Of a DNA stretch of 64,000 nucleotides, positions 1 through 64,000 are shown piece after piece. The translations under genes and the position numbers were made by a program. The first letter of the stretch is position 1. Every line of letters begins with the position of its first letter. Source of the stretch: Micrococcaceae bacterium Sec5.1 (GTDB taxonomy: Bacteria; Actinomycetota; Actinomycetes; Actinomycetales; Micrococcaceae); assembly GCA_039636795.1 (NCBI GenBank), contig CP143430.1, positions 3,720,001-3,784,000 on the forward strand, given 5' to 3'. The notes under the pieces were generated by a model. The model did not search any database. It worked only from the letters and a program-made list of their open reading frames with translations, and was not told the DNA's origin.

Positions 1-866
1 TGGGCAACCTCTCGGACGACCAGGCCAAGCTGTGGATCTATGACTCGCTGCTGTCCGAATATGCAGCCATGGGCTTTGAATACGGATACTCTGTTGAGCG
101 TCCCGACGCCCTGGTGCTGTGGGAAGCCCAGTTCGGTGACTTCGTCAACGGCGCTCAGACCATCATCGATGAATTCATTTCCTCCGCTGAGCAAAAGTGG
201 GGCCAGCGTTCCTCGCTCGTCCTGATGCTGCCGCACGGCTACGAAGGCCAGGGGCCTGACCACTCATCCGCACGCATCGAGCGGTTCCTGCAGCTCTGTG
301 CCGAGGACAACATGATTGTGGCCAACCCCACCACGGCAGCCTCGCACTTCCACCTGCTGCGTCGCCAGGCCTACAGCCGTCCCCGCAAGCCGTTGATCAT
401 CTTCACGCCGAAGCAGCTGCTGCGTCTCAAGGGCGCCGCGTCCGCCGTCGAGGACTTCACCACGGGCGGCTTCAGGCCAGTCATCAGTGATCCCGAGGTA
501 GAGGCTGCAAACGTGGACCGGGTCATTCTGGTCTCCGGCCGCCTGTACTACGACCTCCTGTCCAACCGACAGAAGTCCGGGGACACCTCGACTGCGATCA
601 TCCGCGTGGAGCAGCTGTATCCGCTGCCGAAGGCTGAAATTGATGCAGAGCTCGCCAAGTACCCGAACGCTGACATCGTCTGGGCCCAGGATGAGCCCGC
701 CAACCAGGGTCCGTGGCCGTTCATGGGCCTGAACCTGGCACCGGTGCTGGATCGCAAGCTCCGCCTCGTGTCGCGTCCGGCGTCTGCGTCCACCGCCGCA
801 GGCTCCATGAAGCGCCACGCTGCTGAGCAGGATGCCTTGATCAAGCAGGCGTTCGAACGCAAGTAG
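1..866 (+). CDS. kgd: Multifunctional 2-oxoglutarate dehydrogenase/decarboxylase (Kgd/SucA), C-terminal part
   Basis: This is the last 287 or so residues of the actinobacterial Kgd protein, which carries the thiamine-dependent E1 activity (and usually a fused succinyltransferase domain) of the 2-oxoglutarate dehydrogenase complex of the TCA cycle. The reading frame is open from base 3. Typical E1 segments are visible: the GFEYGYS stretch, LVLWEAQFGDF, the QKWG region with LPHGYEGQGPDHSSAR, and the transketolase C-terminal fold with a VSGRLYYDL segment. The protein ends in AAEQDALIKQAFERK, as expected for this family's C-terminus. It is cytoplasmic. The 5' part lies outside the window. A perfect hairpin follows the stop codon at once. 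Confidence 0.95.
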   Translation, partial: GNLSDDQAKLWIYDSLLSEYAAMGFEYGYSVERPDALVLWEAQFGDFVNGAQTIIDEFISSAEQKWGQRSSLVLMLPHGYEGQGPDHSSARIERFLQLCAEDNMIVANPTTAASHFHLLRRQAYSRPRKPLIIFTPKQLLRLKGAASAVEDFTTGGFRPVISDPEVEAANVDRVILVSGRLYYDLLSNRQKSGDTSTAIIRVEQLYPLPKAEIDAELAKYPNADIVWAQDEPANQGPWPFMGLNLAPVLDRKLRLVSRPASASTAAGSMKRHAAEQDALIKQAFERK

Positions 867-872
867 CCAAAA

Positions 873-924
873 AACTGCCCGGCCGGAGGTGCTGTCAATG
901 CACCTCCGGCCGGGCAGTTCTGTT
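873..924 (+). terminator. Rho-independent terminator after kgd
   Basis: A perfect 20-bp GC-rich stem (873-892 pairing with 900-919) with a 7-base loop is followed by CTGTTT. It is preceded by an A-run, so it could also act on transcripts from the other strand. It sits 6 bases after the kgd stop codon. Confidence 0.9.
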
Positions 925-1007
925 TAATGGGACAGGTACCCGGTTCATCAAGCCGGCCGCAGATCCAAAAGCCGTGCAAGGACCGTAACGAGTGTGAAGA
1001 GGTAACC

Positions 1008-1607
1008 GTGGAAGACAGGAAGCTGCGCATTGCGGCTGTAGGAGATGAATTGCTCGCCGGTTTGGGTGACCCCCGCGCCTTGGGTTGGCTGGGAAGAGTG
1101 CTGGCCCGTACACCCCAGGACACCGTGGTGGTGGAAAGCTTCTCACTCCCCTGCCCCATGGAAGGCACTGAGGGATTGGCCTCACGCTGGCAGGACGAAG
1201 CCGGCCGCCGTTTCAGCGACTCGCACGAGAACCGGCTGGTCATAGGACTCTCCGGCCGTGACCTGGAGTTCGGGCTTTCCACGGCGCGAAGCCGTTTGAA
1301 CCTTGCCAACATTCTTGATGGTGCCTCGCACAGTGGCGTTGAAGTGTTCGTCGTGGGCCCTCCACCCACTCTTGATCCGGCGCGCAACAAACGCCTGGCC
1401 GATCTGAACACAGCCTTTGCCGATGTCACCACCCGCCGCAACCACCACTACGTTGACACTTTCTCTCCATTGCTGAACCACGAGCAGTGGAGGACGGACC
1501 TCGCAGCCAATGGGGGGACACCAGGACAGGCCGGCTACGGATTGATCGCCTGGCTTGTGCTGCACCGCGGCTGGTTCCAGTGGCTTAACATCGCCCAGCC
1601 GGAGTAG
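1008..1607 (+). CDS. SGNH/GDSL-like protein with altered catalytic motifs
   Basis: The fold resembles SGNH/GDSL-type esterases of actinobacteria: an N-terminal AVGDELLAG block, a central GLSGRDLEFGLS block where GxND is expected, a VVGPPP strand, and a C-terminal block (about residues 168-178) NGGTPGQAGYGLIAWLV. GTG at 1008 is chosen because GAAGAGGT lies just upstream; a longer frame back to 927 would run from the terminator region. The usual nucleophile Ser (GDS) is Glu here, the block III Asn is not evident, and the last-block His (usually HP) is replaced by TP. The protein may therefore not be a hydrolase. No signal peptide is visible, so it is probably cytoplasmic. Fold assignment is good; activity is doubtful. 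Confidence 0.75.
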   Translation: MEDRKLRIAAVGDELLAGLGDPRALGWLGRVLARTPQDTVVVESFSLPCPMEGTEGLASRWQDEAGRRFSDSHENRLVIGLSGRDLEFGLSTARSRLNLANILDGASHSGVEVFVVGPPPTLDPARNKRLADLNTAFADVTTRRNHHYVDTFSPLLNHEQWRTDLAANGGTPGQAGYGLIAWLVLHRGWFQWLNIAQPE

Positions 1608-1641
1608 CCCTCCCAGCAAACCATTGCGTTCCCGCCATTCG

Positions 1642-1675
1642 CGATATATCGTGTTTTCATCAACGCGATATATCG
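1642..1675. promoter_or_regulatory. Two palindromic operators before the DUF4097-PadR operon
   Basis: The 10-bp palindrome CGATATATCG occurs at 1642-1651 and again at 1666-1675, 24 bp apart, and each copy is flanked by a further G or C that extends the symmetry. The second copy ends 15 bp before the ATG at 1691. The likely ligand is the PadR-family protein encoded by the second gene of the same operon; this is inference from position and symmetry. Confidence 0.75.
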
Positions 1676-1690
1676 CAATTTGGAGGGATC

Positions 1691-2539
1691 ATGTCTGACG
1701 AGCTTTGGACCGTGACGGGCCCACAAACAATTGATGTGGACGATGTCCACTCGCTCAAACTTGGAATAGTCAAGGGCCGGTTCGACGTCGTCACCCACGG
1801 CGAACCCGTCGTCCGGATCGAGGTCAGCGAAATCAGCGGTGACCCCCTGACCATCACGCTGGTGAATGGCCGCCTGGAGGTCCGCCACCAACTTCAAGGA
1901 CCACAAGGTTGGTTCCGAAACCTGATGGGTACCGTCAACAACACCAGCGCCAACTCGGTGGTGGTCGGGATCGCGCTGCCGTCTGGAGTGGACGTCGAGG
2001 CGGGAACAGTAAACGGCGATGGCATGGTCTCCGGCGTCGATGGACGGATTCGCCTCAACACAGTCTCGGGCTCCGTCATGGCCGACGGCACCAGCGGTGA
2101 ATTGCACGTCAACACCGTCAGCGGCGAAGTCATCGCCAGAAACCACGACGGCGTCCTGACCGCCAAGAGCCTTTCAGGTGAAGTCACCGCCTCGGGCAAG
2201 TTCAAGAACGTCAGGGCAAGCACAGTAAGCGGGGACCTCAGCTTCGACCTCCACGACTACACCAACGACCTCGGAGCCAATTCGGTGTCAGGGGATCTGA
2301 CCATCCGGCTGCCGCACGATGTCGGCCTGGACATCGTTGCCAAGTCCGCCAGCGGCACCGTCATCATTGATGACCAGATGTATGCCCAGCCCGGAAGCAA
2401 GGTGCAGACCATCGTCGGTCCGGATGAGAGGCTCATGCTGGTGCGGACCAATACGGTCTCGGGCAAGACGTACATCATGCACGGCACAGCACCGGCCTCG
2501 GGAAATGACAGCCCGGTGCCTGGGGAGGCGGGTCTCTGA
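1691..2539 (+). CDS. DUF4097-family beta-repeat protein
   Basis: A 282-residue protein built almost wholly of short repeated beta strands, with SGSV, SGEV, SGDL and SASGTV turns recurring about every 18-22 residues between residues 110 and 265. This is the hallmark of DUF4097 (adhesin-like right-handed beta helix). No signal peptide or membrane segment is seen. GGAGGG precedes the ATG. The stop codon overlaps the start of the PadR gene (TGATG), so the two are translationally coupled. DUF4097-PadR pairs are common in actinobacteria and Firmicutes; the protein may sense or scaffold something at the envelope, but its molecular role is not known. Expression is probably set by the palindromes at 1642-1675. 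Confidence 0.85.
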   Translation: MSDELWTVTGPQTIDVDDVHSLKLGIVKGRFDVVTHGEPVVRIEVSEISGDPLTITLVNGRLEVRHQLQGPQGWFRNLMGTVNNTSANSVVVGIALPSGVDVEAGTVNGDGMVSGVDGRIRLNTVSGSVMADGTSGELHVNTVSGEVIARNHDGVLTAKSLSGEVTASGKFKNVRASTVSGDLSFDLHDYTNDLGANSVSGDLTIRLPHDVGLDIVAKSASGTVIIDDQMYAQPGSKVQTIVGPDERLMLVRTNTVSGKTYIMHGTAPASGNDSPVPGEAGL

Positions 2540-3153
2540 TGCCTCCTGTTTTTGCGCACGGCGCCCTGCGCTTGTACCTTCTGGCACTGCTTGAGTCAGG
2601 ACCCAAGCACGGATACGAGCTTATCAAGGCCCTGGGTGACCGGTTCGGCGGCACCTACTCCCCCAGCGCCGGGACGATTTATCCTCGTCTTGGGAAACTG
2701 GAAGAGGAAGGCCTTGTAGCTACCGAGACCGAGGGCCGCCGCACCAAGTACTTCATCACGGAAGCAGGGCTGGCGGAACTGAACCGCCGGCGGCAGGAGC
2801 TTGCCGACGTCGAGGATAATATCTCAGCCTCCGTGCGGCGACTGGCGGACAACCTGCGGGAAGACATCAGAACCAACATGCGTGGGCTGAAGGCAGATCT
2901 TGCGGCCACGGCTGAAGCCGCGCGCACCACTGCTACGGCCGCTACCTTCCAAAGCAGGACGGCGGGCTTTTCTCCTGAGGGCCACCGAATGCTCAAAGAG
3001 GCCGAGCTCCTGGTCCAATCATTCCGCGATGACATCCGCGTGGAGTTGCGTCAACACAGCGCCTCGCACCCGCTGAATCCCGTGACCCTCGAGACAGTGC
3101 GTGCAGTGTTGGACCAAGCCCGCATCTCCATCAGGAATTCCCTGCGGAGCTGA
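2539..3153 (+). CDS. PadR-family transcriptional regulator
   Basis: The N-terminal winged helix-turn-helix (about residues 1-75) has the PadR signature: LYLLALLESGPKHGYELIKAL, then TYSPSAGTIYPRLGKLEEEGLV and the wing TEGRRTKYFITEAG. The remaining 120 residues are helical and rich in Arg, Ala and Glu, as in PadR dimerisation arms, but longer than usual (204 residues in all). The start overlaps the DUF4097 stop codon by one base. It probably represses its own operon by binding the two CGATATATCG palindromes upstream; the inducer is unknown. Confidence 0.9.
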   Translation: MPPVFAHGALRLYLLALLESGPKHGYELIKALGDRFGGTYSPSAGTIYPRLGKLEEEGLVATETEGRRTKYFITEAGLAELNRRRQELADVEDNISASVRRLADNLREDIRTNMRGLKADLAATAEAARTTATAATFQSRTAGFSPEGHRMLKEAELLVQSFRDDIRVELRQHSASHPLNPVTLETVRAVLDQARISIRNSLRS

Positions 3154-3244
3154 CAATCGCCCACCCCGGTTCGCGAGCGAACGCCCGGATGTGCGAAACT
3201 GGAGGGCAGCTCTATTGAGTATCAATCATTGAAGGAGGCCAGCT

Positions 3245-3319
3245 ATGAGCAAGCGTGCACGTAAGCGTCGTGACCGTAAGCGCGGCGGCGCGAACCACGG
3301 CAAGCGTCCCAACACCTAA
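3245..3319 (+). CDS. Ribosomal protein bL37 (24 residues)
   Basis: The frame starting at the ATG at 3245 encodes MSKRARKRRDRKRGGANHGK plus RPNT. The spacing of the basic residues and the ANHGKRPN ending match the tiny 50S protein bL37 first described in mycobacterial ribosomes. GAAGGAGG lies 6-13 bases upstream, and a strong terminator follows 30 bases after the stop, so this is a monocistronic, well expressed gene. It is short enough to be missed by automatic gene callers. Half of its residues are Lys or Arg, fitting rRNA binding. Confidence 0.9.
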   Translation: MSKRARKRRDRKRGGANHGKRPNT

Positions 3320-3348
3320 GCCATCGGCTTAGCGTCAAGGCTTAACAG

Positions 3349-3392
3349 CGAGGGCCCCGGAAACCATACGGTTTCCGGGGCCCTCGGCGTTT
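3349..3392. terminator. Terminator after bL37, possibly bidirectional
   Basis: A 17-bp perfect stem (3349-3365 with 3370-3386) closes on a 4-base loop and is followed by GCGTTT. It lies between the bL37 gene and the convergent rsrA gene and may serve both. Confidence 0.88.
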
Positions 3393-3458
3393 GTGGGCCT
3401 TTTACCTGGCCCATTGCTGGCCCGTTGCTGACCCCATTGCTGGATCAGCGGCGTTGGA

Positions 3459-3719
3459 TCAGGCTTCCACCGGCTTGATGGAGTGGATCCGGTCAAGTAT
3501 TGAGTTCTTGAGGTTCTCCGGCGCGGACTCCGTGCATGAACGCTTGACCATGGTGCGGATAAGGCACTCAAGGTCGTACTGCTCAGCACATTCTTCGCAG
3601 GTGTCCAAGTGCTGCTTGATCTCTGTGAGGTCCTCGCGGGTCAATGCGCCGTCGAGGTACTCATAGATCCGCTGCATCCGTGTATCGTCGCAATCGCCCA
3701 ATCCCTGGCAGTCGCTCAT
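3459..3719 (-). CDS. rsrA: Redox-sensing zinc anti-sigma factor of RsrA type
   Basis: An 86-residue ZAS-family anti-sigma factor. His37, Cys41 and Cys44 (QHLDTCEEC) match the numbering of the HxxxCxxC zinc site of Streptomyces RsrA, and Cys10 can act as the first Cys ligand. Two more Cys lie at 52 and 62. In the family, oxidation forms a disulfide, releases zinc and frees the sigma factor, coupling thiol (mycothiol) state to transcription. The ATG overlaps the sigR stop codon (ATGA), so the two proteins are made in coupled amounts. It acts in the cytoplasm. Confidence 0.93.
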
Positions 3720-4438
3720 TGCTCTTTCTCCTGATTGTTGCTCCCGGCCGCAGCCTGGTCTTCGGTGTGGGCCTTGAAGCCCCGTTCTGCGGCGTAATCC
3801 GCCAGCATGTCCCGCAGCATCTTCCGGCCGCGGTGCAACCGCGACATGACTGTGCCGATCGGGGTGTTCATGATTTCGGAAATCTGCTTGTAGGCATATC
3901 CCTCGACGTCCGCGAAGTAGACAGCCAACCGGAATTCCTCCGGGATGGCCTGCAACGCGCTCTTGACATCGGAATCCGGCAGGTGGTCCAGTGCTTCAGC
4001 CTCGGCGGAGCGCAATCCGGAGGAGGTGTGCGACTCAGCCTTTGCCAACTGCCAATCCTCGATCGTGTCCGAGTTGGACTGCAGCGGTTCACGCTGCCGC
4101 TTCCGATAGAGGTTAATGTAGGTATTCGTCAGGATCCGGTATAGCCAGGCCTTGAGGTTGGTCCCCGGCTTGTACTGGTGAAAAGCCGAAAACGCCTTGG
4201 TGTAAGCCTCTTGGACGAGGTCCTCGGCATCTGAGGGATTGCGTGCCATCCTCATCGCGGCTGAGTACAGCTGGTCCACGTACTGCATGGCGTCGCGCTC
4301 AAAGCGCTCCCGCCGCTGGTCGGGAGTCTCCGTGGCGATGTCGACGTCGGCCGGTACCGATGCGTCTGCCGCGCCGTCCTCCGGGGACGAGTCGGCTGCT
4401 TCGTACATGGCCGCTGCGGCCGGTTCAATGGTGCTCAT
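3716..4438 (-). CDS. sigR: ECF sigma factor SigR/SigH (thiol-oxidative stress)
   Basis: Region 2 is visible as [20 protein letters not shown] followed by [20 protein letters not shown]; region 4 as [20 protein letters not shown] followed by [21 protein letters not shown]. These match SigR of Streptomyces and SigH of Mycobacterium. The ATG at 4438 gives 240 residues, the family's usual length. The same frame stays open upstream to a GTG at 4582, which would add 48 residues, and a SigR-type promoter (4599-4624) lies so close that its transcript would begin about 10 bases before that GTG. The gene is followed by its anti-sigma partner with a 4-base overlap. It directs RNA polymerase to thiol-homeostasis genes. 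Confidence 0.93.
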
Positions 4439-4598
4439 CGTTGCCAAGTCTACTGTCAGCTTCTGGGAATCCCGCTGCGCAGGATACCCAGCCTCCAGGA
4501 GACCCCCGCGGTCCTTAACCAAGGTCAAAAAACCAACTCCGTTCAGCGAAGCGGCAACACCATGCCGCGGCCCGGCCTTCACCGTGCTTGTTGTTCAC

Positions 4599-4624
4599 AA
4601 CGGCAGCCGCTGGGTAAATATTCC
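4599..4624 (-). promoter_or_regulatory. SigR-dependent promoter of the sigR-rsrA operon
   Basis: Read on the minus strand, GGAAT (4624-4620), 18 bases, then GTT (4601-4599) equals the published Streptomyces SigR consensus GGAAT-N18-GTT. It lies upstream of sigR and implies positive autoregulation. The expected transcript start is near 4592. Confidence 0.85.
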
Positions 4625-4721
4625 GCAAAGGTGCAAGACTAGAGCAGACTGCACCCCTTGAACACAGCATTTAGTGAATAACGTCATGAAATATCGTGGC
4701 AAGCCATCCAGGAGGCAAGAC

Positions 4722-5237
4722 ATGTCTGTTATCCGTTTTCTCGCGCGGCCGATGCTCGCGTCCAGCTTCGTCATCGCAGGTCTGGACAAGCTCAAGAACG
4801 CGGACGACACTGCCAGGCAATTGTCCCCGGTCCTTCGCCGCGCCTCGGAGTCACTGCCCTTTCCGACAGACGAGAAGGTCCTGGCCCGTGTAATCGGCGG
4901 CGCGCAACTGGGCGCCGGCGCATTGCTTGGCCTTGGCAAACTCTCCCGCTTCGCAGCAACGGTTCTGGCGCTGACGTCCGCACTGAACTCCTATGTGGAG
5001 TGGCGCTCAGCTGACATCAGCACGAAGGAAGGCCGGAACGCCCGCCGGGCCCAACTCCTGAAGAACATTTCCCTGACCGGCGGCGTTTTGCTGGCCTCTG
5101 TAGACACTGAAGGCCGCCCCAGCCTTGCATGGCGGGCTGAACACCTGGCAGCCGATGCCAAGAAGGCCACCGGCAAGCAGTTCAAGCGGGCAGACAAAGC
5201 AGTACGCAAGGCCGTAGACAACGCAGTTGGAGCATAA
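4722..5237 (+). CDS. DoxX-family membrane protein
   Basis: DoxX fold: MSVIRFLARPMLASSFVIAG at the N-terminus and further hydrophobic helices around GGAQLGAGALLGLG, FAATVLALTSALNSYVEW and LLKNISLTGGVLLAS, giving about four membrane segments, followed by a basic, Lys-rich cytoplasmic tail. ATG 4722 is preferred over an upstream in-frame ATG at 4674 because GGAGG is 6-7 bases before it. DoxX proteins have been linked to oxidative and thiol stress complexes in mycobacteria, which fits the divergent sigR neighbour, but a link is inference. Six bases separate it from aroA, so they are probably cotranscribed. Confidence 0.85.
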   Translation: MSVIRFLARPMLASSFVIAGLDKLKNADDTARQLSPVLRRASESLPFPTDEKVLARVIGGAQLGAGALLGLGKLSRFAATVLALTSALNSYVEWRSADISTKEGRNARRAQLLKNISLTGGVLLASVDTEGRPSLAWRAEHLAADAKKATGKQFKRADKAVRKAVDNAVGA

Positions 5238-5243
5238 GGAAGC

Positions 5244-6632
5244 ATGACAGGTACCACCGCAGCAAACACGGGTTCAACACACTCGGTCGACACCTTGCCC
5301 CTCTGGGCGGCTCCCTACGCCACCAAGCCAGTGGATGCCACAGTGACGGTGCCGGGCTCAAAATCGCTCACCAACCGTTTCCTGGTCCTTGCCGCATTGG
5401 CCGACGGCCCGTCCCGGCTGCGAGCACCACTTCACTCCCGCGATTCCGTCCTGATGATTCAGGCGCTCAGGCAGCTGGGTGCCACCGTTACCGAGGTACC
5501 CGGCGACGGTGATTATGGACCGGACCTTGAGATCACACCCATGGATCCTTCAGCTTCGGGGGCGGAGACCGCCATCGATTGTGGCCTTGCCGGGACAGTC
5601 ATGCGCTTCGTTCCACCTTTAGCTGCGCTACGCAATGGTCCAACCACGTTCGACGGCGACCCCCACGCCCGTAAGCGGCCCATGGGGACCATCATCGAAG
5701 CACTGCTCGCTCTCGGAGTTCCTGTCGCCGCCGAAGGCGGCAGGACGCCGTCGGCCCTTCCCTTCTCGGTGGATGGCACCGGTGAGGTCCGGGGCGGCCA
5801 TCTGGTGATTGATGCCAGCGCATCGTCCCAGTTCGTCTCCGCCTTGTTGCTGGTGGGCGCCCGTTTCACCGAGGGCCTTCATCTGGAACACGTCGGCAAG
5901 CCGGTCCCCAGCCTGGACCACATCAACATGACAGTTGCGGTCCTTCGTGGAGTGGGCGTCAAGGTGGACGATTCGGTGCCCAACCACTGGCGCGTCGCGC
6001 CGGGCCCCATTCACGCCTTCGACCAACGGATCGAACAAGACCTTTCCAACGCCGGCCCGTTCCTTGCCGCAGCCCTCGCGACCCATGGAACCATCCGGAT
6101 CCCCAACTGGCCCACCCAAACCACCCAGGTGGGTGACCTGTGGCGTACCATCCTGGTTGAGATGGGTGCCACTGTGACGCTCGAAAACGGTACGCTCACG
6201 GTAATGGGCGGCCCGGAAATCAAAGGCGCCGACTTCGACGAAACCAGTGAGCTCGCGCCCACGGTCGCTGCGCTGTGCGCACTGGCTACAGGTCCTTCGC
6301 GGCTGACCGGGATCGCGCACCTTCGTGGCCATGAAACCGATCGGCTCGCCGCGCTGGCCGCCGAAATCAACCGGCTCGGTGGAGATGCAGAAGAAACAGC
6401 CGACGGCCTTATTATCCGCCCGGCCACTCTGCATGCAGGCGTCGTCCACAGCTATGCCGACCACCGCATGGCTACGGCCGGCGCTATTTTGGGGCTCGCC
6501 GTTGAGGGCGTGCAGGTGGAAGACATCGCCACAACGTCCAAGACCATGCCCGAATTTCCGCAGATGTGGGAGGCCATGCTGCAGCACGGCACAGGCGATG
6601 ATATGACCGTCACCAGTGAGGCCAGCAACTGA
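5244..6632 (+). CDS. aroA: 3-phosphoshikimate 1-carboxyvinyltransferase (EPSP synthase)
   Basis: This catalyses the sixth shikimate-pathway step, joining phosphoenolpyruvate to shikimate 3-phosphate. Family motifs are present: PGSKSLTNRFLVLAAL near residue 37, DCGLAGTVMRFVPPLAAL near 113, DASASSQFVSALLL near 190, and LRGHETDRLAAL followed by YADHRMATAGAILGL in the C-terminal domain. Length (462) is typical of actinobacterial forms with a slightly extended N-terminus. AAGGA precedes the ATG. It is cytoplasmic. The next gene starts 2 bases after its stop codon, so aroA and rsgA are one operon, an order common in actinobacteria. Confidence 0.97.
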   Translation: MTGTTAANTGSTHSVDTLPLWAAPYATKPVDATVTVPGSKSLTNRFLVLAALADGPSRLRAPLHSRDSVLMIQALRQLGATVTEVPGDGDYGPDLEITPMDPSASGAETAIDCGLAGTVMRFVPPLAALRNGPTTFDGDPHARKRPMGTIIEALLALGVPVAAEGGRTPSALPFSVDGTGEVRGGHLVIDASASSQFVSALLLVGARFTEGLHLEHVGKPVPSLDHINMTVAVLRGVGVKVDDSVPNHWRVAPGPIHAFDQRIEQDLSNAGPFLAAALATHGTIRIPNWPTQTTQVGDLWRTILVEMGATVTLENGTLTVMGGPEIKGADFDETSELAPTVAALCALATGPSRLTGIAHLRGHETDRLAALAAEINRLGGDAEETADGLIIRPATLHAGVVHSYADHRMATAGAILGLAVEGVQVEDIATTSKTMPEFPQMWEAMLQHGTGDDMTVTSEASN

Positions 6633-6634
6633 CC

Positions 6635-7750
6635 ATGGGCCGCGACGCACGCTCCTGGGACGAATCCGACGTCCGGATCCGTCCCAACAAAAAGGGATCA
6701 AGGCCCCGGACCAAGGACCGCCCCAGTCATGATGACGCGGTCATCGGCCGAATTATTACGGTAGACCGCGGGCGCTACACAGCCATCGTTGGGGAAGACT
6801 CCGCGGACGAGCGCATCATTATCGCCGCACGCGCGCGTGAACTCCGACGAAACCCGGTTGTCCCCGGCGATTTCGTCGCCTTGGTGGGCGACGTATCGGG
6901 AGAGCCGGACACCCTTGCGCGGCTCGTCCGCATAGAGGAGCGCAAGACGCTCCTCCGGCGCAGCGCTGATGATACCGACCCCATCGAACGAGTGGTGGTG
7001 GCCAACGCAGACCAACTTGTGGTGGTGGTCGCCGCGGCCAACCCGGAGCCGCGAACCGGCTTTATCGACCGCGCCCTGGTTGCAGCCTACGACGCCGGAA
7101 TCGAGCCACTTCTGCTCGTCACCAAAGCAGACGTCAAGGATCCTGCCGAACTGTTGTCGAACTATCTCAGCCTGGACTTTCCCATCATCATCAGCCGTAC
7201 GGCCGACGATGAAGCTTCCGGTATCGACGCCCGCTCGGACGACGGACTGTCCGCACGGTTGGACAGCAGCGCCGTTGGCCAATTGCGGGCCCACCTTGAT
7301 GGCAAAGTGACTGTCATGCTCGGGCACTCGGGCGTCGGCAAGTCCACCATGGTTAATGCCCTGACCGGCGCCGAACGCGCTACTGGTGGGGTCAACGCCG
7401 TCACGGGGCGCGGCCGGCACACGTCGTCGTCGGCGTTGGCCTTGAAACTGGCCGACGCACCGCCGGGTAGCTGGATCATCGATACCCCTGGTATCCGCTC
7501 CTTCGGACTGGCGCACGTGGATCCCGACCGCATCCTGCATTCCTTCCCAGATTTGGAACCGGGCACCGAAGCTTGCGACCGCGGTTGCAAGCACGATGCC
7601 AGCGCCATCAATTGCGGACTTGACGCGTGGGTGAACGAGGGACACGCCGGTCCTTCCGGAGTTGCCCGCTTGTCTTCGCTCCGGCGGCTGCTGGGCGCGG
7701 ACCCGCGTTTGGAAGCGAAAGAGACCAAGGAACTGGGTACCGTCAACTAA
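6635..7750 (+). CDS. rsgA: Ribosome small-subunit-dependent GTPase A
   Basis: A circularly permuted GTPase: the G4 motif TKAD (about residue 163) comes before G1 GHSGVGKST (about 228) and G3 DTPG. An OB-fold-like N-terminal domain (VIGRIITVDRGRYTAIV to ALVGDV) precedes it, and a Cys/His zinc knuckle (CDRGCKH followed by a third Cys) follows. RsgA proteins check late 30S subunit maturation. It starts 2 bases after aroA and is probably translated by coupling. The N-terminal 35 residues are Arg/Lys/Asp-rich and are an actinobacterial extension. Confidence 0.93.
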   Translation: MGRDARSWDESDVRIRPNKKGSRPRTKDRPSHDDAVIGRIITVDRGRYTAIVGEDSADERIIIAARARELRRNPVVPGDFVALVGDVSGEPDTLARLVRIEERKTLLRRSADDTDPIERVVVANADQLVVVVAAANPEPRTGFIDRALVAAYDAGIEPLLLVTKADVKDPAELLSNYLSLDFPIIISRTADDEASGIDARSDDGLSARLDSSAVGQLRAHLDGKVTVMLGHSGVGKSTMVNALTGAERATGGVNAVTGRGRHTSSSALALKLADAPPGSWIIDTPGIRSFGLAHVDPDRILHSFPDLEPGTEACDRGCKHDASAINCGLDAWVNEGHAGPSGVARLSSLRRLLGADPRLEAKETKELGTVN

Positions 7751-7805
7751 GCATTGGTGCAAGGCGATCCCAACTGCGGGGAGCGTTTCACGATAGTTTG
7801 GTGGC

Positions 7806-8618
7806 ATGACCCAACCCGTTTCCAGCTACAACGACGACCTGCGACTCGCCCATGTGCTGGCGGATTCCGTGGATGCCCAAACCATGGACCGCTTCAAGGC
7901 ATTGGATCTGCAGATCGAGACCAAGCCTGACCTCACTCCCGTTACGGATGCCGACAAGGCTGCGGAAGAAGCAATCCGGGGCCAATTGTCACGCTCACGC
8001 CCCCGTGATGCCGTCCTCGGCGAGGAGTTCGGCAGCAGCGGCCACGGCTCGCGGCGTTGGATCATCGACCCCATCGACGGCACCAAGAACTTCGTTCGTG
8101 GCGTCCCGGTGTGGGCTACCCTGATCGCCCTCGTGGACGAGGGCGAGCCGGTGGTCGGAGTTGTCAGTGCTCCCGCGTTGGGCAAACGTTGGTGGGCAGC
8201 GAAGGACATGGGCGCCTATATGGGCCGCTCCCTCGCGTCAGCGACCCGGCTCAAAGTGTCAAACGTTTCGCGGTTGGCAGATGCTTCAATGTCATATTCC
8301 AGCCTTTCCGGTTGGAAGGAACGCGGAAATCTGGACGAGTTCCTGGGGTTGACGGAAGACATCTGGCGCACACGCGCCTACGGCGATTTCTGGTCCTATT
8401 GCCTGGTTGCCGAGGGAGCCGTGGATATCGCCTGCGAGCCAGAGTTGAACCTTTACGACATGGCGGCACTGGTTCCGATCGTGACGGAAGCCGGCGGCCG
8501 CTTCACGTCGTTGGAAGGCGAGGACGGCCCCTTTGGCGGTAACGCCCTGGCCACCAACTCCATCCTGCACTCAGAGGTCCTCAAGCGGCTAAACCCTGCT
8601 TTGGATGACCTCCTCTGA
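7806..8618 (+). CDS. hisN: Histidinol-phosphatase of the inositol-monophosphatase family
   Basis: Metal-dependent phosphatase with the family motifs GEEFG (residues near 75), [12 protein letters not shown] (near 88) and a C-terminal [20 protein letters not shown] metal site. Length (270) and the sequence around [21 protein letters not shown] match actinobacterial HisN, which removes phosphate from histidinol phosphate in histidine synthesis. The general family also includes inositol-phosphate phosphatases, so substrate is by homology. It follows rsgA by 55 bases, and its own weak ribosome site reads TTTGGTGG. A terminator lies about 45 bases downstream. Confidence 0.88.
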
Positions 8619-8660
8619 CCCAGCGGCACCAACTAGCCAACCGGCTTTGCATAGAATTTT

Positions 8661-8703
8661 CGACGGCGGATGCCTCCTTTTCGGGGCGTCCGCCGTTTTT
8701 TCT
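8661..8703 (+). terminator. Terminator after hisN
   Basis: A 12-bp stem (8663-8674 with 8685-8696, one G-T pair) is followed by a run of seven Ts. It closes the aroA-rsgA-hisN direction. Confidence 0.85.
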
Positions 8704-8799
8704 TCGCCCAAAGCCTACTTTTCGGACCCTTCGTAACAATGTGCTTAACAAAGCGAGCGACTTTGGAGCAGGCCAGAGGCGTGCCCTAACCTCTTTACA

Positions 8800-8927
8800 G
8801 GTCACGAGTGCCAGCGCTAAACCCCGGTTTGCTGGCCGGCAACCCTCCATTCGCGGTGGGGTGCCCCGGGTGACGACCTGGCCGGTCCGGAACGGATACG
8901 GCAAGCGCGGATCCCCATAGGGGGTCC
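8800..8927 (+). promoter_or_regulatory. SAM-IV riboswitch with downstream hairpin
   Basis: Bases 8800-8916 follow the actinobacterial SAM-IV aptamer closely: GGTCACGAGTGCCAGCG at the 5' side, the CCCCGG...GCTGGCCGGCAACCC core, GCGGTGGGGTGCCCCGGG and the closing GACGACC, then the pseudoknot arm ending GGCAAGCGCGG. A hairpin at 8909-8927 overlaps the end of the aptamer, and GAGTGAGG lies just after it before the ATG at 8945. No T-run follows, so control is probably at translation or by sequestering the ribosome site. S-adenosylmethionine is expected to reduce expression. The gap 8618-8945 holds only this and the hisN terminator. Confidence 0.92.
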
Positions 8928-8944
8928 CTCTTGAGTGAGGTCCC

Positions 8945-10354
8945 ATGAGCACTGCTACGTTCAACTCCACCGTTCTGCCGTCCCTTGCGGTCGAAGAAGC
9001 AGCGCACGAAGCCGCTGCAGGCAGGCCCCTGGCCGCCGTCACAGGCGCGGAGCTGCAAGCTCCACTGATCCAGGGTGGCCACGTCCGCTACGCCAACCTT
9101 GACTACGGAGCATCCGCTCCAGCGCTGACAATTGTTTCTGCGTATCTCAATGAGATCCTCCCCTACTACGCCAGTGTCCACCGCGGCGCGGGCTACGCTT
9201 CCCAGATCAGCACCTCGGTCTACGAGAACTCCCGCAACATCGTCCGTGAATTCGTCGGCGGCCGTCCCGACGATTCCGTCATCTTCACCCGGAACACCAC
9301 GGACTCGCTGAACCTGTTGGCAGGCTGCCTCCCGCAACTGGACGGAAAGCCAACGGGCGAGGTCCTTTACCTGGACATCGAGCACCATGCCAATCTCCTC
9401 CCCTGGCAGGGCGTCCCTCACCGCAGTGTCGTAGCTGCTTCGACACTGACAGCTACCCTGGCCAAGCTCCGCGAGGAACTTGGCCAAGGCGGAGTCTCGT
9501 TGCTCGCAGTCACCGGGGCCTCGAATGTGACCGGTGAAATCCTACCGATCGCCGAACTCGCAGCACTTGCCCACGAATACGGTGCCCGGATTGTGGTGGA
9601 CGCCGCCCAGCTTGCCCCCCACCGCCGCATCAACATCACCGAAGCAGACGTCGACTACATCGTGTTCTCCGGGCATAAGCTCTACGCTCCGTTCGGCGCC
9701 GGTGTTGTTGTGGGCCGTCCTGACTGGCTCGACGCCGGTACCCCCCACCTTGCCGGCGGTGGCGCTGTTCGTGAAGCCCGCCTGGACTCGGTCAGCTGGG
9801 CCTCAGGTCCCGCACGCCACGAGGGCGGCTCCCCCAACGTCCTCGGCGCGGCAACATTGGCCCGTGCGACACAGGTGCTTGCCGGCTTGGATCAGGATGC
9901 CTGGCATGCCCATGAAGCTGCCATCCGCTCCTACCTCGTACAGGGACTTGAAGCAATCGAAGGCGTGACCGTCCACCGGATCTTCAGCGACTCCGAAGAC
10001 ACTATCGGCGTGGTCAATTTCTCCGTGGAAGGTTTCGACGCCGGATTGGTCGCTGCCTACCTCGCTGCCGAACACGGTGTAGGACTTCGTGACGGCCGCT
10101 TCTGCGCCCATCCCCTGCTCAAGCGGCTCGGACTCCCTTCGGGCTCGCTCCGAGCCAGTTTCGGAGTGGGTTCCCGATTGGAGGATGCCACACGACTCCT
10201 GGCTGGTATCGAAGAACTCAAGCGCACCGGGCTCGGCTGGGACTATGTAGTGGACGAAGGCCGCTGGGTACCGGCCAACGACCACCGCATCTATCCGGAA
10301 TGGGCACCAAACACCCCGGGCACCGCAGGGGCTGCGCCCTGCACGATTGACTAA
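8945..10354 (+). CDS. Class V aminotransferase, cysteine desulfurase/selenocysteine lyase-like
   Basis: A PLP enzyme of fold type I. The Lys that binds PLP is in VFSGHKLYAPFGAG, with the preceding VVDAAQLAPHRRI Asp site. A Cys at the position of the sulfur-carrying Cys is visible in GLRDGRFCAHPLL. YASVHRGAGYASQISTSVYE near residue 75 is the typical HRG motif of SufS-type enzymes. It has about 50 extra N-terminal residues. The gene is under a SAM-IV riboswitch, which ties it to methionine/SAM-linked sulfur metabolism, but it is not next to suf or isc genes. The substrate is not known; a desulfurase or a C-S lyase is likely. Confidence 0.88.
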   Translation: MSTATFNSTVLPSLAVEEAAHEAAAGRPLAAVTGAELQAPLIQGGHVRYANLDYGASAPALTIVSAYLNEILPYYASVHRGAGYASQISTSVYENSRNIVREFVGGRPDDSVIFTRNTTDSLNLLAGCLPQLDGKPTGEVLYLDIEHHANLLPWQGVPHRSVVAASTLTATLAKLREELGQGGVSLLAVTGASNVTGEILPIAELAALAHEYGARIVVDAAQLAPHRRINITEADVDYIVFSGHKLYAPFGAGVVVGRPDWLDAGTPHLAGGGAVREARLDSVSWASGPARHEGGSPNVLGAATLARATQVLAGLDQDAWHAHEAAIRSYLVQGLEAIEGVTVHRIFSDSEDTIGVVNFSVEGFDAGLVAAYLAAEHGVGLRDGRFCAHPLLKRLGLPSGSLRASFGVGSRLEDATRLLAGIEELKRTGLGWDYVVDEGRWVPANDHRIYPEWAPNTPGTAGAAPCTID

Positions 10355-10416
10355 AACGCACGTACTGTGCGGTAAATTCGTAGGGTAACTGGCCTTCGCG
10401 GTAAAGGAGTCTGTGC

Positions 10417-11286
10417 GTGGCCGTGCCTTCCCGTAGTGTTTCCGGCGGCGTTGTTTCCGGCGGCGTTGTTTCCGGCGGAAGTGTTTCCGGCCGCGTTGGC
10501 AGGCCAGGTGGTCCCAAGCTGCATGCCACCCGCCGCCACGAGCTGGGCCAGAGCTTCCAGGACGGCGGCGAACACTACGATCGCGTTCGGCCTGGCTATC
10601 CCACAGACTCAGTGGATTGGCTTCTTCCTGCCGGCACGAAGTCCGCCGCGGATATTGGTGCCGGCACAGGAAAATTCACAGCACTGCTCGTGGAACGTGG
10701 CCTGCAGGTGGCCGCCGTCGATCCTTCCATAGACATGCTGGAGCAACTTCGAAAGTCCTATCCCGGCGTTGAGGCGTTGGAGGGAACGGCCGAGGCAACA
10801 GGGCTGGCGGACTCAGCATTCGACGTCGTCAGCGTTGCCCAGGCATGGCATTGGTGTGACCCGATGAAAGCCAGCACGGAAATCGCCCGGATCCTCCGGC
10901 CCCGCGGAGTACTCGGCCTGATCTGGAATCAACTGGACACCTCCGTGCCCTGGGTTCACCGGTTGTCACGCATCATGCACGCCGGAGATGTGCACAAGCC
11001 CGGCTTCCAGCCAGTTATCGGACCGGAATTCATGGACTTGACGAGCCATCTCACCAGCTGGGAGGACGCCGTGTCACCGGAGGACATCATGGAACTCACA
11101 AAATCGCGCAGCTACTACCTCCGCGCAAATGAAGCCATCCGCTCAAAGGTCATGGGCAACCTGGAATGGTACCTCTACGATCATCTCGGCCATGCCCCCG
11201 GCCAACTCCTGGGATTGCCGTATCTAACGACTACCTGGCGGGCCACAAGATCCACGCCGCCCCGCCACGGTAGGCTTGGTGTGTGA
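10417..11286 (+). CDS. SAM-dependent class I methyltransferase
   Basis: A Rossmann-type methyltransferase (Methyltransf_11 type): motif I AADIGAGTGKFTALLVERG (about residues 74-92), the acidic end of strand 2 at AAVDPS, and post-motif strands VVSVAQAWHW and RGVLGLIWNQ. The GTG at 10417 has AAAGGAGT 7-14 bases before it. The first 28 residues are a low-complexity run of VSGG units encoded by a DNA tandem repeat and are not part of the enzyme fold. The substrate is unknown. The stop codon overlaps the GTG of the next gene, so the two are likely coupled. Confidence 0.85.
   Translation: MAVPSRSVSGGVVSGGVVSGGSVSGRVGRPGGPKLHATRRHELGQSFQDGGEHYDRVRPGYPTDSVDWLLPAGTKSAADIGAGTGKFTALLVERGLQVAAVDPSIDMLEQLRKSYPGVEALEGTAEATGLADSAFDVVSVAQAWHWCDPMKASTEIARILRPRGVLGLIWNQLDTSVPWVHRLSRIMHAGDVHKPGFQPVIGPEFMDLTSHLTSWEDAVSPEDIMELTKSRSYYLRANEAIRSKVMGNLEWYLYDHLGHAPGQLLGLPYLTTTWRATRSTPPRHGRLGV
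10437..10496. repeat. 15-bp tandem repeat, four copies
   Basis: Four adjacent 15-bp units start TGTTTCCGGCGG at 10437, 10452, 10467 and 10482; the first two are identical and the last two carry a few changes. They encode VSGGV-type pentapeptides at the N-terminus of the methyltransferase. A length of 15 keeps the frame when copy number changes. Confidence 0.9.
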
Positions 11287-11996
11287 AGACCAGTACGCCC
11301 TCCTCCTCGATCGAGGACTACGTCAAGGTCATCTACTCCTATACGGAGTGGCAGGACAAACCAATCACGTCCTCGCAGCTTGCCCTGCGGCTTGGCGTTG
11401 CCAATTCCTCGGTGTCTGAAATGGTCCGCAAACTCAAGGACCAAGGCTTGGTGGACCACCAACCCTACAGTGCCATCCGGCTGACTCCGGAGGGCATGCG
11501 CCTTGCATTGTCCATGGTCCGGCGGCACCGCCTCATTGAGACGTACCTCGTTGACGAACTCGGCTATAGCTGGGACGAAGTCCATGATGAAGCTGAGATG
11601 TTGGAACACGCGGTGTCCGATACCTTCATCGAGCGCATGGCCGCCAAGCTTGGCCATCCCCTCCGCGATCCGCACGGCGACCCAATTCCCTCGGCTGACG
11701 GATCGGTGGAACTCCCTCACGCCTACCGCATGATCGAGTTGGACGAAGGCCACTCAGGCCGCATCACCCGGATCAGCGACGAAAATCCTGATCTTCTTCG
11801 CTATCTCGCGTCCGAAGAGATCACCTTGGACGCTCCGGTGGAGGTGGTGGGGCGCAAACCATTCGGCGGAGCCCTGGTTGTTCGGATTGGCAGCGGACCC
11901 CAACGCCGCGAGTTCGATCTCGCCGATGAGGTTACAGCGGCACTTTGGGTCCAAAGCGCCGAAGTCCACGAAGGCTGCGTGCTTCCCGCGCGCTAA
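11283..11996 (+). CDS. DtxR/MntR-family metal-dependent regulator
   Basis: A DtxR-type regulator: winged helix with SSQLALRLGVANSSVSEMVR (recognition helix), a dimer/metal domain, and a C-terminal SH3-like FeoA domain (RITRISDENPDLLRYLASEE onward). Metal ligands can be placed: Asp12, His82, Glu86, His101, Glu105, Glu108, His109. Asp12 and Glu105 stand where iron-sensing DtxR/IdeR has Met and Cys, as in manganese-sensing MntR. It therefore probably represses manganese uptake genes; none lies in the window. The GTG start overlaps the end of the methyltransferase gene. Confidence 0.87.
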   Translation: MKTSTPSSSIEDYVKVIYSYTEWQDKPITSSQLALRLGVANSSVSEMVRKLKDQGLVDHQPYSAIRLTPEGMRLALSMVRRHRLIETYLVDELGYSWDEVHDEAEMLEHAVSDTFIERMAAKLGHPLRDPHGDPIPSADGSVELPHAYRMIELDEGHSGRITRISDENPDLLRYLASEEITLDAPVEVVGRKPFGGALVVRIGSGPQRREFDLADEVTAALWVQSAEVHEGCVLPAR

Positions 11997-12014
11997 CTGT
12001 GCACAGCGCATCGG

Positions 12015-13469
12015 TTAGCTGCGCTCGTCGGCCGACCCGCCGTCGTCGGACCCTGTATCCGGTTCGCTTTCAGGGGCATCTGCCGCCTCGGGAACGGGGT
12101 TTCGGATTCCGACGGCGGACGCCACCGCGCCGACGACGAAGAGTGCCGCCGTGACAACCAAGGCGTTGTACAAACCTTGCCGTGTGAACACTGGACCAAC
12201 GATCAGGCCGGCAAAGGCAATGCAAATAAGGCCGGCAATACGGGCCACGGCGTTGTTGACGGCCGAACCAATGCCGGCCTCTTCCTGCGGTACCGCCCCT
12301 AGAATCGCTGCCGTAAGTGGCGCGACGAGGGTGGTGAGTCCCACGCCAAAGACGATCTGCCCAGGCAGCACCTGGGTCCAGTAGTTCAGGGGCTCCTGGA
12401 TGGAGAGGGACATCAGAAAGCCCACGCCGCAGAGCAGAGGCCCCGCAGTCATGAACCATCGCAGACCATATTTTCCTGCCAGCCCTCCGAAGTAGGACGC
12501 AGTCAGCATCAGGATGACGGTCGCTGGAAGCAGGGCAATCCCCGCGACTGTAGCCCCCATACCTCCAACCTGCTGGAGATAGATGCCCAGGACGAAAAAC
12601 CCGAGGGAAATCCCACCGTAAATCGCGAGCGTGGCAAGGTTGCCCCAGCCAAAGTTCCTTATGGCAAACAGCCTCAAGGGCAACATCGGCTCCCTGGTCT
12701 TTGCCTCGTGGACAAGGAACAACACCATCGCTACCACACCGGCGAGGAGCGGCAGCCACACCTGGACGCTCATCCAACCCACCCGGCCCTGTTCAATGAA
12801 GGCATAGACGGGACCACCCAGTCCGATCATCGCCAGAACGGCGCCGAGGTAGTCGATTCCCTTGCTCTTGTCCCTGGCCGCATCCGAGGCCCGAAGGCCC
12901 GCGAGCAGAGGCCAAATCGCGACGGCCGGAATAACGTTGATGAAGAAGATCACCCGCCACGACAGCATGTCCACGGAAACCCCGCCAATGAGTGGCCCTA
13001 CGATGGCGGCGGCACTCGTCCAGCCGGACCACTGGCCGATCGCTTTGGACTGGGAAGGCCCGGAGAAGGAGGTAATGATCATAGCCAACGAACTGGGGAC
13101 CAGGAGGGCGCCCGCAATGCCTTGAAGTGCACGGGACACCACCAGGACTTCCCCGTTCCAGGCCAGGCCGCACATCACCGACGTCAGGGCAAAGCCCGCC
13201 AGCCCCCATTCGAGGATCCGCGCCCGGCCAAAGTGGTCCGATAATGAACCGGCCACGAGGATGAGGGCCCCGAGGGTCAACAGATAGGCATCCACCACCC
13301 ATTGCTGGATGACCAAGCCACCGCCAAGTTCGCGTCCAATGGCCGGGAGCGCAAGGTTCACCACGAAACCATCCAGGATGGCGATAAAAGAAGCCACAAT
13401 TGCCACAACGAGCACCCGTTTTTGAAGCGGTGTTCTCGGCAGCAAAGCCACAGCATCCGTCATGTGCAA
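12015..13469 (-). CDS. MFS transporter, DHA2/EmrB-QacA type
   Basis: A 484-residue membrane protein with about 14 hydrophobic segments. Drug/proton antiporter motifs are seen: FIAILDGFVVNLALPAIGREL (TM1) and SLSDHFGRARI (loop 2-3, motif A), with ALQGIAGALLVPSSLAMI in TM4 region. DHA2 proteins export small toxic compounds with proton entry; the substrate cannot be read from sequence. The C-terminus is a short acidic tail. The gene is convergent with the mntR-like gene, with only 18 bases between them. Upstream, 46 bases separate it from a divergent gene. Confidence 0.9.
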   Translation of the reverse strand: MHMTDAVALLPRTPLQKRVLVVAIVASFIAILDGFVVNLALPAIGRELGGGLVIQQWVVDAYLLTLGALILVAGSLSDHFGRARILEWGLAGFALTSVMCGLAWNGEVLVVSRALQGIAGALLVPSSLAMIITSFSGPSQSKAIGQWSGWTSAAAIVGPLIGGVSVDMLSWRVIFFINVIPAVAIWPLLAGLRASDAARDKSKGIDYLGAVLAMIGLGGPVYAFIEQGRVGWMSVQVWLPLLAGVVAMVLFLVHEAKTREPMLPLRLFAIRNFGWGNLATLAIYGGISLGFFVLGIYLQQVGGMGATVAGIALLPATVILMLTASYFGGLAGKYGLRWFMTAGPLLCGVGFLMSLSIQEPLNYWTQVLPGQIVFGVGLTTLVAPLTAAILGAVPQEEAGIGSAVNNAVARIAGLICIAFAGLIVGPVFTRQGLYNALVVTAALFVVGAVASAVGIRNPVPEAADAPESEPDTGSDDGGSADERS

Positions 13470-13515
13470 AGCCTACGCGGCATTCGTCCATGGCGAAGTC
13501 CCGTATCGTTAAACG

Positions 13516-13887
13516 GTGATTAGTAGACGTGACGCAGCATTGGCCCTTGATATCTCCATGGAAATGGCCCAGCGCCACGGCATCCCGTCACGGCTGTCAG
13601 AAGCGGAACTTCGCAGCCTCCAGGACGATCCTCCGGCCTGGCTGGTCCAGTCACGTGCCAACCGCACGGGCAAACGGCCCGTTTGGGTCCACCTGACCTG
13701 TGCAGTGTGCGGGTACTCAGAGGCAGTGCGGCCCAAAAAGTGGTGGCCCGACTTCTCGTTCGTCTTTTGTGGCCACCACAAGAACAGTGAGCTGCCGGAA
13801 CTGTTCTTGGGTGACGTGCGCAGCGAATATGAAGGGGTCGGTAGCCGCTTTGTCGGCGTTGTCGACGTCCGCGAGGAACAAGCCTAG
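13516..13887 (+). CDS. Conserved hypothetical protein with a Cys pair
   Basis: I do not recognise a named family. The protein (123 residues) has a helical N-terminus ending in RLSEAELRSLQDDPPAWLVQ followed by SRANRTGKRPVWVHLTCAVCGYSEA; the CxxC and the later CGHH (VFCGHHKNSE) could together form a zinc site. The rest is Trp- and Phe-rich. GTG 13516 gives the longest frame; ATG at 13558 is an alternative start. It is divergent from the MFS exporter gene. No membrane segment or signal peptide is visible. Confidence 0.7.
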   Translation: MISRRDAALALDISMEMAQRHGIPSRLSEAELRSLQDDPPAWLVQSRANRTGKRPVWVHLTCAVCGYSEAVRPKKWWPDFSFVFCGHHKNSELPELFLGDVRSEYEGVGSRFVGVVDVREEQA

Positions 13888-13911
13888 GCTCGCCTCATTG
13901 TTGCTGGGCCG

Positions 13912-14922
13912 TCATTGCTGGCTCATCTCCGACGGAACGGCTATCAGCTGTACCATCTTGCCGTCACGCAGCACGGTCAACGGGAATGGTTCGCCTATGG
14001 CCTCGGCAAACAGCAGTTTCTGCAAACTCTCTGCACTGGATACAGCCCTGCCCTGGGCCCGAAGCACCAGGTCCCCTGGCTGGAGCCCCGATAATTCCGC
14101 AGGTGAGCCGGCAATGACTTCCACCACGCGCAGCCCCTCTTTCTGGCCAGTCCGCACCACGGCACTGGCATCGAGCGGGATCGGCGTACTCACCAATCCC
14201 AAGTAGGCGCGGCGCACCCTCCCATCCTTGAGCAGGGAGGCGATAATCCGCTGGGTTGTCCTATTAATAGGTACGGCGAGTCCAAGGCCCAGTCCAGCAA
14301 TGGCCGTGTTGATGCCTACGATGCGGCCGCGGGTGTCGGCCAGGGCGCCACCAGAGTTGCCCGGGTTAAGGGCCGCGTCAGTCTGGATGACATCCTCAAT
14401 CACCCGCCTGTGCTCCCCTGCACGGACGGGGATGGATCGTCCCAGTCCGCTGACCACGCCGGCAGTCACGGATCCCGCAAGGCCCAGCGGATTGCCCACC
14501 GCAATCACCAGCTGGCCAACCCTTAGCGAGTCTGCGTTACCCAAGATGGCGGGTGGCGGGGTGGGTTTGAGACCACGGACGACGGCTAGATCAGACAACG
14601 GGTCCGCCCCCACGAGCTCCACGTCGGTCTGCTTGCCGTTCGCAAACACCGCTCTTCCGGATTGGATGCCTGCTACGACGTGGGCATTGGTAAGCATGTA
14701 CCCGTCACCGGTGAAGACCACGGCCGATCCGCTGCCCACACGCAACTGCCCGTTCCGGCGCGCACTTGTCATTTCGATCGCGGCGACGTGCGGAGTGACA
14801 GACTCCGCAACCCGGATGACGATCTGTGAGTACGCGTCCAAGGCCGCGTCGCCATCCTGCTCTGTAGGCGGTTCTGAATCCCGGCCGTCATCCGGAATTT
14901 CAAACTCTGGCTCGGTGCTCAT
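13912..14922 (-). CDS. HtrA-like trypsin-type serine protease with PDZ domain
   Basis: S1C protease: catalytic His in LTNAHVVAG, Asp in DPLSDLAVV and Ser in LNPGNSGGAL, followed by one PDZ domain (about residues 235-330; LGLVSTP to PGDLVLRAQGRAV). ATG 14922 has AGGAGG six bases before it. Unlike most actinobacterial HtrA proteins it has no visible signal peptide or N-terminal membrane anchor; the N-terminus is acidic (TEPEFEIPDDGRDSEP). It may thus act in the cytoplasm in protein quality control, close to the tmRNA/SmpB rescue genes. The substrate is unknown. Confidence 0.9.
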   Translation of the reverse strand: MSTEPEFEIPDDGRDSEPPTEQDGDAALDAYSQIVIRVAESVTPHVAAIEMTSARRNGQLRVGSGSAVVFTGDGYMLTNAHVVAGIQSGRAVFANGKQTDVELVGADPLSDLAVVRGLKPTPPPAILGNADSLRVGQLVIAVGNPLGLAGSVTAGVVSGLGRSIPVRAGEHRRVIEDVIQTDAALNPGNSGGALADTRGRIVGINTAIAGLGLGLAVPINRTTQRIIASLLKDGRVRRAYLGLVSTPIPLDASAVVRTGQKEGLRVVEVIAGSPAELSGLQPGDLVLRAQGRAVSSAESLQKLLFAEAIGEPFPLTVLRDGKMVQLIAVPSEMSQQ

Positions 14923-15092
14923 CACATGCCTCCTGCTACCGCGGTGCCGTGCACGTCCTGTCGGGTTCCAGTCCAGGTTCTCTGCCTGTCGAGTACAGTT
15001 CAGTGCCTACCGTGTACAACGGCCAGGACAGGGTGGCTAGTCCTCGTTCCCCTACGCCGTGGGTGAACGGCCTGCGGATCTTGTCCGGACAA

Positions 15093-15130
15093 AGAAAAAG
15101 CCCCCGGATCACTAGGATCCGAGGGCTTTC
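15093..15130 (-). terminator. Terminator of the tmRNA gene
   Basis: A 14-bp stem with one mismatch (15097-15110 with 15115-15128) is followed, on the minus strand, by TTTTTC. It lies just beyond the CCA end of ssrA. Confidence 0.88.
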
Positions 15131-15133
15131 CTG

Positions 15134-15499
15134 TGGAGATGGGGGGAATTGAACCCCCGTCCGATGTCGTTTTGTCAGGGCTTCTCCGGGCGCAGTTTGC
15201 GTCGGATTTTCTCGGCCCCAGCCATCCTGCAAACAGGTGGCTGATCCGGGCCTAGTCATCTAAAAGTCCCGTTTACCTCAATGACGAAGGCAAACAGCAG
15301 TGGCTATCTAAATGACGCCAGGAACCGGGGCGATAGCAACCCCGGGCTGACGGACTGTCTTACTGCTTAGGCAGCGAGAGCGAAGTCAGTGCGCTTAGAT
15401 TCGGCACTTATTGGTTTGCAGACAGCGTTTACGAGATAATTCTGCATCCTCGGCCCGCTTCACCTGTCGCGACTAACATCGTCGAAACCGATCATCCCC
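15134..15499 (-). ncRNA. ssrA: Transfer-messenger RNA (tmRNA)
   Basis: On the minus strand the RNA begins GGGGATGATCGGTTTCGACG and ends with a T-arm-like GGGTTCAATTCCCCCCATCT followed by CCA, so the CCA is encoded. The tag frame, after ATAAGT, reads AESKRTDFALAA then TAA, matching actinobacterial tags that end in ALAA. Several pseudoknot-forming GC stretches lie between. It frees ribosomes stalled on broken mRNA and marks the product for proteolysis. Its protein partner SmpB is encoded 132 bases upstream in the same direction. Confidence 0.97.
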
Positions 15500-15630
15500 G
15501 TATTTTGTTACCAAACCGGCAAGGTATTCATCAAGTGATCAAATCCCTACCGGACTATCCATCATAACGCATGCGCCCGGAAGATCATTCCCGCGACACG
15601 AGCCCTGGGCGGGGGGGCACCCACCCGGAT

Positions 15631-16101
15631 CTAGCGGCGGTTACGCTCCCGCAGCTCCCGCAACGATTCGCGCTTATCCTGCTGCTCACGCAGCGTTTGG
15701 CGCTTGTCGTAGTCCTTTTTACCTCGAGCTATGGCTATTTCAACCTTTGCCCGGCCGTCCAGGAAGTAAAGCTGCAACGGCACCACGGTGAAACCGGATT
15801 CGCGGATCTTTTGGGAGATCTTGTCCAGTTCGTCACGGTGAAGCAAAAGCTTACGACGGCGGCGTGCGGCGTGGTTGGTCCAGCTCCCCTGGTGATATTC
15901 AGGGATGTGGATGCCCTCCATCCACAGTTCGTCATTGTAGAAGGTGCAGAAGCCGTCCACCATGGAGGCGTGGCCTTCACGGAGCGATTTCACTTCCGTA
16001 CCCATCAGCGCAATGCCAGCTTCATAGGTATCCAGGACATGGTAGTTATGCCGGGCCTTCCGATTGGTGGCCACTACCTTACGGCCACTTTCCTTGGGCA
16101 C
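15631..16101 (-). CDS. smpB: SsrA-binding protein SmpB
   Basis: A 156-residue OB-fold protein with the family hallmarks NRKARHNYHVLDTYEAGIAL, GTEVKSLREG, NPEY-like HIPEYHQGSW, RRRKLLLHRDE and the basic C-terminal tail (KKDYDKRQTLREQQDKRE) that enters the mRNA channel. It binds tmRNA and positions it in stalled ribosomes. The GTG start at 16101 has AAGGAG upstream. The length equals the usual one. It lies directly upstream of ssrA, the order seen in related actinobacteria. Confidence 0.97.
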   Translation of the reverse strand: MPKESGRKVVATNRKARHNYHVLDTYEAGIALMGTEVKSLREGHASMVDGFCTFYNDELWMEGIHIPEYHQGSWTNHAARRRRKLLLHRDELDKISQKIRESGFTVVPLQLYFLDGRAKVEIAIARGKKDYDKRQTLREQQDKRESLRELRERNRR

Positions 16102-16184
16102 GGTAGAACTCCTTGTTAGATGCGGATTTCAACTAGTGTACGCCAGAGCCCGAACGCCTTGGTCGCTGACAAAGTGTCGGCCCA

Positions 16185-17600
16185 CTAGAGGAGGGTCATC
16201 GGATCCACCGCGGCCCCGTTCAGCCAGGTTTCGAAGTGTGCGTGGCACCCCGTCGAGTTACCTGTGCTACCCGAGTACGCAATGAGTTGTCCCTGCGATA
16301 CCTGCTGGCCGTTGGAAACCACGATGCTGCTGTTGTGGTAGTAAATGGTTGTCAGGGAGTTGCCCTGCACCACACCGTGGGACAGCTTCACGCGCCATCC
16401 ACCGCCGTCGGCCGAGTTCCAGCCGGAGTTGAAGACGGTACCAGCCGCTGCGGCGTAAACAGGAGTACCGCAGGCTGCACCGAAGTCGATGCCGGTGTGC
16501 ATGTAACCACCCGTGCCGTAGAAATCGATGGTTCCGGGCGGGGTTGCCCGCCAACCGAATCCTGACGTGATGGGTACGTAGCTGGCGAAGGGGTGTCGCA
16601 AACCAAACGCGGACGGCGAACCCACCGGCGGGACATACGGCTGCTCGGGCGGTGCCGGCTTTCCTTGCGCTGCTGCTGCGGCAGCCGCAGCAGCAGCGGC
16701 TTCCGCGGCAAGGCGACGCTGCTCGGCCTCCCACGCCTCCCGAAGCTTGCGGTCCCTCTCGACGATTTCGGCCGCAACGGAGTCCTGTTCGGCCTTCACA
16801 CGGGCAAGATCGGCTTCAATGCCGGGCTTGGCCGCCTGTAGTTGTCCATTCAGGCGGGTGGTGTCCTCGATGAGCTTGTCGACCTCGGCTTTCTTGCTCG
16901 CAGCCTCGTCGCGCGCAGCCTTCTCCCGCTCCAGCGCGGCGTCGGCTTTGGCCTTCAGGTCCTGGATCTCAGCCTCGACGGCGGCCAGCCGGGCCTGCGA
17001 GTTTACGTTGGTGGCGTTCTGCTGGGTCAACTTGGTCATTGCAGCGTTCTGGCTTCGCATGGCCTGATCGGCGAGGTCCATGGATTCTGTCAGGCTGCCG
17101 GACTCGTTGGATCCGAAGAGCAGGGCGATGTTGGTGGGCACACCCCCGGATTTATAGGCCTGGGAGGCGATCTGGCCGATCAATTTCTTTGTATCGGTGA
17201 TCTTCTGCTTGTCACTCTCAAGCTGCTCAGTAATTTTGGCTTTGTTCTGCTGGGCGAGCTCCACCCGGGCTGCCAACGCCTCGACCTCCTTGACAGCGCT
17301 GGCCACGCGGCCCTGCGCTTCGAGAAGTGCCTGCTGGGCGCCCGGGAGGCGTCCTTGGTAGATGACGAGGTCGCCGGCGGCCTTGGCGATCTTCGAGTCC
17401 ACAAACTCCAAGGACGCCTGAACGCGCGCCGATTCGGCCTCGAGCGCAGCTTGTTGGTCGTCCAGGCTGTCCGCATGGGCCGTAGGTACAGCGGACAGGA
17501 GGCTGACGGCGAGGCCCAAGGCGAGCACGCCACCAAGAATCCTGGCTTGGCCGGACGCAAGCCGCCGACGCAGGGAGTTCTGGTCCAACGTGGTCATCAT
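16185..17600 (-). CDS. Secreted M23 peptidase with coiled coil (FtsEX-linked murein hydrolase)
   Basis: An N-terminal signal peptide (LGGVLALGLAVSLLSAVPTAHA) is followed by a long coiled coil (about residues 45-300, Ala/Glu/Lys-rich heptads), an Ala/Pro linker and a C-terminal LytM/M23 domain. The zinc site shows HTGIDF (His-x3-Asp) and CHAHFE (HxH). This EnvC/PcsB-like design fits the known role of the ABC-like FtsEX complex: the coiled coil couples to FtsX, and FtsE ATP hydrolysis switches on peptidoglycan cleavage at division. The gene follows ftsE-ftsX directly, which supports that role. The active domain has all expected zinc ligands. Confidence 0.92.
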   Translation of the reverse strand: MMTTLDQNSLRRRLASGQARILGGVLALGLAVSLLSAVPTAHADSLDDQQAALEAESARVQASLEFVDSKIAKAAGDLVIYQGRLPGAQQALLEAQGRVASAVKEVEALAARVELAQQNKAKITEQLESDKQKITDTKKLIGQIASQAYKSGGVPTNIALLFGSNESGSLTESMDLADQAMRSQNAAMTKLTQQNATNVNSQARLAAVEAEIQDLKAKADAALEREKAARDEAASKKAEVDKLIEDTTRLNGQLQAAKPGIEADLARVKAEQDSVAAEIVERDRKLREAWEAEQRRLAAEAAAAAAAAAAAQGKPAPPEQPYVPPVGSPSAFGLRHPFASYVPITSGFGWRATPPGTIDFYGTGGYMHTGIDFGAACGTPVYAAAAGTVFNSGWNSADGGGWRVKLSHGVVQGNSLTTIYYHNSSIVVSNGQQVSQGQLIAYSGSTGNSTGCHAHFETWLNGAAVDPMTLL

Positions 17601-17652
17601 GAGTCCTTTACGCTTGTCAGCAGAGTCGTTCGCAGCCGCCCGTCATCCATCA

Positions 17653-18567
17653 CTAAACCTTCAAGTAACGCCGGAGGGTCAACAAGGAGGATATCCCGGC
17701 CAAACCACCGCCGAGCGCAATCAGCACCGGTGCGATCACCAGGACCTGCGTCGATGAGATGAAGGGAGTGTTAAGGAATTGCCTGGACAGATCACCGTTG
17801 AGCCAAAAGTGTGCCATTAGCCACAGCGTCACGGAGGCCAACAACGCCCCGACAACAGCGGCGATCACGCCCTCCAAGATGAACGGCAACTGGATGACTG
17901 TCTTGGAGGCGCCCACCAAGCGCATGATCCCCGTTTCCCGACGCCGGCTGAACGCCGACAGCCGGATCGTGGTGGTTATCAGCAGCACCGCGCAGAAGAT
18001 CATCACCGCGGCCACACCCATCGCGGCCACAGAAGCGCCGTTCATCCAGGAGAAGATCCGCTCCAATACCTGACGCTGGTCACTCACCGTCTCAACGCCC
18101 GGTTGCGAGGAAAATGTTTCGCTGATGATCTGGTACTTCTCGGGGTTCTTCATGTTGATACGGAACGACGCAGGCAACTGGTCCTCGGACACGGAATCAA
18201 CAATCGGCGAATTCGAGAACTGCTCTTTGAAGTGCTTGTAGGCCTCGGCTTGGGATTCGAATTGGAAGTCGTTGATGTACTGCTTGACGGCAGGAGACTC
18301 CAACATTGCCTGCAGATTGGCCTGCTGTTCCTTGGTGGCCGGCCCCGAGGCGCACCCAACCGCCGTCGAGCCGTCGTTACAGAGGAAGACCGCAACCTGG
18401 ACTTTGTCGTACCAGTAGCCCTTCATCTGGTTGATCTGCATCTGCAGCATTCCGGCTGCGCCAACGAACGTCAGGGATACAAACGTCACCAAGACGACCG
18501 AGATCACCATGGACAGGTTGCGGCGCAGGCCGCTGCCGATTTCCCCGAGGATGAAAAGGAGCCTCAC
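17653..18567 (-). CDS. ftsX: Cell division protein FtsX
   Basis: 304 residues with one N-terminal membrane helix ([20 protein letters not shown]), a large extracytoplasmic loop (about residues 45-165, with a Cys pair around [13 protein letters not shown]), and three C-terminal helices, the usual FtsX topology. It forms the membrane part of FtsEX and passes the signal to peptidoglycan hydrolases. The start overlaps the ftsE stop by 4 bases. The loop should contact the coiled coil of the M23 peptidase encoded next. Confidence 0.96.
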
Positions 18568-19328
18568 AGCTGTGCCCCCTGCGCGCGGTTGAGTTCCTCG
18601 CCACTGGCGTCCTTCAGCCGCCGCGATTCACCCACAACCGGAATCATGGACGTGTACAGTGCCTTCGCTTCGTCACGGATGACCTTGCCATTCTTGAGCT
18701 CCACCACGCGGCGGCGCATTTCGTTAACGATGTCGTCGTCGTGGGTAGCCATGACCACAGTGGTGCCGTTCTGGTTAATCTTGTCCAAAACTCCCATGAT
18801 TCCCATGGACGTAATGGGGTCAAGGTTCCCGGTGGGTTCGTCCGCAAGGAGAATGCCTGGGCGATTGACGACGGCGCGGGCAATCGCCACACGCTGCTGC
18901 TCGCCGCCTGAAAGTTCGTGAGGCATCCGCTTTTCTTTGCCCTCAAGGCCAACGGTCTTCAATACCTCAGGAACCGTCTCCCGGATGATGGAGCGGCTCT
19001 TGCCGATGACCTGCATGGCAAAGGCTACGTTCGCGAAGACGTTCTTCTGCGGGAGGAGACGGAAATCCTGGAAGACCACACCGATACCCCTGCGAAGCTT
19101 GGGCACTCGCCAGCTCGAGATGTTGGCCACGTTCTGGCCGGCAACGTAAACCGAACCTGAGGATGCTTTGTCTTCCTTCAGGATCAATCTCAGGAAGGTG
19201 GATTTTCCTGAGCCTGAGGCGCCCACCAGGAAGGTGAATTCACCGCGGTTGATCTCAAGGCTGACAGAATCGAGCGCCGGTCGGGCATTCTGCTCGTAGA
19301 CCTTGGTGACATTCTCAAATCTGATCAT
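18564..19328 (-). CDS. ftsE: Cell division ATP-binding protein FtsE
   Basis: ABC ATPase with Walker [10 protein letters not shown] (about residue 37), signature [14 protein letters not shown], Walker [13 protein letters not shown] and switch His in MATHDD. Strong FtsE features include [12 protein letters not shown] at the start and [12 protein letters not shown]. The C-terminus is about 25 residues longer than in E. coli FtsE. It binds FtsX at the inner membrane face. The gene is second in the prfB-ftsE-ftsX direction, about 180 bases after prfB; that gap shows no other feature. Confidence 0.97.
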
Positions 19329-19507
19329 GGCCCTTTAGAACCCCGCCGGACATGACGTACTCGCCCAGTCCAACAGCCGGAGCGCGGGCTTTCGATGGGG
19401 GAAGTGAGAGCACCGGCCACTCGACTATACGCACGCAGCAGCCGGGATTCCGGGGGTTTGGGGGGCGTGTCGTGGAATCGGACGCCTCCGGTACGCGGAC
19501 TGAGACC

Positions 19508-20623
19508 CTAGTTGGCAGCGTTGCGGTTGCCGGTGCGCCAACGGATACCGGCGTCGATGAAGTCATCGATGTCGCCGTCCAGAACAGCCGAAGTGTTGCC
19601 TACTTCGTGTTCCGTGCGGAGGTCCTTGACCATCTGGTAAGGATTGAGCACATAGGAGCGCATCTGGTCACCCCAGGATGCCTTGACATCACCTGCCAAG
19701 GCCTTCTTTTCAGCGTCCTGCTGTTCCTTCTTAACAAGCAGCAACCGCGACTGGAGCACACGCAGGGCCGCTGCCCTGTTTTGAAGCTGCGACTTTTCGT
19801 TCTGCATTGAAACGACGATCCCCGTGGGAATGTGTGTCAAGCGCACGGCGGAGTCCGTGGTGTTGACGGACTGGCCACCTGGTCCAGAGGACCGGAAGAC
19901 ATCAACGCGGATTTCGTTGTCCGGAATCTCGATGGAGTCGGTCTGTTCAATCAGCGGGATGACCTCAACGGCGGCGAACGACGTCTGCCGTCGGCCCTGG
20001 TTGTCAAAAGGACTGATACGGACCAGGCGGTGTGTGCCCGCCTCGACACTCAGGGTGCCGAAAGCGTACGGCGCCTTGACCTCGAACGTGGCGGACTTCA
20101 GGCCTGCTTCTTCAGCATAGGACGTGTCCATGACGGTGGTGGGGTAACCATGACGCTCCGCCCACCGCAGGTACATACGCATCAGCATCTCGGCGAAGTC
20201 GGCAGCGTCAACACCACCTGCTCCTGCCCTGATGGTCACTACGGCTTCCCGTTCGTCGTACTCGCCGGACAACAGGGTGACGATTTCGAGCTCGGCGAGG
20301 GCTTTGCGAATAGAAGCAAGTTCTTTCGCGGCCTCGGCCATTGAGGCTTCGTCGCCCTCATCCTGGCCGAGCTCCACCAGTACTTCGAGGTCGTCTATCC
20401 GGGAGGCAAGCTTGGACAACCGCTCCACTTCAGCTTGCCGGTGGGACAAACGCGAAGTGACAACTTGCGCCGATGCGGGGTCATCCCAAAGGTCCGGCGC
20501 GCCAGCCTGCTCACTCAATTCGGCGATTTCTGCCTTCAAGGCATCAATATCGGTGACGTTCTCGATGGAACTGTAAGTGGCGCGAAGCGCGCGGATTTCT
20601 GCGGGAAAATCAATCTCAGCCAT
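19508..20623 (-). CDS. prfB: Peptide chain release factor 2
   Basis: Class I release factor for UGA and UAA stops. The SPF codon-recognition tripeptide ([12 protein letters not shown]) and the catalytic GGQ ([18 protein letters not shown]) are both present, within 371 residues. The frame is continuous from the ATG; no programmed frameshift signal is needed, unlike in E. coli and many other bacteria. It heads the conserved prfB-ftsE-ftsX run. It acts in the ribosomal A site. Confidence 0.97.
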
Positions 20624-20709
20624 GGTCTTTCCAGCGTACGCTATCAGCCGGACTCCCCCGACTGGGCGCCGTCATTGCGTCCCTATCATTGCGTTATTAC
20701 GTTGTGTCC

Positions 20710-21162
20710 CTATTGGGTGAGCCGAGACCTGGCAGTGGATCTTGCTTCAACGGCGATTCCTTCAGGCAGCAGGAAGGTGACCAAGGGCGGATGGGCGATG
20801 GCACTTAACACCACCACCGCTGTACCGCCGGGAGAACTACCCGTCCCGGAAGAAACTTCCAAGTGATCGTGCATGGAGAAGGCTCCGCTGTTTCCCAGAT
20901 ACAGATCAACCGCGCCCAGCACCCGCTCGTCCACCAGCGACGCCGAGGGCACACTGCTTCCCTCGATGTCACCCACCACATACGAATCTGCAGCGGCAAG
21001 TGCGGCGCCATCAGCCAAGGACAGAAGTTTCTTGTGTTCCAAGTAAATCGCGGATGTAGCCATTACCACCGCAGCCAACAGGAGTGCCAGAAGTACGAAG
21101 CCTACGATCAGCACGCTCATTTGTCCCTCTTCGGCTTTGCTCCCTATCCGTCCCATCGCCAC
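20710..21162 (-). CDS. TadG/TadE-like pilus-locus protein (Rv3654c-like)
   Basis: Last gene of the Tad pilus operon. A 150-residue protein with a single N-terminal membrane helix (MSVLIVGFVLLALLLAAVVM) after EEGQ, followed by a Ser/Gly/Val-rich domain typical of TadE/TadG pseudopilins, with the frequent LADGAALAAAD run. GTG 21162 has GAGGAGG seven bases upstream. The residue at +5 after the Gly of the likely prepilin site is Leu, not the Glu of canonical class III prepilins, so processing is uncertain. Confidence 0.75.
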   Translation of the reverse strand: MAMGRIGSKAEEGQMSVLIVGFVLLALLLAAVVMATSAIYLEHKKLLSLADGAALAAADSYVVGDIEGSSVPSASLVDERVLGAVDLYLGNSGAFSMHDHLEVSSGTGSSPGGTAVVVLSAIAHPPLVTFLLPEGIAVEARSTARSRLTQ

Positions 21163-21190
21163 TTTTGCGCCTCCTCCTCACGTTGACGAT

Positions 21191-21691
21191 TCACTTAAAA
21201 TGCCCCACGACTTGCGTGGCAGAGGCATTGAGCACAGCAGCATTCAAATGTAGCGAGTCGCCAAACGGAACCATCGGCAAAGGGACAGTCAATCGAACCC
21301 AAACTGTCACTGCTGCGCCTGCTGAAAGGCAGTCTGCCCGGTCGCACGTGATCTCCATCGTGGCTGCTTGCGCCGGGTAGCCGTAATCCCTCAGCGCCAA
21401 GAGGACGCTCTGTTCTGCGCTGGTCCTCGCGAGGACAGGTTCACTCTGGGAGACAAAGACCTTGGCCGCCTGATCCGCCGCACCCACCACCGCAAAGGAT
21501 CCGCCTTGGATTTGGCCTACGGTTACCAGGAAATAGACCACAGGGACCATGAGCAACAATGCCAGGAACGTAAACTCCACGATGGCACTGCCGCGCTGCC
21601 TTTTGACGTCGGTACGCATACTGGATGTGTCTTGATATGGGCCGAACGCCAATTGCCAAGCCCTGTTCAGCCAATGCCCAAGGCGATTCAT
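21191..21691 (-). CDS. TadE-like pseudopilin
   Basis: A 166-residue protein with the best prepilin motif in the operon: KRQRG followed by SAIVEFTFLALLLMVPVVYFL, giving Gly at -1 and Glu at +5. The exported domain carries a Cys pair in ITCDRADCLSAGA. The start is uncertain: ATG 21691 leaves a leader of about 37 residues; ATG 21619 would leave a short leader. It probably forms minor or assembly pseudopilin structures in the Flp pilus system. Confidence 0.8.
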   Translation of the reverse strand: MNRLGHWLNRAWQLAFGPYQDTSSMRTDVKRQRGSAIVEFTFLALLLMVPVVYFLVTVGQIQGGSFAVVGAADQAAKVFVSQSEPVLARTSAEQSVLLALRDYGYPAQAATMEITCDRADCLSAGAAVTVWVRLTVPLPMVPFGDSLHLNAAVLNASATQVVGHFK

Positions 21692-21725
21692 TATCGAACC
21701 TGGGCACGGCACCGGGGCCAGGACA

Positions 21726-22208
21726 TTACTTTGGAAGGGCAGCATGTCCGGTAACCTCCATGAGTCCACCGGGGCCGATAAGCCCCACAACTGGCATAGG
21801 CGCCCTCACGGTCACTTCCAACGCCCGAATTCCATCCAGAGTCCTTTCAGCGGTGGTCACATCTGCCGCGAAATCTCCATTGAGCGCCGTTTCGATCAGC
21901 TCGGACGTCCTGGCCTCCGCATCCATAACCGTTCGATCGGCAAGGGTTCCATATCGCGCTCCGGACGCGGCGGCATCAACAAGTGTGTTTCGGACATGAA
22001 GGACAAGCGTGAGCTGGACGATTGACATGAACAGCAACGTCAGGAGGGCACCAATCATCACGAAATCGATAACCGCGGAACCTCGTTCCCCACTATTAAC
22101 TGCACACGGATTTTTATCTGTGCAGCGAATTTTAAGTGCACTTGGACTTTCAAATCCACAGGGCAGGCAGAATGGGCGCTTTTGGCTGCGGGACCACACC
22201 TGCCCCAT
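21726..22208 (-). CDS. TadE-family protein
   Basis: A 160-residue protein with the TadE-like segment ERG then SAVIDFVMIGALLTLLFMSIVQ and an exported domain containing VRNTLVDAAASGARYGTLADR, a stretch typical of TadE homologues. At +5 from the Gly the residue is Asp in place of the usual Glu. The long, Cys-containing leader before it suggests the true start may be further downstream. The ATG at 22208 is 4 bases after the previous stop, so the pair is coupled. Confidence 0.8.
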   Translation of the reverse strand: MGQVWSRSQKRPFCLPCGFESPSALKIRCTDKNPCAVNSGERGSAVIDFVMIGALLTLLFMSIVQLTLVLHVRNTLVDAAASGARYGTLADRTVMDAEARTSELIETALNGDFAADVTTAERTLDGIRALEVTVRAPMPVVGLIGPGGLMEVTGHAALPK

Positions 22209-22211
22209 TTC

Positions 22212-22454
22212 CTAACTACCCACCTTGGCCATAGCCTGCGTGAAGAGGTCCGCCAGTGCTGGCGATGCAATCGCGAGGAGCCCTGCGACCAATATGGCGG
22301 ACATTAGGGTGATCATCACCCATCCCGGGACGTCACCGCGCTCACGGTGTTCCAAGGGTGATGCCACATTTCGCGCGATCACAGCGAAGGCCCATGAGAA
22401 AAACGGCAAAGTCATTGTATTTGCAGAAAACGAGTGTCCATACTTCTTCTTCAT
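22212..22454 (-). CDS. Small pilin-like membrane protein in the Tad operon
   Basis: At the position where mycobacterial Tad operons encode the Flp pilin there is this 80-residue protein. It has one hydrophobic helix, WVMITLMSAILVAGLLAIAS, preceded by RERGDVPG and followed by a short tail (LFTQAMAKVGS). The RG-D junction resembles a prepilin cleavage site, but the +5 residue is Trp rather than Glu, and the helix lacks the EY motif of Flp. ATG 22454 is chosen, with GGGGAA upstream; a TTG at 22466 is possible. It is the best candidate for the main pilin, by context. Confidence 0.65.
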   Translation of the reverse strand: MKKKYGHSFSANTMTLPFFSWAFAVIARNVASPLEHRERGDVPGWVMITLMSAILVAGLLAIASPALADLFTQAMAKVGS

Positions 22455-22538
22455 TATTTTCCCCAATGTGTGTGTTTGTGCTGGTAATGTGCGACCGCCG
22501 GATAAAGGTAATTGGTCAAAGATCCCGGCTCGGTCCTG

Positions 22539-23480
22539 TCAAAGGCTCAACTGCAAAGCGGCGAGCGCCGGAAACGCTGCGAAAATGACCGTTAGCGGAA
22601 GGACGCCGAATACAAGGGGCACCATCATGCCGATTTCTTTTCGACCGGCTGATTCCATCAGTTCCCGCTTCGCAGCGTCGCGGACGTCGGCAGCTTGTGC
22701 GCGAAGTACATCGGCCAATGGAGTGCCCCGCTCCACAGCCACCACTAATCCGTCGACGAATCGGACCAGGGGCGGCAGTTGCGTTCGGGTAGAGAAAGCT
22801 TGGAGTGCCTGGATCAGCGACTTTCCTGATCTCGTGTCCGCCAGGACGGCGCTGAATTCCTTGGCGAGCTCGCCATTGGAGGTACGTGAGATTCGGTCCA
22901 TCGCACCCACGGCGCTCTCTCCGGCGGCGACGGCAAGCGCCATAAGTTCGGCAAGGCTGGGAAACTCCGCAAGAATCACCGATTCCCGGCGCTTAGTCTT
23001 TTGGCCAAGCAGGAAATCGCGGAGCACGTAACCACAAAAGGCACCCCCGATGACCGCCACCAGTGATGGAAGCGGGCTGAATCGTCCGGAGGCGGCACCC
23101 AGCCCCACGCCGATCACAGCAAGCAGGAAGCCGCCTGCGGCCCACACGAGTTGCTCGGCGCGGAAATCCACCACGCTTTTCGCGGAGCCGGCTCGAGCGA
23201 GTCTCTTGCGCAAGGCTGGGCCGCCACTGTTAAAACGGGACAAGTAGAGAATTCCGTCCTGCATAACGGGGCGGAGAATGCGTTCCAGTGGTCCAAAGGG
23301 TGTGAGATTATGCGTAGGCGCCCGGAGGAGGCGCGACTCGAGATTCTGCGACTTAAGCTGTGGGTCAATCCGCTCCGCGAAGGTCCGGCCACGCATGAAT
23401 GGAAGCCGCACCAGGATCAACCATGTCCCTCCGCCCAGGAATAAACCAAGGAGCGTGGCGGTCGCCGTCGAGGTGCTCAT
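22539..23480 (-). CDS. tadC: Tad secretion membrane protein TadC
   Basis: A 313-residue T2SSF-domain protein. It has an N-terminal helix, a pair of helices around residues 107-150 and a C-terminal pair (MMVPLVFGVLPLTVIFAAFP). The cytoplasmic domain (AEFPSLAELMALAVAAGESAVGAMDR, then RTQLPPLVRFVDGLV) is typical of the inner-membrane platform of Tad/type IV pilus machines. It starts 4 bases inside the tadB end, showing coupling. The partner TadB is encoded next to it. Confidence 0.9.
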   Translation of the reverse strand: MSTSTATATLLGLFLGGGTWLILVRLPFMRGRTFAERIDPQLKSQNLESRLLRAPTHNLTPFGPLERILRPVMQDGILYLSRFNSGGPALRKRLARAGSAKSVVDFRAEQLVWAAGGFLLAVIGVGLGAASGRFSPLPSLVAVIGGAFCGYVLRDFLLGQKTKRRESVILAEFPSLAELMALAVAAGESAVGAMDRISRTSNGELAKEFSAVLADTRSGKSLIQALQAFSTRTQLPPLVRFVDGLVVAVERGTPLADVLRAQAADVRDAAKRELMESAGRKEIGMMVPLVFGVLPLTVIFAAFPALAALQLSL

Positions 23481-24334
23481 CGGAGGACCCGCTCATCCTC
23501 GGGTAATGCCCCAATCCGCAGCATGACTGCGTAACACAAAACGGAGACAACAAGTCCGCCGAGGAGCACCGCGGCACCAATTCCGGAGTTGTAGGCAAGC
23601 ATGGCTTCAGGCCTACCGGCCATGACCACCAGGACTATCCAGGGTGCCGCGACAGCCAGCCGTGCACCGTTTACGGTCCAGGATTGCCTGGCCTCGAGTT
23701 CGCTGCGCGTCCGGGCGCTTTCCCGAAGAAACCCGGCCAACGTGCCCAACATGCGCCCGAGGTCGGAGCCACCCACTTCCCGGGTCATGCGGAGTGCCTC
23801 GATGATCCTGTCGGCCACGGGATCTGCCAAGCGGTCCTTCAGTTTGTTGACAGCCGCATCGAACTGACCGCCCGATCTGTAATCGGCACCAAAATCAAGG
23901 AAGAGGCTCCGCAGTTCGTCCGGCCCGTTATGCCCAAGTTGGATCAATGCCTCTGGCAAAGCCAGGCCGGCGCGAATGGCGGATCTCAGATGGTCAACAA
24001 CATCCGGCCACAGTTGGCGCAGAGTGGCACGCCGTTTCCGCGCCCGCCGACGCACGAGGCCGAAAGGGATCCAAGCGCCGAAGACTCCGAAGCAAAGGCA
24101 GACGGGCAATGACGCGGTCACAACGAAGAACAGGAGCATCGCAACGACTCCACATCCAGCGCAACTGAGAAGGAGGCCCGCACTGGTGACCCTTTCTATG
24201 CCTGCCGTGAGCAAGAGAAGTTCCAGGGGCCGTGGCCGGGGTTCCCTGACCCGGAGGTCCGGTGGATGGTCCCAGGTGGACCACCAAACAAGTAATGCTC
24301 CACTGCCACAAAGGATCCCCAATAGCGGGGCCAT
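23477..24334 (-). CDS. tadB: Tad secretion membrane protein TadB
   Basis: A 285-residue T2SSF-domain protein, the second inner-membrane platform component. Residues 75-105 hold a helical pair and the cytoplasmic domain shows RQLWPDVVDHLRSAIRAGLALPEALIQLG and MTREVGGSDLGRMLGTLAGFLRES, both typical of TadB. Two C-terminal helices follow (LAVAAPWIVLVVMAG, GIGAAVLLGGLVVSVLCY). Its start codon overlaps the last base of tadA. Confidence 0.9.
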   Translation of the reverse strand: MAPLLGILCGSGALLVWWSTWDHPPDLRVREPRPRPLELLLLTAGIERVTSAGLLLSCAGCGVVAMLLFFVVTASLPVCLCFGVFGAWIPFGLVRRRARKRRATLRQLWPDVVDHLRSAIRAGLALPEALIQLGHNGPDELRSLFLDFGADYRSGGQFDAAVNKLKDRLADPVADRIIEALRMTREVGGSDLGRMLGTLAGFLRESARTRSELEARQSWTVNGARLAVAAPWIVLVVMAGRPEAMLAYNSGIGAAVLLGGLVVSVLCYAVMLRIGALPEDERVLR

Positions 24335-25557
24335 CAGTTCAGCTCCAGCAGCGCGGCGACATCAAAACCAGCCACGGCAAACTTTTCGACCGCCGGTATG
24401 GAGTTGGCTTTGGGCTGCAACTGCCCCTCAAGCATGCGGAACACCACCGAGGATTCGATGACCCCGTTTTCCACGCGGCGTCCCAAGGACAGGATTTCGG
24501 TTACCAGCCTCCGCCCATTGGCCTGCCGGGCACAATGCACCACTAAGTCAATGCACGAGGCAACTGTGGGCAAGACGAATGCACTGGAAATATTCGCCCC
24601 CGCCAGCAAAGGCAGGGTGCAAATCTTGGTGACGGCGTCATGGGCCGAATTTGCATGGACCGTGCACATGCCAGGAAGCCCGGAATTCAACGCGATCAGC
24701 ATGTCCAGGCTTTCGGCTTCGCGGACTTCGCCGACCACCAGGCGGTCAGGTCTCATGCGCAGGGCTTCCTTAACGAGCCTTCGCAACGGAATTTCTCCAT
24801 GACCTTCCAGGTTCGGTTGCCTGCATTGGAGACCCACGACGTCACGCAGAGGGAGTTGCAATTCAAAGATCTCTTCAACGGTTATTACGCGCTCACGTGA
24901 GCCAATGCTTGCTGCAAGGCAGTTCAACATAGTGGTCTTCCCTGCCTGGGTGGCACCGGAAACGAGGATGTTGAGTCCGCTTGCAACGGCTGCACCAAGG
25001 AACCTGGCAGATTGGGGTGTGAGGCTTCCCAACTCCACGAGATGCTCAAGCCGGTTAGCCCTGGCGATGAACTTTCTGATGTTGACAGCCCAGTGCTTCC
25101 TGGTCACGTCTGGAATAGCAACGTGCAAGCGTGACCCGTCCGGAAGGGCCGCGTCCACGAACGGTGACGACAAGTCCAGCCGCCGCCCCGAGCTCTTGAG
25201 CATCCGCTCGACGAGGTCGCGGATTTGTTGCTCGCTCAGGGTAATTCCGGTTAGCTCGGACTCCCCATTACGCGCGACATAAATTTCGTGCGGCGCGTTG
25301 ATCCAAATTTCCTCAATTCCAGGATCATCCAGGAATGGCTGCAGCGGCCCGAATCCCGCTACGGTGTCAAATACGTGGCGCCGGGCGGTTTCCAAATGTC
25401 CCAATGGCGGAAGGGGCCCAAGGAGAGCCCTTTCGTCATAGTCGTTGACCGCGTCCTCAATCAAGCGCCGGACTTCCGCGGTCTGTTCAAGAGGGTCCAA
25501 ACCCCGGCGTCTGATAAGTTCGCGGACCTCACCCTCCACAATCCCAACGGCCTCCAT
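24334..25557 (-). CDS. tadA: Tad/CpaF-family secretion ATPase TadA
   Basis: A GspE/CpaF-family hexameric ATPase that powers Flp pilus assembly. Walker A GATQAGKTT (about residue 200), the His box in MCTVHANSAHDA, and RPDRLVVGEVREAESLDML (Walker B region) are present. ATG 25557 is chosen since GGGGGGAAAT lies just before it, giving 407 residues; an 18-residue longer reading from 25611 lacks such a site. It is the first gene of a seven-gene operon that runs to 20710. Unlike many Tad loci, tadZ and cpaB are not adjacent but are 33 kb away in the window. Confidence 0.92.
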   Translation of the reverse strand: MEAVGIVEGEVRELIRRRGLDPLEQTAEVRRLIEDAVNDYDERALLGPLPPLGHLETARRHVFDTVAGFGPLQPFLDDPGIEEIWINAPHEIYVARNGESELTGITLSEQQIRDLVERMLKSSGRRLDLSSPFVDAALPDGSRLHVAIPDVTRKHWAVNIRKFIARANRLEHLVELGSLTPQSARFLGAAVASGLNILVSGATQAGKTTMLNCLAASIGSRERVITVEEIFELQLPLRDVVGLQCRQPNLEGHGEIPLRRLVKEALRMRPDRLVVGEVREAESLDMLIALNSGLPGMCTVHANSAHDAVTKICTLPLLAGANISSAFVLPTVASCIDLVVHCARQANGRRLVTEILSLGRRVENGVIESSVVFRMLEGQLQPKANSIPAVEKFAVAGFDVAALLELN

Positions 25558-25656
25558 ATTTCCCCCCAAAAATGCTCTTTGTCCGTATCCGAGAGGCGTA
25601 TCTCGAGTCACCTACGCTAGGGGAGCCGAAGTTTAGGGCCAAGTCCCGCATGAGGG

Positions 25657-25669
25657 ATTGTGGATAACT
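25657..25669. promoter_or_regulatory. 13-bp motif upstream of tadA shared with the cpaB-tadZ operon
   Basis: ATTGTGGATAACT lies 100 bases upstream of the tadA start and recurs exactly at 60656-60668, 108 bases upstream of the cpaB-like start, in the same orientation to each gene. The core TGTGGATAA equals a DnaA-box sequence read backwards. Confidence 0.7.
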
Positions 25670-25845
25670 ATTGGAACAAGAGTCCCTTTGGCATCGTCTG
25701 TACCACTAGTCACTCCAGTTTCCGAATGTTAGGGTAAAGCCCGTTAGGAGCTGGCCTTTGGTCCCATGCGCAGGCGCCCGCCCCGGAGCTTGTCAGCAAG
25801 CCACACCATGCGCCGCTGAGCCGCGGCACAGGGCCGGAATTGGAT

Positions 25846-28566
25846 ATGACAAGAACCCCCGTAAAGACGGTCCGTCGCATGCCGCTTGCAAGGACTGGAA
25901 TCGCCCTTTGTCTGGTCCTCCTTGCCGGGACTTTTCCCGGCATTCCTGCATGGGCGGAGGACTCCGGCCCTCGGCCAGCGCCAGCCCCGATCGCCGAACA
26001 GAAGTCGCCAGCGACGACTCCACTTCTGCCATCGACAGACTCCGGGGCCCTCCCCGCGGAAAGCGCACCGCCGGTGACGAACCAGCAGCAGGTGCCAACC
26101 GCCGTCGAGCCTTCACCTGCTGTTGCTCCGCAGCCGGCCAACGGCCCCTCTATGGACGATCCAGCTGGGCTGCCAACCGCCAAGGCAATGCCCGGCAATG
26201 CTCCGGACGCCGAGAGCATGAAGGCAGCAATGCGAGCCGCGATTCCAGCGGGCGGGGCAGAAATGGGTCAGCGCTCACCCAGGGTCACCGCGGCAAAGCA
26301 AGGCAACGGAAATTCAGGGCCTGCTGGCTCACGCACAGTGGGGCAGGTGGTGCCGATGGACGCTGACCCGGGTCACTGGAGGCCAACCATCGGTATCCAT
26401 GGACAGGACGTCAGCGCGCACCAGGGCAACGTCGACTGGCAGGACCAATGGAACGAAGGATCCCGCTGGGCTTACGTCAAGGCCTCCGAGGGCAACTATT
26501 ACCTGAACGAAAACTATGCACAGCAATATGACGGCTCGCGGAACGTCGGTATGGTTCGTGGCGCCTATCACTTCGCCATTCCAAACTGGTCTTCGGGTGC
26601 GGACCAGGCGAGATACTTCGTAGCGAACGGCGGCGGATGGACTGCAGACGGTTACACGCTTCCTCCTGTCCTGGACATCGAATACAACCCCTACGCTGGA
26701 CGCACCATCAATGGCTTCTATTTCGGCAACACGTGCTACAACATGTCAAAGGCGCAACTTGGGCAGTGGGCTGCCGATTTCGGCAACACGGTCAAAGCCC
26801 TGACGGGGCGCTTTCCGGTCATTTACAGCACCACGGATTGGTGGAATACGTGCGTAGGCAACTCCACGTTCGGGAGCTACCCGCTGTGGATCGCGTCGTA
26901 CTGGAACAACCCCACGAATTCTCCTGGATCTTTACCGGCCAGTTGGGGCGACTACACCATGTGGCAGTACAGCAGCACCGGGCCGTTTGAAGGTGATTCC
27001 AACATCTTCAACGGCAGCTACGATCAGCTGCGGACGTTCGCCCGTGGTGCCTCAGCCCCTTCCAACCCGTCCATCAAGTCCGGCGCCGACCTCCTGGCCA
27101 CAAGCTCGACGGGCCGGCTCGATGCATTTCCAGCCGACGGCAGTGGCCGGATCACTGGTCCTGTGGCCATCGGTTCGGGGTGGACCGGTGCAAAATCGCT
27201 GTACGTCGTTGATTGGAACCAGGACGGCGTCCAGGACATTCTTTCGCAGTGGTCCGACGGGACACTGAGAGTCTTCCGCGGCGCTCCCGGCGGGGGCTTT
27301 TATGCTCCCCTCCAAGTCGGTTCCGGCTGGCAGGAAATGTCCCTGACGGTCGGGTGGTGGAACTCCAAAGACGGCTATCCGGGCGTAATAGGACAGGACT
27401 ACCTGGGCAATTTGTACCGGTACCCGAACACGGGAGGTGGAACGCTGGGAAATGGGGTGCTGATCGGGACCGGCTTCAGCGGCCACCAGTTGAACCAGAT
27501 CGACTTCGATGGCGACGGTAGCCAGGACATCCTCACGCGCACCTCCGATGGCACCCTTCGCCTTTATCGTTCGAACGGCTTGGGCAGCTTCCTCAACGAA
27601 GCCGCCCAAGTAATTGGTTCCGGATGGAATGGCATGACGTCGGTAAGTTCAGCGATCGGCTTCAGCGGGGCCGGGTCCCAGGGACTCCATGCCCGCACCG
27701 CCAACGGCGACCTCTACTATTACCCGGCGGTCTCGGGTGCGTGGGGCAACCGCAGCCTCATCGGACTTGGCTGGGATGACGCGATCCGGATCAGCGACGC
27801 TCCCCTGGATGTTGAGACAACACTCGGCATCGACCAGGAGGATGTGGTCGCGGTCCGTGCCGATGCCAACCTCTACCGCTATCCCGGTACGGGTACCACG
27901 GCGCTCCTGCCGGAGGATCTCATGGGAACAGGGTGGGCCGGCCTGAAGGCCGGGTTCGTCACGGATTGGAACGGGGACGGCGCCTTGGACATCGTGGCGC
28001 AATGGTCCGACGGCCGGCTAAACGTCTACCCGGGCAGGACTGGCAGCGGTTTTGGGACCCCCATCGCCCTCGGCAGCAATTGGAAGGACTGGACGCTAAG
28101 CGTTGGGACATGGAAAAAGGCCGATGCACACCCCGGTCTCGTAGGATACGACTCCACGGGTCGCCTGTACTACTTCAGCAACCCCACCGGGAAGACCGTG
28201 TCCACCGGTATCTCCATTGGAGTCGGTTGGAGCGGTTTGGACATAGCGCAAATGGACTTTGACAAAGACTCAAATGCCGATCTCCTGGCCAAAAACCCAG
28301 CTGGCGATCTGAAACTGTACCGTTCCAACGGCACCGGCAACTTCATGCAGGAACCTGCAGCGGTGGTCGGAACAGGGTGGAACGTCGTTACGAGTTTCGG
28401 TGCGGTCCGCGGATTTGCCGGAGCCGGCTCCAGCGGTGTCATCGCCCGGACCACCGCTGGCGAGCTGCGGTACTACCCTGTGGGTTCGAACAGGTCGTGG
28501 GGAACAACAACCCGCATCGGTACAGGCTGGAATTCCCTGACCATTCTGGCACCCGCGGCAAAATAG
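25846..28566 (+). CDS. Secreted GH25 lysozyme with C-terminal FG-GAP/VCBS-like propeller
   Basis: Signal peptide (RTGIALCLVLLAGTFPGIPAWA), a Pro/Ala-rich linker to about residue 180, a GH25 muramidase domain (about 182-395) and a propeller of repeated blades (about 405-906). GH25 catalytic acids lie in GQDVSAHQGNVDW, AYVKASEG and PPVLDIEYN. Blades have the form DWNQDGVQDILSQWSDGTLRVFRG, with DxDxDG calcium-type loops. The enzyme cuts the glycan backbone of peptidoglycan; the propeller probably binds the cell wall. ATG 25846 or a TTG six bases earlier may start it. It is divergent from tadA, so could remodel the wall for pilus export, though this is only a suggestion. Confidence 0.9.
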   Translation: MTRTPVKTVRRMPLARTGIALCLVLLAGTFPGIPAWAEDSGPRPAPAPIAEQKSPATTPLLPSTDSGALPAESAPPVTNQQQVPTAVEPSPAVAPQPANGPSMDDPAGLPTAKAMPGNAPDAESMKAAMRAAIPAGGAEMGQRSPRVTAAKQGNGNSGPAGSRTVGQVVPMDADPGHWRPTIGIHGQDVSAHQGNVDWQDQWNEGSRWAYVKASEGNYYLNENYAQQYDGSRNVGMVRGAYHFAIPNWSSGADQARYFVANGGGWTADGYTLPPVLDIEYNPYAGRTINGFYFGNTCYNMSKAQLGQWAADFGNTVKALTGRFPVIYSTTDWWNTCVGNSTFGSYPLWIASYWNNPTNSPGSLPASWGDYTMWQYSSTGPFEGDSNIFNGSYDQLRTFARGASAPSNPSIKSGADLLATSSTGRLDAFPADGSGRITGPVAIGSGWTGAKSLYVVDWNQDGVQDILSQWSDGTLRVFRGAPGGGFYAPLQVGSGWQEMSLTVGWWNSKDGYPGVIGQDYLGNLYRYPNTGGGTLGNGVLIGTGFSGHQLNQIDFDGDGSQDILTRTSDGTLRLYRSNGLGSFLNEAAQVIGSGWNGMTSVSSAIGFSGAGSQGLHARTANGDLYYYPAVSGAWGNRSLIGLGWDDAIRISDAPLDVETTLGIDQEDVVAVRADANLYRYPGTGTTALLPEDLMGTGWAGLKAGFVTDWNGDGALDIVAQWSDGRLNVYPGRTGSGFGTPIALGSNWKDWTLSVGTWKKADAHPGLVGYDSTGRLYYFSNPTGKTVSTGISIGVGWSGLDIAQMDFDKDSNADLLAKNPAGDLKLYRSNGTGNFMQEPAAVVGTGWNVVTSFGAVRGFAGAGSSGVIARTTAGELRYYPVGSNRSWGTTTRIGTGWNSLTILAPAAK

Positions 28567-28585
28567 CACGCACGCAGTCCGGTTT

Positions 28586-28628
28586 CGAGGGCCCTTTCGT
28601 GGAAAACTTCCATGAAGGGGCCCTCGGT
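28586..28628 (+). terminator. Terminator after the GH25 gene
   Basis: An imperfect stem (about 28586-28603 with 28609-28626) of CGAGGGCCC type with a few mismatches lies 20 bases after the stop codon. It ends in GGTTC without a strong T-run, so strength is moderate. The remaining gap to 28814 shows no further gene. Confidence 0.65.
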
Positions 28629-28813
28629 TCATTCCAGCTGACTGACACGCCCGTGCGGGCGATAAATATCGCCCAGGAGCGCCCTAAATTGCTGGATCAC
28701 ATGGTCTAATGAAGGTGGTCTCACGTATTGGCTGTTCAGCGCATTCGGGATACGGACTTTGTTTGGGGGCAAGCGAAGATCACCCATTGCGCACAATCAA
28801 GGAGTGATCTTAT

Positions 28814-30160
28814 ATGGCGTTTAGAGTTGGAACTGCAAGCGCTGACATTACGCCGTCGCTGAGCACCAATCCGTATATGGCCGGATATGGCACCACCGAT
28901 GGCGGACGCGAGGCCACCAGCAGTTCGCCGTTCGAGCCCCTCTATGCTCGGGCAATCCTCATCTGGGAAGACGCACATCCCCACATCATCATCTCGCTGG
29001 ACGTTCTGGCAGTGCCTCGGGCTATGCACCAACGGATCCGCGACAGGATCATTCAACTCGCGGATTGGTCCAGCAGCGACATCCTGATCCAGGCGACACA
29101 TACGCACAACGGTCCAGCACTGATCGACACATTGCATCCCTACATGGCGTACGGACTGGCAGACCTCGGGTTGCTCCGCTCGTACAGTGACGACCTGGAA
29201 GACACAATCGTTGACCTTGCCCAGGAAGCCCTGGACGCGAACGAGGAGGCCGTGACTTTCGACTACAAAGTTTCAACACAGAACTTTTCCGCGAACAGGG
29301 TTGGCCTGCCGTACACAGAAACCGCCGTCCCCATACTCGTAGCCAGACGGGGCAACGGCACACCGGCAGCTGTGATCTTCAGCTACGGCTGCCACCCCAT
29401 CAGCGCTGGTTTGCGCACGCTGTTTGACGGAGATTTCGCGGCAGGCGCCTGCAATTACATCGAGAACCGCAATCCGAATTGTTTCGCCATGTTTGTGCAG
29501 GGACCCGCCGGGGACCAGGACCCTGGAGGGGTCCGCAGCTGGGAACTCAGGGACCAGCATGGGGACGCCCTTGGGGCAACCGTCAATTCAAACATGCAGT
29601 CTGCCGGCAGGGCGCTCAGCGGCCCGATGGTGACGCGCTATCAGGAGGTCCAGCTTCCATTGGACATCACCCCTACCGCGGGTAATCTCGCCGCTGTACG
29701 TGCCGCGTATGTTGCCCGTTTGCCAAACCCCAACGGCCAGCCGCAGTGGTACCAGCGTCACGCCCAGGTCATGATCGGCCGTATTGACAGCAATAGCTAC
29801 AAAACCGCGGTGCCGTCCCCCTTCCAAGTGTGGAAATTCAACGGAAGCCCCCAGCTTAAGATCGCCATGATCGGCGGCGAACTCGTCAGTGGATACGGGG
29901 CGTATTTCAGAAGTCGCAATGGCGGAACCAACGGCATAATCGTCGGCGGATACGCCAATGAGTCCTGCTGCTACATACCGAGCAATGAATTTTTTCCGCC
30001 GAACATGCCACTTGGCAGCTACGAGGGTGGTTGGGAGCCGGACTTCCCGGGAATTGCTGGTGGCTCAATGACCGTCTACGGACATCTGGCCCATTTCAAG
30101 GCGGGTACGAATGGCGTGGAAACAACACTCATCAATGCGATGAATTCATTGCTTGCCTGA
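28814..30160 (+). CDS. Neutral/alkaline ceramidase-like hydrolase
   Basis: Resembles the N-terminal catalytic domain of neutral ceramidases: VGTASADITPS at the start, IQATHTHNGPALIDT (zinc-binding HTH), SYGCHPISAG (His ligand) and VQGPAGDQDP. At 448 residues it lacks the C-terminal immunoglobulin-like domain of the full enzymes (about 650). No signal peptide is visible, unlike secreted bacterial ceramidases. AAGGAG precedes the ATG. Related actinobacterial proteins are poorly characterised; the substrate could be another N-acyl lipid or amide. Confidence 0.8.
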   Translation: MAFRVGTASADITPSLSTNPYMAGYGTTDGGREATSSSPFEPLYARAILIWEDAHPHIIISLDVLAVPRAMHQRIRDRIIQLADWSSSDILIQATHTHNGPALIDTLHPYMAYGLADLGLLRSYSDDLEDTIVDLAQEALDANEEAVTFDYKVSTQNFSANRVGLPYTETAVPILVARRGNGTPAAVIFSYGCHPISAGLRTLFDGDFAAGACNYIENRNPNCFAMFVQGPAGDQDPGGVRSWELRDQHGDALGATVNSNMQSAGRALSGPMVTRYQEVQLPLDITPTAGNLAAVRAAYVARLPNPNGQPQWYQRHAQVMIGRIDSNSYKTAVPSPFQVWKFNGSPQLKIAMIGGELVSGYGAYFRSRNGGTNGIIVGGYANESCCYIPSNEFFPPNMPLGSYEGGWEPDFPGIAGGSMTVYGHLAHFKAGTNGVETTLINAMNSLLA

Positions 30161-30176
30161 ACAGAAATGCCCACGT

Positions 30177-30212
30177 AAAGGCGCGGACCCAAAGTGGTCC
30201 GCGCCTTTCAAT
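30177..30212. terminator. Terminator after the ceramidase-like gene
   Basis: A 13-bp perfect stem, AAAGGCGCGGACC (30177-30189) with 30196-30208, loop of 6 bases, followed by TTT and a second short T-run. It can serve also for the minus-strand lipoprotein gene ending at 30246. Confidence 0.85.
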
Positions 30213-30245
30213 TTCTCCTTGATTGCGCGCTACACGCCGATGCAG

Positions 30246-30788
30246 CTATCCGGAAACTGCCGTCTTCAGCCACTTGGTGAGCACGGCCGCCTGCGGCGCG
30301 AGCGGGGCAAGTGTCAGGGCGCCCTTCACAACCGGAACCCCATAAGCGGCGAGCGAGGCTGCGAGCGTCCTTGGGTCCGTCCGGGTGCAGGCCTTAATGA
30401 TGCGTAGGCACAGAGCGGAGGCGTCGCCGGGAGCGGCACCTGCCGCGAGGGCGGCATTCACGGCAGCCGTCTCCTCGGGAGTGAGCATGTGGGGTCCGCT
30501 TCCGACATACTGCACTTGGCAGTCCGTGACGTGCATGTAGCGCGTGGATGCCCAGACCTCTTCCAGGCTCGAGAACTTGCCTATCAGGCTGCCATCAGCA
30601 CCTGTGCACGTGAATTGATACCGGATCAAAGGTTCCGGACGTTCCCGTGGGATTTTGTCATCGTTCGCGACCACAGGCGCCATATCAAGTGCGGCTGGTT
30701 GGGAAGTATCTACATTGGTTCCTGAACAACCGGCCAAGGCAAAAGCTGCCACACCGAGCTGAAGAACACTGCGCCTGCGCATGTCCAC
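30246..30788 (-). CDS. Hypothetical lipoprotein, paralogue of the next upstream lipoprotein
   Basis: An N-terminal basic stretch, a short hydrophobic run and a lipobox (LAGC) are followed by a domain with paired Cys: RYQFTCTGADGSLIGKFSSL, then EEVWASTRYMHVTDCQVQYVG and LCLRIIKACTRTDP. These segments align with those of the lipoprotein at 30869-31687, so the two are paralogues. GTG 30788 or ATG 30782 may start it. Function unknown. It is probably anchored to the outer face of the membrane. The 5' end and upstream region of this gene are repeated, inverted, near 31.9 kb. Confidence 0.78.
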   Translation of the reverse strand: MDMRRRSVLQLGVAAFALAGCSGTNVDTSQPAALDMAPVVANDDKIPRERPEPLIRYQFTCTGADGSLIGKFSSLEEVWASTRYMHVTDCQVQYVGSGPHMLTPEETAAVNAALAAGAAPGDASALCLRIIKACTRTDPRTLAASLAAYGVPVVKGALTLAPLAPQAAVLTKWLKTAVSG

Positions 30789-30906
30789 CGAGGGATCCCC
30801 ACTTCATTCGGATGCTCCCCAGCTCCGCATGCATTGGTTATTCGCCCCAAGCCGTTTCCGGCTGCGTCTTAGTACATCTTCCCCCAAATTCCGCATTTGT
30901 CACTAG
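30757..30906. repeat. Left arm of a ~150-bp imperfect inverted repeat
   Basis: The sequence recurs as reverse complement at 31785-31935 with roughly a dozen differences by eye. This arm contains the end of the middle lipoprotein gene (codons for CGIWGKMY), the short intergenic region, and the first codons of the next lipoprotein gene (RRRSVLQLG). Weaker similarity continues to about 30730. Confidence 0.9.
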
Positions 30907-31687
30907 TAAAGTTTTGGCCGCCAGCAAGATCGACGCCTGCGCCGGCCTCCGGCAGTCCTCCCTCCGCGGTAATGGCACCCCCTGTGCCGGCTATGGTCCA
31001 CCTGCAATCTGCCGCAGAAGCGCCTTGCTTGACCAGTTGGTATTTGCCGGGTTGCACCGCATCGCCCACCAGATGGCTGCCATCAGCCATCCTCGTGCCC
31101 TCGGCCCACGCTGCGATGATTTTGCCCTGTGGAGCATCCGGGCAAAGTGAGGCTGCAGCAAGCAACGGCCCGTGTCCGGCTTCCTCGAATCCGCCTGGTC
31201 CGCTTTCATCGCTTACCCGCGTGCAGAGACGGAGGACGTCCAACAACATTGCCAGGCCTCCATCATCGCTTGATCCTTGTGGTGCCGCCGTCGAGATTGC
31301 TTCTGCTTCCCGTGGTGTGGGCTCGAACGGTTGCGGTCCGGTGTAGGTAACTTCGCAGGAGTCCATCCGCGTGTAGTTGGTGGCGGCCCAGACCTCGGCA
31401 AGGCTCGACAACTGGACTTCCGGGGAGGCGTCAAGGCTTGTGCATCGATAGGCGTAGCGGCCAGGTTCGTCACCGTCGCCCAGTGGCTCCCCATCACCTG
31501 TGGTGCCATTACTCGGAACTGTCGACGGCGAGTGGCTGGGTTCCTCTGTGGCGCCGGTAGTCGCGGTGCTGGTTGGTGTCGACGCGGCTGTTGACGAGGT
31601 ACTCAATCCCGGAGTCGGTTGGGGCGATGGAGTGCAGGCGGCCAGCAGCATAATCAGCGGCACCACCATCGGAAACAGTCTGCGCAT
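30869..31687 (-). CDS. Hypothetical lipoprotein with two Cys-containing domains
   Basis: ATG 31687 (with GGTGGAGG upstream) starts MRRLFPMVVPLIMLLAACTP, a clear lipoprotein signal (LAAC). A Ser/Thr/Pro-rich spacer follows, then the domain shared with the neighbouring lipoprotein (RYAYRCTSLDASPEVQLSSL to LRLCTRVS), then a second domain: DGSHLVGDAVQPGKYQLVKQ, CRWTI, and a CGIWGKMY end. The second domain resembles a small actinobacterial exported domain with the DGxxxVGxDxxPGxYxxxG pattern and a Cys near each end. Function unknown. Its last codons lie in the inverted repeat. Confidence 0.8.
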   Translation of the reverse strand: MRRLFPMVVPLIMLLAACTPSPQPTPGLSTSSTAASTPTSTATTGATEEPSHSPSTVPSNGTTGDGEPLGDGDEPGRYAYRCTSLDASPEVQLSSLAEVWAATNYTRMDSCEVTYTGPQPFEPTPREAEAISTAAPQGSSDDGGLAMLLDVLRLCTRVSDESGPGGFEEAGHGPLLAAASLCPDAPQGKIIAAWAEGTRMADGSHLVGDAVQPGKYQLVKQGASAADCRWTIAGTGGAITAEGGLPEAGAGVDLAGGQNFTSDKCGIWGKMY

Positions 31688-31784
31688 TGTGACCTCCACC
31701 TCAATCGTGCGGGGCTGCGTTTGCCCGGTCAAGACGTCGGGAAGGGCGAAAGTGATGCAAGAAAATGTTCCGCAACGAAAATTA

Positions 31785-31935
31785 CCTAGTGACAAAAGTG
31801 AAAATTGGGGGAAGATGTACGTAGACGCAGCCGGAGACGGCGTGGGGCGAATAACCAATGCATGCGGAGCTGGGGAGCATCCGAATGAAGTGGGGATCCC
31901 TCGGTGGACACGCGCAATCGCAGTGTTCTTCAGCT
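31785..31935. repeat. Right arm of the inverted repeat, with gene remnants
   Basis: On the plus strand this arm carries a degenerate copy of a lipoprotein 3' end (codons SDKSENWGKMY without a stop at the right place), the intergenic region, and a degenerate lipoprotein 5' end. It lies directly upstream of the large secreted repeat protein gene, so its promoter part could drive that gene. Confidence 0.88.
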
Positions 31936-31993
31936 TGGTTTGGCGTGTCTTGCCTTCGCCGGTCGCTCAAGAACATCTCATGGAAACTCCCAT
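31904..31993 (+). pseudogene. Remnant of a lipoprotein 5' end
   Basis: Codons from 31904 read MDTRNRSVLQLGLACLAFAG then RSRTSHGN. They match MDMRRRSVLQLGVAAFALAG of the lipoprotein at 30788, but the lipobox Cys is now Arg, and the hydrophobic run is broken by changes. The frame runs on into the next gene, so an automatic call might wrongly fuse them. The remnant is probably left from an ancestral duplication and inversion. Confidence 0.7.
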
Positions 31994-32011
31994 CCCTCCG
32001 CCATCAGCGGG

Positions 32012-35000
32012 ATGGTCCGAGGACCGCATCGCCATAAAATCACCGCACTGATCGCCTCGGCCAGCCTGGCAACAGCAGCGCTCACAGGTGTGTTCACAGC
32101 GGGGGCTGCCAACGCCGACCAGGCCCGCCAAACCGTCGCCGTGGGTCTCACGAAGGCCGCCGGTTCGGTGGTGGACCCAGCCGGAAGGATCTGGGTCTCG
32201 GACGCGCGTGCCGGATTCTGCCGAGTGACCGAAGCTGTGGGCGCCACGCCGGGCGGGCTCGAAACAGGCACCTGTCTTGGGGGCACCCTGGCTGGCCATA
32301 AAAAGGGCCCTGCGTTAGCGGGAACTCCTGCCATGATTGATCCGTCGCCTGCCAATCACGGCTCGGGCGACGAAATCGCGTTCATTCCGGATGCCGCCGT
32401 CGGAAGTTCCGAGGTAGTCCGTGCCATCTGGAAGCCCACCGCCGGAGTCTTCGACTACGACGGTCAGTTGACCATCTTCGACGGCGACCTTCGTCCGAAC
32501 GCGGTCAGTGACGGCCCCGATGGCAATATCTATTTGTCGTTCGCAAATGCCCGCTCGATTGTGAAGATCGTAGATCCGACTGCCCTCTATCCGAGCATCG
32601 AATCAATCGCTTCGGTTAATTCAAGCTCCTTGAGCCTTGCTGCCACGCACCGCAACAGTGCCGGCAATGTAGTGGTCTATGTCGCGGAAACTTCGGGACT
32701 GACCGTGTTCACGGCACCAGAGGACGGAGTCTTGACCAATTTCGTCCCCTCGCCCCTCTATAACGTCGGCAAGCCGACGGCCATCTACTACGACTGGCAG
32801 TCGCCCTTGGTCCTGTACACAGGAACAGGTGGCGGAACAACTACTGCCGACGCCGGCAAGGACACCGTCTCGCGCATCGACTTGAGCACCGACACCGTAA
32901 ACAACCAATGGGCGCTCGGTTTCAGCAAGATCGGTGGACTGAACATGCGCGATGGCAAGCTGATGGTCATGGAAGATCCAGGTCAGCTGGATCCCGCCAA
33001 ACCGGCCCAGCAGGGCAGGCTGCTCACTTTGGGCGGCGTAGTACCTTCCATCGTCAGCGGTCCGACGGCGGCTAACGGAACCCAAGCGGCCAATCCGGCT
33101 TTCACCGACGATTCCACTCCCACTTTCACCGTAGCCTCAACGCCTCCCGGGGGCACTCTTGAATGCAGCCTCCAATTGAGCACCGCAACACCTGTATGGC
33201 AGGTATGCACGAGTGGCACGTATACACCGGCAACCGCCTTGACCAACGGCGCCTACACATTCTCTGTACGCGCGGCACCATCAGGGCTTCCTGTATCCAG
33301 GGCGTTCACCGTTGATCTGACGGCACCCACCGCTCCGGTGATAACCTCACCGGCCGCTGGAGCGACCGTCAACCGCTCGCCTGTCCTGGGCGTGACCTCG
33401 GAGGCGGACTCCGTCCTGTCCTGCTCGGTCGATTCCACCACAGTTTTCACTGCCTGCAGCAACGGCTATGTCTTCAACCTCGCTACCGCAGGACAGCACA
33501 TCCTGGGGGTCCGGGCGACAGACATGGCGGGCAACGTCAGTACCCTTGCATCGGTGACTGTGACCGCGGACTTGACCGCACCTCAGGTGTCCATCAGTTC
33601 ACCTGCAGAAGGCGCAACAGTCGGGATCTCGCCGTCGTTCGTCTTTGCCTCAACGTCCACGGACGTTGCCGGTTTCAGGTGCAAGCTGGGCACAAACGCC
33701 TTCACCGCATGTACGTCGCCAAAGTCGTACAGCAACGTACCCAATGGTCCTGTCGCCTTCACGGTGGAAGCCACGGACAACGCGGGGAACACCTCCACTG
33801 CAACCAGGAATGTCACTGTCTTCGCTGCCGACACCACGCCCCCTGTGGTCTCTGTCGATCCGGCTGGAGGAACGTACGGGGCAAACAAAACCATCAGCCT
33901 CACGGTGAATGAAGCAGCCACTATCTACGTGACCACCGATGGTTCCACGCCCACCACATCCAGTCCTGTCTACTCTGGACCGATAGCGCTGACGTCGTCG
34001 ATGACATTGAAGTACTTTGCACGCGACACCGCGGGCAACTCTTCAACGGTAGCCACCCAGACGTACGTCCTTGACACCACTGCCCCGGTTCTGACCGTTG
34101 TACCCGCTGCCGGAGCCTATGCTTCAGGGCAACTTGTCACCATGACTTCCAGCGAACCTGGAAGCATCTTCTACACAACGGATGGCACCACGCCCGCTAC
34201 TGCAGTCGCAGGAAGCACGAAAGCATACTCGAGCCCATTCGCGCTGACGGCAAACACCACCGTAATGGCTCTTGCTGTGGACGCATATGGAAATGCTTCC
34301 GCAGTCACTGCCCGTGCTTACACGGTCTTGGACACAACCCCACCAGTGGTTACCGTGACTCCACCTGCGGGAAGCTACCCTGTGAACCAGCAGATCACGC
34401 TCACGGTGAATGAAGCGGGATCGAGCATTTACTTCACCACCAACGGAACCACTCCGACTGCCACAGCCGCCAATAAGTACTCCACAGCAATCACGCTGAC
34501 GGCCGCGATGACCTTGAAGTACTTCGCGGTGGATCCGTCCAACAACAGTTCGGCGATCATCAGCCAGGCCTACACTGTGACAGCGCCACCGGCCAATACG
34601 TGGAAGGACTACACCGGTGATGCAAAGAACGACGTCGTGGCACGCGACAATGGCGGCACGCTATGGCTCTATCCGGGCAACGGCACCGGCGGTTGGCTGA
34701 CGCAACGTTCGTTGGGCACAGGTTGGAACTCGCTGAACGCCATCGTCCCCACCAAGGACTTCAATGGTGATGGACGAAGTGACGTCCTGGCGCGTGATAC
34801 TAATGGTGTCCTCTGGCTCTATCCCGGGAATGGAGCCGGCGGGCTTCAGCCCCGGGTGCAGGCAGGCACAGCGTGGTCGGGCATGACGCTCATCCTCGCG
34901 CCAGGGGACTTCAGCGGCGATGGCAAGGCAGACGTGTTGGCCCGGGATTCGGCCGGTGTCCTGTGGCTCTATCGCGGAAACGGCACTGGCGGCTTTGTAT

Positions 35001-35350
35001 CAAGCGCCCAGATTGGCACCGGGTGGAACTCCATGACGGCGATACTGAGTACCGGCGATTTCAATGGCGACAGCAAGACTGATGTCCTGGCCAGGGACAC
35101 GTCGGGCATCCTGTGGCTATATCCAGGCAACGGGACCGGCGGTTGGCTGAGCAGGGTCCAAGTTGGAAGCGGCTGGAGCGGGATGACTGCAATCCTGGGC
35201 CCTGGCGACTTCAACGGAGACGGCAAGAACGATGTGCTTGCCCGCGACTCCGGTGGCAACCTCTTCCTGTACCCCGGCAACGGAACATCAGGATGGCTCT
35301 CCCGGAGCCAGGTCGGGTGGGGCTGGGGAGGGTTCACGTCGCTCCCCTAG
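32012..35350 (+). CDS. Large secreted repeat protein: propeller-like N-terminus, Ig/chitobiase-type repeats, FG-GAP C-terminus
   Basis: ATG 32012 begins with a signal peptide (HRHKITALIASASLATAALT to GAANA). Then come a probable beta-propeller (to about residue 345), Ig-like repeats with paired Cys (two to three copies, about 350-600), three repeats of the FN3-associated/chitobiase C-terminal type (IYVTTDGSTPTTSSPVYSGP, IFYTTDGTTPAT, IYFTTNGTTPTA), and five C-terminal blades with DFNGDGRSDVLARD-type calcium loops. It is likely a cell-surface or exported polymer-binding protein. No catalytic motif was recognised. A frame open from 31904 would add a lipoprotein remnant. Confidence 0.82.
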   Translation: MVRGPHRHKITALIASASLATAALTGVFTAGAANADQARQTVAVGLTKAAGSVVDPAGRIWVSDARAGFCRVTEAVGATPGGLETGTCLGGTLAGHKKGPALAGTPAMIDPSPANHGSGDEIAFIPDAAVGSSEVVRAIWKPTAGVFDYDGQLTIFDGDLRPNAVSDGPDGNIYLSFANARSIVKIVDPTALYPSIESIASVNSSSLSLAATHRNSAGNVVVYVAETSGLTVFTAPEDGVLTNFVPSPLYNVGKPTAIYYDWQSPLVLYTGTGGGTTTADAGKDTVSRIDLSTDTVNNQWALGFSKIGGLNMRDGKLMVMEDPGQLDPAKPAQQGRLLTLGGVVPSIVSGPTAANGTQAANPAFTDDSTPTFTVASTPPGGTLECSLQLSTATPVWQVCTSGTYTPATALTNGAYTFSVRAAPSGLPVSRAFTVDLTAPTAPVITSPAAGATVNRSPVLGVTSEADSVLSCSVDSTTVFTACSNGYVFNLATAGQHILGVRATDMAGNVSTLASVTVTADLTAPQVSISSPAEGATVGISPSFVFASTSTDVAGFRCKLGTNAFTACTSPKSYSNVPNGPVAFTVEATDNAGNTSTATRNVTVFAADTTPPVVSVDPAGGTYGANKTISLTVNEAATIYVTTDGSTPTTSSPVYSGPIALTSSMTLKYFARDTAGNSSTVATQTYVLDTTAPVLTVVPAAGAYASGQLVTMTSSEPGSIFYTTDGTTPATAVAGSTKAYSSPFALTANTTVMALAVDAYGNASAVTARAYTVLDTTPPVVTVTPPAGSYPVNQQITLTVNEAGSSIYFTTNGTTPTATAANKYSTAITLTAAMTLKYFAVDPSNNSSAIISQAYTVTAPPANTWKDYTGDAKNDVVARDNGGTLWLYPGNGTGGWLTQRSLGTGWNSLNAIVPTKDFNGDGRSDVLARDTNGVLWLYPGNGAGGLQPRVQAGTAWSGMTLILAPGDFSGDGKADVLARDSAGVLWLYRGNGTGGFVSSAQIGTGWNSMTAILSTGDFNGDSKTDVLARDTSGILWLYPGNGTGGWLSRVQVGSGWSGMTAILGPGDFNGDGKNDVLARDSGGNLFLYPGNGTSGWLSRSQVGWGWGGFTSLP

Positions 35351-35378
35351 CAGCAAAGACGTGACCCCGGCAGGAAAG

Positions 35379-35423
35379 AGAAGGGAGGGCCAGGACGCCA
35401 AGCGTCCTGACCCTCCCCTTCTT
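35379..35423. terminator. Bidirectional terminator between two convergent genes
   Basis: An 18-bp nearly perfect stem, AAGGGAGGGCCAGGACGC (35381-35398), with 35402-35420, followed by CTT and preceded by AAAGAG. It lies between the repeat protein gene and the convergent glycosyltransferase gene. Confidence 0.85.
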
Positions 35424-35437
35424 GTTCCAGGAATTCC

Positions 35438-36394
35438 CTACGTACGTTCCTTCATGGGATGCATCGTGGGCCTGTTTGGGCTTGCCTGTATGTCCAGTTG
35501 GAGGGATACCAACAGCATCTGAACTCCCAGCACAAAGGGCACAACAGCCAACATCACCGATCCCGCGGTAGGAGATCCCACGCTTGCGGCGAGAACCCAG
35601 ATCCCAGCCACGAGACCCATGACAATAAGGGCGATCCCTGCGATCAACAGAAGAGCCACCGCTGAGAAGGACCACACCATGTACTTCCACCACACACGGC
35701 GCCAGAAGCCACCAAAGAGCATGGCCAGCAGCTCGGGGATCACCTTCCGGAGCTTGATGCTGGAAACCTCGTTGCCGTAAACAGCAGGAATGGGGACATC
35801 CACAATCGGTACATCGAGGATATTCAGGTGAATCAGGAGGTCGTTCTCAAAGCTGTAGCGCGCAGCCACCTTATTCATTGGCAGGCGGCGAAGAACTTCC
35901 GTCCGGATCGCCGTGTAGCCATTCTGGGGGTCGAAGATGTGCCAGTAACCCGACGCCAGCTTTGTCATGAACGACAGAACGATGTTTCCGAAGATACGGT
36001 ATCCAGGCATGCCGGCAAAAGACTCACCTGAAAAGAAGCGGTTGGCCTTTGCAAAGCCGTAACCATCCACCACGGGGTCGAGCAGCTGGGGCAGGTACTC
36101 CGGATCCATCTGGGCGTCGCCGGCCATCACAACATTGATGTCGGAGCCCAACTCCATTGCTGCTTTATGTGCCGTCAGAACTGCGCCACCCACACCTTGA
36201 TTGACCTCGTGCCGGATCAACGTGACCCTGCCGTCATCCGCCCGAAGGGCAGCCCCGGAGGTGTCGTCAGGGCTGCAGTCATCAACAATGACAATGTCAT
36301 CGACGAAATCAGGCATCGTTTCGATCACCTGTGCGATGTGGTTCTCTTCTTTATAGGCCGGTACTACCGCGGCAATTCGAACGCCTCGATACAT
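35438..36394 (-). CDS. GT2 glycosyltransferase, polyprenyl-phosphate mannosyl/glucosyltransferase-like
   Basis: GT-A fold enzyme of the DPM1/ArnC type: VVPAYKEENHI, VVDDCSPDDT (first Asp site), AGDAQMDPEY (DxD-like metal site) and NRFFSGESFAGMPGYRIFGN, plus two C-terminal membrane helices (VALLLIAGIALIVMGLVAGI and SVMLAVVPFVLGVQMLLVSL). Such enzymes charge a polyprenyl phosphate at the inner face for later transfer outside. The neighbouring GtrA-type flippase fits. GAAGGA precedes the ATG. It is the last gene of the polysaccharide locus. Confidence 0.88.
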   Translation of the reverse strand: MYRGVRIAAVVPAYKEENHIAQVIETMPDFVDDIVIVDDCSPDDTSGAALRADDGRVTLIRHEVNQGVGGAVLTAHKAAMELGSDINVVMAGDAQMDPEYLPQLLDPVVDGYGFAKANRFFSGESFAGMPGYRIFGNIVLSFMTKLASGYWHIFDPQNGYTAIRTEVLRRLPMNKVAARYSFENDLLIHLNILDVPIVDVPIPAVYGNEVSSIKLRKVIPELLAMLFGGFWRRVWWKYMVWSFSAVALLLIAGIALIVMGLVAGIWVLAASVGSPTAGSVMLAVVPFVLGVQMLLVSLQLDIQASPNRPTMHPMKERT

Positions 36395-36397
36395 CGA

Positions 36398-36883
36398 TTA
36401 TCCTTCGCTGCTGTTAGGTGTGAATTTCTGTGCTGGCGCTTCAGTGCCCGAGGCGCCATCTGTCTGTCCGCTGGCGCTCTGCGGCTGCTTCTTTTGCGGG
36501 AAGATCCAGTGCTTGTAAATGAAGTAGTTCCAGCCCATGGTCACGATCGTCGCAACCACTTTACCGGCAACATATCCGGCCCCCAGGAACTGGAAAAGCT
36601 CGACGATTCCCATGACCGCCACGGTGTTGAAGGCCAGGAGTCCGGAGTACCGCAGCACTCCACCCAATGCCGTTCCGCCACCCCCGAAGGCAAAGTGGCG
36701 CTGCAGGAAATAGTTGAAGAAGAAACTTCCCCAGAATCCTGCGCCCGTGGCCAACCAAAGGGGCCAACCAAACACTTGGAAGCAGAGCGCCAGCAGACCG
36801 AGGTCCACAATGAAGCTCAGACCGCCCACCACGAGGAATCTGAACAAACTGGACGAGAGGAACTTTTTAATGAATGCCTTCAT
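36398..36883 (-). CDS. GtrA-family membrane protein
   Basis: 161 residues with four hydrophobic helices (LFRFLVVGGLSFIVDLGLLA, WLATGAGFWGSFFFNYFLQR, VLRYSGLLAFNTVAVMGIVE, VVATIVTMGWNYFIYKHWIF), the GtrA layout. The KHWIF ending of the last helix is typical. GtrA proteins are thought to flip or assist polyprenyl-phosphate sugars. It stands 3 bases after the stop of the large membrane protein gene and is followed at once by the GT2 gene, its likely partner. Confidence 0.9.
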   Translation of the reverse strand: MKAFIKKFLSSSLFRFLVVGGLSFIVDLGLLALCFQVFGWPLWLATGAGFWGSFFFNYFLQRHFAFGGGGTALGGVLRYSGLLAFNTVAVMGIVELFQFLGAGYVAGKVVATIVTMGWNYFIYKHWIFPQKKQPQSASGQTDGASGTEAPAQKFTPNSSEG

Positions 36884-36886
36884 TGG

Positions 36887-39001
36887 TTAACAAATCCTTC
36901 CAAGCGGGGCGATGCCATCGGGGTTCCGGTTCTCGAGGATGCCCGGGACTCCGTCAAGCTGCACACGGTCCTTGGCAGCGGCGTCGAAGGCTTGCTTGCC
37001 ACCTGGTAACTGAGACCAATCGATCCGGTAGAGGGCAGCGTTTCCGTCACGCACAACAAGCTTCAAGTAAGGGATGGAATCAGGATGGGTCAAGCCCGCC
37101 TTGGGCTCATCCCAGGCCCGGATCCGACCGTCGGCTATGTACACCCATTCGATACCAAGCTCCGAAGCGGCAGCCCGCGCGTCGGGATCCGTCGCCAACT
37201 CAGGGAGCTTTTGCAGGACAAGCAGCTGGCGGTTCGTAGGAAGTATTTCGAAGTGCCGAATCATCGGCATTCGGTTCCCGAGTGCATACATCCATACGGA
37301 ACCATCGCAGGAATCATTCAGCACTGTGGCGTCCTGAGGGACGTACTGGTCGATTTTGCTCAGCAGATCCACTTCGGATGAGCTCAGGGTGAGGCCATCC
37401 ACCTTCGTATTGATGTTGATGCGCTCGGCGTTTTGCTTGAAATACGGGATCGCCCCAACGCCACACACCAGCAAAACTGCGACAGCAGCCGCCGCTGTGA
37501 TGACGTGGTTGGGCCTGCGTCCCTTTGTGCCTTGGGATTCATGGGATGCTGCCCGACGATTGCGGAGCCACCGGACGGCCCACTCGATTGCCTCGCCGGC
37601 CTGGGCAACACCCAAGCCGGCAAGCGGCACGAGAAGCATGACAAGGATGCCGAAAATACGCCATTGATCGTCGTAAAAGGGGGCTGTCAGGTTCAGGAAA
37701 CGGGGGCTGTCGCTGCCCATGGTGTAAACCGAAAGAAACGCAAAAGCCAGGACCGGGCCGAAGTACCACCACATGCGGATCCTGAAGACAACAGCAAGGC
37801 AGCCAAGTGCGACAAGCGTTGTCAGGATCGGCATTGCCATGGAGCCATGGTTCAGGAAAACAATGTTCTGAATGGCACCGTTTCGATCAGTATCCGGAGC
37901 CCACATCATCTTGGAGACGCGCTCAGATTCCTTAAGCATCTGGGTAATGATCGGCAGGCCGATGATCGCCGCGAGAACCCCTGACACCGCCAGGTAAACG
38001 GTAATGCCCAGGATCCGGCCCTTGCGTCGTATCAATGCGGAGAGCAGCCAGAAGACGAGGACCGGCAGCACTACGAACGCCAGCGAGGGGTGGACGGCAA
38101 TAAGGCCCACTGCGCCGAAGGCAATGCCCAGGACCCAGAACTTTTGCCGCTCCAAGGCACCTTTGACTGCCAGGAAGACGAATGGACCCACCAAGAGCAT
38201 GCCAGCGAAAAACGGAATCAGCGGGCCACGCCACAGTAAATCGTAGGGGTAGACCGTGAACCATCCCGACACTGCAGCCGCGGCGGCCACGGCAACAGGG
38301 CGGCGCGTGAGGATCATGGTCAAGGCCATGGCGCTGAGGGGCAACTGAACGGCCATCATCACCAAGACGAAAACATTCAGGAAGACCGGGATGCTGACAC
38401 CACTCATCGGCCAGAACAGCGAGAGCACTGCGTGGAACGCAATCGGGTAGCTCCTGATGGGAGCATCAGAAATTGTGGTGTCGTAGTAGGCGAAGTTGCC
38501 CGCAATGGCGGGATCCCATTCATGATTCACGGAGATAAGCCGGATCATGTTGGCGTGCCAAGGAATGTCCCAGTCCTGGTTTATGCCCAGGAGGCCCTCA
38601 GTGCCGACAAACCATGCCACGGCGGCGGCGGCTCCGCCCGCAACAAGGCCCACAAGCAGGATCCACCAGGAGCCCGCAAATCGGTGCTTACCGAAAATGC
38701 TTGGCTGTGTTCGCAGGGGTGTCTGGAACTTGTCGGGGAATCTGCGCCTCAACACGAGGCGCAGAGCCAACAGGACACCAGCCAACACCAGCAGAACGGC
38801 GGACACCGGAAGCAGCTGCCAGCTCAAGCCCAAGGAATTGCCCATCACACCGATGACCGTCAGGGCACCCATGCCCAACAATGGTGCCACGACGGGCAGG
38901 AGGGTTCGGCGCACTCCCAGCGCTTCTCCGAGAAGCCAGCCTGGACCCCACCACAACACAATGATCAGGAGTACACACAACAGCAGTGGGCCGATACCCA
39001 T
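36887..39001 (-). CDS. Large polytopic membrane protein (DUF6541-like)
   Basis: 704 residues with a dozen or more membrane helices in the first 500 residues and a C-terminal exported domain (about 540-704). Conserved points are WDIPWHANMIRLI near 155 and AHP-type loops; the tail holds DATVLNDSCDGSVWMYALGN and ELGIEWVYIADGR. It looks like an actinobacterial DUF6541 protein, a GT-C-like fold that may be a glycosyltransferase using polyprenyl-phosphate sugars. The neighbours GtrA and GT2 support this, but no function is proven. The start ATG has no strong ribosome site. Confidence 0.72.
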   Translation of the reverse strand: MGIGPLLLCVLLIIVLWWGPGWLLGEALGVRRTLLPVVAPLLGMGALTVIGVMGNSLGLSWQLLPVSAVLLVLAGVLLALRLVLRRRFPDKFQTPLRTQPSIFGKHRFAGSWWILLVGLVAGGAAAAVAWFVGTEGLLGINQDWDIPWHANMIRLISVNHEWDPAIAGNFAYYDTTISDAPIRSYPIAFHAVLSLFWPMSGVSIPVFLNVFVLVMMAVQLPLSAMALTMILTRRPVAVAAAAAVSGWFTVYPYDLLWRGPLIPFFAGMLLVGPFVFLAVKGALERQKFWVLGIAFGAVGLIAVHPSLAFVVLPVLVFWLLSALIRRKGRILGITVYLAVSGVLAAIIGLPIITQMLKESERVSKMMWAPDTDRNGAIQNIVFLNHGSMAMPILTTLVALGCLAVVFRIRMWWYFGPVLAFAFLSVYTMGSDSPRFLNLTAPFYDDQWRIFGILVMLLVPLAGLGVAQAGEAIEWAVRWLRNRRAASHESQGTKGRRPNHVITAAAAVAVLLVCGVGAIPYFKQNAERININTKVDGLTLSSSEVDLLSKIDQYVPQDATVLNDSCDGSVWMYALGNRMPMIRHFEILPTNRQLLVLQKLPELATDPDARAAASELGIEWVYIADGRIRAWDEPKAGLTHPDSIPYLKLVVRDGNAALYRIDWSQLPGGKQAFDAAAKDRVQLDGVPGILENRNPDGIAPLGRIC

Positions 39002-39075
39002 TCCTACGATCGCCTTTCCTAGATGCTTCCACTAGCCATCCCTTGACAGACGACTCTTGCTATTGGATGCCGGAC

Positions 39076-39807
39076 TTAGTTGCGTTCCCGCAGCCAGGCG
39101 ACAGCCTGATCAGCCGGACCTTCGAATTGGACAGTGCCGGAGGATAAGACGACTCCCCTGTCGCAGATCCGCGAAATCATGTCCAGGTCATGGCTGACAA
39201 CCACGAGGGTCCTGCCTTCGTCGGACAGCTGCTTGATCTTTGCCAGGCACTTCCTCTGGAAAGGTTCATCTCCAACAGCCAGGATCTCGTCCACAAGGAA
39301 GATATCCGGCTGCGTATGAACTGCCACCGCAAAAGCAAGGCGCAGGAACATTCCGGAAGAATAGAACTTCACTTCCGTGTCGATAAACTGCTCGATTTCC
39401 GAGAAGGCGACGATCTCGTCGAATTTCTCGTTGATCTCCTGCTCTGACATTCCAAGGATCGCGGCGTTAAGGAAGACGTTCTCACGGCCGGACAAATCCG
39501 GGTGAAACCCGGCCCCAACCTCAATCAGGCCCGCGACCCTGCCTTTGGTCCGCACAGTGCCCTGATCGGGAAGGATGACACCGGAGATCAACTTGAGCAA
39601 CGTGGATTTACCGGAGCCGTTGAAGCCCAGAAGGGCCACAGTCTCCCCATCCTGTATCTCGAAGCTGACGTCGTGCAGGGCATCAAATTTCTTGGTGAGA
39701 TCACCCTTGCGTCCCTTGACGAGCCACACAAGCGTCTCTTTAAGGGAGTGCGAGTGACGCAGATTAAAGGTCTTTTTCAAGCCCTTGACTATGACGGCGG
39801 CGCCCAC
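39076..39807 (-). CDS. ABC transporter ATP-binding protein, Wzt/TagH type
   Basis: Polysaccharide-type ABC ATPase: Walker A GFNGSGKST (about 59), Q-loop/polysaccharide motif region VAGLIEVGAGFHPDLSGREN, signature YSSGMFLRLAFAVA and Walker B IFLVDEILAVGDE. No C-terminal glycan-binding domain, so it is the short TagH/RfbE form. GTG 39807 follows the permease stop codon directly, with AGGAGG inside the end of that gene. With the permease it should export a lipid-linked polymer. Confidence 0.93.
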   Translation of the reverse strand: MGAAVIVKGLKKTFNLRHSHSLKETLVWLVKGRKGDLTKKFDALHDVSFEIQDGETVALLGFNGSGKSTLLKLISGVILPDQGTVRTKGRVAGLIEVGAGFHPDLSGRENVFLNAAILGMSEQEINEKFDEIVAFSEIEQFIDTEVKFYSSGMFLRLAFAVAVHTQPDIFLVDEILAVGDEPFQRKCLAKIKQLSDEGRTLVVVSHDLDMISRICDRGVVLSSGTVQFEGPADQAVAWLRERN

Positions 39808-40665
39808 TCAGACCTCCTGCGCAAAATGGCCTTCGAGCCGGCGGAACACCAGCTGGCCGATGATAAGGAAAACTGCGGCCATCCCCAGTCCAGCCAACCC
39901 CGTCAACATCAGGTGAGGGGGCAGTTCGACCGGCTTAGTGACCGTGGGGTACCAGAACGCCCAGTGGAACAATTCCACAGCCACGGTCACGGGGTTGAGC
40001 TGGTAGATCGTCAAGACCCAGTCCGGTGCAAGACGACGGATCATGGTCCAGTCATAGAGGACGGGTGAAGTCCAGGTGACGATCATCATCAACATGTCAA
40101 CGATGTTCTCTGCATCGCGGAAAAATACGTTGACGGCACCTGCCAGGAGGCCCAGGCCCGTGGCGGTTACAGCCACAATGACGAAGCCCAGCGCTGCACC
40201 AACCAGCTGCATTACATCAGGTCGCCACCCGTTGAAAAGGGCAGCAGCCAGCAAGACCACCAGTTGGGGAAGGAAATGCACGGCAGCGACCCAGACCGAC
40301 GCCACGGGAAAAAGTTCCCGAGGCAGGTAGATCTTCTTCACCAGGGCCGCATTCCAGACTATGGAGCGCGTAGCGTTGGAAAACGCTTCAGTGAAGAAGT
40401 TGACGACGATGACGCCGGAGAACATGTACAGGGCGTAGTTGGGAATCTGATCCCCCACGCGAAGGACGATGCCCAGTGCAAAGAACAGAACCAAGTACTG
40501 GACCAAGGGCTTCACATATGACCAAGCCAGACCAAGCACAGAACCCCGGTAGCGGACCCTGAGTTCCTTGCGGACGATCAGCTTAAGGAGGTATCGGCGC
40601 CGGAAAACATCCAGCAGACCGGCACCTACCCCGGGAACAGCATAAATATCAGTGGAGTTGGCCAT
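39808..40665 (-). CDS. ABC-2 type polysaccharide export permease (Wzm/TagG type)
   Basis: 285 residues with about six membrane helices; ABC-2 features VRKELRVRYRGSVLGLAWSY, NAALVKKIYLPRELFPVA and a C-terminal NPVTVAVELFHWAFW. These match teichoic-acid and O-antigen exporters. ATG 40665 begins MANSTDIYAV, 2 bases after the galactofuranosyltransferase stop codon, so its translation is coupled to that gene. Substrate is likely the galactofuranose-containing polymer made by the neighbouring enzymes. Confidence 0.92.
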   Translation of the reverse strand: MANSTDIYAVPGVGAGLLDVFRRRYLLKLIVRKELRVRYRGSVLGLAWSYVKPLVQYLVLFFALGIVLRVGDQIPNYALYMFSGVIVVNFFTEAFSNATRSIVWNAALVKKIYLPRELFPVASVWVAAVHFLPQLVVLLAAALFNGWRPDVMQLVGAALGFVIVAVTATGLGLLAGAVNVFFRDAENIVDMLMMIVTWTSPVLYDWTMIRRLAPDWVLTIYQLNPVTVAVELFHWAFWYPTVTKPVELPPHLMLTGLAGLGMAAVFLIIGQLVFRRLEGHFAQEV

Positions 40666-40667
40666 CG

Positions 40668-43912
<3,245 letters not shown>

Positions 43913-43994
43913 TCAAGGCTACCCGACATGGCGTGCGTTCCCCGTATCCGGGCCCTTGGCCAAGCAGGGGCGGCTGGGGTCCACAAACACCAGA

Positions 43995-44021
43995 GGGAGG
44001 CTGGCACGTGGCCAGCCTCCC
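43995..44021 (-). terminator. Hairpin between the Wlb-type genes and glf
   Basis: A perfect 11-bp stem (43995-44005 with 44011-44021, loop of 5) lies 27 bases after the oxidoreductase stop, on the minus strand. No long T-run follows, so it might be partial. It divides the polysaccharide locus into two units. Confidence 0.65.
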
Positions 44022-44047
44022 CCAAAGGCGATGCTTGATTTGGCGTC

Positions 44048-45034
44048 TCAGAGGCTGATGACAGAGCCCGATTTGGCGGAGTCCAACACGGCCTCAGCAA
44101 CCCGCAGGGTCTCAAGGCCTTCGGCCATCGTGACGATATTCATCGACTTTCCGAGGATTGCATCGCGGAACGCCTCGTGTTCCATCTTTAGCGGCTCCCG
44201 CTTGGCAAGGGCGAACCGGGTGGAGGATCCCTCCGATACTCCGCGGAAGGCTGCGACGGAATCCCAATCAGTCTGGAACGTTCCGTTCTCCACGAAGGTC
44301 AGGTCTGCAGAAATGGTGTCAGCGATGAACGCCCCCCGTTCGCCCAGAACGACCGTTGTACGTTCCTTCATGGGTGACAACCAATTCACGATGTGGTTGG
44401 TTACGACACCGCTCCTGAGGTGGCCAATGGCTGTAACCATGTCTTCATGTTCGCGGCCACTGCGGGAGGTCGTGTGCGCTACGACGTTCACGAAGTTGCT
44501 CTGCGCCAGCCATGCGGTGAGGTCGATATCGTGCGTCGCAAGATCCTTGACCACCCCGACGTCGGCGATGCGCGCCGGGAAGGGTCCCTGCCGTCTTGTG
44601 CTGATCTGGTAAACGTCACCAAGGTCACCATTCCCGAGCCGCTCGCGAAGGCTTTGCAGGGAAGGGTTAAAGCGCTCGATGTGACCGACCGCGCCGATGA
44701 GGCCATTGGCTTCGAAGGCCTTGGCAATGCGTCCGCCCGACTCGGAATCGTTCGCGATCGGCTTCTCGACGAGACAGTGGATACCGGCCTCAGCAAGCCG
44801 CAACGCCACTTCCTCGTGCAGGATGGTCGGCACGGCAGCCACTGCCATGTCGATTCCCTGCTCAATCAGTTCCTCGACTGTGTTGTAGACAGTCAGACCA
44901 TCAGCAACATTGTGTGGATCGCCGAACGAATCCGCGACAGCAACCAGGTCAACGCCATCAAGCTCGCGGATTACGCGGGCGTGGTGGCGGCCCATCATAC
45001 CCAGTCCGATGAGGCCTGCCCGGAGGTTTGCCAC
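44048..45034 (-). CDS. Gfo/Idh/MocA oxidoreductase, WlbA-like sugar dehydrogenase
   Basis: NAD-binding Rossmann start (RAGLIGLGMMGRHHARVIREL), the conserved EKP (CLVEKPIAND near 93) and catalytic HDIDL segment (ATHDIDLTAWL near 170), as in Gfo/Idh/MocA enzymes. With the aminotransferase and acyltransferase upstream, it fits the WlbA (WbpB) step: 3-oxidation of UDP-GlcNAc(A). Start is coupled to the aminotransferase gene (1-base overlap). It is cytoplasmic. The dehydrogenase that makes UDP-GlcNAcA is not in the window. Confidence 0.85.
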   Translation of the reverse strand: MANLRAGLIGLGMMGRHHARVIRELDGVDLVAVADSFGDPHNVADGLTVYNTVEELIEQGIDMAVAAVPTILHEEVALRLAEAGIHCLVEKPIANDSESGGRIAKAFEANGLIGAVGHIERFNPSLQSLRERLGNGDLGDVYQISTRRQGPFPARIADVGVVKDLATHDIDLTAWLAQSNFVNVVAHTTSRSGREHEDMVTAIGHLRSGVVTNHIVNWLSPMKERTTVVLGERGAFIADTISADLTFVENGTFQTDWDSVAAFRGVSEGSSTRFALAKREPLKMEHEAFRDAILGKSMNIVTMAEGLETLRVAEAVLDSAKSGSVISL

Positions 45035-46125
45035 TAGCTTCCTGCCTTTGCGATGGCGTTGACGGCCGTCACGATGCGGTCCAGATCATCCTGGCTCAAC
45101 GATGGGTGCACCGGGAGGGACAGCACGCTGGCTGCAGATTCCTCGGTTACAGGCAACTCATCGGATGTCTGGAAGGGTGCAAGGCGGTGGTTCGGGATGG
45201 GGTAGTACACGCCACAACCGACGTTGTATTCCTCACGCAATGCCTTGGCGAAACCATCACGGTCATCGGTAATGCGGATGGTGTACTGGTGGTAGACGTG
45301 CTCATAGCCCTCGGCTACCTTCGGGGTGATGACGCCTTCGATGTTTGCGTCAAAGAATGCTGCGTTTTCCTGCCGGGTCTTGGTCCAGCCTTCGACCTTT
45401 GTCAGTTGGACGCGCCCGATGGCTGCATGGATGTTGGTCATGCGGGCGTTAAAGCCAACCAACTCATTTTCGTACTGGCGCTCCATGCCCTGGTTACGCA
45501 AGAGGCGGAGGCGGCGTTCGACGTCGGCCAGGCCTGTGCTGACCATCCCACCTTCGCCGGAGGTCATGTTCTTCGTGGGGTAGAGGCTGAACATGGCGAA
45601 GTCGCCGAAGGTTCCGACCTTCCGGCCGTTGACAGCGGCACCATGAGCCTGGGCCGCATCCTCGAACACCTTAACGCCGTGCTTCGAAGCGAGCGCGCCG
45701 ATGGCATCGACGTCGAAGGGGTGACCGTAGAGGTGTACCGGCATGATCGCAGCCGTGCGGTCGGTGATCTTCGACTCAACGGACGCAGGGTCCAGCGTGT
45801 AATAATCCGGGTCAACATCGGCAAAGACCGGCGTGGCTCCAGTCAGCGCCACCGAGTTGGCCGTGGCTGCGAAGGTGAAGGAAGGAACAATGACTTCGTC
45901 GCCGGCGCCAATGCCGGCGGCCAGAAGGCCAAGGTGCAGCCCTGAGGTGCCAGAGTTGACGGCGACAGCTGCGCGGCCGTCCAGAAGTACTTGGGAAAAT
46001 TCCTGCTCGAAGGACGCAACCTCCGAGCCTTGGGCAAGCTGGCCGGAGGCCAGAACTGCCTCTACGGCCTTGCGCTCGTCGTCGCCAATGATGGGTTTGG
46101 CGGGGGGAATGAATTCGGGGCTCAT
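45034..46125 (-). CDS. DegT/DnrJ/EryC1 aminotransferase, WlbC-like
   Basis: PLP-dependent sugar aminotransferase: AVNSGTSGLHLGLLAAGIGA, VFEDAAQAHGA, and FSLYPTKNMTSGEGGM with the PLP Lys near residue 185. The NxxxxxGxxNxRM-type end (NELVGFNARMTNIHAAIGR) contributes active-site contacts. Context indicates amination of a 3-keto UDP-sugar acid made by the next enzyme. It overlaps its acyltransferase partner by 4 bases. Length 363 is normal. Confidence 0.9.
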   Translation of the reverse strand: MSPEFIPPAKPIIGDDERKAVEAVLASGQLAQGSEVASFEQEFSQVLLDGRAAVAVNSGTSGLHLGLLAAGIGAGDEVIVPSFTFAATANSVALTGATPVFADVDPDYYTLDPASVESKITDRTAAIMPVHLYGHPFDVDAIGALASKHGVKVFEDAAQAHGAAVNGRKVGTFGDFAMFSLYPTKNMTSGEGGMVSTGLADVERRLRLLRNQGMERQYENELVGFNARMTNIHAAIGRVQLTKVEGWTKTRQENAAFFDANIEGVITPKVAEGYEHVYHQYTIRITDDRDGFAKALREEYNVGCGVYYPIPNHRLAPFQTSDELPVTEESAASVLSLPVHPSLSQDDLDRIVTAVNAIAKAGS

Positions 46126-46712
46126 GCCTCTACCTCTCGAAGTGTCTCGTTCTGTTCAACATATGTGGCGCCGGTTTCCGGGCATACCCAGTTCCCGCCA
46201 ATGTTCTGCAGCGGGAAGCCCGCCTTACCGACCCAGCCCCGCCGCTTGGCCGGAACCCCGACCATCAGCGCGAAATCAGGGACATCTTTGGCAACAACTG
46301 CTCCGGCGGCTACGGTGGCCCAGCGTCCGATGGTCACGGGAGCGACGCACACGGCGCGGGCACCAATGGACGCTCCTTCACGAATAGTGACGCCCACAGG
46401 CTCCCAGTCGTGCGCACTCTTCAGACTTCCGTCCGGACCTACAGCACGGGGATAAGTATCATTCGTCAGCACTACTGCCGGACCGATAAACACGCCGGCC
46501 TCCAGTTCTGCGGGCTCGTAGACAAGTGCATAGTTCTGGACTTTGCAGTTGTCCCCCATCTTGACGCCAGTGCCTATGTAGGCGCCGCGTCCGACGATGC
46601 AATTGACACCCAATTCAGCTTTCTCGCGGACTTGGGCCAGATGCCAGATCTTGGATCCATCACCAATTACCGCCTCGTCTGAAACATCGGCGCTCTCTGC
46701 AACCACTATCAC
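46122..46712 (-). CDS. Left-handed beta-helix acetyltransferase, WlbB-like
   Basis: Repeats of the hexapeptide type (VIGDGSKIWHLAQVREKAEL, IVGRGAYIGTGVKMGDNCKV, VTIGRWATVAAGAVVAKDVP) form a left-handed beta helix. The end contains CPETGATYVEQNETL, as in WlbB/WbpD enzymes that N-acetylate the 3-amino group of UDP-GlcNAc3NA. GTG 46712 with GAGAAGGGA upstream is the likely start; a TTG at 46748 and GTG 46739 are alternatives. Together with the two genes below it makes a diacetamido sugar for the wall polymer. Confidence 0.87.
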   Translation of the reverse strand: MIVVAESADVSDEAVIGDGSKIWHLAQVREKAELGVNCIVGRGAYIGTGVKMGDNCKVQNYALVYEPAELEAGVFIGPAVVLTNDTYPRAVGPDGSLKSAHDWEPVGVTIREGASIGARAVCVAPVTIGRWATVAAGAVVAKDVPDFALMVGVPAKRRGWVGKAGFPLQNIGGNWVCPETGATYVEQNETLREVEA

Positions 46713-46913
46713 CGGTGAAGGTCCCTTCTCATTGAGCACACGCGACAACGAGTTTCATCTTAGCCGAGACGCCATGTCCTCGCGTCAAGTCGGCGCCTTC
46801 AGCCGGTATCGCCGAGAGTTGTCCACATAGCCCAGGAAAGGGGCAGCAGCCTGCCCGGGAATTCCATAGCCTCAGTTCTGGACGGCTACGGGAATTCAGG
46901 AAGGAGCGGGCAA

Positions 46914-49900
46914 ATGATCTTTGAGTGCACGCTCGTTGGCGGCCCGAATGCCGCATCACCGGCGCCACCGGAAGAGTTGACGATCACTGTCTCCAGCGGA
47001 ATGCCGGGCTCAGAACTTCAGCGGCAATTGCAGGAGGCCCGCGGGGTCGGTCCCCTGTCAGTTGCCGGGGAAGACCTATCCGCCCTGACCGTCGGACACC
47101 CCCCACTCGTAGCCGGGGCCGTTCTGGTGGACGGACATTGTCCTGCGGAAAAGTCGGACTCTCCGGCAACGCCGCTCCTGCTGCTGACACATACCGGGCC
47201 GGGGGCCGGCTCAGTCTTTGCACTCCAGCGGGGTTTCCACCGCATCGGCCGCGGCGCTGTCGATATTTGCATCCCTGATCCGGGGATGTCCCGTGAGCAC
47301 GCCGTGTTGGAGGTGTCCGGCACCGCACTGAGCGTCACGGACAAAGGGAGCCGGAACTCGGTACTCGTTGACGGGGAGCGTGCCCGGGAAAGGACGGTGA
47401 CATCGTCGTCGAGAATTCGCTGCGGAAACACTACCTTCACCATCGTTACGCCAAGCAGCTCCACCCCCGGGATTCATGCCGACGCCGGACGTTCTGTTGC
47501 CGAGCCCCTTGAAGTCCAGCGCCACACGGGCTCCTTGAACCGCTGGTCGGTTGCCGTTGCGGCGGGGCTCCCGCTCATAGCAGGCGTTGGCCTGGCACTC
47601 GCGACGGGGATGTGGATGTTTCTGGGGTTTACGGCCGTTTCCGCGGTGAGCCTCATTGTTCCAACGATCACAGGAAGGAAGGGACGCCAAGAGTTCAGGC
47701 GTGCCGTCGCAGAGGCGGTGCGGCAGGACTCCGAACGCCGCCGCCGATGTTCGCCGTCTGCGGCGGAAATCATTGTTGCCACCTTGGCCCCCGCGGCAGG
47801 CTTGATCCTGAAGCCTTCAGCACCTCTAACATTGCCTGGCTCTGGGGCAGGATCGCCCGATGCATCACGACAAGATCCGACCGCCGGGTCAGCAACATGG
47901 ATCCGGCTGGGTACCTCGCCCAGTCTGGCCAATGTGCGGCTCGTCCCAGCAGATCCCCATTTCCGTCCGCCCGCAATCGGCCCCATGCCAGTGACGCTGG
48001 GCTCGCACCCTGCCATTGTTGCCTTGCATGGCCAGACCGAGCACATCGACGCCCTGATCCGTTTCATCGTCATGCAACTGGCAAGTTTCCCAAGCTCGTC
48101 ATCCACACCGATCATTCTTCTCGGACCAATAGGGCGGCTACCTCTCAGCGCGCGGTTCCTGCCATACCTGACACTTGCCACGAATGAGGCGGCAGCGACA
48201 GCAGCTCTTCGAAGGTTGAAGGGAACCAACCAGGGCAGGCTCATAGTTCTCGGTGACTCGCCGGGCTCGGGTAACTGCTGTACCAAACTCCTGGATGCCG
48301 CCATCGAGGCTTCGTGGCAGGTGTTGCGGCATTCCGGCCCCCATGCCGGACCTACCGGTGTGGCCATTGAGATAGGACGCTCTGGTACATCCGCCGTTTT
48401 GCAGGTTCCCAGTGGACGCCAGGAGTTCATCCCGGACATGGTTCCGCTTAAGGCCTTCGAACAGTTTTGCCGCACAGTGGTGTCCAATCCACACCGCGAA
48501 GGTCCTGCCGGCGACGGCATACCGGGATCCTGCTCTCTGGATGACCTGCTTCCAGGTGGACCTCGAGGCATACTGCGGCGATGGACTGGCGAGAACGGGC
48601 AGCATGAACTGCAGGCGCTTCTGGGTCAGGGCCAGGACGGCCCCTTGACGTTTGACTTCCACGTCGACGGACCCCACCTCCTGGTAGCCGGGACCACCGG
48701 CGCCGGGAAGTCAGAACTCCTCCGCACAATCGTGGCATCCATGGCACTGAATCATTCGCCGGACCAGGTGACATTCCTCTTCGTCGATTTCAAGGGCGGC
48801 TCCGGACTAAGTCCTTTACTTGGGCTTCCGCACTGCGTCGGCCTTCTTACGGACCTTGGAAGTCATCATCTTGACCGCGTGCTCACTTCCCTTCGAGGCG
48901 AGATCCGCCGTCGCGAGGAGCTGTTCGCGGACGCGGGGACTTCAGACCTGTCTGCATATCAACGTTCACGTGCGGCTGTAGAGGTGGCGATCCCCCATCT
49001 GGTACTCGTTGTGGATGAGTTCCGAATGTTGGTCGACGAAGCCCCCGGAGCCCTTCGTGAGCTGATGCGTGTTGCCGCCATTGGGCGGTCCTTGGGCATT
49101 CATCTGGTTATGGCTACTCAAAGGCCGCAGGGTGCGTTGACCGCCGACATCCGCGCCAACGTCACTTCAAGCATCGCCCTGCGTGTTCAGTCCGATGCGG
49201 AGTCAATGGACATCATCAATTCCAAAGCTGCAGCATCCATCGGCGTTGATGTCCCGGGGCGGGCATATCTTGTGAGGGCCACGGGTTCCCCCGAAGAATT
49301 CCAGGGAGCGTCCCTTGCTGTGTCAGCCACGGTCAGCCGGAAGGCTCCGGGGGCAGCAATCGTTCAGTCGGCCATCGAGGCCTTGCACGCTCGTCAAAAC
49401 AAACAGCCAATGGTCGGTAAGTCAGCGGCCCAGGCGGAGGCAAGGGCGGAGGCGGTGGTCTCGGCAACCCGAACAGTCTGGCGCTCCCTGGGGCGGGCCG
49501 ATCCCCGGCAACCTGTAGCCCCACTCTTGCCGGCGTCCATTGGGTGGAATGAAGATCTGTCCGCTTTCGGCGTTGCGGGCAAGGACGTTCAAGACACACT
49601 GGACACGTCGATGGCCCCCGTAGGTCCATTGGGGATCGTGGACAGGCCGGAACAGCAGTCAGTTGAGGCCTTGGAATGGTCACCTCCTGACCATGGTCAT
49701 TTCGCCATGATCGGCAGCAGTTCCAGTGGAATGCACGAATGTTTCAAGGCTGCTTCTGCGATGCTGGCAGCACATGGCACCCCACCACACCTGTACATCC
49801 TGGATTCGGCTGGAATGCTGGGAAAGCTCCGCCGGGGAGGCAGCTATGGCGCCACTTTGGGCCTGCATCAGCTGGCATTGGCCGTTCGGGTCCTTGAGCG

Positions 49901-51089
49901 GCTCACTGAAGAAATGGCACGTCGACGCGTGGCGGGCGAGGACGTCTCCGCAAGTCCCCGTATGGTCCTGATAGTTACTGGCTGGTGCTCATGGGCCGCA
50001 GCGCTCCGATCAGGGCGATTCGCGTGGGCAGAGGACCTTTTGAGGGACATCATCCGGGACGGGACCCCCCTTGGAGTCACAGTCCTGATATGCGGCGAAC
50101 GCGAACTGGTAAGCTCACGCTTTTTTGCCGCCATCCCAAACCGGGTATTTTTTCCAACGGGAGCCACGGAAGAGTCACGATATCACTGGCCCCGCCTTCC
50201 GGAAGTCGAGCCTGTCCAGGGGCGTGCTGTTGCCATGGGTGCCTTTGTTCAGGGCGCAGCCAGGGCGGCTCATTTCCGCACTGCACCAAGCGGGACAGCC
50301 TGGCCGTTCATTGACCTTCAGCCTTCGTCAAAACCACCTTTCCGAGTGCGGCCGCTCCCCGAATCCCTCAGCAAGTCTGATTTCGATGTTGCGATGGCTG
50401 CGATCCCAAGACCTTCGCGGCCATCCTCGGGATCGGCGCAGTCCGCCAGCAACGAGATTGCGGCTGACGACCTGGACTTCGGGATGACGCCGGACTCCAT
50501 CCCCTTGTGGATCGGCATCGGAAATGACGAATCAGTTCCCGTCTCATTTCCCCTTGGGCCGCGCGGTGTCAGCATCATCATTGGGAGTCACGGCTCCGGC
50601 AAGACTTCAGTGTTGGCATCCCTGAAGTCCCTTCATCCCCAGGTTCCGTGGGTCTTCCCGGGAGTCGGAAGTACGGCTGGTGCTTTCTGGGCAACTGTGG
50701 CCCGCTCAGCGACCACGGGATCGCTGGATCCTGCAAGCATCCTCATTGTCGATGACGCCGATGTCCTGGATCCGGAGGGGCGGGCAGCTCTCGCCGCACT
50801 GGCTGGCCGGACACGAGGAGTGATCTTGACTGCGACGTCGGGTCCCGCTTTGCTTCAGCGCCTGCCACTGGCCGCAGAGGTCCAAGCCAGTGGCATGGGC
50901 CTCATTCTGGCTCCGAGAACTCCCCTGGACGGAGACATCCTCGGCGTGAGGCTGGACATAGAAACCTCACCGCGTGCTGGTCGGGGTGTGATAGTCCGCG
51001 GAAACCGTGTGGTCCAGGTGCAGGTGGCTTTCACGTCCGACACCAGAAAGCACATCGGCACGATCGGAAGTCATGGCAGCATTCGCTAG
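46914..51089 (+). CDS. FHA-domain EssC/FtsK-type multi-ATPase membrane protein
   Basis: A 1391-residue protein. An FHA domain (about 90-180: HRIGRGAVDICIPDPGMSRE, then HAVLEV and SRNSVLVDG) is followed by two membrane helices (about 205-255) and three FtsK/SpoIIIE-type ATPase domains. Domain 1 has Walker A GTTGAGKSE (about 592) and Walker B VLVVDEF; domain 2 has a decayed Walker A (GSSSSGMHE, no Lys, about 930); domain 3 has GSHGSGKTS (about 1223) and LIVDDAD. This is the layout of Gram-positive type VII secretion EssC/EccC. No WXG100 gene or other T7SS gene lies nearby. GGAGCGGG precedes the ATG. Confidence 0.9.
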   Translation: MIFECTLVGGPNAASPAPPEELTITVSSGMPGSELQRQLQEARGVGPLSVAGEDLSALTVGHPPLVAGAVLVDGHCPAEKSDSPATPLLLLTHTGPGAGSVFALQRGFHRIGRGAVDICIPDPGMSREHAVLEVSGTALSVTDKGSRNSVLVDGERARERTVTSSSRIRCGNTTFTIVTPSSSTPGIHADAGRSVAEPLEVQRHTGSLNRWSVAVAAGLPLIAGVGLALATGMWMFLGFTAVSAVSLIVPTITGRKGRQEFRRAVAEAVRQDSERRRRCSPSAAEIIVATLAPAAGLILKPSAPLTLPGSGAGSPDASRQDPTAGSATWIRLGTSPSLANVRLVPADPHFRPPAIGPMPVTLGSHPAIVALHGQTEHIDALIRFIVMQLASFPSSSSTPIILLGPIGRLPLSARFLPYLTLATNEAAATAALRRLKGTNQGRLIVLGDSPGSGNCCTKLLDAAIEASWQVLRHSGPHAGPTGVAIEIGRSGTSAVLQVPSGRQEFIPDMVPLKAFEQFCRTVVSNPHREGPAGDGIPGSCSLDDLLPGGPRGILRRWTGENGQHELQALLGQGQDGPLTFDFHVDGPHLLVAGTTGAGKSELLRTIVASMALNHSPDQVTFLFVDFKGGSGLSPLLGLPHCVGLLTDLGSHHLDRVLTSLRGEIRRREELFADAGTSDLSAYQRSRAAVEVAIPHLVLVVDEFRMLVDEAPGALRELMRVAAIGRSLGIHLVMATQRPQGALTADIRANVTSSIALRVQSDAESMDIINSKAAASIGVDVPGRAYLVRATGSPEEFQGASLAVSATVSRKAPGAAIVQSAIEALHARQNKQPMVGKSAAQAEARAEAVVSATRTVWRSLGRADPRQPVAPLLPASIGWNEDLSAFGVAGKDVQDTLDTSMAPVGPLGIVDRPEQQSVEALEWSPPDHGHFAMIGSSSSGMHECFKAASAMLAAHGTPPHLYILDSAGMLGKLRRGGSYGATLGLHQLALAVRVLERLTEEMARRRVAGEDVSASPRMVLIVTGWCSWAAALRSGRFAWAEDLLRDIIRDGTPLGVTVLICGERELVSSRFFAAIPNRVFFPTGATEESRYHWPRLPEVEPVQGRAVAMGAFVQGAARAAHFRTAPSGTAWPFIDLQPSSKPPFRVRPLPESLSKSDFDVAMAAIPRPSRPSSGSAQSASNEIAADDLDFGMTPDSIPLWIGIGNDESVPVSFPLGPRGVSIIIGSHGSGKTSVLASLKSLHPQVPWVFPGVGSTAGAFWATVARSATTGSLDPASILIVDDADVLDPEGRAALAALAGRTRGVILTATSGPALLQRLPLAAEVQASGMGLILAPRTPLDGDILGVRLDIETSPRAGRGVIVRGNRVVQVQVAFTSDTRKHIGTIGSHGSIR

Positions 51090-51595
51090 AGGGCGCCCTG
51101 CGTTCCTCCCGCTCGTGACGCATATCCGATAACGCTCTTTTGGAACAAAAACACGATCGCCGCCAGTGCAGGCAAAATCATAGCCAACCCTGGCAGAACC
51201 AAGCCGCCGGTCATCGTTGGGAACCCAATGGTGAGGACGAACAACTGAGCAACCAGAGCGGCGGCGCGGGTCCATCTGTACCCGCGGAACAGGAAATGGC
51301 CCACTGCGAACAGCCAGGCCGAGAAGGCCAATAAGAGGCCCAGAGTAAAGACCGCTCCCCAAAATGTCAGGACAGGGGCTCCTGTCAATAGTTCGAAAGC
51401 GTACCAAGCCGCAGCACCAAGGAGGGCCAGCGCTTCCAGCACGACAACGATCGAGATAATCAGGATTCCAGGGGGCTTCTTGCCACCGGATTTCAGCCCC
51501 CCAGATATCGGGCCCTCAGGCAAAGGTCTGACTGGACCGTCGTTTCCATCTGATCCAGAGTTTGGTTGGGCCGGGTTAACAGGAGGTCTTGACAC
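51086..51595 (-). CDS. Small polytopic membrane protein of unknown function
   Basis: 169 residues: a Pro/Gly-rich polar N-terminus (about 40 residues) then four hydrophobic segments (ILIISIVVVLEALALLGAAA, FWGAVFTLGLLLAFSAWLFA, AALVAQLFVLTIGFPTM, LAMILPALAAIVFLF). No named family recognised. GTG 51595 is the likely start, though the ribosome site is weak. It converges with the EssC-like gene, overlapping its stop by 4 bases. Homologues occur in many Arthrobacter genomes as hypothetical proteins, by memory only. Confidence 0.75.
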   Translation of the reverse strand: MSRPPVNPAQPNSGSDGNDGPVRPLPEGPISGGLKSGGKKPPGILIISIVVVLEALALLGAAAWYAFELLTGAPVLTFWGAVFTLGLLLAFSAWLFAVGHFLFRGYRWTRAAALVAQLFVLTIGFPTMTGGLVLPGLAMILPALAAIVFLFQKSVIGYASRAGGTQGAL

Positions 51596-51693
51596 ACTGG
51601 CACACTACCGGACATAGTCATCTAGCAGTGAGGGCACTGGCGGCTGATGTGATGCATCGCTCACGGATTCAGGGCATTTCAACGACTAATACC

Positions 51694-51707
51694 CCTTGTT
51701 TACAAGG
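51694..51707. promoter_or_regulatory. Palindrome upstream of an orphan hairpin
   Basis: CCTTGTTTACAAGG is a perfect palindrome. It may be an operator, or part of a promoter region for the small transcript that would end at 51767. Nothing in the sequence decides this. Confidence 0.35.
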
Positions 51708-51738
51708 CGTTAACATGAAACGCTTGACTCAGACGACC

Positions 51739-51767
51739 AAGGGGGCCCATGCGGGCCCCTTTCCTTT
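51739..51767 (+). terminator. Terminator-like hairpin with no gene before it
   Basis: A 10-bp stem (51739-51748 with 51753-51762; AAGGGGGCCC arm) with a 4-base loop is followed by CCTTT. It lies in the 240-base gap before whiB1 where no protein gene is seen. It might end a small RNA or act as an attenuator in the whiB1 leader. Confidence 0.6.
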
Positions 51768-51776
51768 GGAGCCTCT

Positions 51777-51792
51777 CGTGAATGTTTTCACA
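51777..51792. promoter_or_regulatory. CRP/FNR-type binding site upstream of whiB1
   Basis: CGTGA-ATGTTT-TCACA matches the CRP consensus TGTGA-N6-TCACA at nine of ten half-site bases. It lies 43 bases before the whiB1 ATG. In Mycobacterium tuberculosis whiB1 is known to be controlled by the cAMP receptor protein, so the site probably has the same role here. Confidence 0.75.
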
Positions 51793-51834
51793 AAAGGCTC
51801 AAACTAGTTCTCACGAATGGAGTGACTGATCAGC

Positions 51835-52083
51835 ATGGATTGGCGTAATCGCGCAGCCTGCCTCGACAAGGACCCGGAGCTCTTTTTCCCAGTCGGCAAC
51901 ACGGGACCAGCACTTCTGCAGATTGAGGAAGCAAAGAGCGTTTGCCGCCGATGCCCCGTCGTGGACACTTGCCTTCAATGGGCTCTTGAGTCCGGCCAGG
52001 ATGCAGGCGTCTGGGGCGGCATGAGCGAGGACGAACGCCGCGCACTCAAGCGTCGCGCAGCACGCGCCCGGCGCGCTTCGTAG
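51835..52083 (+). CDS. whiB1: Iron-sulfur transcription factor WhiB1
   Basis: 82 residues with the [4Fe-4S] ligands Cys9, Cys37, Cys40 and Cys46, the GVWGG turn and a basic tail (DERRALKRRAARARRAS). It is nearly colinear with M. tuberculosis WhiB1 (MDWR at the start, DPELFFPVGNxGPAL, ALESGQDAGVWGGMSEDERRALKRR). WhiB1 is essential in mycobacteria, where its cluster reacts with nitric oxide and binds the primary sigma factor. The gene stands alone, ahead of a terminator and behind a CRP-like site. Confidence 0.97.
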   Translation: MDWRNRAACLDKDPELFFPVGNTGPALLQIEEAKSVCRRCPVVDTCLQWALESGQDAGVWGGMSEDERRALKRRAARARRAS

Positions 52084-52107
52084 CAGGCAGTACAAGCACC
52101 AAACGCA

Positions 52108-52139
52108 GAAGGCCGCGGACCACATGGTCCACGGCCTTC
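52108..52139. terminator. Terminator between whiB1 and pdtaS
   Basis: GAAGGCCG...GGACC stem (52108-52120 with 52127-52139; one internal mismatch, ACAT-type loop). It lies between convergent genes and could serve both strands; T-runs are short. Confidence 0.75.
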
Positions 52140-52186
52140 GGCGTTTAAGACAGTTGCCTGTTAAACCGGCCGACCTCCGGAACGCC

Positions 52187-53656
52187 CTATGCGCGAGCCA
52201 GGTTCAGGACAATTTCGACGGCGGTACCGCCACCCTCCCGCGGGCTCCATTGAATGGATCCCCCAAGCTCACTTGTGACGAGGGTACGCACGATCTGCAG
52301 GCCCAGGCCCTCCGTGTACTGCCCGTCCGGCAGCCCAACGCCGTCGTCGGCAATTGTCACTGTCAGGAATTCGTCATTTCCGTCTCCTGCTGCACGATCA
52401 GCCAGCAACCAAACGGTTCCCGTCCTCCCCTCCAACCCGTGCTCAACAGCGTTGGTGACCAGTTCGTTGATGACCAGTGCCAGGGGCGTGGCGAAATCGC
52501 TAGGGAGCTCGCCGAACATCCCGGACCTTTCGGTGCGTACTTGCTGGGAAGGCGAAGCGACTTCGGCAGAAAGCCTGAACTGGCGCCCGATGAGTTCATC
52601 GAAGTCGACGCTTTGGGTCAGACCTTGGGAAAGGGTCTCATGAACAAGCGCGATGGTAGCCACGCGGCGCATGGCCTGTTCCAGTCCCTGTTTTGCTTCG
52701 TCGCTGACCATACGTCGGGACTGCATACGCAGCAGGGCGGCAACGGTCTGGAGGTTGTTCTTTACTCTGTGGTGGATCTCGCGGATCGTCGCGTCCTTGG
52801 TGACCAACTCCATTTCACGGCGCCTCAACTCGGACACATCGCGGCACAAAACAAGGGCGCCAAAGCGATGTTGCTCGTCGCGCAAGGGAATGGCACGCAG
52901 GGAAAGGCTGACCCCCCTGGACTCAATCTCGCTGCGCCATGGCATTCGGCCGGTGACAACCAACGGCAGTGTTTCGTCCACCATGCGCCGATCCTTCAGC
53001 AATCCGGCCGTCACTTCAGCGAGGGAACGTCCTTCCAGGGACTCGACCTCCCCCAGCCGCCGGAAAGCAGATACGCCATTGGGACTTGCGTACTGCACGA
53101 TGCCTTCAGCGTCGAGCCGGATGAGTCCGTCCCCCACACGGGGAGCACCTCTGCGGGATCCGGTGGGCGATGCGAAATCAGGCCACAACCCGAGAGTTCC
53201 CATGCGAAGGAGGTCGTAGGCGCATTGCCGATACGTGAGTTCCAGCCTGGATGGCATACGGGAACTGGACAGGTCCATATGGGACGTGACAACGGCCAGG
53301 GTCCTGCCGTTGCGCACCATCGGCACGGCTTCGACACGCAGCGCCATCTCGCTGCTCCAGCTTGTCTCACTGGAGCGCTCAATGGAGCGGCTGTTCCAGG
53401 CCTTTTCCACGAGTGGACGAAGATCCGAGCGGATGCCCTCACCCACGAAGTCCGCGTGAAACACCGTATGCGATGTTGACGGACGTACGTGGGCGAGGGC
53501 GATGTACCCAAACTCCGGATGCGGAAACCACAAGGCGAGGTCGGCAAACGCGAGGTCGGCGACCATTTGCCAATCGCCTACCAGGAGGTGCAGCCATTCA
53601 GCATCTCCAGGCCCGAAATCAGCGTGTTCCCTGATGGGGTCTGTAAAGATTGCCAC
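52187..53656 (-). CDS. pdtaS: Sensor histidine kinase PdtaS
   Basis: 489 residues: N-terminal GAF-like domain (about 1-150), PAS domain (about 165-275; GLIRLDAEGIVQYASPNGV), then a HisKA_2-type dimer domain with phospho-His in IREIHHRVKNNLQTVAALLR (about 292) and a HATPase domain (LALVINELVTNAVEHG, DDGVGLP). There is no membrane segment, so it is cytosolic. In mycobacteria PdtaS phosphorylates the RNA-binding antiterminator PdtaR; pdtaR is not in the window. The whiB1-pdtaS neighbourhood is conserved in actinobacteria. Confidence 0.93.
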   Translation of the reverse strand: MAIFTDPIREHADFGPGDAEWLHLLVGDWQMVADLAFADLALWFPHPEFGYIALAHVRPSTSHTVFHADFVGEGIRSDLRPLVEKAWNSRSIERSSETSWSSEMALRVEAVPMVRNGRTLAVVTSHMDLSSSRMPSRLELTYRQCAYDLLRMGTLGLWPDFASPTGSRRGAPRVGDGLIRLDAEGIVQYASPNGVSAFRRLGEVESLEGRSLAEVTAGLLKDRRMVDETLPLVVTGRMPWRSEIESRGVSLSLRAIPLRDEQHRFGALVLCRDVSELRRREMELVTKDATIREIHHRVKNNLQTVAALLRMQSRRMVSDEAKQGLEQAMRRVATIALVHETLSQGLTQSVDFDELIGRQFRLSAEVASPSQQVRTERSGMFGELPSDFATPLALVINELVTNAVEHGLEGRTGTVWLLADRAAGDGNDEFLTVTIADDGVGLPDGQYTEGLGLQIVRTLVTSELGGSIQWSPREGGGTAVEIVLNLARA

Positions 53657-53688
53657 TGCACCTCCATTTGCGACGCCGGGACCAGCCC

Positions 53689-56600
53689 CTAGCGTCGAAC
53701 GATTGACCTCAAGAGCCTTAATGCTACCGATAGTGAAGCCATGTCATCGGCTTCGAGGGAATTGACCTCATCAAACATGGTTTTCGCCCGTCCGAGTTGT
53801 TCGGCATTCAGGCCTTCCCACGTCTTCAGTCGATCCTCGGCAGGGGTGCCCGGCGTGCTCGACTCAAGCACCGACGTCGTCATGTCCGCGACGGTTGAGT
53901 AAAGGTCGTCCCGGAGCGCCGCACGGGCAAGTGCCTGCCAGCGGTCGTCGCGTGGCAAGGCGCTGATCCGTTCCAGCAGCGAGTCAACGTGGAAGCGGTT
54001 GAAGACCGTGTAGTAGACATGTGCCACTTCCTCGACACTGTTGGTTCCGGTCTGGGCGATCTTTGCGATGTCCAGCAAAGCATAGCTCTCGAACAGCTCC
54101 GCCCACCTGTGGGCCAGGTGATCCGGCAGCTCCCAAGTGCGGGCTTTTTCCAGCCAGCCAGTGATGCGAACTTTGTCATCCCCACGCAGGTAATCCAACA
54201 ATTTGGCCCGAAGCGGCACCATCATGGGCTTGAATGACTTCACGACGTCCGCGATCGGGCGGGATGCCATGCCCTGCCCGAGCACCCACCGGACCGCACG
54301 GTCAAGGAGCCGGCGGACATCGAGATGGACTTCGCTCCAGTGTTCGGTGGGGAACGATGCCGGAAGGGCATTCAATTCCTCAACCATCGGATCGAGATCG
54401 TAGATTTCACGCAGCGCCACGAATGCCTTGGCTACGGCTACCTCGTTGGCGGACGTTTCTTCGATCGCCCGGAAGGCGAAGGTGATCCCACCGAGGTTGA
54501 TGATGTCGTTGGCCACGACCGTAGCGATGATTTCGCGCCGCAGCGGGTGGGTGTCCAGTTCGGCGTCGAACCTCTCCCGCAACTGCTTCGGGAAGTAGGC
54601 CCGGATCGTGTCCTTGAACCAGGGGTCGTCGGCCAGGTTGCTGTCCCGAAGTGCACCCGCCAACTCGATCTTCGCGTAGGCGGCCAGGACAGACAGCTCG
54701 GGAGACGTCAGTCCCTGTCCCTGTTCCAGGCGCTGCCGCAATGTCTCGGTAGTGGGCAGTGCCTCCAGGTCACGCTTGAGGTCGGCTGATTTTTCCAGCC
54801 AGTCCATCAGGCGCTCATAGCTGGGGCTCCAGTCCGCAACGCGGGTACGGTCGTTAAGGAGCAGGATGTTCTGGTCGATGTTGTCCTGCAGGACCAAGCG
54901 GCCGACTTCTTCGGTCATGTCAGCCAGGAATGCTGCCCGTTCTGCGGCCTCAAGCTTCCCGGCCGCCACCATACGATCAACGAAGATCTTGATATTGACC
55001 TCGTGGTCGGAGCAGTCAACGCCCGCTGAGTTATCAATCGCATCCGTATTAAGGATGACACCCTGCAACGCAGCCTCAATACGACCACGCTGGGTCAACC
55101 CCAGGTTGCCGCCTTCGCCGACCACCTTGACGCGGAGGTCCTTGCCGTCCACGCGGATGGCGTCGTTGGCCTTGTCCCCTACGGCAGCATGCGTCTCCGT
55201 GCTGGCCTTGACGTAAGTGCCGATGCCGCCGTTGTACAGAAGATCCGCCGGGGCAAGCAGGATTGCCCGAAGCAATTCGGGAGGGCTCAGCTGGGTGGTT
55301 CCGTCCGGCAACCCCAGGGCCTTTCGTACTTGGTCGGACACGGGGATCGTCTTGGCTTGGCGTGGGTAGACGCCACCCCCTTCGCTGATGAGGGCCCGAT
55401 CATAGTCATCCCACGAAGACCGCGGAAGCTCAAAGAGCCTCTGCCTCTCTGCATACGAGGCGGCGGTGTCCGGGTTGGGGTCCAGGAAGATATGACGGTG
55501 GTCAAATGCGGCCACGAGCCGGATGTGCCGCGAAAGCAACATTCCGTTGCCGAAAACATCACCTGACATGTCGCCCACGCCGACAACGCTGAACTCTTCA
55601 GACTGGGTATCGAGGTCGAGTTCACTAAAGTGCCTCTTCACAGACTCCCAGGCGCCGCGGGCGGTGATACCCATGGCCTTGTGGTCATAGCCTACGGATC
55701 CACCCGACGCGAAAGCATCGCCAAGCCAGAACCCATATTCGGCCGCCAATCCGTTGGCTGTGTCTGAGAACGTCGCGGTTCCCTTATCGGCTGCCACCAC
55801 CAGATAGGAATCATCGCCGTCATGGCGAACAACGTCCGACGGCGGCACAAGCCGTTCGCCCTCCGCTGTAGTAATGAGGTTGTCGGTGATGTCCAACAAG
55901 CCGCGAATGAAGGTCTTATAGCTTTCCACGCCCTCGGCCATCCAGGCCGCGCGGTCAACTGCGGGGTTGGGCAGCTTCTTCGCGAAGAAGCCACCCTTGG
56001 CACCGGTCGGTACGATGACCGCGTTCTTAACGGTCTGCGCCTTCACCAAGCCCAGGATTTCAGTACGGAAGTCCTCCCTGCGATCAGACCAGCGGAGACC
56101 ACCACGAGCCACCTTGCCAAAGCGGAGGTGGACGCCTTCCACGCGCGGAGAGTAAACCCAGATTTCGAACATGGGTCGCGGGAACGGCAAACCATCGATG
56201 GTGGTGGGATCCAGCTTGAAGCTCAGGTAACCCTTGTTTTGGAAGAAGTTGGTGCGCAACGTCGACTCAATAAGGTTGACGAAGGTCCGAAGCACGCGGT
56301 CCGCGTCCAACGTAGCGACTTGGTCGATAGCTTCTGCGAGGGCTGCCCTTGCGGCACCTTGCTGGTGGGGACGCTCGCTTTCCTCGACGCTGGGATCGAA
56401 ACGGGCAGCAAACAGGACGGTCAGACCCCGCGCAACATCCGGGTTGGCCAAGAGGGTATCGGCGATGAACCCAAAGGAGTTGGTATTGCCCATCTGGCGC
56501 ATGTACTTGGCGTAGGCGCGGAGGACCACCACTTGGCGCCAGTGCATGCCCTCGCGGAGCACGAGGCGGTCAAAGTTGTCAGACTCGACGGCCCCGGTGA

Positions 56601-58545
56601 CGGCAGCCCCAAATGAGTCAGCCAGGAGATCTCCGGTGGCGAGTGGGTCTATGCCAGCCGGGTACTTCAGCCCAAGGTCATACAGGAAAAAGTCGCGGTG
56701 ATCCGCAGTTTCGATTTCGAAGGGCCGTTCGTCCAGGACTTCGAGGCCAAGGTTGTGGAAGTAAGGAAGGATCTGGCTCAGGCTCTTGGGCTCCATCAGG
56801 TAGAGCTTGACGCGCGCATCCTCCTCCAGTGCGTCACCGGCACCTTCGGGAAGGTACACGTGCACGCCGGGGCGGAGTTCCTTGCTCGCTTCCCCTGCCC
56901 GTTCGGCCTGGGCTCCATACTCTTCAAACCGTTCGATGTCCTCAAGCGCGTCTTCAACCTCGTAGTCAACGCGGTAGCCGGGAGGGAATGCCTCAGCCCA
57001 CAGGGCGGACAGTACGTCGGCGCTCTCCGCGGGACGGTTCTCCCGAAGTACCTCGGCGATGCCTTCGCTCCAGGACCTGGAGGCACGCATCAGGCGGTGC
57101 TCGAGTTCTTCTACGTTGACTTCGGCAAGTTCCGCTGTGCGTGGCAGCCTGATCCTGAAGAAGACACGCGCAAGCGCGGACTCCGTGATTCTCGCTTCGT
57201 AGTCAATACTCTCGGCCTGGAAGGTCTCGCGCAGTTCCTGTTCAATACGGAGCCTGACGCTCGTGGTGTACCGATCGCGCGGCAGGTAGACGACGGCGGA
57301 CATGAATCGTCCGTAAATGTCGGGGCGCAGGAAAAGCTTGGTCCGGCGCCGTTCCTGGAGTCGCTGGATCCCGGTGGCCGTAGCCGCAAGGTCCGGGATT
57401 TCGATCTGGAACAGTTCGTCGCGAGGGTATGTTTCCAGGATGCCCAGGAGGTCCTTGCCCGAGTGTGAATCCATCGGGAAGCCTGCGTTACGCAACACTG
57501 CATCCACTTTGTCGCGGACGATGGGTATGTTTCGAACCGATCCCGTGTAGGCACTTGTGGCGAAGAGCCCGATGAAGCGACGCTCGCCGTTGACGTTTCC
57601 GGCGGCGTCGAAGCTCTTGACTCCGATGTAGTCCAGGTATGCCGGACGGTGCACGGTTGAGCGGGAGTTCGCTTTTGTGATAACCAGGGCCCGCTTTTCA
57701 CGGGCGCGCTTGCGGCCGGCGTCAGTGAGGTGCTGGATCTGCCGCGTGTTGTCGCCCTCGCGGAGCAAGCCAAGTCCGCTGTGCTCACGAAGTTCCAGGA
57801 CGTCCTCGCCGTCTTCGTTCACGAGGTCGTATTCGCGGTACCCGAGGAAGGTGAAGTTGCCGTCATCCAGCCAGCGCAAAAGGTCCTGCGCCTGCCTGAG
57901 TTCGGCAATCTGTTCCGGGTGCGAGACCTTTCCAAGCGCTTCTGCCAGCTCCAGCGCCTTGCTGCGCATTTTCGGCCAGTCCTCCACTGCGGCACGGACA
58001 TCGCCCAGGACGCGTTGTAAGCCGGCAATCAATTCTGCTCGGGCGTCCTCGCTGACGCGGTCAATTTCGACGGCGATCCAGGACTCCATGTGCGAGGCGT
58101 TATCGTTGTCGCCGAGCAGGTGGGCGACACTGGGCAGCGCGGCGGTGTCGCCGCTGGAAATGCCGATATTTGACGGAACCCTGGAAGCGCCGGTGAGCTC
58201 GCCGGAAACGCGGTCACGGGTAACCACGAAAAGCGGGTGCATCACCAGCCGGATCGCGCAGTTTTGGCGAACGAGTTCGGCGTTTACGGAGTCAACAAGG
58301 AACGGCATGTCATCAGTAACGATGTATACGACGTTTCGGTCGGCTTCGACGCCGATTTCCACAATGGCATTTCCAGGTCGCCGGGACTGGGCAACTTTCC
58401 TATGTGTGCTTGCCCGCGAAATCAGCAGCTCGGGCGCGTACACCCGGGAGTCCTCCTCTGCGAGATGCTCATAGTAGTCACCGAAAAACCCCTCACGGAC
58501 AACTGCTGCATCGGACCGATCCTCCACGCTGGATCCTGACGACAT
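53689..58545 (-). CDS. gdh: Large NAD-specific glutamate dehydrogenase
   Basis: A 1618-residue enzyme of the 180-kDa class, catalysing glutamate oxidation to 2-oxoglutarate. Catalytic-domain features: [20 protein letters not shown] and [15 protein letters not shown] near residue 850 (substrate Lys), then [15 protein letters not shown] and [12 protein letters not shown]. The long N-terminal part is regulatory (ACT-like regions) and the C-terminal about 450 residues form helical repeats. The size fits Mycobacterium Gdh (about 1600). It is known in mycobacteria to be held back by GarA; a garA gene is not in the window. It is 32 bases beyond the pdtaS start and may share its transcript. Confidence 0.96.
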   Translation of the reverse strand: [1618 protein letters not shown]

Positions 58546-58602
58546 CTACAAACGCCTCCATCACATGTTGATTGCTGCGACTCTGCAGCCCACATGGCGA
58601 GC

Positions 58603-59907
58603 CTAGCGCTTAAGCAGACCGAAGGCTCTGGTAGATCGGCCAAGGGATTTCCGATTTTGCTGGATAGGTGCACAGACTAACCCCGCGATGGCTTTTCGCA
58701 AGGGAGAGTCGGGCGATGATTCCAACAGGACAGATCCCGACAATAGTGCAGCATCGCACGCTTCCGCGTCTGCAGGTAAGTAGGCATCAACGCCATGGCC
58801 AGGGCCGAAGCGCTCCCAGGCCTCGGATAACTGCTGTCGGGGCGAACGGCCCACCGTGGCCCGCTTCACCTTATTGAGGAGCACCCGTGGCGTTGCCTGT
58901 GGAACCGCAGCTTCGAGCTCGGCAAGGCCACGGACCAATCGCGGGACGCCGATTGCATCCGCAGCCCCAACGGCAAAAACCTCGTCTGCCAGCTCCAAAC
59001 TGCGCAGGGTAGCGCCATTGCGGCGTGGCGCCATAGTGTCAAAGCTCAGTTCCTCATCTGCTTCCAGGCAGAAGCCGGTGTCCACGACAACCACCTCGGC
59101 CACTTGCTTGGCCCTTTGGAGGACAAGCGAGAGTGCGGAGGCCCTCAGTTCAGTCCAGCGGTCCGCCCTTGTGGTTCCAGTCAGTACTCGAAATCCACCG
59201 GTCTTGATGAAGACAGGCGTAGCAGCCCTGTCCAGTGCATCCGCATCCAGCAATCCTTGGTCAGCGAGCCTGCACGCCTGGGCGAGGCCCGCGGACTCCT
59301 CCAGCAGCCCAAGCATGGCCGATACGCTCGCACCGTAACTGTCCGCATCCACAAGAATCACGGACTTGCCTTCGGCCGCCAACTCGGCAGCCATGTTTAC
59401 CGCAACCAGAGTTCTTCCCGGAGCGCCCGTTGGTCCCCACACTGCTATCACCCTCCCCGCGCCGACCGCTTCTGGTTCTGGGGTTTCCGGCGCCAACTGG
59501 AATCCCGCAGATGAATCCGCGAATCCGGCGTCTGGAAACTTGCGGGCTCCAACGGGCCCACCGTGGCGGCCCACTGCATCGGAAATCCTCAGGGCAAGTG
59601 CGGCGGGCTCAATATCAGTGGACGCTGTTACTACACCAATAGCGGTGAGCCTGGAGACCTCCAGGGGGTCCACGGTCAGGGCGAGAATGGACACACCTAC
59701 GGCGGCCAGCCGGTCCACCAATGTAGCGGTTAATTCTTCGGAGCCTTCGGCAACGACGGCGGCCAGGGCAAGCCCGCTTTGGCAGGCAGCCATCAACTCT
59801 GCAAGCTCTGAACATCGCCGGACCACAGTGACGGGGCCATGCAAGCGCTCCAGCCCGCCAACTACGGCTTCCTGTGCCTGGCCAACGGTGATGACCGGGA
59901 TGCTCAT
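58603..59907 (-). CDS. TadZ/CpaE-like MinD-family ATPase
   Basis: 434 residues. An N-terminal receiver-like domain without phospho-acceptor features (about 1-125) is followed by a MinD/ParA fold: GPTGAPGRTLVAVNMAAELAA (a deviant Walker A with Arg where KTT-type Lys is expected), VILVDADSYGAS and VVVVDTGF. This is the CpaE/TadZ type that places Tad pili at the cell pole. ATG 59907 overlaps the stop of the cpaB-like gene (ATGA). The partner Tad operon lies 33 kb away. Mycobacterial Rv3660c (Ssd), next to tadA there, is the likely counterpart. Confidence 0.87.
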   Translation of the reverse strand: MSIPVITVGQAQEAVVGGLERLHGPVTVVRRCSELAELMAACQSGLALAAVVAEGSEELTATLVDRLAAVGVSILALTVDPLEVSRLTAIGVVTASTDIEPAALALRISDAVGRHGGPVGARKFPDAGFADSSAGFQLAPETPEPEAVGAGRVIAVWGPTGAPGRTLVAVNMAAELAAEGKSVILVDADSYGASVSAMLGLLEESAGLAQACRLADQGLLDADALDRAATPVFIKTGGFRVLTGTTRADRWTELRASALSLVLQRAKQVAEVVVVDTGFCLEADEELSFDTMAPRRNGATLRSLELADEVFAVGAADAIGVPRLVRGLAELEAAVPQATPRVLLNKVKRATVGRSPRQQLSEAWERFGPGHGVDAYLPADAEACDAALLSGSVLLESSPDSPLRKAIAGLVCAPIQQNRKSLGRSTRAFGLLKR

Positions 59908-60548
59908 TGGCTGATGCCCGCAGGGTTCCAAACAACAGACACCTTGGCGGCGTTGGCCTTGGCGCCCAGCAGCTTAGGCATCTGCTTGTCCGTGACCAGC
60001 ACCAGCACGACCGTTGTCTTTGAGGCACCGAGAGCACTCGAACCCGCTGTTACTTCTGCGATTTCGGCGCCGGGCAGCAATAGCTGTGGTTCTTCAAAAG
60101 CGTTTTGGGAACCGGGCATAGCGACCCAGACGTCCACCTTCGCCCCGGGAACCGCCTGCGCTGGAAGTGACTCTTCCATCGATATGGCAACAGGCTTGCG
60201 GTTCAGGACGTCAGACTGTCCGAGGCTCTTCTGTGGAACGAGTTGGCCCTTCTCAATTCTCTGTAGAGCTACCTTGCCCTGGTCAATTCCGTCCTCCACG
60301 GTTACATAGCCGGGCTCGACGTCATCCAAGCGAACCTGGACGACGGTTAAATCCTCAGGACCCACGGTTTGGCCAACCGAAATACCCTCCCGTGCGGCAT
60401 AAACCTGAGTGGTCCGATCAGCGGTACTGACAACTGAGATGACTCCGGCGACGGATACAAGCATGAGCAGCACTCCCACCAGTAGTCGTGGATCCCTCCA
60501 AGACGGCTTCTTCAACCTGTTGCCGGCGACGCCTGCACTCGGATCCAT
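59904..60548 (-). CDS. CpaB/RcpC-like SAF-domain pilus assembly protein
   Basis: 214 residues: one N-terminal membrane helix (LLVGVLLMLVSVAGVISVVS) after a basic stretch, then a SAF domain (YAAREGISVGQTVGPEDLTV to IEKGQLVPQKSL) and an exported region ending near the tadZ start. In Tad systems CpaB/RcpC acts on the exported side and may bind peptidoglycan. The ATG has GGGGGAGCAGG upstream. The gene begins a two-gene operon with tadZ. Upstream are the 13-bp motif shared with tadA and a divergent BldC-like gene. Confidence 0.82.
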   Translation of the reverse strand: MDPSAGVAGNRLKKPSWRDPRLLVGVLLMLVSVAGVISVVSTADRTTQVYAAREGISVGQTVGPEDLTVVQVRLDDVEPGYVTVEDGIDQGKVALQRIEKGQLVPQKSLGQSDVLNRKPVAISMEESLPAQAVPGAKVDVWVAMPGSQNAFEEPQLLLPGAEIAEVTAGSSALGASKTTVVLVLVTDKQMPKLLGAKANAAKVSVVWNPAGISQ

Positions 60549-60655
60549 TTTCCTGCTCCCCCATTGAAGTTCTCATGGCATGGTTACCCGCGCCGCCTCT
60601 TCATTGTTGCCGTGACATGGCGTAAGCCAAAGTCAAAAACTCCAAATCATGGGAA

Positions 60656-60668
60656 ATTGTGGATAACT
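60656..60668. promoter_or_regulatory. Second copy of the 13-bp Tad promoter motif
   Basis: ATTGTGGATAACT, identical to 25657-25669. Its distance to the cpaB-like start is 108 bases, against 100 for tadA. A further shared stretch (ACTTYGGCT on the minus strand) follows at similar spacing in both places. Confidence 0.7.
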
Positions 60669-60670
60669 GT

Positions 60671-60700
60671 GCCAAACGGGGCCAACAGGTGCCAAAATAG
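60671..60700. repeat. Three 10-bp iterations upstream of the BldC-like gene
   Basis: GCCAAACGGG, GCCAACAGGT and GCCAAAATAG begin at 60671, 60681 and 60691, one helical turn apart, all in the same direction. They end 4 bases before the ATG at 60705. Head-to-tail 10-bp spacing is what BldC-type proteins bind in Streptomyces, so this is a candidate autoregulatory site. Confidence 0.7.
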
Positions 60701-60704
60701 TCCC

Positions 60705-60920
60705 ATGCCCCGATTCCTGACTCTGGCGGACGTCGCCGAACAACTGCAGATAAATTCGCCGCAGGCCTATGCCCTGGTGCGCAGCGGTGAGTTGAAAGCC
60801 ATTCAGGTCGGAGGACGTGGTCAATGGCGCATCGAGGAAAAGATGCTGGAACAATACATCGAGGAGCGGTATGCCGAGGCCAGCCGAATGATCGAAGAGG
60901 CCAAGTCCAAGTCCGGATAG
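60705..60920 (+). CDS. BldC-like excisionase-family DNA-binding protein
   Basis: 71 residues with a MerR/BldC-type winged helix: FLTLADVAEQLQINSPQAYALV (recognition region), RSGELKAIQVGGRGQWRIEE and a helical tail EKMLEQYIEERYAEASRMIE. BldC of Streptomyces controls development and binds direct repeats as an asymmetric chain. ATG 60705 is chosen; upstream frame to 60564 is poorly supported. It diverges from the cpaB-tadZ operon, and 157 bases separate them, holding the motifs at 60656-60700. It is a plausible regulator of both Tad loci. Confidence 0.85.
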   Translation: MPRFLTLADVAEQLQINSPQAYALVRSGELKAIQVGGRGQWRIEEKMLEQYIEERYAEASRMIEEAKSKSG

Positions 60921-60950
60921 TTTTGGGGAGCCAAACGGGCCGATGAACGG

Positions 60951-61520
60951 CTAGAACCCCTGGCTGCCGCTCGAGCAGATCGCCTCAAGTGATGTAAATG
61001 GAATTGTCCTCACGGCGGCCACTGCACCGCCGCGCCGCACCTCGCCCCTCGTATCGGCAAAATCGAAATGGTCACGCCCAACCCTGTCGATGACGCCATG
61101 GAGCCTGTGGCCTCCCTCCGGGCCAGTAGCCAAGACGACCGTCACCTGGGCCCTGTCCCGCGAGAGTCCGCGGAGGGCGCTGGCAAGCCTTAGCGAACTT
61201 TGGATCTGGGAAACAGGTTTTCTAGCCAATCTTCCGAGTCCGTCGTAAAGACGTACCGATGCGCATGGAATGAGCCATTGCCGTCCGTTGTCGATCAACA
61301 CAAACCAATCCCCACCGACGTGACCCAACGTCCCCTGGAGAGAAATACCGCCGCTCAGCACCAAAGCGATCTCAGCTCCGCCGACTCCCCGAAGCCTGTC
61401 CACAAGGTCAAGGCCGGCTAGCTCGACTCTCACGCGTTCGGATATTTCCGATTCACGGGCCAAGGCGCGCTCAGCAGAAAATTGCGCTTCCAGATCTTCA
61501 AAGAGAGAGTCCCATCTCAT
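60951..61520 (-). CDS. Conserved hypothetical protein with two SH3/OB-like segments
   Basis: I do not recognise a named function. The 189-residue protein begins with a helix (RWDSLFEDLEAQFSAERALA), then beta-rich stretches (EIALVLSGGISLQGTLGHVG with GDWFVLIDNGRQWLI; QVTVVLATGPEGGHRLHGVI with DRVGRDHFDFADTRGEV). The two beta parts look like repeats of one small-barrel fold. No signal peptide. It is convergent with the BldC-like gene, ending 30 bases from it. Similar proteins are frequent in Actinobacteria, by memory only. Confidence 0.75.
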   Translation of the reverse strand: MRWDSLFEDLEAQFSAERALARESEISERVRVELAGLDLVDRLRGVGGAEIALVLSGGISLQGTLGHVGGDWFVLIDNGRQWLIPCASVRLYDGLGRLARKPVSQIQSSLRLASALRGLSRDRAQVTVVLATGPEGGHRLHGVIDRVGRDHFDFADTRGEVRRGGAVAAVRTIPFTSLEAICSSGSQGF

Positions 61521-61665
61521 ATGGTCACAATAGGACCCGTAGCGCGTGGCGCCAAGCGCAAGGGGATTTTCCCGTCATGATTGGACAAAGTCCTTCGACT
61601 ATGCTGAGAATGGGCAAATAGCACTAAATGACATCAAACAGCATTAAGCAGCCGAAAGGGTAAGT

Positions 61666-62460
61666 ATGAGCAGCGATCCGGCAAGGGTCCGCCACGATGC
61701 CACGTTGGCCGCCGTACTCCTCGCGTTGGGACTTTTGCTGCTAATCGTTGGGCAGAACCTCTTGGGGCAGTGGCAGGTGGATGCAGCCCACGGGCAGAGA
61801 AGTACGTTCGACCACCTCCTCGCCCTTGCGTCCAGCGCCTCGGGAATTGCCATCGTGTCTTGGTGGGTCCTCTCACTTGGCCTCGCAGCTTGGGCTGCGG
61901 TTCTGCAAAGTGCGGGGAGGAGCGGCAGCGCCAACGCCATCGCCAAGTTCAGTCCAGCTTTCATGCTGAGACTGGCGTTTGCCCTTCTAAGCCTGAATCT
62001 CCTCGGAATTCAGGCCGCTCAGGCTGCGGCAACGCCGGAACCTCAATGGCAGGCCACTTCCAGTGGCGCCACAGGCAGGGCAGCGTGGCATCCGTCCGCT
62101 GGCGTACAAGAACCCCTGCCCGCTGTGGTGATGGCCCCTGCGCGAACCACCGAAGAAAGCCACGAGGCAAATCGGTCAGGGCCTGCCTGGCAGCCACAGG
62201 CTCCCACAGTTGAACCCGGCCTCCTGTCGCGACAAGGCTCTCGCGAGAGGGCGTTTGAACATCGCGCTGAAGCCAGCGTTGTGGTCAAGCCGGGTGACAC
62301 GCTGTGGTCCATTGCCGCAGACAACCTTGGACCCTTCGCAACCGACGTTGATATAGCACTCCATTGGCCGATGTGGTATTCAGCCAACCGAGGGATCATT
62401 GGCAACGATCCCGCGACGTTGCGCCCGGGACAAGTCCTGCAGCCCCCAACGCCCGGCTGA
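61666..62460 (+). CDS. Membrane-anchored LysM-domain protein
   Basis: 264 residues: three hydrophobic helices (LAAVLLALGLLLLIVGQNLL, GIAIVSWWVLSLGLAAWAAV, MLRLAFALLSLNLLGIQAA), a disordered linker (about 125-205) and a C-terminal LysM-like domain (VVKPGDTLWSIAADNLGPFA to LRPGQVLQPP) for peptidoglycan binding. GAAAGGGTAAGT precedes the ATG. The LysM holds an insert (DVDIALHWPMWYSANRGIIG) between its two helices. The neighbouring Rv3235-like gene lies 160 bases on; no other feature is seen in that gap. Confidence 0.87.
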   Translation: MSSDPARVRHDATLAAVLLALGLLLLIVGQNLLGQWQVDAAHGQRSTFDHLLALASSASGIAIVSWWVLSLGLAAWAAVLQSAGRSGSANAIAKFSPAFMLRLAFALLSLNLLGIQAAQAAATPEPQWQATSSGATGRAAWHPSAGVQEPLPAVVMAPARTTEESHEANRSGPAWQPQAPTVEPGLLSRQGSRERAFEHRAEASVVVKPGDTLWSIAADNLGPFATDVDIALHWPMWYSANRGIIGNDPATLRPGQVLQPPTPG

Positions 62461-62621
62461 GGTCCTCGCCGCCCGTAAAGAATCCGAATGTATTGAACGG
62501 CACCCACTCAGGGGCACTCGTTCATGACCTAAGAGCAGTCCCATTGTCATCCCAGACGTAGCAACCTGAGCCAAGCGATGCCCGCGCAACGGCTCACAGA
62601 GTGAACTCATGAGGATTGACC

Positions 62622-63044
62622 ATGACTGTTGTAACTGCACGCCGCCACGCAGACCGCCAAAGAACAAAACATCCTGCAACGAACGCCGGAGCCAACCCTT
62701 CTACCCTTGACGTAAGGCTGGTGGCACGAAGCATCGCTCAAGCTGCGGTTGAAGTCCTTGCCGGGACACGGTCCGTAGTCCAGCTGTCCAGATCCCTCGA
62801 TGAGCAATGCTTTCTCTCGCTCCAGCATCGGGCCGCCCTTACACGCGAACACTCTGCACGCACCCGCGGCTCGCTACAGGTTCACAGAAGCCCGATGGTC
62901 CGTTCCGTCCGTGCTTGCGCCATTTCAGACTCCATCTACGAGGTCAGCATCGTTGTTTCTGAGGAGCAGCGCTCCCGCGCTATTGCCATGAGGTTGGAAC
63001 ACTCCGACGGGACGTGGCAGGTCACCGCCCTGGAGATTGGCTAG
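62622..63044 (+). CDS. Rv3235-family protein
   Basis: 140 residues, mostly alpha/beta with a basic N-terminus; the part LVARSIAQAAVEVLAGTRSV and RALR-like charges plus the ending EHSDGTWQVTALEIG match the Rv3235 family, which lies near secA in many actinobacteria. Function unknown. ATG 62622 with GAGGA upstream is chosen over a TTG two codons earlier. The stop codon lies inside a tandem repeat (63036-63122), which extends past the gene. Confidence 0.82.
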   Translation: MTVVTARRHADRQRTKHPATNAGANPSTLDVRLVARSIAQAAVEVLAGTRSVVQLSRSLDEQCFLSLQHRAALTREHSARTRGSLQVHRSPMVRSVRACAISDSIYEVSIVVSEEQRSRAIAMRLEHSDGTWQVTALEIG

Positions 63045-63122
63045 TCACCCAGATTGGCTAGGCACTGGAGATTGGCTAGTCACCCCAATTGGCTAGGCAC
63101 CCGTGATTGACTAGCCACCCCT
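63036..63122. repeat. Minisatellite of 17-18 bp units spanning a stop codon
   Basis: Five units beginning ATTGGCTAG (the last ATTGACTAG) start at 63036, 63053, 63071, 63088 and 63106. They alternate between TCACCC and GCACYS forms. The first unit supplies the TAG stop of the Rv3235-like gene. Confidence 0.9.
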
Positions 63123-63163
63123 GAACCAGGCAGGTTGCCTCGACCGGGGAAGGCGGCTCTACG

Positions 63164-63200
63164 AAAAAAGACCCCGGACATGTGTCCGGGGTCCGTTTTC
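63164..63200. terminator. Bidirectional terminator between Rv3235-like gene and secA
   Basis: An 11-bp GACCCCGGACA stem (63170-63180 with 63183-63193, small loop) has a run of As before it and CGTTTTC after it, so it can stop transcription from either side. The genes flanking it converge. Confidence 0.88.
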
Positions 63201-63212
63201 ATAGGCACTAGA

Positions 63213-64000
63213 TCAGCGTCGCTTCTTCTTGGCAGTTTTGCGCTGCTCCTGGGTGGCTGCCTTGGCAGGATTACCGGATCGGCCCGAGGAGCGGCCTTCG
63301 ATGCGGGTCTGGCTCGCTCCGTCCTCGCCTGGGGCTGTGTACTGCAATTGGGCCGGCTTTTCGGGTGTCTCCAGACCGGCAGCCCGGATCTGGGGATCGT
63401 GGTGCTCGGTGTGTGCACCTGCCACAGTATCGTCGGCAACAACGACATCTTCGGCGGGGGTTACCTCAACTTCAAGGTTGTAGAGGAAGCCAATGCTTTC
63501 CTCGCGAATGGCTTCCATCATGCTTTGGAACATCACGAAGCCTTCGCGCTGGTACTCAACCAGCGGATCCCGTTGGGCCATGGCCCGCAGCCCGATGCCC
63601 TCTTTGAGGTAGTCCATCTCGTACAAGTGCTCTTGCCATTTACGCCCAAGCACCGAGAGAACCACCCTGCGCTCGAGCTCCCGCATACTTTCAGAGCCAA
63701 TGGCTTCTTCACGGGCCTGGTACACCAGCCGCGCGTCAGAGAGGATCTCTTCCTTGAGGAATTCGGCAGTGACCCTGGACTTGCCGCCGGCCTCATCAAT
63801 GATTTCCTGGGCAGTTACGGTGGCCGGGTAAAGCGTCTTCAGGTTGGACCAGAGCTGGTTGAAGTCCCAGTCATCGCCGTTGCCTTCTGCCGTAGCGGCG
63901 TCAATAAGGGCGTTGATGGTGTCTTCCAGGAAGAACTGGACCTTTTCGTGGAGGTCATCGCCTTCGAGGATCCGACGACGGTCCCCGTAGATCGCTTCAC
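63213..64000 (-). CDS. secA: Preprotein translocase ATPase SecA, C-terminal part
   Basis: The frame runs off the right edge of the window. The C-terminal helical scaffold and wing are readable: [60 protein letters not shown] and [20 protein letters not shown] followed by [20 protein letters not shown]. The C-terminal tail is Lys/Arg-rich (KTAKKKRR) with no zinc-binding SecB site, as in other actinobacterial SecA1. It drives protein export through SecYEG. The terminator at 63164-63200 follows it. Confidence 0.95.

Follow-up and report, generated by a model that had tools for sequence, protein, structure and literature searches.

A DnaA-box word upstream of Tad pilus, DNA-uptake and recombination genes in Micrococcaceae bacterium Sec5.1 and its relatives

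The two Tad loci and their shared 13-mer

The window analysed here is a stretch of 64,000 nt which carries two separate Tad pilus loci. The larger run lies on the minus strand. It starts with tadA (24334..25557, -), encoding a T2SSE ATPase (Pfam PF00437, E=1.7e-40; ATG at 25557), and continues with the T2SSF genes tadB (23477..24334, -) and tadC (22539..23480, -; both PF00482). Downstream are a candidate Flp pilin of 84 aa (22212..22466, -), proposed from its position and a hydrophobic stretch only, with no Pfam match; a tadE-like minor pilin (21726..22208, -; PF07811, E=1.1e-9); a possible second TadE/F-like pilin with a weak match (21191..21790, -; PF13400, E=0.01, below its cut-off); and a gene for a tadG-like protein (20710..21162, -; PF13400, E=6.9e-9). 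The other locus, also on the minus strand, consists of cpaB (59904..60548, -), which has a SAF domain (PF08666; TIGR03177 below its cut-off), and a tadZ/cpaE-like ATPase gene (58603..59931, -; Pfam ParA/CbiA; TIGR03815 below its cut-off). Divergent from cpaB is a gene for an HTH_17 (excisionase-family) DNA-binding protein (60705..60920, +), assigned by PF12728 on the longer ORF and by TIGR01764 above its cut-off. Pfam bears out the gene identities given in the initial annotation: tadA, tadB and tadC with TadE- and TadG-like genes make up the first locus, and cpaB-tadZ the second. A GH25 lysozyme gene with FG-GAP repeats (25840-28566) is divergent from tadA, so that a wall hydrolase lies beside the pilus locus. 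The window also contains a tmRNA (15131-15499) and a SAM-IV riboswitch (8800-8913).

The 13-mer ATTGTGGATAACT is found exactly at 25657-25669 and 60656-60668 on the plus strand, with no further exact copy in the window. The whole genome (5,426,886 bases, both strands) has these two exact copies and three more with one mismatch. In gene direction both copies read AGTTATCCACAAT. One is separated by 99 bases from the start codon of tadA (ATG 25557, -) and the other by 107 bases from that of cpaB (ATG 60548, -), so the placement noted initially, with the same orientation to each operon, is confirmed. The second copy is also close to the divergent HTH_17 gene: 36 bases separate its end from the ATG at 60705. 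The equation of the element with a DnaA box holds as well: both copies contain an exact TTATCCACA (25659..25667, - before tadA; 60658..60666, - between cpaB and the HTH_17 gene), a word also present between dnaA and dnaN. The similarity that had been said to extend beyond the 13-mer (NNCNCATG, CATG, ACTTYGGCT) is not conserved; in the 36 genus promoters read for each operon, the sequence around the tadA box is variable and carries little information. What the tadA and cpaB promoters have in common is the 9-mer and a mostly-G base before it (36 genus promoters each). The 13-mer is rejected as the unit, conservation being limited to the 9-mer. Two paralogous TadA genes are present in the genome (43-44% identity); neither has an exact TTATCCACA within 100 kb.

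Conservation of the box and its promoter geometry

In a loose box match, position 3 is free and no more than one other position differs; an exact match is TTNTCCACA. Control windows lie 500 bp further upstream and are available only for loci with long flanks. Genus loci are the best 30 matches in searches of 30 to 121 genomes, to which a few loci of the family sample were added. One locus, in which cpaB is cut by a contig end (L072), was excluded before counting; another (L297) was retained and counted as a comEA miss. Matches at E <= 0.001 are found in 120/121 genus genomes for tadA and in 120/121 for cpaB.

Comparison of the two promoter regions in relatives, which had been proposed as a check, finds the box before both operons in every genus promoter read, so the lack of conservation that was to refute the proposal is not seen. 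It is present before tadA in 36/36 promoters (exact in 35/36; control windows 0/35) and before cpaB in 36/36 (exact in all 36; control windows 0/36). The element is also found at three unlinked sets of promoters in the genus: comEA (loose 29/30, exact 11/30, with loose matches in 4/29 of the wide control windows), recA (8/8, all exact) and rpsF-ssb (loose 28/30, exact 27/30). In other genera of the family it precedes tadA in 39 of 42 promoters (exact 31/42; loose control matches 1/22), cpaB in 36 of 42 (exact 24/42) and recA in 38 of 42 (exact 27/42). Control windows contain an exact box in none of the promoter sets, and loose matches are zero except for comEA and the tadA set of other genera. 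The cpaB box has an extended form, TTATCCACAGTTT, in the genus, as might be expected for a two-way promoter region. At the level of the order, 20 tadA promoters from 16 other families, counted without a control window, have an exact box in 12 cases and a box with at most one mismatch in 15; three more are boxed only on the other strand and two have no box. Some family genera have inverted boxes instead of, or besides, direct ones. The HTH_17 gene of Peptidiphaga gingivicola (L393) is preceded by an inverted pair, TTATCCACA-N4-TGTGGATAA, with no cpaB or tadZ match in the 12 kb covered.

The box has a fixed distance to a predicted -10 element. TAnnnT occurs 38-40 nt after the box in 36/36 genus tadA promoters, in all boxed comEA (29/29) and boxed rpsF-ssb (28/28) promoters, and in 8/8 recA promoters. 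In the window, the predicted -10 element of tadA is TAGCGT (25614..25619, -), 39 nt after the box. Across the genome, TAnnnT is found at exactly 39 nt for 7 of the 52 boxes, against a mean of 0.28 per other offset and at most 2 matches for each offset outside 37-41. These seven are tadA, comEA, recA, recQ, rpsF-ssb and two WXG100/T7SS-like loci. The latter two promoters belong to a WXG100 gene (genome C1:1013341, L108) and to a gene with a weak match to a T7SS signal (C1:5164499, L163). The cpaB promoter is different, with TAnnnT at 37-41 nt in 0/36 genus promoters and in 13/42 of those from other genera; the genome taken as M. luteus, which is outside the 42, likewise has the spacing at cpaB. 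Among the 20 tadA promoters from other families, only 5 have TAnnnT at 37-41 nt.

Relative to the predicted start, the box occupies about -60 to -52, with its centre near -56. This is a usual site for an activator which contacts RNA polymerase. By eye, the comEA and ssb promoters seem to be without a good -35 element, which would fit an activator-dependent promoter. The bases which follow the box in the genus vary with the gene. They are TA in 29/29 comEA promoters; at ssb, T in 27/28 and then A in 23/28; at recA, T in 7/8 and then A in 7/8. At tadA they are mixed (T in 18/36), and at cpaB they are oriC-like (G in 31/36). In the Sec5.1 genome, TAG directly follows 8 of the 52 boxes.

In PafBC / RecA-NDp promoters, a TGTC element precedes TAnnnT by about 8 nt. 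The recA promoter has such an element, TGTC(A/G)G, at a like distance of some 8 nt, in addition to the box; it differs from PafBC promoters by this box at about -56. Inspection by eye of up to 14 promoters per gene shows no TGTC element at tadA, comEA or ssb. PafBC is therefore rejected as the common factor, its element being seen at recA only.

The box at oriC and a proposed transformation regulon

The word TTATCCACA has 52 copies in the Sec5.1 genome, against 9 for the reversed word. Two of these lie in the dnaA-dnaN interval (genome positions 1466 and 1648; genes by Pfam), and further copies are upstream of dnaB and near parB. Because of this excess and these positions, TTATCCACA is, as judged by sequence, the DnaA box of this organism. 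Five TTATCCACA boxes lie within 2.5 kb at C1:17238-19706, about 18 kb from dnaA, and four other genus genomes have a copy of the 13-mer at 18.0-19.5 kb of contig 1; the cluster is perhaps a DnaA-titration or reactivation cluster. For the comparison with oriC, the 800 bases before dnaN were taken from 22 family genomes. An exact TTNTCCACA is present in 21 of the 22; G195 has none. Position 3 of TTNTCCACA is A in 31, G in 14, C in 9 and T in 3 cases, and 35 of 92 NTNTCCACA words have a different first base. This drift at positions 1 and 3 resembles that of the promoter boxes. The next base is G in 47/57 oriC boxes. A partner box 2-3 bp away (7/9 or better) accompanies 23/58 oriC boxes but 0/137 promoter boxes. 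The promoter sites are not built like oriC sites.

One element is found before genes for the pilus (tadA), DNA import (comEA), the recombinase (recA) and SSB (rpsF-ssb). Pilus motor, pilus accessory genes, DNA receptor, recombinase and SSB are the core of a transformation apparatus, and the likely unit is a transformation regulon, not the pilus alone. Of the initial proposal that one regulator serves both halves of the Tad machine, the part that stands is the element common to both loci. This element is not specific to the pilus, with comEA, recA and rpsF-ssb carrying it too. Among seven family genomes which lack Tad, the recA box is retained in six (last base G in three; G195 is the miss), so the factor is not competence-only and one dedicated to Tad is unlikely. 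Either the element predates the pilus or its use extends beyond it.

That the box is a shared regulatory site as such is very probable. We infer that it has an activator role and that its genes are co-expressed. A single TTNTCCACA near -56, followed after 38-40 nt by a TAnnnT -10 element, would switch the tadA operon, cpaB-tadZ (whose -10 is less clear) and comEA together, with comEC expected downstream; the recombination genes recA, rpsF-ssb and recQ would be under the same switch. DnaA would be the likeliest binder, and DNA uptake and recombination would then be linked to the cell's replication state. Taken as a whole, DnaA included, this statement is tentative and falls somewhat short of an even chance. 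We give slightly better than even chances to an order-wide actinobacterial competence regulon in which a reader of the DnaA box, either DnaA or HTH_17, directly activates the Tad pilus, ComEA/EC, RecA and SSB and may couple uptake to replication.

Among the candidate binders DnaA is slightly ahead, and HTH_17 comes next. DnaA is favoured by the use of the same word, with parallel drift, at oriC of family genomes, and by targets of the type which it controls in E. coli, namely replication and repair genes (PMC11317965). However, according to the same source DnaA of E. coli mostly requires a pair of boxes with a gap of 2-3 bp, and the absence of pairs at promoters, set against their frequency at oriC, has lowered our estimate for DnaA from an even chance to the tentative level given above. 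The base after the box also counts against it at comEA, ssb and recA, where TA replaces the G of oriC, but not at cpaB, where there is no such difference. The cpaB promoters of the genus, none of which has the -10 spacing, also count against the main reading. The same regulon might instead be read by HTH_17 (60705-60920, Mlut_14660 type), acting on the box TTATCCACATAG and also controlling its own promoter, which we consider rather unlikely. By position and sequence this protein is the counterpart of Mlut_14660. In a screen in M. luteus, all derepressed comEA/EC-promoter mutants but one were changed in the HTH_17/cpaB locus; the parental effect was seen again with R64W in HTH_17 (13-M93) and with a change just ahead of its start (13-M1090), and deletion of the HTH_17 gene proved impossible (PMC8467076). 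The HTH_17 gene is divergent from cpaB-tadZ beyond Micrococcaceae too and adjoins cpaB in 70/79 loci searched. Among the 45 loci listed (of 80), 9 carry an exact TGTGGANAA at 45-50 bases upstream of where the HTH_17 match begins; all nine are outside Micrococcaceae by name, and they include Demequina, Luteimicrobium, Sanguibacter, Cellulosimicrobium and Bowdeniella. A dedicated factor also fits the lack of pairing and the 3' preference of the boxes. Yet a cpaB change (13-M27) and a cpaB deletion derepress the comEA/EC promoter too, whereas the 5'UTR change 13-M89 alone does not (PMC8467076), so the effect need not run through HTH_17. A site at -56 points to activation, yet com expression seems to go up when HTH_17 loses its function, and its binding to the comEA/EC promoter is described as still to be verified (PMC8467076). 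The protein has no PDB sequence match that could indicate its DNA specificity; no box within one mismatch is found in 260 bases at 6 of the 45 loci listed, and the match between the box and the word at oriC would have to be coincidental.

A different, unnamed activator of the same regulon, with a site like the DnaA box (about TNTCCACATAG), would account for TA in place of the G of oriC at comEA, ssb and recA, for boxes unpaired at promoters and often paired at oriC, for a box to -10 spacing as strict as for a dedicated activator, and for the TAG after 8 of the 52 boxes. It has no candidate gene and requires one more factor, and its core and drift would equal those at oriC; we regard it as unlikely. 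It is very improbable that the boxes are only DnaA-titration or replication-control sites without regulation of the pilus. Such sites would fit the genome-wide enrichment of TTATCCACA and its clustering near oriC, but not a fixed orientation and 38-40 nt to the -10 element at several unlinked genes. The claim that the 13-mer repeat is unlikely to have arisen by chance is upheld. Although chance predicts 1.6 occurrences of TTGTGGATAA in the window when one mismatch is allowed, the only two exact 13-mers in 5.43 Mb are both at Tad genes and the core is kept in the promoters of 36 genus genomes; coincidence is already refuted by this conservation, and almost no weight is left to it. A transformation regulon with DnaA as its binder is the reading we keep, at the tentative level stated.

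Comparison with known systems

A promoter code common to the pilus, import and recombination genes bears on how high-GC Gram-positives, among them the Arthrobacter-type group, control natural transformation. It predicts that more genes belong to the system, and it may link uptake to chromosome replication. The ComK regulon of B. subtilis also takes in pilus genes. It has a different site and factor, and its pilus is ComG where here it is Tad. It likewise places comE, recA and ssbA under one control, and RecA and SsbA are among the proteins raised in competent B. subtilis (PMC7317962). M. luteus is described as having no ComK homolog (PMC4322843). The DnaA-regulated promoters of E. coli (PMC11317965, PMC8203912) have the same 9-mer, and their targets include replication and DNA-repair genes. 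As described there, most sites in E. coli consist of two boxes with 2-3 bp between them, whereas here the boxes are single and at a fixed 38-40 nt from the -10 element; unlike in E. coli, the targets here are pilus and DNA-uptake genes.

Transformation of M. luteus, which belongs to the same family, requires ComEC and genes of both tad clusters, tadB to a lesser degree (PMC4322843), and a CpaB knockout lowers it 10^4-fold (PMC8467076). These genetics are compatible with a competence regulon (PMC4322843, PMC8467076). The Mlut_14660/Mlut_14650 locus has the same divergent HTH_17 - cpaB - tadZ arrangement; transcriptional interference and mRNA structure are proposed for it, and the available part of that paper names no shared box (PMC8467076). 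The upstream signals and regulatory cascade of M. luteus competence remain to be identified, according to the available text of a 2026 study (PMC12849477). The word DnaA is absent from the available main text of the M. luteus competence papers examined. The titles and abstract starts of the open-access matches listed connect neither DnaA boxes nor this 9-mer to actinobacterial Tad or com promoters.

The genome G239, which we take to be M. luteus NCTC 2665, fits the published coordinates after a shift of 91 bases. Counted from the HTH start there, the box spans -97 to -89 and the 13-M89 mutation lies at -44, so this mutation does not hit the box. No box within one mismatch is found at comEA of G239, and none at recA. 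By eye, both genes have degenerate words 39 nt before a -10-like hexamer, a weak resemblance.

Other genes of the Sec5.1 genome also have the box. Four AbiEi_4, DUF559 or weak MTES_1575 genes (C1:4139737, 4201670, 4470518 and 4493616; L154-L157) have a TTATCCACA box 37-51 bases before the predicted start and are possible further members of the regulon. Two similar DUF6318-type loci (C1:430616 and 4994366; Pfam match at the first) have a box with TAGACT 40 nt after it.
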